A stretch of 64,000 nucleotides of DNA from positions 4,039,982 to 4,103,981 of the forward strand of contig CM055901.1 of NCBI GenBank assembly GCA_029582155.1. The letters are read 5' to 3'. Under the pieces are notes generated by a model. It was given only the letters and a program-made list of their open reading frames with translations, ran no database searches and was not told the DNA's origin. Shown here piece after piece: positions 1 to 64,000 of the stretch. The first letter of the stretch is position 1, and every line of letters starts with the position of its first letter. The position numbers and the translations under genes are program-made. This DNA comes from Panopea generosa. Its lineage: Eukaryota > Mollusca > Bivalvia > Adapedonta > Hiatellidae.

Positions 1-1336
1 AACATAAACAACACTGAAATTTAATACATCCATACTTTTAATCATATATTTTGTTAATTACAAAAACATTACTTTATAGAAACATGTAACTCAAGAAAGG
101 CAGCTTTAAAACTAAAAAAGTTATGTCATCTTCGTTGAGCAGGCCTGCATAGGAGTGAATATTTACTACCATTTAAGAGATAATTTATGGTCCAGGTATG
201 GTATCTAACTATATTATTGAAGCTATTAATGACATCAGTCAGGGTATTTGGTAGTAATATAAATGACAGGTTGTTACAAATTGTACACAAGTGGTACATA
301 AAGGATCATTTATAATCTGGCTAAACACGATATCACCGAATTATAAATTCTTTAAAAGACATGAGAGAAGTTCACGAGTCCGCATGTAAACATGTTGATC
401 CTAACATTTGTTTGTTTGATTAAATACATTTTGTAATCACAAGAAAGAAATGTACATACAACAACTATTTTAAGACTGCATATCTGATTATAATAAACGC
501 CAGTAACAATATACACGTACAGATTTAAAAGTGTGTTTTTTATTAGTTTAAAGAGTTCAGTAAAGTTTTTAACAAGCTTCAAATGCAGTCAATGTACTGG
601 CATCTCTGGTATTGTAAGGAAAGCACTCTATAAAACGGGCGCAGCAAACATGAAGCTTTACAAGGGTAGGGCAACCGTCTGATATTACCAGTGTCGCGCG
701 AAGTTGAGCATATTCATATCCGCACACCGAGTTAACATGCTGATCCATAATGCATGTCTATATCCGTATTGGAATCGGAAACAGTCCCAAGATTCCTCAC
801 ACAGATTGTTGGTGTTATCACCGAATCGCCATTCTGCACCAATGCAGAAGTTTTATTTTGCAGTTAAATTTGAATAAATCACGAATTTATTTATTGGAAT
901 CCAGGATGTTTCATATATATTGCTGTGATTAGAAGACAATTACGTATTTCTTAAAAAAAAAATTAATGTTTACGCTCTGATTTTCAAAATAAGCTGTTTA
1001 CCGGGCCCGGACGAGACGGTACATATTGAAAAAAAAACAGACCTTGAATACAATGACAAAGTTTATCAAGAAATAGACAATGTATTGTTCTTCAGTTCAT
1101 TAAATATATTTTTTTTTTCAATTTTCTCCATTCATCAATTAAATTTTCATCAGAAGAAGAATCTCTGGCAATTATTTCAAGTCATAATTTTCTGTATATT
1201 CTAAATTCTACATTTATAGTTAGCACCATCATCTTCAGTCCAAAAGCTATGATTATAACAACATCAAATAATAAATTAGTCTACTTTTTTTTAATTTCTT
1301 CTACTTTTCCGCGATTCCATACTAAAGTTCAGTGGT
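1..1336. other. AT-rich sequence below the ZAR1-like stop codon
   Basis: No coding region or known repeat was recognised. Part may be ZAR1-like 3' UTR: AATAAATAAA on the minus strand lies at 895-886. Confidence 0.4.
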
Positions 1337-2392
1337 CTAGTGCATGCATGGACTTCCAGCTCTACATTTTTCACAAAGGTCACTGCGGTGCGGTTTGTTT
1401 GGATCGCTATGCTTGTCACAGTCACAGAACCTTGATGTTTGGCCACACTGTTTACAAACTGTCGGTTTTACCTTGTATGGACTGCACATCGTCTTGCAGC
1501 TTTTACATTCTTGCTTCCAATACTGAAAGTTTTAAACAAAAAACACAACTCTAATAAAAGGTTGCAGTTCAAGTACCCAGTAATCATTTAATACCAAATG
1601 TATTAGCTTTGGTCTAAACTGATTCGAATCGGACTCTCAAAAAATACAATACAATGTTTTCTAAATGCTTTTTTAGAGGGCGGGGGGAGAGGACAAATAT
1701 TCAATTTTAAAGAAATTTTACTCGAGCAACACTAAAGGTGCTTCATGATTTAAAACAATCAGATATAAAAACAACTCCAAGTCAATATACGAGGCGACTT
1801 TTTACGGCCGCCACACGATACGTAAAAATCAGTTTTAAAAACAACACCAAGTCAATATACGAGGCGACTTTTTAGCGGCCGCCACACGATATGTAAAAAT
1901 CAGTTGTAAAACCAACACCAAGTCAATGTACGAGCCGACTTTTTACGGCCGCCATACGATACGTAAAAATCAGTTATAAAAACAACTCCAAGTCAATATA
2001 CGAGGCGACTTTTTATGGCCGCCACACGATATGTAAAAATCAGTTGTAAAAACAACACCATGTCAATGTACGAGCCAACTTTTAAGGCCGCCACACGATA
2101 CGTAAAAATCAGTTATAAACAACTCCAAGCAAAGCAATAATCTGATTTGGCCAGTTCAAGATTATAACAGAAATATTACGGGTATATAACTACTGTGTAC
2201 GTGTGGCGAAAATCCAAAAGTGCAATTATTGAAGGTTCAATGGTCACAATTAACTAATGCAGCAGCAGTAAGGGTACAGAAATACAATTAAATATAAAAA
2301 TGACATACCTCTGAACTGCCTTTATATTTTGGGTATGTGTGTGCACTTTCCCAGTGACCTTCACAATCCGGACAGCGAAAATAGCCGTACAT
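1337..2392 (-). CDS. ZAR1-like 3CxxC zinc-finger protein, two exons, 5' end uncertain
   Basis: Two minus-strand exons join in frame: 2392-2309 (ends CAGAG before GTATGT) and 1522-1337 (after TTTCAG, stop TAG at 1339-1337). The product reads MYGYFRCPDCEGHWESAH..., then YWKQECKSCKTMC..., VCKQCGQTSRFCDCD, PNKPHRSDLCEKCRAG. This matches the conserved C-terminal zinc-finger region of vertebrate zygote arrest proteins ZAR1/ZAR2 (YGYYHCKDC..WESA; FCRTCQK..NPYRVE; CKQTRCSC; PKRPHRQDLCGRC). Family members are oocyte RNA-binding proteins that repress maternal mRNA translation; that role here is inferred. From the ATG at 2392 it would be 89 aa, against several hundred for vertebrate ZAR1, so 5' exons may lie upstream. 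The frame stays open past this ATG to a TAA at 2470-2468 (including KRLTTFHIEKGE, resembling the ZAR1 lead-in), so the ATG need not be the start. The 70-bp hairpin array fills the intron. Possible poly(A) signals lie at 895-886. Confidence 0.8.
1759..2129. repeat. 70-bp tandem array, about 5 copies, each with a hairpin
   Basis: AAGTCAAT(A/G)TACGAG recurs at 1779, 1849, 1920, 1990 and 2060. Each unit holds CTTTTTACGGCC and ATACGTAAAAATC: an 8-bp perfect inverted repeat (TTTTTACG/CGTAAAAA) around a 14-nt GC-rich loop. It lies inside the ZAR1-like intron. Confidence 0.85.
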
Positions 2393-2656
2393 TTCGCCTT
2401 TCTCGATATGAAACGTAGTTAAACGTTTGTATAACAGAGTTGGTGTGATATCAAAACGAGGTTTTTTTTAGATTTTATAGATCAACATGATCTCAACTTC
2501 CGGGAAGTGATAATTTGTTGTTTCACTTTCATTTTAGAGATATAGAAACAAAGGTATGCCATAGACAGATCTAGAAAAGGTGTTAGAGCAGTGACTTTTC
2601 ACCATCGTACTTTCGGGGCTTGTCACCGTCGTTGTCCCCCCCCCCTCCCCCCTCCA

Positions 2657-2657
<1 letters not shown>

Positions 2658-2697
<40 letters not shown>
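2658..2697. repeat. (CA)20 microsatellite after a C-rich tract
   Basis: Uninterrupted CA dinucleotides after a C/T tract at about 2636-2657. Confidence 0.95.
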
Positions 2698-2698
<1 letters not shown>

Positions 2699-2717
2699 CG
2701 GGACACCATAGTGGAGA

Positions 2718-2781
2718 GGTGGAGTGCGTGGTCCAGCGGCACAGCACCGAACCCATGATCGGAGGGTCGTGTATCCAAATC
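2718..2781 (+). mobile_element. tRNA-derived SINE head, truncated (family A)
   Basis: GTGCGTGGTCCAGCGG and CATGATCGGAGGGTCG match the SINE at 4341; the copy stops near the B box. It follows a (CA)n tract. Confidence 0.6.
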
Positions 2782-2871
2782 ATTGATTATATTATTCTAT
2801 GTTAATCACAAAGTATTGTGATATCAACATTTAGATAAAAGCACTATGTTATCGAATTTGTGATAAGTAAA

Positions 2872-2961
2872 ACGATTGTACTAAATATTGAGCCAGTGAA
2901 GTTCAGTGATATCACATTCGCGAAGAATACATGAGGTTTTGGATATAAAGTATAAAATGGC
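2872..2961 (+). repeat. Dispersed repeat, copy 1
   Basis: ATTGTACTAAATATTGAGCC through ATACATGAGGTTTTGG and GTATAAAATGG recurs at 7466-7560. Confidence 0.65.
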
Positions 2962-4340
2962 CCATACCAAACTTTCGAAATCGGTGTCGCGTGAAAATCC
3001 GATAATATTTTTACTATAAACAAAGAAGGATTATTATAGTTTTATCTTCATCAATCAAACCGTTTAAAATATCAAATTTGTACTTATCACAAAATGTTGT
3101 TTAAAATGTGAAACTACGTCATGAACTTATCGTATAACAGCGCATTCATCTGTTACATAAATTATACAATACGTATAGGTTGTAGCGTAATGAGGGTTTA
3201 AACACAAGTTCACGATTTGAGATTATAAATGTTTATTACAAGTTCATCTAAATCAAAGTTACTACAAGTACAGTTTCTAAAGTTCTATCAGTTTAATTTC
3301 TAAAGTTATCACCATTACAATTCCTAAAGTTGTTTCCGTTCTATAAGTAATCACAAGTTCTTATTTCTTAACTTAAAAGTTCACGGAGCACAGTTTTAAT
3401 TCAGTGCGCGTAGTTTTAATTTAGTTCCGTCAAATTTTGACGTAGTTCAAAGTATCTCGAAAACCCACTCCTGGAGTTAGTAAATGTGGTCGTTTATATA
3501 CCGTTAGCCTCGCACGGCTGTCAAGTTATTTCCGCAATAAAACAACCTTTATTAATTGCTAATTGCTTGTTAATTGCCAGCCGTACCCATCCTACGTGTA
3601 TTGTTAGCTAACTGTATCACGCGTCCGCATGCCCACCATTAGCTGTGACAGGTTCTTGTTTTAGTTAATTGCTATGGCGGAGCGATATATGCGAATACGC
3701 CTGTCCGTGACAAATGAGTTGTTTGCTAAATAGGATAAGTGGGCGACGGTACAAATTATTGTGTACTCTGCATTTTTTTATGCAAGCTTTTTAATTTTCA
3801 TTTCTTTCTTATAAATCTGCATTGTTCCAGAAATCAAATCTATTCTTACTACAGAAATCCAAATGACTCTTATAAATTCATGTTGGATTCCTGACTTTGT
3901 TACAAGGTTAGAAGTTATATGGTACGCCAGTAGAACATTCCATGTAACTTCTAACCGGCTTAGAAGTTGCTTTACGTTCTCGTTTCTGGGTACCAGGCAT
4001 GGTGTTATTGTATATTTTTTATTTATAGAATTAAGTCCATGAAAGACACAGACCAAACACGAGCGCGTGCGCGTTATAAAAAAATAAACCGATTCAGTTA
4101 TTTTGAAACTACGTCATTCTATTTTAGATTGAACCTTCCGTATCCTGGTGTTTGTAGTATGATAGCAGATTTATCTGATAGATCAACTATTATCGATGAC
4201 CTGATACTATGGAATGGTGTTAAAGTTAAAAAAAAAGTATCCGCTACACATTTAACTAATCATTTTCTTGATGTTTCGTGAAATTCACAAAACAAAAATG
4301 AACGCTGTCTCTGCATGGAGAATAACCTACCGGTGCTATT

Positions 4341-4535
4341 AGGTGGAACGCGTGGTCCAGTGGTAGAGCATCAGATCCATGATCGGAGGGTCGGGGGTTC
4401 GATCCCCCGTCACGGTTATGTGTGCAAGATGCTTTTCGCTGATGCTTACTACTGGTTCTGCCAAAGAAGATTTCGAGCGTAACTTGACTAAGTTGCCATG
4501 GAAAAGTCGTATTAATTTGCAAAAAGTGCAACGTC
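4341..4535 (+). mobile_element. tRNA-derived SINE, family A
   Basis: Has an A box (TGGTCCAGTGGTAGAGC) and a B box (GGGGGTTCGATCCCCC), then a tail with GCTTACTACTGGTTCTGCC. The acceptor arms do not pair as a tRNA would. The flank 4275-4340 is also found at 28345-28415. Confidence 0.75.
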
Positions 4536-5067
4536 GTATTTTGCTCGATTGAAAAGATAGAATGGTGAAATTTACACGTTTCACATTTTAATGAAAAAAA
4601 TATGACTTACTACCTTACTTAAATACCTGGAGTATTTTGGATGTATTCAAACCAAGTGCCTTTGTTTATGTCTAGAGAAAGAATGCCGTAGATTGTTAGT
4701 TTGATGATAAGGATATGCATGCAGTGCTGAGTGTGGCCTAACTTGCATCAATCACTTGTCAATCAATGTCACTCCCAAACTAATAACTAGCTCACATCGC
4801 TCACTTGTCAATCTATCATTCCCAAGCTAACTCAGTTCACATGTATACAAAACAAAACAAACATGTACACTAAACCAGTTTGGGTTTAATTTTTCTGTAC
4901 TATACAAGTAATTAATTGTTTTCAAATACTTTACAGTTAGGAGATACCTGTATGAAGTTCATGAATAAAATGATGAGATGAGATAATTATAGGTTAAGAC
5001 AGTGTTGTCTCCCTTGAACCATAAAATGCTGAAATTATCGAAAATGAATTGGCAACACTGGATGACA

Positions 5068-5160
5068 AGATACAAGATACAAGAAAATTTATTTTGTGTC
5101 GAATTTACAAATATAAAACCATAGCTGTAAAGCTATTTGCCGACAGTAACAAAGATAAAT
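5068..5160 (-). mobile_element. 3' end of a non-LTR retroelement with (TATCTTG)n tail
   Basis: Read on the minus strand, the segment ends ACAAAATAAATTTTCTTG followed by TATCTTG copies: an AATAAA signal next to a short tandem tail. The 5' extent toward about 5560 is unclear. Confidence 0.45.
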
Positions 5161-5595
5161 AACATTTTTTTTACTTACATGCATAAAACATAAGCATACA
5201 CACACTCATACACATGCATACACATTTATATACAGATTGCCCACACTTTCGTATACATATGAACAGAACCCACACATACAATATTCGTTCCATACACACA
5301 GTACAGTATTTTAAATTTAGTAAAAATTATACTATCTCAGGTTAATAATAATAAAGCAATACAGAGCAAGAGTTTAAACCAGAGGATAAATCAGTAAATC
5401 ATTTAATTAAAGCATGTTAAAATTAACATAAAGTGCAGATAAATAGTTGACTAAGGCAGCGCAGTTTAGAGCAGATGACATTTGCAAGAAACTAAAGAAT
5501 ACTAAAGCAAAGTTAAGAGAATAACGCACCGGTCCAGGTGCGGATCAGTCTCCCGAACTCCTTGAAATTTTCTGTTTTCCTGATGTGGTTTTCAT

Positions 5596-5596
<1 letters not shown>

Positions 5597-5638
<42 letters not shown>
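5597..5638. repeat. (CT)21 microsatellite
   Basis: Uninterrupted CT dinucleotides. Confidence 0.95.
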
Positions 5639-5642
<4 letters not shown>

Positions 5643-6972
5643 AAACAACTGAAGTTTAGTTGGGGTAACTATAACGATAGTATTTATGTACATTAACAAA
5701 TTGAGTTAAATGTTTGCGCCTTAATATGTGTTTATATATTAATTATATATTGAATTTGAGCACAATACTGACTTGAGCATGAACACAGTTTGATAAACTC
5801 GATCCGTGTTTTCTTTGTTCAAAAACTTGAGGTTCTGCTCCCATAAGTTATGCTTTGACGATATTCAACTATTGCTTCACTGCCAATTTTTCGAACAAAT
5901 CAGTTTTCAGTGTATGCTATATATATCCAGTAAATAGTCCATCTCAATTCAGCCGGAAGCAATGTGACTACGTCCATGCTCACACCGATTTGTCCCATCC
6001 ACTACGTGATCAATATAAATGGAATTCTGACCTTGACTTAGTTGTGACCTTCTTGTAAAGTTCTGAAACGTTGATAACAGATTTGAAAAGTGCATCAAGG
6101 CGATATAGTCATCCATTACTTCTGTAGTACTTTAGAAATAAATATTTGATTCGATTACCAACGAACTTGCTAGTTTCCAAACTGGGTCATATTGAACAAA
6201 AATTGTTTGTTTCCTGTTGCGCGAACGACCTACGAAAACCACGACTCAAACAATTTTATTTCCATTTCTGAACACCATTTTTTTCTCTCGATAAGCTTTA
6301 TAATCCGACTTTTTGATGATTTGATGTTATGAAACAAAGTGATCATCGATCATAATTAGCAGGCTGCCACACTCGCAATATGCAAGATGATTTTAGACAA
6401 TGCGAGTTGAAATTCGGGGCAAATAAAAGAACGAATGCAATTCTGGCTGAGAAATAAACTTGGAAAAAACTGTCCAAAAGAAAGTTAAACTACGAAGTCA
6501 TGTACGATATTGTTCCGGTTTTTTTATTCTTATTTACTTTGGACGCCGTTAATATCATTAAAGCATTCGTCAATCGACAATGATCATCTGAAAACTCTCG
6601 TTATATCTTGGAAACTTTTCATAACAAACTGTCCGCCATTTGTTTTCCTAGGTAGCGTATCACGCATGCGCTGGTTTTTTATTTCCGTTTACACATCGGA
6701 TTGTTTTGGAATATTTCCCGGTCTTTTTGTATTGGCGAGTGTAATTAATTGCCACTTGGAGATTGATCTGACTAAAGCATTCGTGTGTATTTTTGTAGCT
6801 CTAGAAAAAAAAATCTGACTGGAATGCAGTGACAATATGTGCATGTCTTTATTATGAGTAACCAATGTTTATGAATGATTATGATTATGCAGATATGATT
6901 ATATGAATTTTATGTAGTATCGCTGCTTGTGTGATTTTTTTAAATAAAATGATAGTATAAAGTAGTTAGGTC

Positions 6973-7092
6973 TGTTCCATTTAAACATACAATCCAACCA
7001 TGGAAGGTACTTTGAAATTGGACCCTCACTTTTTATATTAGAATATTATTATTTTTGCCTTCCATGGGTGTGATGTATGTTTAGATGGAACA
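6973..7092. mobile_element. Short MITE, 120 bp
   Basis: The left arm TGTTCCATTTAAACATACAA... and the right arm, reverse complemented (TGTTCCATCTAAACATACAT...), match over about 35 bp including CCATGGAAGG at the inner end. Confidence 0.7.
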
Positions 7093-7465
7093 TCCCATAA
7101 TATGTATCTTGTTATTCATTATGAATATTAAAACAGGAAAATAATAATAATAAAACTAATAAAAGATTATCTATTGTTTTATTTAATTTCTTGCCATATA
7201 TTATATAGTAATACATGCCAACACATAGAAATTGACTTCCAACCACAAAATCTGTAGATGTTTTGAATTTGATGCGTAAAACCATCCGTATTGACTCTTC
7301 TAAAGATTTCATTTTTGACTCTCCAGATTTTGGGATCAGGGATCAAATGACTCTCCATTTTTTAGTCCTATTGAAAACCCTGCAAAGTATTTGTGATTAA
7401 CACAGAACAATATAATACTATACCATAAAACCATTGTGTTGTTAAAAGTCGAAATTGTAATAAGT

Positions 7466-7560
7466 AAAACGATTGTACTCAATATTGAGCCAGTGAAGTT
7501 CAGTGACATTTCATTCACGAAGAATACATGAGGTTTTGGAGAGTGTTAAGTATAAAATGG
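7466..7560 (+). repeat. Dispersed repeat, copy 2
   Basis: Matches 2872-2961 with small differences, including an added GAGTGTTAA before GTATAAAATGG. Confidence 0.65.
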
Positions 7561-8539
7561 TCGTGCATAGATAAAAAGATCACGATACGAGATAGGAGAT
7601 CTAGAACAGTGTATTTAACTTCCATGTTATCATTCTGTAATCTGATATATTTATTTGTTTTTGTCATGTTAATAAAGAAAAATAATCAACAGTGAAACGT
7701 CATAAACGTTATATTTAATGTAGCTTGCTTTTTATTGATACAAAATACAAAATACTGTAATTGTTTGATCAAATATCTAATAAATTTTCGTTTTAAAAGG
7801 AGCAGCTTACCTTTTTAAGTAACTTAGCGTAAGTATATATATATATTATTGGTAAGCGATACTTTAATGGACATAAGAGTACTTCAATTATTAGGGAGAG
7901 GCAACCTGAGGTAGTGTGTGGAAAGGGTATCCCTTTCCCCCTTTCCCGCTGGTGGTGGTAATTATGCTATTAGGATATGGGGAACCGCTCCGGAAAATGT
8001 TTGATATCTTAAACACCAACTGCTGAATTCTACAGGTATCTTAGAAAATACACCATTTTGTCCAATAGTTTGTGACTTTAAAACTCTTTTATTAAATAAA
8101 CACGCACGCACGCACATACGCACACACAAGAAACTTAGACTTAACCATAAGATGAGCCTCAAATGACTGTTGATGCATATAAATTCAAATGTTTTAATGA
8201 GAGCTAAAACTGCATGAGAGCAAGGATATGTACAGATAAATAATCAGCTGGGGCCCACGTACAGCTGTTTCAGGCGTGACATGTCAGTTGTTTTCAACTT
8301 ATTTGTATTTAGTACCCTGTGCCCGATTGTTAATTATGTATGCCCATTCACTCAAATATTGCATGCAGATTTACATTATCATTATTATCAATATTATTGA
8401 AGTTATCAAGTAAATAAAATTGGAGCCACGGTATCCAACCTAAATAAAAATAGACTCGTCCTTCATTAATATCTATTAGATAAATTGGCAGTAAGGCGGG
8501 AAAATAAGACGAGTCCATAAAGGAAAGTGATTAATTTCC

Positions 8540-10768
8540 ACTGAATGACAAAACAGTCTGAATTACAAATCGGTCTGAATGACAAAATAGTCTGAATGAC
8601 GTCATAGTCTGAATGACAAACCGGTCTGTATGACAAAATAGTCTGAATGACAAACCGGTCTTAATGACAATAAAGTCTGAATGAAAAACCGGTCTGAATG
8701 ACAAAATAATCTAAATTACAAATCTGTCTGAATGACATAATAGTCTGAGTGACAACCGGTCTGAAAGACAAAATAGTCTGAATGACAAACCGGTCTGAAT
8801 GACATAATAGTCTGAATGACAAACCGGTCTGAGTGACATACTAGTCTAAATGACAAACCTGTCTAAATTACAAAACAGTCTGAATGACAAAACAGTCTGA
8901 ATGACAAAACATTCTGAATGGCAAACCGGTCTGAATGACAAAACAGTCTGAATGACAAAACAGTCTGAATGACAAACCGGTCTGAATGACATAATAGTCT
9001 GAATGACAAACCGGTCTGAGTGACATACTAGTCTAAATGACAAACCTGTCTAAATTACAAAACAGTCTGAATGACAAAACAGTCTGAATGACAAAACATT
9101 CTGAATGGCAAACCGGTCTGAATGACAAAACAGTCTGAATGACAAAACAGCCTGAATGGCATAAAAGTCTGAATGACAAACCAGCCTGAATGACAAAACA
9201 GTCTGAATGACAAAACAGCCTGAATGACATAATAGTCTGAATGACAAAACGGTCTAAATGACAAAACAGTCTGAATGACAAACCGGTCTGAATGACAAAA
9301 TAGTCTGAATGACAAAATATTCTGAATGGAAAACCGGTCTGAATGACAAAACAGTCTAAATGCAAAACAATCTGAATGACAAACCAGTCTGAATAAACAA
9401 AACGGTCTGAATGACATAATAGTCTGAATTACAAACCGGTCTGAATTACAAAATAGTCTGAATGACACACCAGTCTAAATGACATAAAAGTCTGAATGAC
9501 AAAGCGGTCTGAATGGAAAAAAAAACAGTCTGAATGACAAAACAGTCTAAATGACAAATCGGTCTGAATGACAAAACAGTATGAATGACAAAACAGTCTG
9601 AATGACATAATAGTCTTAATGACAAAACAATCTGAATGAAAAAAATATGAATGACATAATAGTCTGAATGACAAATTGGTCTGAATGTCAAAATAGTCTG
9701 AATGGCAAAACGATCTGAACGGCAAAACAGTCTGAATGACAAACCGGTCTGAATGACAAAACAGTCTGAATGACAAAACAGTCTGAATGACATAATAGTT
9801 GGGATGACAAACCGGTCTGAATGACAAAATAGTCTGAATGACAAAACAATCTGAATGACAAAATAGTCTGATGTCAAACCGGTCTGCATGACAAAATAAT
9901 CTGAATGACAAAACAGTATTGATGACAAAACAGTTTGAATGACAAAATAGTCTGATGACAAAACAGTCTGAATGACAAAATAGTCTGATGTCAAAACAGT
10001 TTGAATGACAAAATAGTCTGAATGACAAAATAGTCTGAATGACAAAACAGTCTGAATGACGTAATAGTCTGAATGATTAAACAGTCTGAATGACAAAACA
10101 GTTTGAATGACAAAATAGTCTGATGTCAAAACAGTCTGAATGACAAACCGGTCTGAATGGTAAAAATAGTCTTAATTACAAATCGCTCTGAATGACAAAA
10201 CAATCTGAATAACAAAAGTCTTAATGACATAAAAGTCTGAATGACAAACCGGTCTGAATGACTAAATAGTCTGAATGACAAACCGATCTGAATGAAAATA
10301 CAGTGTGAATGACAAAACCGGTCTGAATGACAAATTGTCTGAATGACAAAACAGTCTGAATGTCAAACTGGTCTGAATTACAAAACAGTCTGAATGACAC
10401 AACGGTCTGAATGACATAAAAGTCTGAATGAAAAATCGGTCTGAATGGCATAATAGTCTGAATGACAAATCGGTCTGAATGACAAAACAGTCTGAATGAC
10501 AAAACAGTCTGAATGACATAATAGTCTGAATAATAAAACAGTCTGAATGACAAACCGGTCTGAGTAACAAAACAGTCTGAATGACAAACCGGTCTGAATG
10601 ACATAATAGTCTGAATGACAAATCAGTTTGAATGACATAATAGTCTGAATGATAAATCGGTCTGAATTACAAATTGGTCTGATTAACAAAATAGTCTATA
10701 TGGCAAAACGGTCTGAATGACAAACCGGTCTGAATGACAAAGAAACAAGTTCTGAATGAACCTGTCTG
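8540..10768. repeat. 17-bp satellite, about 130 copies
   Basis: The unit is TCTGAATGACAAAACAG, with alternating variants ending AAACCGG, ATAATAG or AAAACAG. Higher-order copying is visible: 8817-8962 recurs at 9004-9150, shifted by 187 bp (11 units). The long minus-strand ORFs here are artefacts: three units are 51 bp and no minus frame contains a stop. Confidence 0.95.
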
Positions 10769-11454
10769 TGATAAGAAATGATCAAGCCACTTGTTTCAAA
10801 CACCCCTTCATTTTCTTCAGTGCACAGTGTATAAGCAAACCAGAAAATTGCATAGAAGCGATAAATCATTCATACAAAAGTAGAATCGTTTTTAAACAAC
10901 TAAACAATGCTATGTAACGGGGCATGTGACTGAATTACATTGTCTGCAAACTGCCCATGGAACATTGTGTCTCAATTTCATTTTTCTTTCAATATTTTTT
11001 CAATTTGATAAGTTATTAGGTTTTGGGTTTTTTTGCAGACAGTAAAAAATCATACAGATAAGAAACATTTCATGTCTTTAAAGATGGGCTCCTATTCCAT
11101 TCACCTGCCAGATGAATTTAGGCAATCATGGACACCTTTTAGGAAAACATAGGTAAATAGATTAAACTCACAGGCTACATCTTGTTATCTATTATACAAA
11201 TCATTGTACAGATTCATACAATATTGAAAAAATAAAAGAGAAGGTAAGCCTGTCACTGCTTAGGTCATGGGTTTGAGCCCAACTTCGTCCAAATCTGTAT
11301 GTGGGAAAGGTTGTCAATTACTTAAAAGAGGACAGTGGCTCCAATCAAATTCATTTGACTACATGCTTTCACTACATGGTGTTGTCCCTTGGAAAAAAAA
11401 TAAACAATGCAATAAATCTTTTTTATATTTTATGATTTTGCATACTCTTATCTT

Positions 11455-11700
11455 TAGCGTCATTTTATGCAATCGTGAGCTAACAGACGACCAGTGTAAC
11501 CATTCTTTCCCACTTAAATCAGAGATGAGAGATAAATGATGCTAATGATGATACACAGTGTCGTGTAGCGATCATCAAGGAGTAATAGCATGAACCTTTT
11601 ACAAGTAACATTCTATTTGAAACATTGTACTTGAACCCACGACCTAAGTGATGACAGGTAAGTGGACATTAGACAGGAGTGCCACTCAGCCATGGGGAAC
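11455..11700 (-). mobile_element. tRNA(Leu/Ser)-like SINE, family B relative
   Basis: On the minus strand the head reads CCATGGCTGAGTGGCACTCC and has B box GTGGGTTCAAGTA. The tail (GAGCTAACAGACGACCAGTG on plus) matches the family B copies at 20.6, 54.3 and 61.4 kb. A partial head in plus orientation lies at 11252-11300 (CATGGGTTTGAGCCCAAC). Confidence 0.5.
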
Positions 11701-12300
11701 CCTACACTAACCATTTAATACCTAGATATACTATTATACTAATAGGAAAAACTCTCAAAATATTTTCTTTTTTTGGGGGGGGGGGTGGGGGGAGGGGTTC
11801 ACCAACACTTTCTTTGGTTGACTGTCTTAACTGATTTTAGAATGGTGGCCCGTCTTTCTGTAACCAGTGGTTCTTAAATGTATTACAATTCTACAGAATC
11901 CAGTGCAAAAACACGGTTACCTAGAATATATCTCTGTAAACTTATGCTTCCTTGAGGTACTAGTGCGAATGACCGAGTTTGTGTTGATAAGGCGTTAGTC
12001 TGCTCTCTGTTCATATGGTTTTGTTGTGAAGATCTTTTTCACAAACGGATTAAAGAGCAAACTTTCCTTGTTAGTACAAATAAAAAAAAAACTTTTTAAC
12101 ATTAGTACAAACTGAAACACATCGGTTTGTACAGTCATTGTATAGCTTACCGGTATGATTACTGCTATCTGATTGAGGAAAAAAAAGAGATAATACTGGT
12201 TTCCAAAGATAACCTATATAACCGAGTTTCTAGATTAGATTGACAAAAATAAAATACAATACTTCACATATTTTGAAGAGCAACAGGGGCAAGAATAATC

Positions 12301-12303
<3 letters not shown>

Positions 12304-12333
<30 letters not shown>
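12304..12333. repeat. (TA)n microsatellite
   Basis: Uninterrupted TA tract next to a family B SINE remnant. Confidence 0.9.
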
Positions 12334-12335
<2 letters not shown>

Positions 12336-12359
12336 AAGATTTCATTGATTAAATATTTT

Positions 12360-12490
12360 TTTATGTCATTGAGGGCTAATAGACAATCAATTAACCTAAC
12401 TTCTCTTTCCTGGGATCCTGATTGTTAACCAGTTCTCAAGCACACCCCATCTTCGTAAGTAGCATAACTTACCCACTTGAATTAGTGCAA
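12360..12490 (-). mobile_element. SINE family B, truncated tail
   Basis: Carries TTTCCTGGGATCCTG and CACTTGAATTAGTG, shared with the family B copies; the tRNA head is missing. A (TA)n tract precedes it. Confidence 0.55.
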
Positions 12491-12664
12491 TCATTAGCAA
12501 TGTATCGGGAAAACCAGCAGTTACAATAACATTTAATATCTACTAGAACTGCAGGTCAATATTTTCAGTAAAATGTATCGACAAAATAAAGCTTCTGTTA
12601 ATGGGCGTTTCCTTTTAGCATTTCAGTACCACTGAAGATAATTTATTAAAATATAATTTTAATC

Positions 12665-12970
12665 AAGACTTCTATAGAAGGATAGTAAAGTTATATACAT
12701 ATGCTAAATGTTGATAAAATAACATACGAAGAATTAATAACTTGGTAAATTAATCATTCGAATTCTAAAGGCAACTGCTTTCTTATACATAAAATGCAAG
12801 GTGCATGTGACCTTAGATGTGTCAGTGTTTTAAACATGCAAAATGATCATGAATTAAAATCATAGCAGTCTGAAGTAAAATTTCAAGTGCTTTTTTTATT
12901 TTTCAGTTGCAGTATACGAATTTTGTAACCATAAGTTCTTCAACAATTTTAAACATACTTTTCTAGTTAT
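12665..12970 (+). repeat. Dispersed repeat paired with 45820-46085
   Basis: Shared blocks in the same order: GAAGGATAG, CATAAAATG(C/T)AAGG, ACCTTAGATGT, TTTAAACATGCAA and TTTTTTAGTTGCAGT-like sequence. The unit is unidentified. Confidence 0.5.
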
Positions 12971-14493
12971 TGTTTCGTTTTATAGAGAATTTCATAGTAC
13001 ATTAAAGAATTTTGATTTGTATTTCTGAGATGAATGGAAGTTAGGTTGTTTTTTTTAAAACGAGATTTACCGAGATTTTGCGTGAATTTACGAGTGTTCA
13101 TTAAATCACAATCAGTTGCTTTTCCTTCTCTGTGTAAGTCCTTGTTTAAATGTAACACCGCGCTGAGTGTTGAGCGCAATGTTCACTGTACTACCTACAT
13201 GTGAAGTTGGGAATAGCGCAGTGTTGTGTTGAACCATCAATACAGAATAATAGATTTTTGTCAATGTTTTAGATATTTTCAAGGATATATATATATAGAC
13301 GTTGCGCACGGTAATGGTACTGATACCCGAAACATGTGAAAATGTCCCCAAATACTTGATCATTAAGGGAATTATACTTATGACAGATCAAATTAAAGGT
13401 CGTGAAACTATCTTTTCAGCTGACGGGTAAAATACACTCTGTTGACATGAGCTATATATATTAATTTGACAATAAGTCAAATTTCCCCCATGTCCCGGCG
13501 TTACATTTACCACGGATCCCGGCCTAGAATGTGATGTTTAAAAACGGTGCATAAGCTCTCTACACGGGAGAAAGTGACATAATTTTCGGTAACAGATGGG
13601 GGTTTTTTTATTACAACAAACTGAACGGCCACTAGGCAGCACGCGGTTCATTACCCACATGCTAAATGTCTTGAAAAACAGACGTCTCGTCTGAGCAGCC
13701 AAAATGACGAATACTGGTTAGTATTGCATTAAAACTATGTATGCGTATATCCATTATTTTACTATATGGTACTTTTTTTCTTATCAATTATGAGACATTA
13801 CAGTTTCCCAATAGAAAAAATTGGGGTTGTCCGGCAACGTTATTTGAAAAAAATGATTGAAACGTATTTGACAAATTTAACATATCAATTTTAGAATTAT
13901 ATCATATAAAATAAAAGTTCAAAAGAACATGCTTATGTGGAATGCAATATATTCATTTCGCTCTGAATGATTTAAATTTCGTTTTTAAAATGTCCTCTAT
14001 GATTAGCCGCCCCTGGACCTATTTTTCAGAAAATAACTGTCTTACATCACATTTTGACCATAGTTACCATACTTTTATCACAGAACATTTTGTCTTTTGA
14101 AAATTAAATTTACGAGTAAATTTAGTTTCAATTGATGTTCTAAAATATAGAAAATTTTGGGAAATTATTTACACCTCGTATCAAACATGTCCTCTATAAA
14201 TATCAACAACACCAGTTTGACGTTGTTTTAATACGGCAATAAAAAAACGAACGGACACCGCTATTTATGTACATGGTATAATGTATTCTATTAGTAGACT
14301 GGCGTTCAGTTTGGTAAATGTGTTTAAAGTTTAACGGTACTGAACGCAGCCGAGAAGTTTTCAGAGAGCAGAAACTTTTGATGACCTGCCACGTAGTCAA
14401 ATACCACAAGTATTATTAATTGTCATTTATGACAGCAACTCCTACTACAGGTCATACACATGTTACGCATTGTCAAATCAGAAACACTATTTT
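12971..14493. other. Intergenic DNA, nothing recognised
   Basis: Moderately AT-rich; the short ORFs near 13.1-13.4 and 14.2-14.4 kb show no family features. Confidence 0.5.
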
Positions 14494-15985
14494 TAGCTCG
14501 TCTTTTTGAAAAAACGAAGACTATTGTCATGACCCTGGCGTCGGCGTCGTCGTCGTCCGCCGGTTAAAGTTTAATGTTTAGCGCAGCTTTTTCTCTGTTT
14601 CTGAACAAACCACTCATGTTATGGTGACTAAACTTCATAAACACATTCATATTATATTATAGAAACAATGTTTATAGCTAACTACCTAATCTTCCATACT
14701 TTGGGCTTTAAAACCTTGGGTGAAGTTTTTTGTTTAGCTCGGGTTTGATTTTCTTTTTTAATCAATTTTATTTTTCAGTAACGCTATTAATTCTTAAAAC
14801 TGATCACCATGAACTAAAAAACAATTTACATCACTGACCTTGACCTATTTAATGGACTTAATACTGTCATTATCCGGTTAAAAGTTTTATGCGCCCAAAA
14901 CTGTTATTGGGTATTTATATGAATTGTTGTACATGTAAATGTATCGAGATTGATAAAAAGATCACAGATTGGAAAAACTTTGTATCACTGTTTGAATTTT
15001 CCAGGTCCATTGTCCCAAATCTAATTGGCTACCTGCCCGAGCCCAACCAAGACTCCCACCCCGCTGCCCATTTTTTTTTAATTTGTTTTGTATTAAACCA
15101 TATACTATGCCCAATTTCAACTTTTTTACCGAACCAAAGACCCTCACCGCTAACCCCCTCACCCCCACCCCACATCCTTGCCCATATAAATTTTGTTTTG
15201 TATTAAATCAAAAACTCAGTCCTATTTCAACTTTGTTACTGACCCCAAGACATTCACCCCTACCCAACCCCCATCCCTGCCCATTTTTTCTAATTTGTTT
15301 TGTATTAAATCAAATACTCTGCCCCATTTCAACTTTGTCATCGACCCCAAGACCCTCACCCCTACCCAAACCTCATCCCAAGACCCTCTCCAATTTTTTT
15401 GTTAATTTTGTTCTGTATTGAATTCGATACACTGTCCTTTGTCAACTTTGTTACTGACCCCAAGATACCCCCATCACCACCCTCCAACTTTTTTTATTGA
15501 ATTAAAACTGCACCGTCCTGTTTATTAAACTTGGTACAATGTCATATCCCCACATCCACCCCTAGATTTTAAAAAAATGTATTAAATTAAATACATTTCA
15601 GCTTAAGTAATAGCTAGCCAGCCAAAGCAAGACATAGACATAGTGTATATTCTGCCCTAAATGTCCTACTTGCACATACATGTATATATTAGTTTGCTAA
15701 TATATGAAAGATGGTTTCATTCATACAGATATATCTGTTTTTATGATGGTACATTATAATATACTGTTCTGTGACAGGGCTAGAATAGTCGAGTTAACAC
15801 TGTTCTTCGACATCTCTATTTATTGTGATTTTTTTTTTTAAATTCATTTTATTTTTTCAGTTATATTATTGATTTTTTAAACTAATCACCATCATATTTA
15901 AAAAGTTTACTTCACTGACTTTGACCTATTAAATAGATTTGGAAAAAAACGAGCGTCTGCATCCGCGTGCGGTGCTCTTGTTTAC
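14494..15985 (+). mobile_element. Dispersed element with CT-rich tandem core
   Basis: Starts TAGCTCGTCTTTTTGAAAAA and ends GAGCGTCTGCATCCGCGTGC then GGTGCTCTTGTT, ends I associate with a dispersed bivalve family. Between about 15080 and 15500 a roughly 105-bp unit (TTTTGTATTAAATCAAATAC, then CCCCAAGACCCTCACCCCTA) repeats four to five times. The ORFs there are low-complexity Pro/Thr/Ser frames. Confidence 0.6.
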
Positions 15986-16923
15986 ATTCAACGACATCTT
16001 TGAAATATAATCGTGTGATTATTTTGTTATACGCCGCATATTGCATGTATATAGAATTTAACCTCAAATTGTTGAATATATTACAACTGATGTATACAAT
16101 ATGGTCATTTCACATGCACTGGATGAACATCTATATCTAACATGTTCTACTGCATTTATAACGAATCAGCAAATTTTTCTGTCATAGTATTATCAGTAAA
16201 ATTAGTTGAGGCCATAGTTTAGTAGAAATTCATTAAGAGACGTGTTTCAAGTACAATTCCTCAAAAGTAACTGCTCAAAGCTATTTCATATTTGAAATGT
16301 ATGTTAAGTTTAAACGTATTGTATTGCTTATGTAACATAGAATGGACGTCTCGTGCATTATATATATACAATGTATAACACAAACAGTTATAACAACATT
16401 AGCTGCAGTCCTCTCCTTACCTTCAGTATTGATATACTATGTATACCTGAATGGCATGTGATAATATTTCTTAAGAAAGAATTAACACACAAAAAGGTGA
16501 AAAAATGGAGGTGGATGCACGCTGCTCGAGTCCATGTCCCGTCGCCCATTCCTATTTAACTCCTACAATCGCCCCACATATTGTTCGAGTTAAAGCACCG
16601 ACAGCTACGTTTCATACTCGTCTAATTAATGTATGACAGCACATAGTTAAAACCTTGAAATGGCCGCACTGGGGAAACATTAAATCACATTTGCTTCAAT
16701 CATGAGCCAGCACATTAGCTCATTTAACCATAACTCGAACTAAAGTCCACGGTTGATGCAGGTACAGTTGTAATGTTCAAATTGCTGTATCTTACAATGG
16801 CCTGTAAGACGAATCAGCAAATAGTCACGTGAACATAGTTTAACCTTTCCGTGTGCATGCTGGGTACATATTTCATAAATAAAATCTTCACGCATCTATT
16901 CCAGTCGCATGGTGAATTAAATG

Positions 16924-17064
16924 TCACCTAGTGGCCGCATCACGTTTATGCGTCATGACAACCAATGTGACACGTGCAGGATTTCTCATTATGAATTTGC
17001 CAACCGTCTTATGATCACTCGACACTACACATTGGCCATTCACAGAATATATAAACTGACGAAC
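16924..17064 (-). CDS. DEPTOR: DEPTOR exon 9 (PDZ C-terminus and stop)
   Basis: Begins after TTTTGCAG. Codes VRQFIYSVNGQCVVSSDHKT, VGKFIMRNPARVTLVVMTHK and RDAATR, then TGA at 16926-16924. It aligns with human VCQFVVSVNGLNVLHVDYRT..VSNLILTGPRTIVMEVME. No canonical poly(A) signal was found within several hundred bases downstream. Confidence 0.93.
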   Translation of the reverse strand, partial: VRQFIYSVNGQCVVSSDHKTVGKFIMRNPARVTLVVMTHKRDAATR

Positions 17065-18356
17065 CTGCAAAATAAAGAAAAGATTGAATGATTATTGTAA
17101 CAACTATACATGGTGTATGATCTAACGCTACAGTGGCCGAAACTTGAATTATGGATAAATGGACCTCGCAAGGACCATGTGCGTAAGACTGGATATGGTA
17201 TTTTATACAAATTTTAGTAACGCACATACCGGTTTTACAAGGGAGTTACTATCCTTTGCAGTCGGGACCGGTTAGCTCATGCGGTAGCGTGTCTAACAAC
17301 CAATCCCGTGATCGTGAGTTCGTATATCCCCGCCCTGTCTCCCTATCAGGATTGATACACGGCATTGCGTCTTATTGTCAGTCGCCTCTCACCGTTGTAA
17401 TGGTATCCCTAGTCTGTAGTACGGAACCAGCTCTCCCGATTGGGTCCGTTAAATAGCAATGTTGGGAAAGCTAGATATGGGCACGTTGATTGGTCAGTTG
17501 TTTTCAAGTAAAAGTTTGATGACGTCACAGTTTAGTAAGCGTTCAACTCCTATGAATTGTAGGGACAGGCATAGAATTGCCTGCTTTATCTGACCTGATT
17601 CGGGAGATATCGGGTTCTGGTATAGACTCAAGTATCCCATTGAAACGCAACACTGACTCGGGAGCGCACTAGGAAGGCGCCGAGCGTGATTTACGGAGTT
17701 TATTAATTACCGGTCCATTTTAGAAGTGAAATCAAAAGAATGCAGTTGTTTATTCTAATGCATGCATTCAGCTGCAGCAACAACCTGGCAATTCAGTTTA
17801 ATCGCTGGTTTATTTTAAATATATACGTTATTATTAAGAGAAACGGATACATGCAGAAGGGAGAGAAATAATAAATGAAAAGAAAAAAAAAATTAGTCTA
17901 TTACTACCATTTTGTGTTTTGTGGTTGAAATTAAATGTATATGCTCAAGAACTGGTAAACCTTCCAGGATCCCAGGGCTGTAAGCCGTTGGTGGCTAAAA
18001 TGACGCGAAATATTCAATCAATAATAAAAAAAAATGAGACTATGATGATGTTGGTCGGTGCTATTTTGATGAGGGAGATCAGCATTATTTAACCATGCCA
18101 CCAAATGCACCCGTTCAATAGTGTGCTGGGCTCTTCAATGGGGGTGATTTAGGCAGTTTGTACCAACGTGACTATTACCTTTAATCCGGCAACTGCTGCG
18201 GGCCCAGTAGGGTCCACCGCCTGTACATAGGTCGGGCTTTCTCCTCGGATGACGAATCCATAACCTACAGGGTCACTCATTATCTGTATAATGGAAATGT
18301 GTATAAATGTTGGTCCGAGATACTTTGAAATATACATGTACCTTTATACCCCATCC

Positions 18357-18419
<63 letters not shown>

Positions 18420-21400
18420 CATTTTAACAGAGGTTAAATTTGAACATATTTCCGGAAGCACCTATGTTTAAACTGTGGTGACACTTTACAGCCCACTTTC
18501 CCTGGGATGAACATATCACCTCTTGTTTGACTAATTCGTCTATAGATGTTACACCAGAGAGATATATAAACATGCGATTAAGTGAATGGATACACGAGGC
18601 AATAATTCCAAATCGTACCTTGATGGATTGTTTTACATAAGGGGTATCTGGAGATTCCAACTCGTGCACTGTCGCATGCCGTAGTAAAACTGAAAAATGA
18701 AACATCAAGTTCAATTTTAAAAATTATTGTAGAATTGAAGTGCGACAAAGTGCACGTCACCAAGGGGCCCTATTTACTTTATTTTATTTTGCTTCTCCCA
18801 AGACAGCACATCGGATATCCAAATATTGAAAAATGCTGTCCATGGATTGTTTTGCAGTTTGCAGTTTGCAGAAAAAAAACATATGAAAATGGTCGGGATG
18901 CATACACTTGACCAGAGTTATAGCTCTTTCCCCACAACAACAACGAGATTAATAGACTGTATATGTTTGTGATATATTGATTCCATTTCAATATTGTGAA
19001 GTGTTATTTTACCACTATAGAGTTTTCTATCCCCAGAACATAAAGGTATAAGAATCTATTTTCCAACTTTTGTCAGTAAAACATAAGCATCAACTTTTGA
19101 AAGTTATGCATTCCCTCTTCACTTCTCTTTGGAATCAGCTTGATGACAATATTAAAGCAGCGCATTTACTTTCAATCTGTTAAAATACATTACGCCATAA
19201 CACTAAATTTATAATACCACCATATTATTCCCATGGCAAATGATGTGTCTCAATTTATCATGCAAGATTTAGAAACAACTTTAGTAACCTTAATGCCGAT
19301 CTATGTAGAAACAACTGTAGTAACCTTAATGCCGATCTATGTAGAAACAACTGTAGTAACCTAAATGCCGATCTATGTAGAAACAACTGTAGTAACCTTA
19401 ATGCCGATCTATGTAGAAACAATTGTAGTAACCTAAATGCCGATTTATGTAGAAACAACTGTAGTAACCTTAATGCCGATCTATGTAGAAACAACTGTAG
19501 TTACCTTAATACCGATCTATATAGAAACAACTGTAGTAACCTAAATGCCGATCTATGTAGAAACAACTGTAGTAACCTAAATGCCTATCTATGTAGAAAC
19601 AACAGTAGTAACCTTAATGCCGATCTATGTAGAAACAATTGTAGTAACCTAAATGCCGATCTATGTAGAAACAATTGTAGTAACCTTAATGCCGATCTAT
19701 GTAGAAACAACTGTAGTAACCTAAATGCCGATCTATGTAGAAATCATCTGCATCCATCAACGTTCTGTGTGTGCTATGAGGTAACAGAAAATGCTGAACA
19801 ATATTTCTTTAAATATCCTACATATTGCAATCAAAGACTCGTCTTGTTTCAAATAATACGAGCATTACATCCGTTAAATATTAATCTACTACGGAGTGGA
19901 GGTAAAACGCTATCTATAGAAGATACCATAACCATTGTGGATGCTGTTCATAATTTTATTTAAGAGACTCATAGATTTTAATATTATTATAACAGTTATA
20001 ATAATAATGATGATAATAATAATAAAGAAATAAATAAAAATAGTTACAATTTGGGTGGTCAATCTGAGTAAACAATGTAATGGTATTATACATAAATGGA
20101 TCCGTGCTTTGTGCTTGACTAGCCAAGTTGTAATAAAATAAATTATGATGATATATATTGTTTATGCTGGCATTAACAGTAAAAAAGCACTAGTCCTGAA
20201 CTAGTCCCGGATCTAGTTTCAATAGACTTCAATAAGGAATTTGACATTGTTACTTCATGCAAATGTAAAAACCAAACTTAAACTTCATCAGTATGGCAAC
20301 GGATGTCAAAATCTATAATATATAACAACATATCTTTAGAACCAAATTCAAACCCTTACCCTGAAAAAATGACAAGTCGTAAAAAGATCCAATAATACAG
20401 AACAAGTTGGGTGGTGCCTGGAAAGCAAATGCTGACCAACAAGCAAATACTGAATATCAACATCTCCAGAAAAAAGCGATGATAAAAATGGAGTTTTTAT
20501 AGCACAATCAATGTAAACACACTGACCATGTAAATACCATCTGTATAATAATGATTGATTGATTGATTGATTGATTGAAAATTTATCGTCATTTTTATAC
20601 CATCGAGAGCAAACAGACGATCAGTTAACCTAACCACTGTTCGGATTAACCAGTACTCGAGCACATCCTATCTCCGCAAGTAACTGATAACTTTCCCACT
20701 TGAATCAGTGGTGAGAGACGAACGATAATGAGACAAAATGTCGTATATCAATTATCACGGAGACTGTTGCCGGTCGGGGTATTCGAACTCACGACCCCTT
20801 GATTGATAGTCAGACGCGTAACCGACTGAACTAATCGGACCCGGCTTGTATAATAAGTAACAAAGACAACGGAAGCAACAGAGTGTCACATGTACTTTCA
20901 AATCTTATACTAGTAGTAGTATTGGAAACTTACAGAAGAATGGATCAAACCACCGATATCTAGTAGCAAGAGTGATAGTTTACAGGAGTTTACAGGTGAC
21001 ACTAGTAAGGGCAAAGTCCGGAAAAGGGTTAAATTGAGTGATGGAAGAGAAAGAAAGAAAATAGTTTTTACAGAGCTGTCGAGAGAAAAATTCATAGAAT
21101 AAATATGAGTGTGATTCTGTTGAGCTTACCAAAGGAGTTGATGAACAATATTTAGCAGTCAAAATGATGAAAGATGAAACATCCAAACAATCATTTTATA
21201 ATACAAATGAATGCCAATGAAAAGTAGAATTGTCTAAAGTAGAATTGTCAAAAGTAGAATTGTCAAAAAATGAATTCTTAAACTTTAGAAAACAAATAGT
21301 CTTGACGTATGGTTGTCCAATGCATCCAATAGTTCAGATCTGCTAGTGAGACACTCAAACATAACGCAACAAGTACGTGTCTGAGGTACTACATCACAAC

Positions 21401-21784
21401 ACAGACATCGTAATGGCCATAGATGATAAATAGTGAACCGTCAAAATGCATGTCCCTGTCTGTTGAAGTGTCTACAATTTGGGACAGATTCGCCGTCATC
21501 TCAGTATAGAAACATGATGTCAGTTCCATTACAGTTACGGTGTATTAGTCGTCTGGCATTAGTTGTGGGCACAAAATAGGTCCGTCTGACGTAGTTAGAG
21601 GCTCTCCTATCAGGATTGCAGATAATACATCAAAGCCAACGTAATGCAGTAAAGCATATAACGACATGCACGCGCGGGCAACACAACACGGAAGTGATAA
21701 CGAGTATCCAGTCGTAAATTCTATCTATGTATGTCAAGTATATAGGTTTTTGAAATCATTTAACAAATCATTGTTTCGGAGGCC

Positions 21785-21871
<87 letters not shown>

Positions 21872-24800
21872 TCTATTAACTATCATGGATGATTTATGGA
21901 ATTTTAGATATTTTTTTAAAAAGTAAATTGTTAACGAAACTCATTTATAAATAATGAAGTCCATGAAGGAAGCAATGTCATTGCCCGATGTATCTTGAGA
22001 ATAGTCTTAGAGTTGAACTTGAAAATCCCAAATTTCAACCTTAGATATCTATGTTACCATGACTTATAGAACAATTGTAAGAGTATATTGGACTATATAT
22101 AAGGTTGTCCTACATGCGTGGAAAGTTTGGCCTAATAAATAGTCTCCAAGAGTGTTTTTCAATATTCATTCTTAAGTTCAAGTCTAAGAATATTCTTAAG
22201 AATGGTTGGCGAATACCACCCAAGGTTTACATAATGAGTTGCTTGCCATCACGAAATACAACGTTACATGAGAGGAAGAACTGCTTTGGTGAAGAAGACA
22301 TATTTAATGTGGCTTTTAGCAGTGGTTGGGACGTTGCTAAATCGTCAGCTATTGAGCATCAAACTGAAGCTGATGCTTCAGAGTTATGTGTTTACAAATA
22401 TTATTCGGCGATTTAAACAATGATTCTATATTGGCTAAAACAAATGTATGTACTTGGTGGGGAAATAATTTTTCCACAGAATACTGAAGGGACAATTTTA
22501 GATAAGCATGACAAATACATTTCTACCAAATTCAATGAAATGAAATCCACGAGATTGGTGTAAACGACCAAGATCGCCATATCATATTTTGATTAAACTA
22601 TCTCGTTTATAGGTCAAGCAAGTATTAGTCAAGCAGCACTCCCTAAAAATTCGCATTAATATCAGACATTAACTTTTTGCGTTTCTTTGATTGTAATAGT
22701 GAATTTATTTTTAAAACGTTATTCTATATTAATTAACATATCTGAAACTTCCGCTTGTGTTGACTGTTCGCTCACTAGTTGTGACTCGTCTCTGAAACTT
22801 CCGCTTGTGTTGACTATTCGCTCACTAGTTGTGACTCGTCTCTGAAACTTCCGCTTGTGTTGACTGTTCGCTCACTAGCTGTGACTCGTCTCTGAAACTT
22901 CCGCTTGTGTTGACTGTTCGCTCACTAGTTGTGACTCGTCTCTGAAACTTCCACTTGTGTTGACTGTTCGCTCACTAGTTGTGACTCGTCTCTGAAACTT
23001 CCGCGTTTGTTGACTGTTCGCTCACTAGTTGTGACTCGTCTCTGAAACTTCCGCGTTTGTTGACTGTACGCCCACTAGCTGTGACTCATCTCTTTATCAA
23101 TGCATTTTTAAATTTAAAACAATCGCAATATACATCTGTGACTTTTATATCTATATCTACATCCAATCCCTGGTCTTCATTACACATGCACTTTTCCTGT
23201 ATGTACAGCAATCAATTCCTGATCATTATTACACACACGTCCTGTATATATAATATATACACTTCCTGTATGTACAACAATCAATTCCTGATCATTATTA
23301 TACATACGTCCTGTATCTATAATATCTATAATACTTCCTCTATATATGTTTATATCTTTATTACATATTAATTTAAATCGTAATATAACATTAGTTAAAA
23401 CAGTATATGTTGATAAAGAATGATGACTCAATTGATATCATTTGTAAAATAATTGATATCATTTGTAACATATTTGAAATCATTTGTAACATAATTGATA
23501 CTATCAATTGACATTATGGTTTGTCTTATCTATACGATTATTAATACTAACCTGATTTGGTTTTTGGGAAGTCGGCCATAGTTTCACTCGTGTCTGTGCT
23601 GTTACCGGAATCACCCGAAACACTACGACCTCTGTTGTCCTGGATACAGGGGTCATTGGGACCCAGTGTACCATGTTCATCTGGGGTTGTTGATTCACTT
23701 AGATGCAATGACTGATCTTGCCCTGCTGTAGACCTTTTGTTAGTCTTAGGCGATGGTACGGGTGTAGCTTAAATGAAAGTAACAGCGAATTGTTGTATTT
23801 TCTCTATTGATAATATAGTAGTTTAGTTGACGCAGTATAGTGACCACTGTTTTGTTGTCGTGAAACATCCAGCAATGAAACACCTTTGTCTGAATTAATT
23901 GACTTGTTTATTTTGTTGAAAACAAATTGGAATGCTTCAAGTCTTATGAAAATATATTGGTATATTTTTAAATATCTAGTAGTGATAATGAGCAACTGGT
24001 CGCCGTACTAGATTATAAATAATCATAATTTCACTGGAGAATTTGAAATAAATAAACGTACTTAAACTAAATGAAAAAGAGTAACACATGCAAAATGTGT
24101 CAAGGTTATATGAATATAGCGATGTTTTATAGACATTCCAGATTGTACAATATATACTTGTAAGATACTTGTAAGATACTTGTTAGATACTTTTCTGTAC
24201 TAAACATATATATATATAATAAGAGTTTAAAGTTGTCAAGCGGGCTCGGTCATTAAAACAGCAGAATGGATTTTATTTATTTTCATTTTGCTAGGAAAAC
24301 AGCAGAATGAATTTTATTCATTTTGCCAGCAGGACAGCAGAATGGATGTTATTCATTTTGCCAGCAGGACAGCAGAATAAATTTTATTCATTTTGCCAGC
24401 AGGACAGCGGAATGAGACTGCTTATCTGCTATTCCGCTAAATTGACAAATTTTGTCAAGTGAAAGGTTCAATGTTTTCACTTCCTTGATTATATATAAAC
24501 TTCTTAACAACTATAAATTTATAAATTTTGTCAAAGTTTTTTTTTTTCGAACAAATGTATACATCTCATTAATATAGTTCTTTAAGCATGAGATAAATTA
24601 TTTAAAAATGTCACAGTCGATAAAATGTGTTACTATTTTTCTTTGGCATAAGCAACACATATCCGAGTCATTTATTGTCATTTTAGAAAAGAATTTGTCC
24701 TAATATATAGTGGTTTATTCTGTATTGGAACCATTGCAAGTTTGTTTGTGTCATTTGTAAAGAAAACGGAGGTCTATAAAATGTTGCCCCTTCTAGAATG

Positions 24801-27800
24801 ATTCTAATATAAAATACTTTCCACCATTTAGTAGCAGAGAGAGGGGTTATATCAGTACATTGATTTACACCCTTTCAATTTTTTCATTATTATTGAAATT
24901 GATAAAGAATGCAAAGGGTTAAAACGCTTTCAGATAAAGACAATTAAATGATCGCATTGAATTTTTTTGCGGTGATAAACTCTGAAACGGCATAATGACA
25001 ACATGTTTTTTTAAAAAAACGATTCTGGGTTAGTGATTAAGAGGAAACCCGTTTGGCATTTTCTCTTAATTATTTGGTTTTACATTATAGTCAGATGGGG
25101 ATTCTCCAAATATTTCAATATTTTACATTCCAATCATTTATCAATAACAACATCCCGATAAATATACATTTTCGGTCATGTAGGGCCTACTTACAATTTG
25201 GTGTATAGAACTGATAATCACTTTTTTCACGTGGTCCACTATTTGAACGTGAACTACAATTTCGCGCTGCTGGTGCATAATTGAATACATCTTTGAGGTA
25301 CCGCTTCTGATTGAAGTCCAGTGTAAACCTATACAGAATACGGCTATCGTCACGGAAATGGAAATCGTCCGTTACTGTAAAGTTGAAACAGTAACTTAAA
25401 GATAAATAACGCTATATTACAGACGTGAAAACGAATTAATAAACAACAAAAGACTGCGTCCCATAAAAACAACAACATGACATGGCAGAAATGTTCAGCC
25501 ATCACACATATTAGAGCCTATTGCATTTATAAAACAACCATGAAGAACGTTATGCAATACAAAAGCCCAAAAGACCTATCAGTACACATGTTACAACACA
25601 CTAATACATAAGATGTCAATGACGAGTTCAATACATAAAACAAAGTGTACAGTAATATGGATTGCACTTTTCTTAACATAGAAATAATGTCAAAAGTATC
25701 ATTTACTATCACTAACACATATCTGTACAAATCTTATAACTCTTTTCGCCACCCATTATCAAATATTATAATATGTTGTTGTTGTTGTTGTATGGTGTTG
25801 TTGTTGTTGTTGTTGTTGTTGTATGGTGTTGAGCGTCGCTTTCAACAATTTTTCAGTCATATGGCGACGGTGTCTACTTGAGACAGTATTCTGAGCGCTG
25901 TCACACTGGAGTATCATGCCGCAGACACATGGTATGACACCCCACCCAGTCACATTATACTGACACTGAGCCGACCAGATCTAGAACTGTCTATAAATGC
26001 TGAGCGTCAAGCGAGGAAGCTTCTAGTATCATTTTTAAAGTTTTTGGTATGACCGGCCGGGGATCGAACCCACGACATTCCGCATGCGAGGCGGACGCTC
26101 TACGACTAGACCACGCCGCGGTTTAAATATTATAATAATATTTGCACACAATCGATATCAAGTTTGTTAAACTTATCAATTATCAATTAAGAAAAAAATT
26201 AGTTACCCACCATGCCTTATGGTATCACTTTCCAGTAGCCGTCTGCCCAGAAGTACCGCATCCTCCCTGGTTTGCACGTCACCTCTCTTAAGAATGTAAT
26301 CCACAAAGTCAGACCCCTGAAATGCGTTTCTGAATAGTTCCCCGTCTTGTTGGTAACTCCGGATAACGCCATTGTTCTCAGTTATGAGCCTGTTCGACGG
26401 TAAATTACGATATATAGCCTAGGTACGCCCATGATCATTTAAATCATAGCAACAAGACTCCGATTTTGTATTGGGACTGATTAAGAGTATCATCACTTGT
26501 ACGTCTGTCAGCATGGTCACAATATCTTATTTATTCTGTTTTATGTATATAATACCGGGTATCTGACGAAATGCATTGTAAAAGGAGATCGCTGTCTTCT
26601 CTGCCTTTTATATTGACATACCATATATGTATTTGTGATTCAATAAACATTCAATCATCACTGAATAGAACAGTATTGCTTGTTAAGGGACACAGTATCA
26701 GTTCTCTGTAAACAGCGTTTGTAACCGTTATATAAATCGAAAGCTTTATAATAGTTTGATGGTTGTGTTTTATTATTCGATATTCACCATCAAATTTATC
26801 CAAACTCTCTCTCTACCTCAGACATTAAAGAGTAACATTTAAATGTCTAAATGCGGAACATGTTTATCAAATTAGTTTCCAACAATAAGAAGCTAAAATC
26901 GAGAGCTTTATATCATACCTACCCGTTATACAACTCGAGAGCTTTATACAATACCTACCCGTTCTAAAACTCGAGAGCTTTAAATAATATATACCCGTTG
27001 TACAACTCGAGAGCTTTACATAATACCTACCCGTTATACAACTTGAGAGCTTACTATAATACCTACCCGTTATACAACTCGAGAGCTTTACACAATACCT
27101 ACCCGTTATACAACTCGAGAGCTTTACACAATGCCTATCCGTTATACAACTCGAGAGCTTTATACCATACCTACCCGTTATACAACTCGAGAGTTTAACA
27201 CAATACCTACCCGTTATACAACTCGAAAGCTTTACATAATAACTACCCGTTATACAACTTGAGAGCATTACACCAAACCTACCCGTTATACAACTCGAGA
27301 GCTTTACACAATACCTACCCATTATACAACTCGAAAGCTTTACAAAATATTACCCGTTATACAACTCGAGAGCTTTACACAATACGTACCATTATACAAC
27401 TCGAGAGCTTTACACAATACCTACCCGTTATACAACTCCAGAGCTTTACACAATACCTACCCGTTAAACAACTCGAGAGCTTTACACAATACCTACTTTT
27501 ACACAATACCTACCCGTTAAACAACTCGAGAGTTTTACACAATACCTACCCGTTATACAACTCAAGAGCTTTACATAATAAGAACCGTTTTACAACTCGA
27601 CAGCTTTACACAATACCTACCCGTTATACAACTCGAGAGCTTTACACAATACCTACCCGTTATACAACTCGAGAGCTTTACACAATACCTACCCGTCATA
27701 CTACTCGAGAGCTTTACACAATAAGTACCCGTTATACAACTCAACAGCTTTACACATTACCTACCCGTTATACAACTCGAGAGCTTTACACAATACCTAC

Positions 27801-30800
27801 CCGTTATACAACTCGAGAGCGTTACACAATACCTACCCGTTATACAACTCGAGAGCTTTATAAAATAGTTTGAGATCTTTATCTTCTTTGTATGTTTCGT
27901 CATCCCGACGGAATCGGTAAAACAAGGTCTGATCTTTTATGTCGTGGTCGTCACAAACTGAAACAAGACAATCATGATAAGATACATTCGAAAAAAGTAA
28001 TAATCGAGATAAGCAATAAACGAGATAAGTTATATTTGAGATAAGTATTAGTCGAGATAAATAATAATCGAGATAAGTAACATTCAAAAAAAGTGATTAA
28101 CGAGATAAGTTATATTTGAGATAAGTATTAGTCGAGATAAATAATAATCGAGATAAGTAACATTAAAAAAAAGTGATAAACGAGATAAGTTATATTTGAG
28201 ATAAGTATTAGTCGAGATAAGTAAATAAGTAACATTATATATAACACGGTGGCGAACCCACGTGACTTTATGTTATAAAGTGTTACAAAAAAATCGGAGC
28301 AAAATAGACTGCTTTAAGTAACATTTTGCAAATTTTCTTAATATTTTATGGAAATTCACGAAACAAAGACGAGCACCGTTTCTGTATAGAGATGAACTAC
28401 TGGTGATATCAAATGGGCAAAAATAACTTATTATTTGCAAGGTCCTAAAACTGAAATCCAACGTTAGAGATGAGATAGGTAATAGTTTAGCCCTCAATCT
28501 GAAATACAACGTTCGAGATCAGTAATATATTAGCCAACAAACCGAATTAAAGGGTTTGACATAAGCGATAATTTAGCGTTTATACTCAACTTTCAAGATT
28601 AATCATATTTTAGTAATTATTTTGAAACAGAAATGCTACCGATTCTGAATACTTCAAATTTTATTTCAGTTAAATTTATATACATGTATTGCAAATTTCA
28701 TTAAAAAAAATAAGCAAAATAGGAAAATGATATTGTAAATGAAGATAAATTAGTGATGTGCTTGTCGACACGAATGCCCCGGCTGTACCTGCAGTGCTGT
28801 TGTATTAGATCATTATTATATGTGCAAGTTCATACTAATAATCGCTAACAAGCATCACCATAACCAGTTAAGAGGTTTTGGAAGACGAGTGCTGAGAAGA
28901 ATCACAGTTTAAAATAGATAAATGGCCAACAGTCGATTGAGCAAGACGATGACAAGAGCAACTGAGCTTTATACTGATAGCCCCTAACAAGTTTGGTCGA
29001 AATCAATTGAAAGTTAAGGATAAGTGCTGTAAATAGCTACAATAAATATTATCAAAGGAGCATAACTCCCTCCAAAAACCAATGGTATGACGCGCAACTA
29101 GGCTTCATACTATTACTCCCTAGCAAGATGAGCTCAAATTGTTTCAGATGTCGATGTACTGGACGTAATGACGATAAGCCTAGCTAGGCTTCAGATTGAC
29201 ACTTCCTGACAAGTTTAATAAAGAAGTTTAGGAGAGTAAAGCTGACAAGAAAGTGTGACGTAATGACATACGGACAGATGGACAAGGGCAACTCTCCCGC
29301 ACAATTTCGCCATAAATGACATGGCATAAAAACGATCACAAATTTCTTACCATGATGAAACAATGAGTATTTCTGTAATATTGCAAGGGCGTCTAGTGTG
29401 GCCTCCCGGTTTTCACAATGTTTATTTTTTATCAGCCATTCGATCAGGTCATGTCCCACAATACACGATTTGTATGTCCTAAGATGATACTTCCGGTCTT
29501 TGATGAGATTTGCAGCGTGAAGTCTTTGTCTGTAAATACGGAACATGGCTCTAGTTGATCTTGGGCATATTTTAAAAAACTATTACAATATTAACACACA
29601 TATGACGTGAACAGTCAAGTAAATAAGGATTTGATCAGAATTTAAGGATTGCCATTAAAACATGACAAAAAATTCATACAATGATATTCTCTTCTCTGCA
29701 TGAAAATATTATTTCGAACAATAAAATCCTGAAATCAGCTCTTAGAAATATACACCTAAAGAATTATAATATTTTGGGGAAACATGAATACGACTGACGA
29801 ACAATTTCAGTTTTAGATAAAGAATATTTTAAAGATTATTGCTGTTTTAACTCGTTGCATCGATATGCGCATCAAAGACAGCAACTCCTTCGTGGATAGT
29901 GTGCACAGAGTCCTCTTAACATTTCTACATGCAGATGCATGACATTTGGTATATCAATGCCACTTAAACAAGTTAAAAACAGTCACAACTGTCTTAAGAA
30001 GCTAGTCAAGGGAGTGAACGAAAGTTGCCTTTTAAGACAGGCTGTTGCCTAATACAGGTTAATTTGCTCTGAAAGCATCAAAACGGGAAATAGCAATTGT
30101 GGCTGCTTAAGACAAGGGGCTGCTTAATAGAGGTGACCGCTTACATAGGTTTGACTGTATATGTAAAACAAATCCTTGGATGCACTGAGCACACTACCGA
30201 AAAGAAAATAACGTGCTCGGTTTTATTAAGTCTGTTCACGAGGTGCAGTAAAGCATGCAACCCCGTAAACTGTATTATATTTGAAACCAACATTTGAAGG
30301 AGCTCTTTGGTTCAAAACGTCAACAATAATAACAACTCTAGTTCATGTTTGAGGCCGATGCACGGAAAGTCCGGCTGTTGTTGTGTAAGTCAATATTTTT
30401 TTAATCACTTAACTATTCTTAAAATACACCTCATATGTAAACAATAAACAGAAGCACCACGTGCATGTGGAGTGCATGATTCAGTGGTAGGGCCTCGGTG
30501 GTCCTAGTATCGGGGGTCGTGGGATCGATCCTAAGCCAAGGCTATCTGTGGTGTCTTTGAACAAGACATTTTATCCGCATATGCTTAGTACTGGACCTCA
30601 ATTCATCAATATTTTGAGTCTGAGATTTAGACTCGGAGTCTAATTGTCAACTATTTAAGATTCGTAAACATCCATTTAACAAGAAAATTACTATATTTAT
30701 TTGCAGAAACAAGCAATTTTAATGATTATTTAACAGAAAATGTTACAGTATCACATGTATTACCCATGAGTGTATGCTTACAGTGTTTTACAAAATGTAA

Positions 30801-31099
30801 GATTTTGAGTCCGATTCTGAGACTCAAATAAGTGATGAATTAAGTCCTTGGTTCTGCCCAGGAAGACCTCGAGCATGGCTTGTATAAGTTGTAAGAGCTT
30901 ATTTCACAATCGATGTATATAAAAAAAAGTATGAAAATCCACCTGAAGCACCACACCTTATCTGTTCTCCTGTATGAATGATTCTCATGGTTTGTACAAT
31001 CCGTGCAAGATTTACTAAACTATCCATTTCCAACTGTGATTCAGAGTTATATATGGTCTGAGTCACAATCCTATAGGTCCACTGCTCCAGAGACGACAT
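16924..31099 (-). CDS. DEPTOR: DEPTOR: DEP domain-containing mTOR-interacting protein, complete, 9 exons
   Basis: Nine minus-strand exons with GT-AG borders and matching phases: 31099-30957, 29529-29351, 27957-27837, 26389-26211, 25374-25195, 23767-23552, 18689-18619, 18283-18179, 17064-16924. They sum to 1335 nt, 444 aa plus TGA; human DEPTOR is 409 aa. Order: DEP1 at about residues 45-128 (LIKDRKYHLRTYKSCIVG), DEP2 at about 148-235 (FQGSDFVDYILKRGDVQTRE), a Ser/Thr-rich linker at about 236-350, and PDZ at about 362-440 (VGYGFVIRG, then QAVDPTGPAAVAGLK). The human protein can be followed throughout, for example TGEQIRQRLH against TGEQLRLRLH. DEPTOR binds and inhibits mTORC1 and mTORC2; the PDZ part is known to contact mTOR. 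ATG 31099 was chosen because it begins an exon ending in the conserved TGEQIR and has A at -3; Met25 is an alternative. Introns range from 335 bp to 4.9 kb, and several hold repeats. No premature stop is present, so it looks intact. Confidence 0.95.
17263..17465 (+). mobile_element. tRNA-derived SINE, family C
   Basis: The head reads GGTTAGCTCATGCGGTAGCG with degenerate B box GTGAGTTCGTATATCC, then a unique body. It lies in DEPTOR intron 8. Confidence 0.6.
18179..18283 (-). CDS. DEPTOR: DEPTOR exon 8 (PDZ, carboxylate-binding loop)
   Basis: Exactly 35 codons between TATACAG and GTAATA, phase 0 at both ends. Codes IMSDPVGYGFVIRGESPTYV and QAVDPTGPAAVAGLK. GYGF at about 370-373 sits at the PDZ carboxylate-loop position, as GWGF does in human DEPTOR. 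Confidence 0.95.
18361..18416. repeat. (CT)28 microsatellite in DEPTOR intron 7
   Basis: On the transcribed minus strand this is a purine (AG) tract. It lies 78 bp above the exon 8 acceptor in a 335-bp intron. Confidence 0.95.
18619..18689 (-). CDS. DEPTOR: DEPTOR exon 7 (linker to PDZ)
   Basis: Seventy-one bases after TTTTTCAG, ending ATCAAG before GTACGA (phase 0). Codes VLLRHATVHELESPDTPYVK then QSIK, aligned with human SVLKRPVTSEELLTPGAPYAR. Confidence 0.9.
19100..20045 (+). mobile_element. 3' end of a non-LTR retrotransposon with an internally amplified 36-bp coding repeat
   Basis: The plus strand carries decayed reverse-transcriptase C-terminal sequence: near 19120 LFTSLWNQLDDNIKAAHLLS, then IPPYYSHGK, IYHARFRNNFSNLNADLCRN, and after the array HPSTFCVCYEVTENAEQYFF then QRLVLFQIIRALHPLNINLL, ending TAA at 19961-19963. 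The Cys/His-rich 'ENAEQYFF.CP.Y..QR' pattern is typical of the segment after the RT domain in CR1/RTE-like elements. The frame is open from 19244 to 19963 across 13 exact 36-bp units. A short 3' tail with ATAATAATG-type repeats follows. It sits in DEPTOR intron 6, opposite to the gene, and is 5'-truncated with stops upstream of 19244. Confidence 0.75.
19256..19745 (+). repeat. 36-bp tandem array, 13 copies, frame-preserving
   Basis: AATGCC recurs at 19292, 19328, 19364, 19400, 19436, 19472 (19508 as AATACC), 19544, 19580, 19616, 19652, 19688 and 19724, always 36 bp apart. The translated unit is CSNLNADLCRNN. It arose inside the retroelement's coding region. Confidence 0.9.
20553..20845 (-). 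mobile_element. tRNA-derived SINE, family B
   Basis: The minus-strand head reads TTAGTTCAGTCGGTTACGCG with B box GTGAGTTCGAATACC. The body has CACTTGAATCAGTGG (plus), and the 3' tail is (CAAT)n, seen on plus as ATTG repeats at 20553-20580. It is in DEPTOR intron 6. Confidence 0.75.
20920..21346 (+). pseudogene. Unrecognised coding-like remnant, two frames with one shift
   Basis: From 20920 the plus strand reads KLTEEWIKPPISSSKSDSLQ, EFTGDTSKGKVRKRVKLSDG and VFTELSREKFIE, then TAA at 21100. One frame over it continues at once as NKYECDSVELTKGVDEQYLA and VKMMKDETSKQSFYNTNECQ. After one TGA (21218) follow three copies of KVELS, then NEFLNFRKQIVLTYGCPMHP and a TAG at 21344. The smooth continuation suggests one old ORF broken by a frameshift and a stop. 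It lies in DEPTOR intron 6, antisense. I cannot name the family; an ancient transposon ORF is my guess. Confidence 0.4.
21785..21872. repeat. (GCGT)22 microsatellite
   Basis: Uninterrupted CGTG tetranucleotides, alternating purine-pyrimidine and so Z-DNA prone. In DEPTOR intron 6. Confidence 0.95.
22105..22416 (+). other. Unrecognised 103-codon ORF in DEPTOR intron 6
   Basis: Its second half (KNCFGEEDIFNVAFSSGWDV, then AKSSAIEHQTEADASELCVY) looks protein-like, while the first half (repeated AAGAATATTCTTAAG) looks like AT-rich spacer. No splice context or family was recognised. It may be another part of the decayed ORF that ends at 21346. Confidence 0.2.
22741..23092. repeat. 50-bp tandem array, 7 copies
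   Basis: The unit starts TCTGAAACTTCCGCTTGTGT and contains TCGCTCACTAGTTGTGACTC. Copies are nearly identical, so it is recent. In DEPTOR intron 6. Confidence 0.9.
23552..23767 (-). CDS. DEPTOR: DEPTOR exon 6 (Ser/Thr-rich linker with DSG motif)
   Basis: Begins after CATTTAAG and ends TCAG before GTTAGT. Codes residues 268-339, rich in Ser, Thr, Pro and Asp. It contains SVSGDSGNSTDTSE at about 316-329, in the position of the phosphodegron (SSGYFS) of human DEPTOR. Confidence 0.88.
24255..24420. repeat. 35-bp tandem array, about 4 copies
   Basis: The unit is CAGCAGGACAGCAGAATG followed by AATTTTATTCATTTTGC. In DEPTOR intron 5. Confidence 0.8.
25195..25374 (-). CDS. DEPTOR: DEPTOR exon 5 (end of DEP2, start of linker)
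   Basis: Begins after TTTACAG and ends before GTAAGT, phase 1 to phase 1. It codes VTDDFHFRDDSRILYRFTLD, aligned with human VSNKHPFVDSNLLYQF, followed by a basic and then Ser/Asn-rich linker. Confidence 0.93.
25773..26122 (-). mobile_element. tRNA(Ala)-like SINE with (CAA)n tail, family D
   Basis: On the minus strand: A box GTGGTCTAGTCGTAGAGC, a perfect 5-bp anticodon stem around CTCGCAT (anticodon CGC), and B box GTGGGTTCGATCCCC. The body includes GACTGGGTGGGGTGTCATAC, and the tail is (CAA)n at 25773-25822. The acceptor stem does not pair, so it is not a functional tRNA. It lies in DEPTOR intron 4. Confidence 0.75.
26211..26389 (-). CDS. DEPTOR: DEPTOR exon 4 (DEP2 core)
   Basis: Begins after CGAACAG, an acceptor with a poor pyrimidine tract. 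It codes LITENNGVIRSYQQDGELF, FQGSDFVDYILKRGDVQTRE and GRRLLESDTIRH, then one base of Val208 before GTGGGT. This is the second DEP domain (human ASEFLDWLVQEGEATTRKEA). Confidence 0.93.
26897..27866. repeat. 36-bp array spanning the DEPTOR exon 3 / intron 3 junction, about 27 copies
   Basis: Minus-strand unit: CTCTCGAGTTGTATAACGGG then TAGGTATTGTGTAAAG. The 5'-most copy is the true end of exon 3 (codons KALELYNG) with its donor GG/GTAGGT, and the rest run into the intron. Nearly every copy keeps CGGGTAGGTA. Most units are exactly 36 bp, with a few indels. Confidence 0.93.
27837..27957 (-). CDS. DEPTOR: DEPTOR exon 3 (end of DEP1); 3' end is the seed of a tandem array
   Basis: Begins after TTGTTTCAG. 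It codes VCDDHDIKDQTLFYRFRRDD then LKLFYKALELYNG, matching human KLFYRFRKDDGTF..GQRLYEK. It ends AACGG before GTAGGT, phase 2. Its last 24 bases and the donor are the first copy of the 36-bp array that fills much of intron 3. Confidence 0.93.
27983..28230. repeat. 80-bp tandem array, about 3 copies, GATAAG-rich
   Basis: CGAGATAAGTTATATTTGAG recurs at 28021, 28101 and 28181. Units are built from shorter CGAGATAAG(T)AATAAT blocks. In DEPTOR intron 2, right above exon 3. Confidence 0.85.
29351..29529 (-). CDS. DEPTOR: DEPTOR exon 2 (DEP1 core)
   Basis: Begins after TTTACAG and completes Arg48. It codes QRLHAANLIKDRKYHLRTY, then GHDLIEWLIKNKHCENREA and ends at LFHH with the first base of Val108 before GTAAGA. 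This is the main body of the first DEP domain. Confidence 0.95.
30466..30900 (+). mobile_element. SINE family A copy interrupted by a MITE
   Basis: The head at 30466-30540 has GTAGGGCCTCGGTGG and a degenerate B box GGGATCGATCC. The body reaches GCTTAGTACTGG, is broken at 30593-30847, and resumes TTCTGCCCAGGAAGACC, as in the copy at 4341. It lies in DEPTOR intron 1 and just below exon 1. Confidence 0.7.
30593..30847. mobile_element. MITE, 255 bp, nested in a SINE
   Basis: Terminal inverted repeats of about 35 bp: the left end starts GGACCTCAATTCATCAATAT and the right end, reverse complemented, GGACTTAATTCATCACTTAT; both continue TTGAGTCT. The flanks rejoin the SINE. The target-site duplication is not clear. 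Confidence 0.75.
30957..31099 (-). CDS. DEPTOR: DEPTOR exon 1 (start codon, N-terminal helix)
   Basis: Codes residues 1-47 plus two bases of Arg48. It ends MRIIHTGEQIR, matching the TGEQLR of human DEPTOR. The donor GTGTGG is weaker than the others but gives the only phase (2) that continues into exon 2. Confidence 0.9.
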
Positions 31100-31550
31100 C
31101 TTGTCAAGTTGATATAGAATTAGCGAAATCCGAGATAAATTTTAACTTTTAATAATTCTACAACGATGCAGATGTTGAAATATTTTATGTGTACGTATTA
31201 ATATGACCAAAAACTGACCAGCATCAATAGCGTTTAGCTTATTAATGAAGTAAAAGGCAGTGTCTTTATAGACCATTAAGGACAATAAGTTTAGATACAC
31301 GTGAGACCAGACAGTGAGATTAGATGCATGTGTGGTTACAACGTGAGACTGGGCAGTGAGATTAGATACATATGTACTGGGCACATGTGGTTGCAACGTG
31401 AGACTGGCTATATTTACACCTGATAATGTTTTAGTTTGTTATGGCGTAAGATAACAGACACTCAGCAAAATGTGACATCGCTGTAAATCGATCTGTATCG
31501 GGAATGATCAGATAAACTTGATAATGTGCAGGGTGGAGCTAACAGAAATA

Positions 31551-31672
31551 TGTAATGATAATAATAATGATAATATTATAATAATGATAATAACAACAAC
31601 AAAAATAATAATAATAATAATAAAAATAACAAAAATAATAATATAATGTTAATAATAACAATATAATAAAAA
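31551..31672. repeat. (AAT)n-rich tract
   Basis: Imperfect AAT/AAC repeats about 450 bp upstream of the DEPTOR start codon. Confidence 0.85.
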
Positions 31673-33723
31673 TAAGACTTTTATTAACGAGAATTCATCT
31701 GAATCAGTATAACCTTCCATGAGGCTGAAAATAGAATATTGACAAAGAAAAAAATATAGTGGACGAAAGAATCCTGCATCGAAAAGCGTCCATTTAAGTA
31801 TAAACTAATATTCCAAACATGCATTAATTTTTAGCACGATTTTTTAAAATTCTACTGTTTGTTTTTAAAATTACTTAAAAAAAAATATTTTTTTTTGTAT
31901 TGAAAAGAATGTCAATATTTAGACCGGAAATTCAGCCCGTATGATTTTCATTGGTTACAATCGACGCTCAAGATAGAGGCTAGCGCAGACCTTGCGAAAA
32001 CATTTTCCACACATAAATAGAAACTGAAGCCTAAACAAGGATTATGGTACCGTACAAACATGTAAACAATGTTAAATTCTGATGCTGGAAACACCTGCTG
32101 GAAAGATACTGAGCGTGAGTGTCTCCGCTTCTCGGAACTTTTCTATAATGTTCACGTATTTACATTGGAGTTGGGGATAGTTTGGGGCTGCAATTTATAC
32201 CCCGCACTCAATGTAAGATTGACACGGAGCTGGCAACCAGCATTCCATTAACTCCGTAACAAAAAGAAAAAATGACTGTCACATGCAGGAGTGTTCACTT
32301 TTTTCGAGCAAGAAGTATAATGAATCAGTCTAGTGGAGTTGACTCAGATGGTCATCGCCATGGTGATCACCTTGGTGACCACGATATATCACGATGGCAA
32401 GTTCATAAAGGTTCATCTTCTTTGTATTATCCACGTGACCACCTTGAATACTGTACAATGTGTCAGCACATGTTGGTGAACGACAATATATGATCTCAGG
32501 CAATTTTAATATATCTCAAACATTGAAAGATAAGAAGATCGTGATTTTATGAAATGTGTCCATATATGGTGGTGAATAATATTTTATTTCAATATATCTT
32601 GAAATTGGATCGGCTCAAAAGTTCTGCAAGTATTAAATTCGACATGTCCCCTAAATTTTAAACATAAATATAATGATACAACAACGGCCAGTATAACATA
32701 AAACTGTTAATAAAAGTACACACTAAATAATGATTTTCACTTCTTGAACGTATTCCCAGGTAGTTTAAAAAGACAGATAACAAAATTGCGACCAACAAAT
32801 AATTAGAGTTAATCTAAAAAGGTGATTCAAATATAGATCTACCGTCATAAAATTTGTTGCATTTGTTTCGTTATCGAGCTTGGTGTACAGCCATGGATCG
32901 TTTGCCATGCATAAAATATGATGGTACACGTTTATTTTCCTTTAAGGTATGCATTTAATGTTTGAAATTTGAAAATAATGCAGATGGTGTTACACTGTCG
33001 GCTAGTTAATTCCATAAACAGACAGCTGAGGGAATACATGAGTTTTTAAAACAGCCGATTTGCAGTTTTGTATAGCAATATTGTTTACATTTCTAAGTGG
33101 GTAATTTGATAACTCTCCTACTAGTGGTGATAATCAATTTTCAATATGAGTAGGAACCAGGATATTATTTACTTTATACATGAAACATTGTTTTTTATAT
33201 TTCTCTTCTTTGTTTAAGTGATTCCTAACCAAATTCCTTATGTAATTTTTTTAGTTGGAGCAGTTGGACTGCTTCTTTTTGTATCTTTTCGAGATAATTA
33301 GATACATTGACAGAGTACCCGTCCAAGACTATAGATGAGTATTCTAAAATTGACGAATATATGATAAGTGCATTTGACTCAGCGCCATTCTACCGTTGAA
33401 AATTGTAGCTTACCCACAATACTTAGTCTTAGAAACGGAACTGTGCATGTTATCAATAAAGGTATCCCATATATTTTGAGTAAAATAAATGTACGTTTAT
33501 GGCTTTCTTCAAAGTTTATCTTAATATTTTGAAAAGATAAGTTGGGGTATTGTTCGTAGTTTCTTAGAGAGAGAAAAAAACATTGCTCCGGTCTCCTTTA
33601 ACAAATTATGTTTAAAATCACGCGGAAAATATGGAAAATAGGTCGACGCATTTACAGATAACGAGATAAACATAATAAAATAGAAGGACTTGTAAAAAAA
33701 GGTTGTAACCCTGTTACGTATAT

Positions 33724-33790
33724 TTAATGACCCCGTATTCCAGCGGTAGAGCATTCGCCTGTAAATCTGGAGAGTTTTATTCCAAGACAG
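33724..33790 (+). mobile_element. tRNA(Thr)-like SINE head fragment
   Basis: CGTATTCCAGCGGTAGAGCA and GCCTGTAAATCTGGAGAG resemble a tRNA-Thr D arm and anticodon arm; the B box is decayed (GTTTTATTCC). Confidence 0.4.
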
Positions 33791-33923
33791 GACAATTTTT
33801 GTACTATTTTTGTTCTATTTTTTTTCCATTGTTTACTCTTTCCCTTTGAATAAAAGAGACCATAGTACATCACGGAAATTCAAAGTCGTCAAAAACACAT
33901 ATGGAGGTATAAATGTAATAAAA

Positions 33924-33978
33924 AGGTTATAGTATAGTAGAGGGGACCAACAGGCACACCTCTACCATACAATAACCT
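33924..33978. repeat. Inverted repeat, 20-bp arms
   Basis: AGGTTATAGTATAGTAGAGG at 33924-33943 pairs (18 of 20) with CCTCTACCATACAATAACCT at 33959-33978 across a 15-nt loop. It may be the core of a small foldback element. Confidence 0.7.
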
Positions 33979-35160
33979 CTAATCATTACATAACTATACA
34001 AACCTTCGATGCGCCATATACTATTTCTCCACCAAGTGTGCCTGTTCATACCCAAACCTCACTCCGAACTCCCAAAGCATGTATATCACCTTTACCCTAT
34101 CGGGTGTGATTTGCTGTGTTAAATATCAAACTAGTACAATTTGTGTTTCGACAATGTTAATTATGTCTTACCGTATGTGTTCTCCCACCATGAATAAGTC
34201 ATTTAAACCACAAAAACTTGGCGATCTGCTTCTTAAATCTGTATCCATAATAGTAAAATGTAAGCTGATTTGAGAAAATGTTGGTATACACATTCATATA
34301 TTTAAACTGGTGTTCTGATATAAAACCAGTATACGTGCTAATACCCCATAACTGTGACTATGTCGGAGGTTATAATAGATACATATGATAACATATCAAC
34401 TCATCAAACAACACGACAGACAATTTAAGATATAAAAATGGTTTACAGATAATAATAAAAATAATAATGGTTTACTTTGTTTTGCCATGTGTTATTCAAA
34501 AGTTTATTTTTATTTTATCATGATTGTGGTTATTTCGTGATATTTCATCAAAATCGGTTAAAACAACTTTATTTTACACTGGTTTTGTATAAAGATCGTT
34601 TGAAACTTTACCATGGAGCTATCATAAAGGACCAGATCCATGAACCGCCAATAGTGGCCCTGTTCAATGCAATAAAAAGTTTCGATGTTGTTGGGGTTTT
34701 TTTTATTATTTTAATTATGTTTAATTCTCTTTAAAAAATATATTTTGTTTTTCAATTTTACATTTTTCGCTTAATACAATACCATTAAAGTGCACACGTA
34801 GAGAGAAAATATGCACTTTTCCTATAGTTTAAGATATTGTATGTAAATATATCATGGATTTATCAGCGAAGGAACTCTTGCCACAAAGCAATATTTACAC
34901 ACATTACTCATAGTGTACTAGACATTGATCAATATAAATATATTTGTATGGCAAGAATACCTTCATAATAAAAAAATATTAAATGCGAAAATAGGACAAA
35001 ATTGGGGGGAAATTACCATTTTCCTTGATTTTAACCGTGTTTTTTTTTAAGTCATTCTATTAATAGAATATATACATATTTTTAAAGAGTAGATTATATG
35101 CAATACAAACACAATAAGCTTTGCTGCAAAATAAATATTTAAAAGAAATGTATTTTACAG

Positions 35161-35391
35161 GACCGTTATTGGATTTGTGAACCTGGTCCTATCGAAAACA
35201 ATCACGCCGACTTAGTGTATACTTTTGTAGTGTATTATGATGAGTCAAAAGTTGATCAGACAAACCAACAAATTAACACATATTTAACAAAAATAAATGA
35301 AATTACCAATATGAATAAAATAAAAGTTCATTTGCCACTTAAATATTTAGGTGGATTTGGTCGTTTAAATAACTTTGAAAAAACTGAATGA
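35161..35391 (+). CDS. Unrecognised terminal exon candidate, 76 codons
   Basis: An open frame begins right after a good acceptor (TGTATTTTACAG) and ends TGA at 35389-35391. It reads DRYWICEPGPIENNHADLVY, TFVVYYDESKVDQTNQQINT, YLTKINEITNMNKIKVHLPL and KYLGGFGRLNNFEKTE. The composition is protein-like (aromatics, Gly, balanced charge) despite AT-rich surroundings. There is no early ATG, so it would be a 3' exon or a remnant. I do not recognise the family. The 85-codon ORF at 34477-34734, same strand, may or may not belong with it. Confidence 0.33.
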   Translation, partial: DRYWICEPGPIENNHADLVYTFVVYYDESKVDQTNQQINTYLTKINEITNMNKIKVHLPLKYLGGFGRLNNFEKTE

Positions 35392-35661
35392 AGGAAATTG
35401 AAATTTTAACAAAAATGAAACACAAAACAAACGATAGCCATACAAACCGCTACAACATCAAAATAACAGCTGACATGAACAATCTGGTAACATTTTATGG
35501 ATGAATGATACATACTGTTAAATAGATTATATGAATACCGAGAAAATATATTGATGATAATTTTGTTACTGTACAAATGACATTTAACATATTAGTTTGT
35601 GCTAATTCAGCTGGATTCCTAGAAAAGCTCAGACCAAATATGAATCTCTCTCGATTTCCTT

Positions 35662-38600
35662 ATCCTGGGTAGAAGCAGAACTGAGCGTGTTTCGGGAGGT
35701 TATCCAGTCTGGGTAGAAGCAGAACTGAGCGTTGGTTTGGGAGGCTATTGAGTCAGGGTAGAACCAGAACCGAGCGTTGTTTCGGGAGACTATTGAGTCT
35801 TGGTAGAAGCAGAACTGAGCGTTGTTTGGGAGGCTATTGAGTCTGGGTAGAAGCAGAACTGAGCGTTGTTTCGGGAGGCTATTGAGTCAGGGTAGAAACA
35901 GAACTGAGCGTTCGGGATGCTATTGAGTCTAGGTAAAAGTAGAACTGAGCGTTGTTTTGGGAGGCTATCGAGTCTGGGTAGAACCAGAATTGAGCGTTGT
36001 TTCGGGAGGCTATGGATTCTGGGTAGAAGCAGAACTGAGCGTTGTTTCGGGAGGCTATTGAGTCTGGGTAGAAGCAGAACTGAGCGTTGTTTCGGAAGGC
36101 TATTGAGTATGGGTATAAGCAGAACTGAGCGTTGCTTCGGGAGGCTATTGAGTCTGAGTATAAGCAGAACTGAGTGTTGTTTCGGGAGGCTATTGAGTCT
36201 GGGTAGAAGCAGAACTGAGCTTTGTTTCGGGAGGATATTGAGTCTGGGTAGAAGGAGAACTGTGCATTGTTTCGGGAGGCTATTGAGTCTGGGTAGAAGC
36301 AAAACTGTGCATTGTTTCGGGAGGCTATTGAGTCTGGGTAGAAGCAGAACTGAGCATTGTTTCGGGAGGCTATTGAGTCTGGGTAGAAGCAGAACTGAGC
36401 ATTGTTTCGGGAGGCTATTGAGTCTGGGTAGAAGCAGAACTGTGCATTGTTTCGGGAGGCTATTAAGTCTGGGTAGAAGCAGAACTGAGCATTGTTTCGG
36501 GAGGCTATTGAGTCTGGGTAGAAGCAGAACTGAGCATTGTTTCGGGAGGCTATTGAGTCTGGGTAGAAGTAGAACTGTGCATTGTTTCGGGAGGCTATTG
36601 AGTCTGGGTAGAAGCAGAACTGAGCGTTGCTTCGGTAGGCTATTGAGTCTGGGTATAAGCAAAACTGAGCATTGTTTCGGGAGGCTATTGAGTCTGGGTA
36701 GAAGCAGAACTGAGCATTGTTTCGGGAGGCTATTGAGTCTGGGTAGAAGCAGAACTGTGCATTGTTTCGGGAGGCTATTGAGTCTGTGTAGAAGCAGAAC
36801 TGAGCGTTGCTTCGGTAGGCTATTGAGTCTGGGTATAAGCAAAACTGAGCATTGTTTCTGGAGGCTATTGAGTCTGGGTAGAAGCAGAACTGAGCGTTGT
36901 TTCGGGAGGCTATTGAGTCTGGGTAGAAGCAGAACTGTGCATTGTTTCGGGAGGCTATTGAGTCTGGGTAGAAGCAAAACTGAGCGTTTATCGGGAGGTT
37001 ATCCAGTCTAGGTAGAAGCAAAACTGAGCGTTGTTTCGAGAGGCTATTGAGTCTGGGTAGAGGCAAAACTGAGCGTTGTTTCGGGAGGCGATCGAGTCTG
37101 GGTAGAAGCAAAACTGAGCGTTGCTTCGGGAGGCTATTGAGTCTGGGTAGAAGCAGAAATGAGTGTTGTTTCGGGAGGCTATTGAGACTGGGTAGAAGCA
37201 GAACTGAGCGTTGTTTCGAAAGGTTATCGAGTCTCAGTAGAAGCAGAACTGAGCGTTGTTACGGGAGGCTTTTGAGTCTGGGTAGAAGCAAAACTGAGCA
37301 TTGTTTCGGGAGGCTATCAAGTCTGTGTAGAAGCAAAACTGAGCGTTGTTTCGGGAGGCTATTGAGTCTGGGTAGAAGCAAAACTGAGCATTGTTTCGGG
37401 AGGCTATTGAGTCTGGGTAGAAGCAAAACTGAACGTTGTTTCGGGAGGCTATTGAGTCTGGGTAAAAGCAGAATTAAGCGTTGTTTCGGGAGGCTATTAA
37501 GTCTGGGTAGAAGCAGAACTGAGCGTTGTTTCGAGAGGCTATTGAGTCTGGGTAGAAGCAAAACTAAGCATTGTTTCGGGAAGCTATCGATTTTGGGTAG
37601 AAGCAGAACTGAGCGTTGCTTCGGGAGGCTATTTAGTCTGGGTATAAGCAAAACTGAGCATAGTTTCGGGAGGCTATTGAGTCTGGGTAGAACCAGAACT
37701 GAGTATTGTTTCGGGAGACTATTGAGTCTGGGTATCAGCAAAACTGAGCGTTGTTTCGGGAGGCTATAGAGTCTGGGTAGAAGCAGAACTGAGCGTTGTT
37801 TCGGGAGGCTATTCAGTCTAGGTAGAACCAGAACTGAGCGTTGTTTCTGGAGGCTATTGAGTCTGGGAAGAAACAGAACTGAGCGTTCGGGATGCTATTG
37901 AGTCTGGGTAGAAGTAGAACTGAGCGTTGTTTTGGGAGGCTATTAAGTCTGGGTAGAACCAGCACTGAGTGTTGATTCGGGAAGCTATCGAGTCTGGGTA
38001 GAACCATAATTGAGCGTTATTTCGGGAGGCTATCGAGTCTGGGTAGAAGCAGAACTGAGCGTTGTTTCGGGAGGCTATTAAGTCTGGGTAGAAGCAGAAT
38101 TGAGCGTTGTTTCGAGAGGCTATCGAGTCTGGGTATAAGCAAAAACTGAGCATTGTTTCGGGAGGCTATTGAGTCTGGGTAGAAGCAGAACTGAGCGTTG
38201 TTACGGGAGGCTATTGAGTCTGGGTAGAAGCAGAACTGTGCATTGTTTCGGGAGGCTATTGAGTCTGGGTAGAAGCAAAACTGAGCGTTTTTTCGGGAGG
38301 TTATCCAGTCTAGGTAGAAGCAAAACTGAGCGTTGTTTTGGGAGGCTATTCAGTCTGGGTAGAGGCAAAACTGAGCGTTGTTTCGGGAGGCGATCGAGTC
38401 TGGGTAGAAGCAAAACTGAGCGTTGCTTCGGGAGGCTATTGAGTCTGGGTAGAAGCAGAACTGAGTGTTGTTTCGGGAGGCTATTGAGACTGGGTAGAAG
38501 CAGAACTGAGCGTTGTTTCGAAAGGTTATCGAGTCTCAGTAGAAGCAGAACTCAGCGTTGTTACGGGAGGCTTTTGAGTCTGGGTAGAAGCAAAACTGAG

Positions 38601-41600
38601 CATTGTTTCGGGAGGCTATCAAGTCTGGGTAGAAGCAAAACTGGGCGTTGTTTCGGGAGGCTATTGAGTCCGGGTAGAAGCAAAACTGAGCATTGTTTCG
38701 AGAGGCTATTGAGTCTGGGTAGAAGCAAAACTGAGCGTTGCTTCGGGAGGCTATTGAGTCTGGGTAAAAGCAGAATTAAGCGTTGTTTCGACAGGCTATC
38801 GAGTCTGGGTAGAAGCAGAACTGAGCGTTGTTTCGGGAGGCTATTAAGTCTGGGTAGAAGCAGAACTGAGCGTTGTTTCGAGAGGCTATTGAGTCTGGGT
38901 AGAACCGGCACTGAGCATTGTTTCGGGAAGCTATCGAGTTTGGGTAGAAGCAGAACTGAGCGTTGCTTCGGGAGGCTATTTAGTCTGGGTATAAGCAAAA
39001 CTGAGCATAGTGTCTGGAGGCTATTGAGTCTGGGTAGAACCAGAACTGAGTATTGTGTCGGGAGGCTATTGAGTCTGGGTATAAGCAAAACTGAGCGTTG
39101 TTTCGGGAGGCTATCGAGTCTGGGTAGAAGCAGAACTGAGCGTTGTTTCGGGAGGCTATTGAGACTAGGTAGAACCAGAACTGAGCGTTGTTTCTGGAGG
39201 CTATTGAGTCTGGGAAGAAACAGAACTGAGCGTTCGGGGTGCTATTGAGTCTGGGTAGAAGTAGAACTGAGCGTTGTTTTGGGAGGCTATTAAGTCTGGG
39301 TAGAACCAGCACTGAGTGTTGATCCGGGAAGCTATCGAGTCTGGGTAGAACCTGAATTGAGCGTTATTTCGGGAGGCTATCGAGTCTGGGTAGAAGCAGA
39401 ACTGAGCGTTGTTTCGGGAGGCTATTAAGTCTGGGTAGAAGCAGAACTGAGCGTTGTTTCGAGAGGCTATCGAGTCTCGGTAGAAGCAGAACTCAACGTT
39501 GTTTCGGGAGGCTATTGAGTCTGGGTAGAAGCAAAACTGAGCATTGTTTCGGGAAGCTATCGAGTTTGGGTAGAAGCAGAACTGAGCGTTGCTTAGGGAG
39601 GCTATTTAGTCTGGGTATAAGCAAAACTGAGCATAGTTTTGGGAGGCTATTGAGTCAGGGTAGAACCAGAACTGAGTATTGTTTCGGGAGGCAATTTAGT
39701 CTGGGTATAAGCAAAACTAAGCGCTGTTTCGGGAGGCTATTGAGTCTGGGTAGAAGCAGAACTGAGCGTTGTTTCGGGAGGCTATTGAGTATAGGTAGAA
39801 CCAGAACTGAGCGTTGTTTCTGGAGGCTATTGAGTCTGGGTAGAACCAGCACTGAGTGTTGATTCGGGAAGCTATCCAGTCTAGGTAGAAGCAGAAATGA
39901 GCGTTGTTTCGGGAGGCTATTGAATCTGGGTAGAAACAGAACTGAGCGTTCGGGATGCTATTGAGTCTGGGTAAAAGTAGAACTGAGCGTTGTTTTGGGA
40001 GGCTATTAAGTCTGGGTTTAACCAGCACTGAGTGTTGATTCGGGAAGCTATCGAGTCTGGGTAGAACAAGAATTGAGCGTTGTTTGGGAGGCTATCGAGT
40101 CTGGGAAGAAGCAAAACTGAGCGTTGTTTCGGGAAACTATTGAGTCTGGGTAGAAGCAGAACTGAGCGTTGTTTCGAGAGGCTATCGAGTCTCGGTAGAA
40201 GCAGAACTCAGCGTTGTTTCGGGGGGAAGCTATTGAGTCTGGGTAGAAGCAAAACTGAGCATGGTTTCGGGAGGCTATCGAGTCTGGGTATAAGCAAAAC
40301 TGAGCGTTGTTTCGGGAGGCTATCGAGTCTGGGTAGAAGCAAAACTGAGCGTTGTTTCGGCAGGCTATTGAGTCTGGGTAGAAGCAAAACTGAGCGTTGT
40401 TTCGGGAGGCTATTGAGTCTGGGTAAAAGCAGATTTGAGCGTTGTTTCGGGAGGCTATCTAGTCTGGGTAGAAGCAGAACTAAGCGTTGTTTCGGGAGGC
40501 TATTGAGTCTTGGTAGCAACAGAACTGAGCTTTGTTTCGGGATGCGATTGAGTCTAGGTAGAAGCAGAAATGAGCGTTGTTTTGGGGAGGCTATTGAGTC
40601 TGGGTAGAACCGGCACTGAGTGTTGTTTCCGGAAGCTATCGAGTCTGGGTAGAACCAGAATTTAGCGTTGTTTCGGGAGGCTATCGAGTCTGGGTAGAAG
40701 CAGAACTGAGCGTTGTGTCGGGAGGCTATTGAGTCTGGGTAGAAGCAGAACTGAGCTTTGTTTCGAGAGGCTATCGAGTCTCGGTAGAAACAGAACTCAG
40801 CGTTGTTTCGGGAGGCTATTGAGTCTGGGTAGAAGCAAAACTGAGCATTGTTTCGGGAGGGGGCTATCGAGTCTGGGTAGAAGCAGAACTGAGCGTTGCT
40901 TCGGGAGGCTATTTAGTCTGGGTATAGGCAAACTGAGCATAGTTTCGGGAGGCTATTGAGTCTGGGTAGTACCAGAACTGAGCATTGTTTTGGGAGGCTA
41001 TTGAGTCTGGGTATAAGCAGAACTGAGCGTTGTTTCGGGAGGCTATTGAGTCTGGGTAGAAGCAGAACTGAGTGTTGCTTCGGGAGGCTATTGAGTCTGG
41101 GTAGAAGCAGAACTGAGCGTTGTTTCGGGAGGCTATTGAGTCTGGGTAGAAATAAAACTGAGCGTTCGGGATGCTATTGAGTCTAGGTAGAAGCAGAACT
41201 GAGCGTTGTTTTTGAGAGGCTATTGAGTCTGGGTAGAACCAGCACTGAGTGTTGATTCGGGAAGCTATCGATTCTGGGTAGAACCAGAATTGAGCGTTGT
41301 TTCGGGAGGCTATCGAGTCTGGGTAGAAGCAGAACTGGGTGTTGTTTTGGAAGGCTATTGAGTCTGGGTAGAAGCAGAACTGAGCGTTGTTTCGAGAGGT
41401 TATCGAGTCTCAGTAGAAGCAGAACTCAGCGTTGTTTCGGGAGGCAATTGAATCTGGGTAAAAGCAAAACTGAGCATTGTTTTGGGAAGCTATCGAGTCT
41501 GGGTAGAAGCAAAACTGAGCGTTGTTTCGGGAGGATATTGGGTCTGGGTAGAAGCAAAACTAAGCATTGTTTCGGGAAGCTATCGAGTCTGGGTAGAAGC

Positions 41601-41711
41601 AAAACTGAGCGTTGTTTCGGGAGGCTATCGAGTCTGGGTAGAAGCAAAACTGAGTGTTGGTTTCGGGAGGCTATTGAGTCAGGGTAGAAGCAGAACTGAG
41701 TGTTGTTTTGT
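35662..41711. repeat. 45-bp satellite, about 134 copies, with 1.3-kb higher-order repeats
   Basis: The unit is TTGTTTCGGGAGGCTATTGA then GTCTGGGTAGAAGCAGAACTGAGCG. Variant order is duplicated: the AGGCAAAACT variant at 37061 recurs at 38363, a shift of 1302 bp (29 units minus 3 bp of indels). Because 45 is a multiple of 3, one plus and two minus frames stay open for hundreds of codons (for example LLSLGRSRTERCFGR). Open frames on both strands argue against coding. Confidence 0.95.
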
Positions 41712-42002
41712 AATATGTAACATAGGCGAAAGGAAATCCCTTTTCAATATATCATTTTGGCATGTTTTAATAGATATTCGTATGGCAATACGGGGTCAGT
41801 TAGTATATATACGCATGATATATTAGAAAAAATTAGGATAGCCAATTTTGAAATTTTGAAAAATCCTGATAAGTTCCCTTTTACTGCTATACTCTAGTAG
41901 AATAATTAAAATAGCTGTTCTGGTTCCATATATTTTTATTCATGAACCAACAAACTTTCCATATAAATGAATAGAAATTTAGAGCAAAAGTATTACATAC
42001 CG

Positions 42003-42260
42003 TCTTCCGTGGCATAGTGGTTAAGGTGTCCGCCTCGGAATCAGGAGACCGAAGGTTCGAATTCCGGAGGAAGCACTTAGGATTTTTCTGATGCGGTCGG
42101 TTGCTCATCAGGCTGCTAGTTAAACTGACAGGTACCTGGCAAGGATAGCTTTCGGGAAGTAACTGTGCACAACATAAGGGTATGTCATAAGTACATTATG
42201 GCTGGCCCTTTCAAAAGCGGTGACACTTTAATAAACAAATACTTTACTTTTACTGAGAAA
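42003..42260 (+). mobile_element. tRNA(Arg)-like SINE, family E
   Basis: The head TCTTCCGTGGCATAGTGG with B box GAAGGTTCGAATTCC has a fully pairing 7-bp acceptor stem (TCTTCCG with CGGAGGA, one G-U). The anticodon loop lacks U33, and a 180-bp body follows (GGTACCTGGCAAGG, ending in an AATAAACAAAT-like tail), so it is a SINE. Confidence 0.7.
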
Positions 42261-42531
42261 AATAACCTGTAGAATAACAAGAACAACTCCGACAGCAACA
42301 AAAGGTAACATTAACATGAAACGTCCGAGAGGACTGGGCTGGCAGACTTAGAGTCTTTTTACAAAACAAGCGTCACAATGAATCAAAACTAAAACAATTG
42401 TTATTGAAAACGTTCTAACTACAGGTGTAAGTTCATCATTGAGTTTCGATCTTGTCATTCTTCGAAAGACGCAACTCAAGGTACGGAAACTTACAGTCAT
42501 TTTATTGATTGCTGACATTTACTTCGACTTT

Positions 42532-43100
42532 TCATCATCATAGTTTTTTCAACATCGTAAACTCGATATTTCATTGTTTAGACTTTTCACCATCGTAGTT
42601 TTGACATTCCACTGTCGTAGTTTAGACTTTTCACCATCAAAGTTTCGACTGCCTGCCTGCCTGCCTACCTGCCTGCCTGTCTGCCTCTCTATCGTTCGAA
42701 ATCTAATTCAGCAAACGTCGTTTTTTTTAAGTGTTTCATTTTAAATTTAATTCAAATTTATGAAAAGAACTAGAGTGAACACCCATTCTTTTTATTCGGC
42801 CATCTTATCACAGGAAAAAAATAGCAGTTTATTTATGTTATCAAAACAATTTATAGATTAATATTGATTAGTTAACGGGAGAAAAACAGCGAAAATCGTC
42901 CGAAAATACATACCACAATGGAGCGCTGATAACAAGAAACTACGGTACTATATTAAAAAGAAACAAAGCAAAAACGAAAAGTCGAAACTACGATGGTGAA
43001 AAGTCGAAACAACGATGGTGAAAAGTCACCATCGTAGTTTAGACTTTTCACCATCTTAGTTTCGTTGTTTAGAGTCATAGTTTCGTTGTTTCGACTTGAC
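42532..43100. repeat. 21-bp motif cluster in both orientations
   Basis: GACTTTTCACCATCGTAGTTT occurs several times forward (42532-42650), twice reversed (42978-43020) and forward again (43024-43070). The last two blocks meet at a palindromic junction near 43024. A (TGCC)n tract lies at about 42650-42690. Confidence 0.75.
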
Positions 43101-43399
43101 TTAATTTAAAAAATATGCTTCGATGGTCCAAACGGGACACCGCATATTCTAGAATAATCGATACAAAGGGAAATAAAAACGTTTGTTTTTTTAAAATATG
43201 ATTTATTGATACTGGGGGCCTGAAACGCCAGCAAAATCTTCGATGGGGCAGTATCAATAGTTGTAACAACAGCGAGTAAATTTAACCTGTTTCAAGAAAT
43301 TGTTAATTCTAGTCTTGTGCGTCGCACCGACCAAAACAGGTGAATAGGTTTATTAAACTAATGGCCCGTGTGTCTTATCTTTACTTTGGCCAAATCGGC

Positions 43400-43407
43400 T
43401 ATAAATA
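43400..43407 (+). promoter_or_regulatory. TATA box upstream of the 43460 exon
   Basis: TATAAATA lies 53 bp before the ATG at 43460. A start site about 30 bp downstream, near 43430, would leave a 5' leader of about 30 nt. Confidence 0.5.
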
Positions 43408-43459
43408 CAAGAACGTATTTTATCGTTGCTGCTAATTCATACTGGAACCCACGCAAACA

Positions 43460-43621
43460 ATGTCGTTTGCCTTTGCTTCATTCCTTTTCTTGAGTGCTGC
43501 TGTGACTGTGGCCCAGTGCGATACCGGATTTGACCAGTTCTTCACCACAAATCTTGATACAATGACAGATTCGCCGATCACTTTTAAAAAACCTTTGCCG
43601 TCTTGGCTTAAAGGCAGCTTG
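43460..43621 (+). CDS. First exon of a secreted carotenoid-oxygenase-like protein, partial
   Basis: The ATG follows a TATA box and starts MSFAFASFLFLSAAVTVAQC, a good signal peptide. It continues FDQFFTTNLDTMTDSPITFK and KPLPSWLKGSL, then a strong donor (CTTG before GTAAGT, phase 0). The PSWLKGSL pattern preceded by 'P.T' matches the N-terminus of carotenoid cleavage dioxygenases (BCO1, BCO2, RPE65), where it leads into LLRNGPG. These are Fe(II) enzymes that cleave or isomerise carotenoids. The iron-binding histidines lie in later exons, which I could not find in the next 20 kb. Either the introns are very long, or this is an orphan exon. A signal peptide is unusual for vertebrate members. 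The assignment rests on a short motif. Confidence 0.55.
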
Positions 43622-44339
43622 GTAAGTGCATTGTTAAAATATCATACAAAACATTACAGTCCGGATCATGTAATATTGTAATTATCAAATGTGTCCGCAA
43701 ACATGACTGCGCATCTTAATATTATGTCGCGTAGTTCCTCAGCATGATTTTTTACGAGAAATCAAATCTGTCGCTGTGTCTATAGAACTTTTCAGCTCAC
43801 TACACAGTTGTATTTCTTCAGCATGTTTTCACAAATATGCAAACCTGGCCCTGAGTTTATAGAATTCATTAGTTAATATTTTAAAACCAACCAACCAAAA
43901 GTCGTGCTAAAATAAAAGTCATTCTTCTATTGGTCGTTTTTACTTGAATTGTGCTGACTATAAACTCAATAATAGTATATATACGTTTGTACTCTGAGAG
44001 ACTTTAAAAACACAAAAGTCAGGTTTCGTAAAATTAAACAAGTTTTGTATTTATCAATGTTAATAAAAAATGGCAACAATAAAAATACACATAAGCCACA
44101 CAAAATATTGCGAATTTGATTGGAAAATATTATCAATTCCCTGAGAATAAACACTTCAAACAGCGATACCCTAAATCACCAACTTTGCAATTAGAAGCAG
44201 TTGTAACTACCATTTATTTTATAGTAATGCAGATAATGCATACCCCCTCGATGACAGAACAATATTTGCAATACAGTGTTCCACACCTGACCCAAGGCGT
44301 GGGTAAAATCATCGGTGTATCGATATATTTTTATATTTT

Positions 44340-44420
44340 TATCGGTGCACCGGTATATTTTAACGGTGCACCGTTAAATCTAAAATACCGGTCCACCGAT
44401 ATAATAGCGGTGCACCGGTA
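44340..44420. repeat. Cluster of CGGTGCACCG palindromes
   Basis: CGGTGCACCG, its own reverse complement, occurs at 44343-44352, 44364-44373 and 44408-44417. The middle copy extends to a perfect 20-bp palindrome, TTTAACGGTGCACCGTTAAA, at 44359-44378. It is flanked by CCGGTATA/TACCGG arms that could form a cruciform. Confidence 0.8.
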
Positions 44421-45819
44421 CCAGTGCTTTGACCCTAAGAGATCGCTCACATGCCAAATGGTAGGATCCAATCAGATAATAGAATTCAGTAAAATATTGT
44501 AAGGGTCGTTGTGATTGGTCGTTTTAACAACATACAGCGAGGACGGCTTCGACTGTTTTCGTATCTTTTCCGAATGATAATCTAAGATCTAATTAAAAAA
44601 ATAAATAGAAATTATGTTCTTTAGATATAGTTCCAAAAATACATTTTTGTTTATTTTAGGTTATTTTTCTAAATATGAATTATATTGCGCAAATTCGTGA
44701 CTCTTCAATTTGTGAAATCAATTTTGGAAGGATTCCAGAAATGGCGGAAAAACGATAAAAAGTCGCGGATTTTGTCCTTTTTATTTTGTTATTTATATGG
44801 ATGGACAAGAAAGAACCTCTTCAACAGACCAGACAGATAATGAGATGCAGTGCAAATGTAAGGGTTACTTCATTAACATTATTGCCTCCCAGTAATCAGA
44901 AATGATTGCAGGGAGTAATATGTAGATGGCAGAGCGTTTTCTTCTTTCTTTTCTTTCTTCAATTATAAAATTTTATATATCTACTTGAACCCAACAATAA
45001 TTGCTATTTATAGAGAATATTGTTTTCCGTATACCTACATTATTTCTATAAGATATATGATTTAAAATACAATATACATAATTCACACCCTGCGGTATCG
45101 TCCTGACTATCATTGTATCAATCCGGGTCATCATTTTCAATCACTGCCCAGCCTCAGTCTCTGTGATGATTAATATATGACAATGCATCATTGCGTCATC
45201 TTTCACCGCTGTCAGATTCAGTGGGAAAGCAAACATTCCAACACAAATCTATGACAATACAGGGTTCAACATTAACTTTTCCACTAGACCACTGGGCTAT
45301 TAACTCAGTAAAACTACTAAACCTGACCAAACTTCAACTAGACCAGGTCTTCTAATGTTGTAAAATATAGAATGGAAATAACTGAAGCCGATCATACCCG
45401 GAAGAGTAACGCCGCTTAATATATTGCGTCATTAGAACAGGTTAGAGTTGTGCCGCTTAGTTTGGGCCTAGTAATTCTATGTTATGTGTTTTCGCATTTG
45501 CCGTAATGCTACAAATTATCGATAGTTAATGATATTACATGCTCGTCGGCAGGCGCATTTCAATTGATTCAATAATAAACATTATCAGCTCAGGTTTTGG
45601 TACTTTTTAACTGATTTCTTAATTTTAATTTAACACGACCAGTCGGGCTACCTACACTCCAGTAGAACACGACCGGACCAAGTATATACTAGACTTTGTC
45701 AGTTGGATGTGGGCAAATGTCGAACCCTGCAATAGATAATAGTTTCGCACATTAACCTATCTACCGGTATGCGGGTTCTTACAAGTGTATAAACTAGTTT
45801 GTGTTAACCAAGGTCCTGT

Positions 45820-46085
45820 ATAGAAGGATAGCGACTCTAAATGTTTATAAAACAGCATGTGAAGAATATAAATTTGGCAAATAAATCATCACAGGTCACT
45901 GATTTCTTTTACATAAAATGTAAGGTATATATAACCTTAGATGTTTTATACTGTTTTATTTAAACATGCAATACAATCTTCAGTTCAGAATATTGCAGCT
46001 TGATGTAAAATTTTAAGTATTTTCCTTTCTTTTTTAGTTGCAGTTTACATATTTTGTAATTACAATTCAAAGAATTTAAAACACA
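45820..46085 (+). repeat. Dispersed repeat paired with 12665-12970
   Basis: Second, shorter copy of the unit described at 12665, in the same orientation. Confidence 0.5.
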
Positions 46086-46364
46086 ATTTGATGGGAATGA
46101 TATCATTTTGTAGAAAATTCAATTTTGCAAAGAAAGAATTTTTTATTTGTATTTCAGAGATGAGGTTTTTCACGAATACCAGTGTTTCGTTTACCTTCTG
46201 TCCTAGACATACAAAGCTGGCAACAAACGCATAATTATGAAAGATGTGCATGATGGACGCAGAATGATTCTAGTCGATGCATCACAATTATCTCGAATTG
46301 TAAGGAAAAAAAGTCACCTTTGATGTCTGTTTTTCTCAATATCTACTATTCAGCAGTATACAAT

Positions 46365-46386
46365 CCCCCCCCCCCCCCCCCCCCCC
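46365..46386. repeat. Poly(C), 22 bases
   Basis: Uninterrupted C run; its length is likely to vary or be misassembled. A G-rich run lies at about 11776-11800 and a C-rich run at about 56676-56693. Confidence 0.95.
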
Positions 46387-47069
46387 ATTTTTGTTTTTAT
46401 TCTTATATCGACACTGAAAATCAAAATTTCATTTTGTGACTCATAGATTTGTAGTACAGCGAGTCCTGGGACTTGAAAACAACACTAAACACCATACACT
46501 AACAACAATACTCAATCATCGCCAAAACTAATAAATGATGAGATTTTTAAATGTGTTGAAGCAATGTTTGAATCCTCGCCAAGCCTCAAAGAAAGGTGGT
46601 CCTGTAGCGAAATTTGTCTGGTAAATGCCTCTTGGCTCAAACTTAGTCTGAATTTTATTGAAAATCAAATAGGAAATCAATAGGGAGAATTTAAAGGATT
46701 ATGCTGAAAAAATTATATAAACCTTTGTAATAATTATTAAACAGTTATGTTGGTGCTTTATGCTATCATGTATTGATAACTAGGCATGAAAAAATACCTG
46801 TGTCATGGGTTACCTGACTGAACCTAAAATTAAGTCCTGACCCTAACATTTTTTTTTTGTGTGTGTTTTTTTTCATCTTGAAATAAAAAAAAATTAAAAA
46901 ATTTGTAGAAGTACGAAAAACTGCAGAACGAATCTGCTTAATGTGTCAACAAATTATTTTTGTATTCCTTATTGATTTACTTTTACTTTTATTTAGAATA
47001 GAAAAACAAGTTAAAAATCAATTTGCATACAATAGGTCTTTATTAGGCCAGACAAAAATACCTGCGTTT

Positions 47070-47300
47070 AAAGTAGTTTTTGTGGTCTAGTGGTTATTAT
47101 ACTTATTCAAGATGGAAAAAGCACACAGGAGGTCACTGGATTGATTTCTGTTGGGGGTTTTATCCAGGTTTTCTTTCAACCACACTCCCACAGTACCTTA
47201 TAAGGACAAGGTGCTGTGAAAGCATGCAATTCTTTGGAGGGGATTTTAAGCACTTTGCCCATGTACATCAGGGCTTGAAGAGCTACTAGTCCTCCCTTTC
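47070..47300 (+). mobile_element. tRNA-like SINE, decayed
   Basis: TTGTGGTCTAGTGGTTATTA resembles a tRNA D arm, and CTGGATTGATTTCTG sits at the B-box position. The downstream body contains CACACTCCCACAG. Confidence 0.4.
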
Positions 47301-47310
47301 CAACATTTTT

Positions 47311-48010
47311 AGCTAGACTCTGTAGAATAAGGGGGTTATTGCACTCGTGTTGGCGTTGGTTTTTCAGGTTAAAGTTTTTTATAAGGTAAGATATCTATGC
47401 AACCACTCATTTGATATAAATGAAACTTAACATGTGTGTTCAGCATCATCAATGGAACTCGCAGACAAATGAACCATAACTCTGGGTTGCATTTTGGCAG
47501 AGTTTTGGCCCTTTTTGTACTTAATTTTTCAGGTTAAAAGTTTTTTATCAAATAAGATATCTATGCAACCACTCATTTGATATGAATGAAACTTCTCAAG
47601 TGTGTTTAGCATCATCATTGGAACTCACAGACATAAGTACCATAACTCTGGGTTGCATTTTTGGTAGAGTAATGGCCTTTTTTGGACTTAAATTTTCCGG
47701 TTAAAGTTTTTTTATCGGGTAAAATATCTATGCAACCACTTAATCAATATGAATGAAAGCTCACGTGTGTTCAGCATCATCAATGGAACTCACAGAGACA
47801 ATAAACATAACTCTGGGTTTCATTTGGGCAGAGTTTTGGCCCTTTTTGGACTTAATTTTTCAGGTTAGATTTTTTTATCAGATAAAATATCTGCACAACT
47901 CATGATATGAATGAAACTTCACATGTGTGTTCAGCATCATCAATGGATCTCACAGACATAAGAACCATAACTCTGGGTTGCATATTTACAGAGTTATGGC
48001 TCTTTTGGAC
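47311..48010 (+). mobile_element. Dispersed element with about 165-bp tandem core
   Basis: Begins TTTTAGCTAGACTCTGTAGA. GGTTAAAGTTTTTTATAAGG-type starts recur near 47369, 47532, 47700 and 47864 (spacing 163-168), each followed by CTATGCAACCACTCATTTGA and CATAACTCTGGGTTGCAT. Confidence 0.65.
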
Positions 48011-48383
48011 TTTCACTTTTTTTTTTACATTTAATATTTTTTCCTTTTTTATGTGAAGTATGATCCTTTTTTCTTTCTTTTTTTTTAGGTTCATTTTCAT
48101 GAAAAGGGTATCAAACTGTGATAAACTGTGCATGCTTTTACCCGATTATTTCAACTTAAGATCCATTTTCATGAACAGGTACCGATATATTGCCCTCTAA
48201 GGTGAAGTTAGTGCATATGTCTATATGTCGTGCTAAACTGAATAATATTAAGGCAATACGAGCCATCCATTCCCTTTGTTGTTTTCAAAAAAAACATAAT
48301 TGTTGATAATGAAAATAAAAAGTATTGGTGAATTATTTTGCTAATTAATTTTTAACCAATATGCAATAATTATAGTTCAATTT

Positions 48384-50014
48384 TTAGCTCACCTGAGCCA
48401 AAGACTCACAGGTGAGCTTTTGTGATTGCCTGGTGTCTGTCGTCCGTCGTTAACTTTTAGCTTCTAACAACTTCTCCTCTGAAACCACTGGTCCAATTTT
48501 GATAACTTCACAAAAATGTTCCATGGGTGACCCTCTACCAAGTTTGTTCAAGCTATCTTGATTCATCAAAAAACATGGCCACCAGGGGGCGGGGCGAGTT
48601 TTATTAGTAAAAACTTAAAAAATCTTCTTGTCAGAAACTACTGGGCCGATTTTAAAATAATTTCACAGAAATGTTCCTTAGGTGACCCTCTACCAAGTTT
48701 GTTCAAGCCATCTTGATTCGTCAAAAAACATGGTGGTCAGGGGGTGGGGTTAGTTTACTAAATAAGCTATAGTTAAAAATTAAAAAATCTTCTTGTCAGA
48801 AACTACTGGCTCGATTTTAAAATAATTTAACGGAAATGTTCCTTGGGTGACCCTCTTCCAAGTTTGTTCAAGCCATCTTGATTCGTCAGAAAAGATGGCG
48901 TCTATGGGGTGGGGTTAGTTTACGATATAAGCTATAGTAAAAACTTAAAAAATCTTCTTGTCAGAAACTGCAAGCTCGATTTTAAAATAATTTCACAGAA
49001 ATGTTCCTTGGGCGACCCTTTACCAAGTTTGTTCAAGCCATCTTGATTCGTCAAAACACATGGCGGTCAGGGGGTGGGGTTAGTTTACTATAAAAGCTAT
49101 AGTAAAAACTTAAAAAATCTTCTTGTCAGAAACTACTGGCTCAAATTTCAAATAATTTCACAGAAATGATCCTTGGGTGGCCCTTTACCAAGTTTGTTCA
49201 AGCCACCTTGATTCGTAAAAAAACATGGCGGCCAGAGGGTAGGGTTAGTTTACTATATAAACTTTAGTAAAAACTTAAAAAATCTTCTTGTCTGAAACTA
49301 CTGGCTCGATTTTAAAATAATTTCACAGAAATGATCCTTGGGTGACCCTCTTCTAAGTTTGTTCAAGCCGTCTTGATTCCTCAAAAAACATGGCCACCAG
49401 GGGGCGGGGCAAGTTTAATTAGTAAAACTTAAAAAATCTTCTTGTCAGAAACTACTGGCTTGATTTTAAAATAATTTCACAGAATTGTTCCTTGGAGGAC
49501 CCTTCACCAAGTTTGTTCAAACTGTAGCTATTCATCAAAAAACATGGCGGCTATGGGGTGGGGTTAGTTTACTATGTAAGCTATAGTAAAAACTTAAAAA
49601 ATCTTCTCGTCAGAAACCACTGGATCGATTTTAAAACAATTTCACAGAATTGTTCCTTGGGTGACCCTTTACCAAGTTTGTTCAAGCTGTTGTGATTTGT
49701 TAAAAAACATGACCGCCACAGTGAGGTGCTAGTTTACCATAAAGGCAGCTATAGTACAAACTTCAAAAGCCTTCTTGTCAGAATCTACTGACCTGATTTC
49801 AATGTAATTTCACTGACATTTACCATGGGTGAACCTCTACCAAGTTTGAACTCTTCTACGCATCTGTTACATCTTCAAAACAAATCAAAATATTAACTAC
49901 TTGCCCATCTCGTTTTTCTCGAATTTTGAGTGTACATGTATTATATAATCTACTTAAATTGGGTGACTCAAGGTCAGTCAGGTGAGCGATATAGGGCCAC
50001 CTTGGCCCTCTTGT
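48384..50014 (+). mobile_element. TTTTAGCTCACCTGA element with 165-bp tandem core
   Basis: Ends are TTTTAGCTCACCTGAGCC and GTCAGGTGAGCGATATAGGG...CCTCTTGTTT, with CTCACCTGA/TCAGGTGAG as inverted subterminal motifs. GTTCAAGCC blocks sit at 48546, 48711, 48866, 49031, 49196, 49361, 49515 and 49680: mostly 165 bp apart, twice 154-155. Confidence 0.75.
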
Positions 50015-51020
50015 TTTAATTGTCTTCTATTTTGGTAGTCTAATTTTTTGGTCAACTAACCCTAAACACAGACATTTTTTTTCTGGCCTTAATGCTCATC
50101 AGTTGATTATGTGTTACTTGTACTATTTCTGCTTTTTTTTCAAAATTAAATGCAATTATAGTACCATTGACATTCTTCATTGTTTAAGTCAATTTTGTTT
50201 TACTTGATTGTAAAATTTTATTCAACTTTCATACAATAACTTGGGGTGATCAGTATTGAGTGTTATATATATTATCATTATTCACAGTTGAAAAATTATT
50301 TACACACAGTTTTAATTATTTGTTAATTCCTAAAATTATCAAAATCCAGCACTGAAGTCATACATAATGCAATCTATTGCAAAATCTTTACAGAAACAAT
50401 TATTTTCCAAGTTGATACCATTCCGGAAAATTAAATTGTTCTTATTAACAATACTTAGATTTTATACAATGTAATCATTAGTAGTTTTTATTTAAATCAG
50501 ATGCACTAATTATTCAGTTTGGAAGTATAATTCGCAATTGAATTACACTCTGCAAATAAGGTCTGATATGTCACAAATGGAAAAGTACATTACTGATAGC
50601 ATACTTTAATTTACAGTAATTTGAATATGATACTTATGTTCTATCCTTTCATCATGGAAATAACAATCTTGATCAGCCAAACAATTATGTTGCCTAGCAG
50701 CCAATACCATATTATAAAAGTCAACTGAAAAAATGTTAACATAATGTTTGTATGCCGAAAAATGCCTGAGAGTATTTTGGTCAGAAGGGACCCATTGCTA
50801 TCAACATTGCCACCTTTGGCGACACTTTTTAATGGATTAACTTTACTTTAAGTATACTAAAAAATTTAATTGTAAATTGTACTTCTTATTCATTATTTAC
50901 TGATTACTCTTGCTTAAAATTGTTTCATCTTAGATATGTCTGGATCACCAACCTTTATACTTATTTTGCTGATTTCTTGAATTCATTAAATATTTTTTAT
51001 TGTTTATATTTTTCTATTAG

Positions 51021-54000
51021 TTTCATCAACACAGTGGCTACATACAACAAAACTAATGATCAATGTGGTCTCTTACATCAGAAGTGTTTGATAAAAAGAG
51101 TATTGCGGAACCATAAAGTAAGTGCAAAGAATGTCATATTAATATAGTTTTTGTTTTAGTTATTTACTCTGATTTCAACAACAAAGTTGTAGCGGTATCC
51201 AGCTACAGTACGACGTGCTGATTTTACCATGTTTGTCTGTGATATGTCTGTAGACAAAGTTTTAGCGACCATTGTTATTCCTTGAGCTCATAGTTCAAGA
51301 TTACAATTCTAGGATAAACATATAAAAAAAGGTCTTAGAAATTTTGGTAAAGTTTTGTCCAACCTGCAATTACTTCCTTAATCAAAAATGTATTTCATAA
51401 TGTCCATAGTTGTTGCAATGTTACACAAGTAAGTTTTGGGAGTTCATACCCTATATTCAACACTACACAAACGGTCAACCAATATGAAGTATCGTCAAGC
51501 GCACATTTATTTTTAAATAATTCAAGAAACAGTATGTAGATAAATGTTTTTAATTTCCATGCATGTTGGAAATAAACATAGCTGATATTAAGAATTAAAG
51601 AACAACTGGTAAACCAGTTAGTGTTTTCAGAATTGCATCACAAGGCCATCCTTAAAAAAAGTATTTGTTTGCTGTGCTCCCAGTATTTTTTCTTGTAGAT
51701 AGGTAGGTTGCTAATTTTATTTTATTTTTTTTATACCCCCGACAAGTTTTGAGGGGGTATATTGGAGTCACCCTGAGGTCGGTCTGTCGGTCGGTCTGTC
51801 CGTTGCAATTTTCCTTGTCCGGAGCATCACTTGAAAAGTACTGGATGGAATTTCATCAAACGTCATACAATGGTAGAATATAATGAGAGGAAGTGCAGTG
51901 TACAAGAAACATAACTCTATTCTTGCTAATTACAGAGTTATTGCCCTTTGATATTTTTTCTTGTCTGGAGCATAACTTGAAAAGTACCTGATGGAATTTC
52001 ATCAAGCTTCATACAATGGTAGAATATAATGAAAGGAAGTGCAGTGTACAAGAAACGTAACTCTATTATTGCTAATTACAGAGTTATTGCCCTTTGATAT
52101 ATTTCCCTTGTCCGGAGCATTACTTTTAAAGTACTGGATGGAATTTCATCAAACTTCATACAATGGTAGAATATAATGACAGGAAGTGCAGTGTACAGGA
52201 AACATAACTCTATTCTTGCTAATTACAGAGTTATTGCCCTTTGATATATTTCCCTTGTCTGGAGCATTACTTTTAAAGTACTGGATGGAATTTCATCAAA
52301 CTTCATACAATGGTAGAATATAATGACAGGAAGTGCAGTGTACAAGAAACATAACTCTATTCTTGCTAATTACAGAGTTATTGCCCTTTGATATATTTCC
52401 CTTGTCTGGAGCATTACTTTTTAAGTACTGGATGGAATTTCATCAAACTTCATACAATGGTAGAATATAGTGACAGGAAGTGCAGTGTACAAGAAACATA
52501 ACTCTATTATTGCTAATTACAGAGTTATTGCCCTTTGATATTTTTTCTTGTCCGGAGCATAACTTGAAAAGTACCTGATGGAATTTCATCAAGCTTCATA
52601 CAATGGTAGAATATAATGAGAGGAAGTGCAGTGCACAAGAAACATAACTCTATTCTTGCTAATTACAGATTTATTGCCCTTTGATATATTTCCCTTGTCC
52701 GGAGCATAACTTTTAAAGTACTGGATGGAATTTCATCAAACTTCATACAATGGTAGAATATAATGACAGGAAGTGCAGTGTACAGGAAACATAACTCTAT
52801 TCTTGCCATTTACAGAGTTATTGCCCTTTGATATATTTCCCTTGTCCGGAGCATTACTTTTAAAGTACAGGATGGAATTTCATCAAACTTCATACAATGG
52901 TAGAATATAATGACAGGAAGTGCAGTGTACAAGAAACATAACTCTATTCTTGCTAATTACAGAGTTATTGCCCTTTGATATATTTCCCTTGTCTGGTGCA
53001 GTACTTTTAAAGTACTTTTAAAGCCATCAGTGATAACAGTTTAATAAAGTTCATGAAAGAACCAAGTTGATGAATACATGGAGTTCGGGCAAAGCAGGTT
53101 CGATATTGTATTCCTAGTGCTCTTGTTTGTTTCTTATCCATAAAATTGTTGTCCCTCAACATAACTCGAAAAAGTATAACATTTATTGATTGCCATGAAA
53201 GCATGTACACTGCACAATAATTAAAAAGACCGTTTTTAATCTTAACAAAACCATAAAAAAATTAACAATACAAAAAACTCAATCCATAACATTCTCTTTT
53301 ATTAAGAATTTTTTTTGTCTGGAGCATAACTTTAAAACTATTGGATATAATTTAATAAAACTTTATACAATGGTAAACCATTTTCTGTCATGGCGGCGTT
53401 CGGGGGTATTCATCACCTTCAGTGATAGCTCTAGTTTTGCCAAATTTTGATTTTGCATAGTCATTTTAAAGAAAAATGGACAGAAATCATGAAGGAAAAA
53501 ATTAAATGTTTATAAAGTCAATAAAAAAGTTTGGGTAGCTGGAATTTTGAGCGAGTAGATAGGAGCATGGCAAACAATGTATTTTTTACAGATGGCCCAA
53601 TGGCGAATTAAATGATAAAAACAACAAAACAAAAATCATTGTCTGATAATTTTGACAAGAACAAGTGTGGCAACATTAAACAAGAATTTAGATTCAAAAT
53701 TGTTTCTTTATTTTTAAAAAAATAAATATTTTTCAGGCTACACAAAATATGAGGTATCTTAAGTTGTATGTATACAATAGTGGTCACAACCTCCATAAGT
53801 ACAACAGGATCTCTCTGAATGAAAAGTGAAGAATCTTGTGAATATAAAGTAAGTGTCAAACGATGAAAATAGAAGCTTAATGAGACCCTTTAAATGTGTT
53901 TTGGTAATTAGAAATAGTATTAATCCTTTCTGAGTGGACTCTACCTAACTTAAGGCAACAACTCTTCATATTTTTAGAATAGATGGCCTCTAAATGACAG

Positions 54001-57000
54001 TGGAAAATAGTGTAGGACCTGTTCGTTATGAGCAATCAGAACTGGTACTACACTGTTTTCAAAATCCTTCAATACTTGAGGTGTTAAAAGTAATATCTAT
54101 GAAACTTGTAATGGGTTAAGTAAAAGTATGATTAATCTTTGTAATGATTGATATACAATATTTCGTCTCATTGTCATATTTCTGTCACCACTGATGGTAA
54201 AGTTATCAGTTACCTGCAGAGATGGGTGTACGCTAAAATTGGAGGTAAAATTGTCCCTGTCGTTCAGGCTCATTAAAGGAAGAAATGTTATTGTTTGATT
54301 GATAGTATACTAAGCGTCATTTTAATGCCATTGATGGCTAAGATACTATCAGTTAACTTAACCATTCTTTCCTGGGATCCTAGAGGATTAACCAGTACTC
54401 AAGCACATCCATCTCAGCAAGAAACTGGAAACTTATCCACTTGAATCAGCAGTGAGAGATGAATGATAATGAGACACACCGTCATATATATATATATATA
54501 TATCACTGATATATATATATATATAAATCATTCATCACATGGACTGGCCAGATTCGTATTGAGGACCCCGAGATTGATGAGCTACTATCTGAGCTAACTG
54601 GGCCTGTGTAATTATAATAGAGATGAATTTTATAAAAAATGGAACTATCTTTTCTTATTTTCACAGAAAACTATGGTGAATTTTAAAAAAAGTACTATGA
54701 CCACTATGAAATAGTGGATCATCCTTGGTCTCTATTGCTTAAGTTTAATTTTTCAATGGATTTTAATTGAACTTGGATAAGTTGTTGTATACATTGTATA
54801 ACCATAACTCTTGGATAAGATTGAAAATCAGTCAAATTCAACTGACACAGACTGAGTTGTCTGCACTTGAACAGTAAAAATACACTTTTTAACATATTTT
54901 ATTCTTTAAAATATACAACAGTTTGTACAAATACAAAGTGAAAGGGATCGAAAAGAAAGTTTAACTTTGGAAGTTCTTTTCCATGAAGAGAGTCAATGGT
55001 AATCACAATGGCAATATAAAAAGTAAAAATTTATAAAGTTGTGAAATAGAAATCATCAAACAACAAAAATGAAAGTATAAGGAAAAGAATAAGTCAGTAT
55101 TGTGAAGGAGTATTCTGTCCTTGAATTTTCATTTATACTATAAATGGCGATGAGTTCTATAAATATTTTCAAAAATACCAATTCTCATTTCCATCAATAC
55201 TTGACCATGAAACTTAACCCTGCATAGCAATATGTGCCTAAAACATTTTATTCCTCTCATAAGAGACAATACATTCAGTCTTCTCAGAACAGTGATGAGG
55301 CTCTAATGGCCACTTGCTGTACTATAAATTCTCGAATGATGTTGTCTCTCTGAATTACTTCCTTGCTTATTTTCAGTATAGTTTTTCTTGAAAATAATTT
55401 TACATAGTTTAAGTTATATTTCTGTTTATTTTCATATTTGGAGCAGATGACCAGGTGTACCTTTCAAATCTTTGAACATGATCAGGTGTATCTTGTGCTA
55501 TGTGTTTAATTCACAAATACACTGCCATGATCTTCAGATGGAGAAGTCATATATGACTGTAAATAGCAAGCAAGATTAATGTTCATCAAGAAAATGGAGA
55601 TCCAAATGAAACAGATTATGGAGTATAAAAAAGGTATTCTAAGCTTGCCTTTCTGAAAAATTTGAGAGCTATTCTATGACCCAGGCGGTGGCGTCTACTG
55701 TTTAAAGTTTTATGCTTAGCTCCCCTTTTTACTCTGTTTAAGAACAAAAACTATTGTTGTTAGTCGCTTAACTTCGTAAACACATTCATATCATGCTATG
55801 CAAATAATGTAGCTGAGTTACCTAAGTTTCGCTTTTAGGCTCTTAAACCTTAGGTTAAAGTTTTTGTTTGGCTTGGGTTTAAATTTTAATTTAATTTTTT
55901 TATAATCTTTTGGTTTTGAATCTACTGTACCAGTATTTGTTTTTTGTTTATATGTATTGATACTTATTCGTTGACCTTGACCGTCTTAATGGGGTTCTTG
56001 TTAACAACAACGTATATAGCTAGGTTAAATGTTTTTAACTCGTCTTTTTCAGTTATTGTTATTTCCCTGGCTTTGTCATCTGCTGGTTAAAGTTTTATGT
56101 TTGACTCAGCTTTTTTCCGTTTCTGAACAAACTACTCAGACATGTTATGGTGACTAAACTTCATAAACACATTCATATTATGTTATAAAGACAATGTTTA
56201 AATCTAACTTACCTAAATTTCCATGGACTCTTAAAACTTTGTTGTTGTTTTTTACCTTAGGTTTTCAAGTTTTTTGTTTAACTCAGGTTGATTTTTTTTT
56301 ATTTCTATTTATCTATATATTTCTTTTTATTTCTATATTAATCTATTTTATTTTTCAGTAATACTATTAATTCTGTAAACGGATTACCATCTAAAAATGT
56401 TCCCATCACCTTGACCTATTTAATGGACTTAATTAATACTTGCTTTATCCAGTTAAGTTTTATGTTTTGCTCAGTTTTTAGCTCTACTGGCCAAAGGTCA
56501 GCAGGGCTTTTGTCAGGGTAAATTGTCCAATTGTCGTCCATCCATAAATCTTTTTCTTGTAAACGCGATAGCACTTTCATTTTTCATTGAATTTTAACCA
56601 AACTTGCACAGCAGTTATATAACCATAAGATCTCAGACAAGTTATTGAACCAGTGTCATTCGACCACAAATGCCCCCCCTCCCCCCCCCCCCAACAACCA
56701 GGGCTTATAAGCACATTTTTTGCAAAACTTGAATAGTAGCATTTAACGGGTTTTTAGCGACCAGAAGTGCTTATGCGAGGGCGCATTGTCCGTCGTCTGT
56801 TATCAGCACTTTCTCTTAAACCACTAGGCCAATAAAATTGAAACTTCACATGGATGTTTCTATTGCATAGGAGACTATACAGACGCTTTTTTTTTTTCGA
56901 TCTGAAATTCAATATGGCCACCGTTACTAAAAATAGTCCAAAACTTAAAAAATCTTCTCATGAACGGTCCAACAGATTTTCAAAATGTTTATGTAGTAAT

Positions 57001-58036
57001 GATGATCAACTATAGTTTTGTTAGATTTGTTCAAATGGTGTCCCTAGGGTTAAAAATGACCCTGCCCCAAGGGTTCAATTAGGGGACACATGTCATTATA
57101 ATATTATTTTTTTTTTTTTTTAAATGGAAATGATTTTGCCTATATCTTCACAGAAGCATTGTTTGGTGAAGGAGGTTCAGATTTGTAAAAAAGACTGGGT
57201 TCATATGTCTTAAGGGATCAGGAGGGGCCCCAAAAGTGTACAAATTGGGAAATACTAAAATCGTTTTCTTAAGAACCGGTATGTCAGATTTGTACTTTTT
57301 TGATATAAATTGTCACTATATGTAGAGGTTTGATTGCAGATAGGAATTTAAGGGTTAAAATTTATAGGGGGCCCTGTAAGGGGACTTAGAATTTTACATA
57401 GGGATACTATGGGAAAACATAAAATTCTCTTTTTTTTCATTTATTCTAAAACCACTTGAAATTCAAGATGGCTGCCATTTCTAAAAATAGTCCAAAACTT
57501 TAAAAATCTTCTTCTCATGAACGGCTCAACAGATTTTCGAAATGTTTATGTAGTAATGATGACCAACTATAGTTTAGTTAGATTTGTTCAAATGGTGTCC
57601 TATGTTTAAAAATGACTCCACCCTGATGTTTCTATTGCAATGGAGAATTTCAAAAAGTGCTATGGCCACTACGAGTCAGTAGAGCGTCCTCAGGCCCTCT
57701 TTGGCCTCTTGTTGTTACCAAAGGTTCTTGTCCTTCCTTCTCAAATATCTTTTAGGAATGCTTTATGTCAAATAAATATTGATTAGTTTCTTCAATCTTA
57801 CACGTCCTGAAGAAATGCTTGCTCATCATGGGGAGCAGACAAGCGGAATTTTCCAACATTGATTTAAAATAATTCTCACAATTGTCCACAGTTTTGTAAT
57901 TGTTTTTAACAAATAAATTATTTTTTTATTTATGAAATGTTATTGTAACTATTTTTTCATTTTCATAACCATATTCTTTATTTATTTTCAGTTTGCAAGT
58001 GTCAATTACTGCTGTAGAGGAGATTCACTTGTGTGA
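51021..58036 (+). CDS. Candidate Ly6/CD59-like (three-finger) protein, last two exons, partial
   Basis: Exon 51021-51117 lies between TTTTTCTATTAG and GTAAGT. After one base it reads FINTVATYNKTNDQCGLLHQ then KCLIKRVLRNHK (phase 0 end). Exon 57992-58036, after TTTATTTTCAG, reads FASVNYCCRGDSLV then TGA. Joined, they give C-x6-C-x16-CC-RGD, close to the C-terminal half of CD59/Ly6 domains (C-x5-C-x17-CC-xxDxC). Ly6 proteins are extracellular and often GPI-anchored. Here the final cysteine after CC is missing (SLV then stop), though a one-base shift would read SLCD. No upstream exon with the LxCYxC start was found, and the 6.9-kb intron holds dispersed repeats. The pairing could be chance. Confidence 0.33.
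51733..53440 (+). mobile_element. TTTATACCCCCGAC element with 147-bp tandem core
   Basis: The left end is TATACCCCCGACAAGTTTTG; the right end is GTTCGGGGGTATTCATCACC...GATAGCTCTAGTTT. GCAGTG recurs at 51895, 52041, 52188, 52335, 52482, 52628, 52775 and 52922, giving eight 146-147-bp units. Confidence 0.8.
54312..54604 (-). mobile_element. SINE family B, with an (AT)n insertion
   Basis: Shares CCTGGGATCCTAG, CACTTGAATCAGCAG and the decayed head with the 20.6-kb copy. An AT microsatellite at 54484-54525 interrupts the body. Confidence 0.65.
54484..54525. repeat. (AT)n microsatellite, two blocks
   Basis: Two AT tracts separated by CACTGA inside a family B SINE; nearly self-complementary. Confidence 0.9.
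55660..56480 (+). mobile_element. Decayed dispersed elements (CTCGTCTTTTT type)
   Basis: CATAAACACATTCATATTAT, AAAGTTTTATGCTTAGC and GACCTTGACC blocks, shared with 14.5-15.9 kb, appear twice in tandem, the second from about 56038. Confidence 0.5.
56480..57720 (+). mobile_element. TTTTAGCTCTACTGGCC element, decayed
   Basis: Starts TTTTTAGCTCTACTGGCCAA and ends CAGGCCCTCTTTGGCCTCTTGTT. It includes two copies of GAACGGTCCAACAGATTTTC-type sequence about 570 bp apart. Confidence 0.55.
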
Positions 58037-58287
58037 TTTACCATTCATTGTTTGAACAAGCTATACAGAAGTTATGGATAATGCTTAATACTTGGTCAAA
58101 AAGAGATGTCAGCTGCTGTGAAAAAGTGACATAAAGAATTACATTTAACCACCCATAAATAATCATTTGCATCGTACAATTGCTTGTTATGTAAAGGTGA
58201 ACTTTTTCAAGTAGACTGAGAATGGTTTGTTGTTGGGACGAATGTGTCATAAGTATTGGAAAACTGCTTAGACTCTGACTGTCATGT

Positions 58288-59275
58288 TTTTAGTTCTACT
58301 GGCCTATGTGATGGCACATCCGTCGACTGTCATCTTGATTCATCAAAAAACATGGCCACCAGGGGTTGGGGCAAGTTAAATAAGTAAAAACTTAAAAAAT
58401 CTTTTTGTCAGAACTACTGGCTCGATTTTAAAATAATTTCACAGAAATGTTCATTAGGTGACCCTCTACCAAGTTTGTTCAAGCCATCTTCATTCGTCAA
58501 AAAACATGGCGGCCAGGGGGTGGGGCAAGTTTAATTAGTAAAAAACTTAAAAAATCTTGTCAGAATTACTGGCTTGATTTTAAAATAATTTCACAGAAAT
58601 GTTCATTAGGTGACCCTCTACCAAGTTTGTTCAAGCCATCTTCATTCGTCAAAAAACATGGCGGCCAGGGGGTGGGGCAAGTTTAATTAGTAAAAACCTT
58701 AAAAAATCTTGTCAGAAACTACTGGCTCGATTTTAAAATAATTTCACAGAAATATTCCTTTCACCAAGTTTATTCAAACTGTAGTGATTCGTCAAAAAAC
58801 TTGGCTTTCAGGGGGTGGGGTTAGTTTACTATATAAGCTAAAGTAAAAACTTAAAAAAAAATCTTCTTGTCAGAAACCACCTGATCGATTTTAAAACAAT
58901 TTCACAGAAATGTTCCTTGGGTGACCATTTACCAAGTTTGTTCAAGCCATTGTGATTTGTTAGAAAACATGACCACCACAGTGAGGTGCTAGTTTACTAT
59001 ATAGGCAGCTATAGTAAAAACTTCAAAAGCCTTCTTGTCAGAATCTACTGACCTGATTTCAATGTAATTTCACTGACATTAACCATGGGTGAACCTTTAC
59101 CAAGTTTGAACTCTTCTACGCATCTGTTACATCTTCAAAACAAATCAAAATTCTAACTACTCGCCCATCTCGTTTTTCTGGAATTTTGAGTGTACATGTA
59201 TTATATAATCTACTTAAGTTGGGTGACTCAAGATAAGTCAGGTGAGCGATATAGGGCCATCTTGTCCCTCTTGTT
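58288..59275 (+). mobile_element. Second copy of the 165-bp-core element
   Basis: The core units (CAAAAAACATGGCGGCCAGG, GGTGACCCTCTACCAAGTTT) and the right end GTCAGGTGAGCGATATAGGG match 48.4-50.0 kb. The left end is a different, shorter TTTTTAGTTCTACTGGCC. Confidence 0.7.
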
Positions 59276-61390
59276 ATTGCATATGAGACTACATTTATAC
59301 AGAAGTTTGTTATTTTTATCTGAAATTCAAGATGGCCACCACACTCTCAATAACCTTTCAGTCAAACTTGTTCATATATGATATGAATTTTCCTAACATC
59401 AGCAAAGGATTGAAGATTCTGCAAATTAAGAAACTGGGATATATACCCTGCTAGTTGACTTTACTTTACATAGGAATATTATAGGGAAAACTGAAATTTT
59501 TCATTTTTGCATCCATTTGTACAAAAAAAAGTTCTATTTGAAATCTAAAACATTTCTGCTCATAACAAAGGGGCTGGGATGTATAAGGTCCTGTACAGAG
59601 ACATTGGGTTTTTTTACCGTTGAATGGTATGGGAATTTCCTTTTCATAGCAATTAACTTTTTGTTCAGAATGGATGTGGTGGGGATATTTATCCGTAAGG
59701 GATTAAGACAACCCACAAAGACGGATCTAATTTTGGTATTATTTGATACACCGTAAAATCTGGGGCATTGTTTATTCATTAAAATGTAGATTGGGTCATT
59801 TAATGGAGTTTTAATAAACATAAGGGTCAGCAGTGGTCCAAAAAAGGATAAAAATGGGAAATCTTTTTCTAAAGAACAAATAAGTTAAAATGTGTTCATA
59901 TTTGATATAAATGGTCCAAGTAAGTTCAAATAAAAGGTCTAGTGTTCATTGGGGGCCAATAAAGGGAATTTTTTTATACTGTGTGGACAGGGATAATTCT
60001 CAAAATTTGAAAAGAAGTGACAGGTGAAGTCAGGTGAATGACTTTAGCATGGACCACATTTGGGCCTCTTGTTATTCATCAAATTTGATTATTTAGCTCT
60101 CTTGACCCCGATTGCTCACAGGTGAGCTTTTGTGATCACCTGTGTCTGTCGTCCGTCCATCGTCCATTGTTAACTTTTGCTTCAAATGACTTCTCTCAAA
60201 ACAACTTGACAGATTTTCACCAAATTTGGTACTTGAAGCTCTTCAAAGGGTCTTATTAGTTGTTGTTTTTATTACATTTTAATAATCTTCGATAGCGCAA
60301 GGCCTGGAGCTTTGGTAATTTGCATGTAGTATCACTTATTCATTTTCTCTCAGATTTGTTCAAACCATGATCCTGGGGTCAAAATTGGGCCTGCCCCGGG
60401 GATTTATCAGTTTAACATAGGGAAATTTTTCATTTAAAATCTTTTCTCAAGAACCGACCAGCCAAATTTGTTTATACTTGTTTTTGGTTTAAATGATCCC
60501 TATGAGTATGGGGTTCAAGTTTGTTCAAATAAAGGGACTAGGGTACATTGAGGCCCAGTAAGGGGACTATTACATAGGAATAGTATGAGAAAACAGGAAA
60601 TTATGTTTATCTCGTTCATATTTTGTATTATTCATATCATATTAATGTCTGAATCATTGTTTAGTCTTAACAGTTGAAACTGGGTCCTTTAAACTGATTA
60701 ACCAAATTCTTTCATTGGCATAAATTATCCCTATGGGTCGGGAGTTTCAATTTTGTTCAAATAAAGGGTTAAGGATGTATTGTGATCCAGTAAGGCGACT
60801 TTGATTTTTACAAAGGAATACTATGGGAAAATAGTAAATTCACTTTTCATCATCTGGAGATCTGGCTCAGACTGAGTCCTTTAAAGGGAATTTAATACAC
60901 GTGAGGGTCAGCAGGAAGGGTGTCATCAAATAATCGAAATTGTGAAAAGCAACTTGATCAACCCTGTCTTTTTTTCTACATAATTGGACAACAGAGAACT
61001 ATCGATGGGAACAAGGCACTTTTAGAACTATTGGTAATGTATCCAGTGTTCAGAAGTGCATTTCTCTATATGTAGAACAGTGCAAAATTAATGGTTGTGT
61101 GAGATAATAGGATTGGTACTTTCTCATAGAACTTTTTTTTCTATGTACTAGTATATATATATATATAAAAAATCAATCAATTTCAAACCTAGTATATTGT
61201 CTGATCATAGCAAATCCCTAGGAGTTTGGTATTGAAGTTAGGACAATTTAAGAACCTTGGATTTATACGGATCCAGTCAGAGGTCTCTAATCATTTTTTT
61301 AACATATGAATACTATCGGAAACTATAAATTCCAATTTAAAGCATTTGTTGTTGTTTTTATTGTTTATAACTTTTTGTTCTGTAATTTAA
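59276..61390 (+). mobile_element. Decayed dispersed elements, TTAGCTC...CTCTTGTT type
   Basis: One copy ends GTCAGGTGAATGACTTTAGC...GGGCCTCTTGTTATT near 60075. Another starts TTAGCTCTCTTGACC at about 60093 with GCTCACAGGTGAGCTTTTGT. Recurrent GGGTTCAAGTTTGTTCAAAT and GGGGACT blocks show related cores. Confidence 0.5.
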
Positions 61391-61429
61391 ATATTTAGTG
61401 ACCTTTTTTACATGATGGGATTAACATAT

Positions 61430-61657
61430 GATCAGTTAACCACTTTTCCCTGGGATCCTAGTAGGTAAATCAGTACTCGAGCATACCATCTTTGCAAGTA
61501 ACTTGATAACTTTCCCACTTGAATCAGCGACGAGAGATAAATGACAAATAGACGAAATGTTGATATCAATCACCATGGAGATCAGGGTTGACCGGGATTC
61601 AAACATGTGACCAATGGAATCATACGCGCTACTAAATGAGCTAAATGGGACAGGCAT
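61430..61657 (-). mobile_element. SINE family B, decayed
   Basis: Has CCTGGGATCCTAGTAGG, CACTTGAATCAGCGACG and a degenerate B box (GGGATTCAAAC on plus). Confidence 0.6.
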
Positions 61658-62043
61658 TATCCAGTTATAGGGATGGGGGGAGTAATTTCCATTATGGATA
61701 GAGAAAGGCTCATATTGTGAATTTCATGTATGATAGAGTCAGTAGTGTTATCGGGGCCTCTTGATATTAAGTACATTATTATAAGTAGCCTGTTTATCAT
61801 CATATGTTTGTAATAAAGTACATGTCAATGTCAATTATATAAATGTGTGTTTAACATGATAAATAAAACAATTATTAAATATCAAATTGATCAATAACCT
61901 TGTTGTTTTTTTATAATGTTTCCATTGCTTCAGTTAATTATTCAGATATGCAAAGGTACGATGTCTGTTTTCCACAAGCAGCACTTTCTCTGAATCCGCT
62001 AGGACAGTTACAACTGAAATTTACATGGATACTTCCCATGTTT

Positions 62044-63480
62044 TGAGAATACACACACAGTTCTTGCTTCTCATGTATGAGACTACACACTTTATATCCT
62101 TGCTTCTCATGTGTGTAAGTAAGAATACATACTTCTTTTTCTTGCTACTCATGTATGCGAGACTACATACTTCTTTTTCTTGTTTCTCATGTATCTAAGT
62201 AAGACTACATACTTCTTTTTCTTGCTCTCATGTATGTGAGACTACACACTTTATATCCTTGCTTCTCATGTATGTAAGTAAGACTACATACATCTTTTTC
62301 TTGCTTCTCATGTATGCGAGACTACATACTTCTTTTTCTTGCTTCTCATGTATGTGAGACTACACACTTTATTTCCTTGCTTCTAATGTATGTAAGTAAG
62401 ACTACATACTTCTTTTTCTTGCTTCTCATGTATGCGAGACTACATACTTCTTTTTCTTGCTTCTCATGTATGTGAGACTACACACTTTATTTCCTTGCTT
62501 CTAATGTATGTAAGACTACATACTTCTTTTTCTTGCTACTCATGTATTTTCCTTGCTTCTCATGTATGTAAGACTACATACTTCTTTTTTTTGCCACTCA
62601 TGTATGTGAGACTACACACTTTATTTCCTTGCTTCTCATGTATGCGAGACTACATACTTCTTTTTCTTGCTTCTCATGTATGTGAAACTACACATTTTAT
62701 TTCCTTGCAACTCGTGTATGTGAGACTACACACTTTATTTCCTTGCTTCTCATGTATGTGAGACTACACACTTTATTTCCTTGCTTCTCCTGTATGTGAG
62801 ACTACACACACTTTTCTTGCTTACGATGTATGTAAGACTACATACTTCTTTTTCTTGCAACTCGTGTATGTGAGACTACACACTTTTTTTCCTTGCTTGT
62901 CATGTATGTGAGACTACACACTTTATTTCCTTGCTTCTCATGTATGTGAGATTACACTTTATTTCCTTGCTTCTCATGTATGTGAGTCTACATACGTTTT
63001 TTTCTTGCTTACCATGTATGTAAGACAACATACTTCTTTTTCTTGCAACTCGTGTATGTGAGACTACACACTTTATTTCCTTGCTTCTCATGTATGTGAG
63101 ACTACACACACTTTTCTTGCTTACGATGTATGTGAGACTACACACTTTTTTCTCACTTATCATGTTTGTGAGATAACATACACCTTTTCTCCATTCTCAT
63201 GTTTGTGAGATTACACACATTTTTTCTCACTTCTCATGTATGTAAGACTACATACTTCCTTTTCTTGCTTGTCATGTTTGTGAGATTACACACTTTTTTC
63301 TCACTTCTCATGCATGTGAGACTCCACGCATTGTTGCCTTGCTTCCCAATGTATGCGAGACTACAAACTTTTTCTAACTTCGCATGTATGTGAGACTACA
63401 AATGCTTGTTCTCACTTCTAATGTATTGTGAGACTACACATGCTTGTTCTCACTTCTCGTGTATGTGAGACTATAAACGT
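62044..63480. repeat. 38-bp tandem array, about 37 copies
   Basis: The unit is CTTGCTTCTCATGTATGTGA then GACTACACACTTTATTTC. Variants alternate between ACACACTTTATTTC and ATACTTCTTTTT endings, and some copies carry an extra AGTA. The CTCATGTATGTGAG core could form a weak hairpin. Confidence 0.9.
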
Positions 63481-63689
63481 TTTTTCCCAGATATACATTG
63501 ACCTAATATCAAAACTTTACACTTTTGAATATTTCTGTAGTTGACATACATGTACGGCAACATTTTATTCATGGCTATCAGGATTTCATTGCGGATAATC
63601 ATTATGCATTATTTCCCCGTAGTTTGCACGTGTGCAACAACCGCTTCACCACTCACATGTTTTACACTGACAAGCAAACATTTGTTACT

Positions 63690-64000
63690 TAGCACAGATA
63701 AAAGAAATAAGGCTATTGGTATGCTCAGGGCCGGGTCAATAGTAACCGTTGCACGTCAGATAATAGTTTGTTCATATTCTTGTGAACAGGTACAATACTA
63801 CTGGATATGTCAGAAATCGTATCGGACCCGGTCGCGTATGTGCAACAACATTACGTACTCGTCGCGCTATTACGTTGACTCACCCACGTAACCATTTTTT
63901 ATCTGCAACCAATACTCCCTGACGTTGCGGTGTTCATGCACAGACGATCATAATTCGTTTGAGACAAAACCGTGTTCCAATTCGTGCTAGTCGGCCATAC
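63690..64000 (+). pseudogene. Tc1/IS630-like transposase fragment, frameshifted, runs off the window
   Basis: DKRNKAIGMLRAGSIVTVAR matches the helix-turn-helix start of Tc1-like transposases (RAIGMLQAG.S...VAR). After a frame change the sequence reads RNRIGPGRVCATTLRTRRAI and TLTHPRNHFLSATNTP, a stop, then RCGVHAQTI, which follows the family's DRPRPGRPRVTT..R.I...H....F.SA pattern. At least two frame breaks and a stop make it inactive. The catalytic DDE region would lie beyond the window. Confidence 0.7.

Follow-up and report, generated by a model that had tools for sequence, protein, structure and literature searches.

The DEPTOR gene and the end of its third exon

The minus strand of the window, that is, the whole 64,000-nt stretch of Panopea generosa DNA analysed here, carries a DEPTOR orthologue and a 36-bp tandem array that begins inside exon 3 and runs into intron 3 (Table 1). 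Regarding the identity of the gene, the joined protein, used as a query without exon 7, matched human DEPTOR with E 9.4e-72 over query residues 37-412, and this alignment, which reached residue 405 of the human protein, bears out the name given in the sequence-only reading of the locus. The same query matched PDZ structures (e.g., 2dls, E 7.8e-07). Pfam DEP was found on two pieces of the predicted protein (1.4e-17 and 1.3e-10), and the 38-aa piece from exon 8 alone gave Pfam PDZ E-values of 0.099 and 0.18, short of the cut-offs. The combination of two DEP domains and a C-terminal PDZ domain in one gene supports assignment as a DEPTOR orthologue. In the protein collection, the best match to the query without exon 7 was P0003 (55% over 100%), and the best named relatives were bivalves, with Mercenaria first (60% over 89% of the query), followed by Mactra, Mya and Dreissena. 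The orthologue alignment, made with the same query, took in 17 of the 120 listed relatives. A scan for exon 7 left four candidates, which lacked the motif sought, and exon 7 was then picked by eye from the translations and chained.

Table 1. Positions in the window of the DEPTOR gene model and of the sequences related to the end of exon 3
Feature	Position	Strand	Description or basis
DEPTOR gene	31099-16924	-	Nine coding exons; 1335-nt CDS, 444 aa, stop at end, no phase clash
DEPTOR exons 1-3	31099-30957, 29529-29351, 27957-27837	-	Phase, splice signals, homology
DEPTOR exons 4-6	26389-26211, 25374-25195, 23767-23552	-	Phase, splice signals, homology
DEPTOR exons 7-9	18689-18619, 18283-18179, 17064-16924	-	Phase, splice signals, homology
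DEPTOR exon 3, end of first DEP domain (DEP1)	27957-27837	-	121 nt, entered in phase 1 and left in phase 2; aligned orthologues
Functional 5' splice site CGG/GTAGGT, exon 3 end 27837	27831-27839	-	Phase 2 fits the acceptor before 26389
Exon 4 acceptor AACAG/G, first exon base 26389	26389-26391	-	Phase 2 continuity and orthologue alignment
36-bp array	26881-27867	-	28 segments: 26 full copies (the one in the exon counted), a 17-nt fragment and a decayed end; TRF, decomposition
17-nt partial copy, still with AAA/GTAGGT	27508-27492	-	Decomposition
Decayed last copy of the array	26917-26881	-	Decomposition
Lone copy of the end of exon 3, decayed and without a GT donor	26759-26722	-	Local score 49

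The end of exon 3 at 27837, which had been proposed before, agrees with the phase and with a protein alignment that continues from 27837 into exon 4, the two exons joining without an insert. Phase and homology show that the donor at 27837 yields the full protein, and this donor is presumably the one used in Panopea generosa. The similarity to the relative P0001 includes exon 4 and, judged by eye, is lost just ahead of the exon's first base, which is consistent with an intron at this point. Two other placements were rejected. Starting exon 4 behind the AG at 26419 (frame AIYRNLPSNR) gives a phase of 0 that clashes with exon 3 and adds residues absent in the 17 aligned relatives, and an overlapping donor, TAG/GTATTG, located 4 nt downstream of the exon 3 donor, would place TAG in frame.

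Structure of the array

TRF reported a period of 36 in two abutting stretches, 26899-27496 (16.7 copies, 88% matches) and 27498-27867 (10.3 copies, 89% matches), and decomposition gave 28 segments, in which the 26 full copies, the exon's own counted, are 35-36 nt each. The head-to-tail arrangement of a unit within 10-100 bp makes the array a minisatellite. Both analyses place it at the exon 3/intron 3 junction of DEPTOR, where it had been seen before, the first copy spanning the donor at 27837. In the best register (TATT...GG), the array begins within exon 3 at 27867, and its first copy joins the 31 nt at the exon end to GTAGG, the five bases contributed by the intron. The earlier description of the unit as an exon end with its 5' splice site therefore holds, whereas the 24 bases allotted to the exon must be raised to 31 nt, 29 of which equal the consensus (2 of 36 sites differ over the whole unit), and the intron part shrinks to GTAGG. 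The minus strand of the window contains 18 exact occurrences of the donor string CGGGTAGGT, all within the array, from 27837 to 26923 and with the functional site included, and the plus strand has none. This string is kept in 18 of the 26 full copies, or 17 of the 25 that are not part of the exon, and exact donors thus number 18, 17 of them additional, rather than the approximately 27 previously claimed.

Neighbouring 36-nt copies are no more alike than others (0.898 versus 0.897), and no significant gradient of divergence was found along the array (rho 0.22, p=0.29). Units that are ~90% identical over 36 bp are generally difficult for short reads, and the copy number might in principle be collapsed or inflated by the assembly; such an artefact is, however, highly improbable in view of the private changes carried by many copies, and neither the junction nor the lone copy depends on the exact copy number.

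The exon as the source of the array

The end of exon 3 encodes an LFY(K/R)ALELYNG-like peptide common to bivalve orthologues: LFYRALELYNGLS in P0003-P0005 and LFYKALELYKGLS in Mactra P0006. The peptide has diverged further in Mya P0007 and Dreissena P0008, as would be expected of protein evolution. Compared with the consensus of the array, the exon differs in columns 5 and 7 only. At column 7, the exon base A is kept in 4 of 27 other copies, which rank 20, 23, 26 and 27 from the exon, and it is thus confined to the distal third (Mann-Whitney p=0.003, for copies that are not independent). At column 5, the exon base is present in one mid-array copy only, giving no polarity signal.

A further trace of the exon end is the lone decayed copy beyond the array, which matches the exon past the 5' edge of the unit by six bases, TCAAAC. 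It scores 49, against no value above 29 in 500 mononucleotide shuffles; of the 3134 scores obtained when exon 3 was compared with 120-nt scan windows (step 40, both strands, exon and array excluded), the next best was 27. Between the array and the lone copy, the spacer shares no repeat with the remainder of the intron, its score of 18 falling below the 95th percentile (23) of 300 shuffles. With moderate confidence, since the additional match is as short as six bases, the lone copy may be regarded as what is left of a duplication that was older and longer.

Because the peptide is shared with the orthologues, the column 7 base persists in distal copies and the lone copy extends further into the exon, the order was exon first and array second, upholding the earlier view that the exon gave rise to the array. 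The reverse order, in which the array would have originated in the intron and later imposed its sequence on the exon end, could appeal to the departure of the first copy from the consensus at just 2 of 36 sites. It is nevertheless extremely unlikely: the LFY(K/R)ALELYNG-like end is common to other bivalves at the protein level, the two differences affect the codons for F and Y in LFY, residues that P0003-P0008 retain, and distal copies contain the base that the exon has in the Y codon.

Consequences of downstream donors

Joining an exact downstream donor to exon 4 places a stop at codon 149 in 17 of 17 cases, confirming the predicted termination after YNG. The product is 148 aa long, ends in KALELYNG and contains the first DEP domain without DEP2 or PDZ; the tandem DEP and PDZ parts of DEPTOR contact mTOR. 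As the stop is the TAG of the first GTAGGT, any bypass of the first donor has the same result, and among the 18 exact sites only 27837 yields the full protein. Between the stop and the exon 3/4 junction downstream of it are 32 to 910 nt, and further junctions follow. According to the usual NMD rule, a stop upstream of later exon junctions leads to degradation of the transcript. Since the stop precedes the exon 3/4 junction and further junctions, the alternative-donor transcript is predicted to be an NMD target. A protein search for the truncated form returned none at E 0.001 among its four candidates, a result of little weight because the species' own protein did not turn up in the collection either.

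Strength and preservation of the donors

The 18 exact donors score 7.86 each in a weight matrix, and the six other DEPTOR donors scored with it (the exon 7 donor left out) range from 6.78 to 8.75. The donor of a discarded alternative for exon 6 scores -3.1. Predicted accessibility is low for all 18 donors (0.003-0.094), and the value of the first, 0.010, is not distinctive.

Having identical donors after the real one can be expected to be a burden, so neutrality of the array is not self-evident. In DOK7, which has two donors 11 nt apart, PMC5585400 describes a preference for the intron-proximal (downstream, stronger) donor and a suppression of the intron-distal one by SRSF1 bound upstream. By this example, the downstream copies in DEPTOR might even be favoured, against quiet neutrality.

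Regarding selection, the nine donor positions were compared with the 28 other columns in the 25 full copies outside the exon, setting aside three gap cells, all of them in the donor. Changes were found in 14 of 222 donor cells and 39 of 700 cells elsewhere (Fisher p=0.74), a comparison of low power, as it concerns 25 copies of one genome that are not independent. An earlier donor count with gaps counted as changes led to the same conclusion (17/225 versus 38/675, p=0.33). Of the donor positions, +2 T shows no change in any of the 25 copies, +1 G is changed in two, +4 in five, and +5 in three with two gaps. Within this one genome, preferential preservation of the alternative donors by selection was thus not found. 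The exact donors in 18 of 26 full copies could pass for maintenance; homogenisation explains them.

These data bear on the idea of a regulatory donor ladder, in which copy number and the levels of U1 and SR proteins would set DEPTOR output through alternative splicing, combined either with NMD or with a DEP1-only protein. The equal scores of the donors, the common 148-aa stop and a first donor that is not singled out by predicted accessibility are all in its favour. Nevertheless, the idea is rather unlikely, given donor positions that are not preferentially kept, with +4 and +5 among those changed, and the absence of the truncated isoform from the four candidates. The earlier proposal that copy number tunes mTOR-inhibitor output accordingly finds no backing in donor conservation or, for the little that it weighs, in the protein search, and the region is rich in minisatellites. 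A stronger version, a heritable splicing rheostat in which array length would inversely set the DEPTOR level, and thereby TOR activity, between clams through U1 drawn to a poison donor, appears very unlikely.

At the opposite end, the array might be inert, with position, exon context or hnRNP binding wholly silencing the copies and leaving splicing unaffected. The intact copies contain UAGG, an hnRNP-binding motif, and the unbroken chain of phases suggests an intact gene, implying that the array is tolerated. However, the last 31 exon bases have been copied together with the donor, and the local context of the first and later donors is nearly alike, making complete silence improbable.

Beyond the donor array, intron 3 contains two AATAAA strings, at 26774 and 26535; it may be speculated that U1 at the donors protects against early polyadenylation.

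Tandem repeats around the array

The window contains 24 arrays with a period of at least 10, merged by hand from the TRF output, which account for 26.5% of the window's length and 17.8% of the gene's. They touch one of 16 exon boundaries and 31 of 1264 exon bases (exon 7 left out). When the arrays were compared with eight exons, the 36-bp junction array was the sole one of the 24 that clearly matched an exon (E 4.5e-31; next array, 0.005). As arrays are commonplace in the window, the birth of one across an exon boundary is unsurprising.

Arrays flank exon 3 on both sides, the second (27995-28224, periods 16 and 80) ending 37 nt before the exon and carrying three copies of ACTAATAC, a branch-site-like string. 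Another 36-bp array, at 19270-19743 in a DEPTOR intron (13.2 copies, 94% matches), has no match to the eight exons compared. Upstream of the gene, a 6-kb array (35665-41708) comprises 134.6 copies of a 45-bp unit and contains, on the minus strand, 82 occurrences of TTCTACCCAG, which has the appearance of an acceptor. In the last DEPTOR intron, the sequence at ~17257-17360 resembles by eye a tRNA-derived element, with A- and B-box-like strings; ARAGORN reported no tRNA in the window.

Relation to known systems

The minisatellite of human IFI6 (6-16, G1P3) reportedly has a 12-bp unit whose downstream donors add in-frame codons, whereas in DEPTOR the unit measures 36 bp and a stop results from every alternative exact donor. 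As is reported for IFI6, the functional exon donor is part of the first unit, and its sequence persists in later ones. The minisatellite with multiple splice donors in IFI6 is attributed to Turri, Cuin and Porter (1995, Nucleic Acids Res 23:1854) in PMC2572611 and PMC3618361, the latter citing the work for interference with gene splicing. IFI6 is the closest precedent, being likewise a minisatellite that supplies multiple splice donors in a transcript. Genes in human segmental duplications, as described in PMC2812944, contain internal tandem repeats with a unit of ~30 bp on average, some of them at exon-intron boundaries and reported to give rise to alternative splicing. These are likewise minisatellites, yet they concern duplicated primate genes with transcript support and novel introns, in contrast to a bivalve gene read from genomic sequence in which no new intron was seen. 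Intron gain by tandem genomic duplication (the subject of PMC4974935 and PMC3443670) similarly duplicates a segment bearing splice signals; in DEPTOR, however, exons 3 and 4 join directly, and a new intron is unnecessary. The premature stop from an alternative site that characterizes regulated unproductive splicing (AS-NMD) is present with all 17 alternatives. In view of the IFI6 and segmental-duplication precedents, the DEPTOR array may be filed under an already known kind, the splice-donor minisatellite. Searches of the open-licence literature (DEPTOR with minisatellite; bivalve with minisatellite, intron and splice site) yielded no report on this array; a scallop TORC1 study names DEPTOR (PMC11591371).

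Origin and significance

Taken as a whole, the array is probably a near-neutral minisatellite seeded at the DEPTOR exon 3/intron 3 junction, adding at most some splicing noise. Its reading as a tolerated by-product follows from donors that are no better preserved than the rest of the unit. A tandem duplication of the junction, comprising 31 exon bases and GTAGG, would have seeded it, as suggested by the identity of unit and junction, the orthologous exon and the polarity, and slippage or unequal exchange may have driven its growth within intron 3. Competition for U1 from the 17 other exact donors is conceivable, and use of any of them would include the TAG of the first copy, giving the 148-aa DEP1-only frame on a transcript that is predicted to undergo NMD.

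Should copy number alter DEPTOR output, repeat length would be linked to TOR control. The locus is a clear example of minisatellite birth from an exon-intron junction that can be read in sequence, with the exon, the array and a lone outlier all present. It also presents a natural competition of 18 identical 5' splice sites with a working protein from the first only, and it can therefore test what marks the right donor. Even if the array is neutral, the locus would be useful as a natural experiment.
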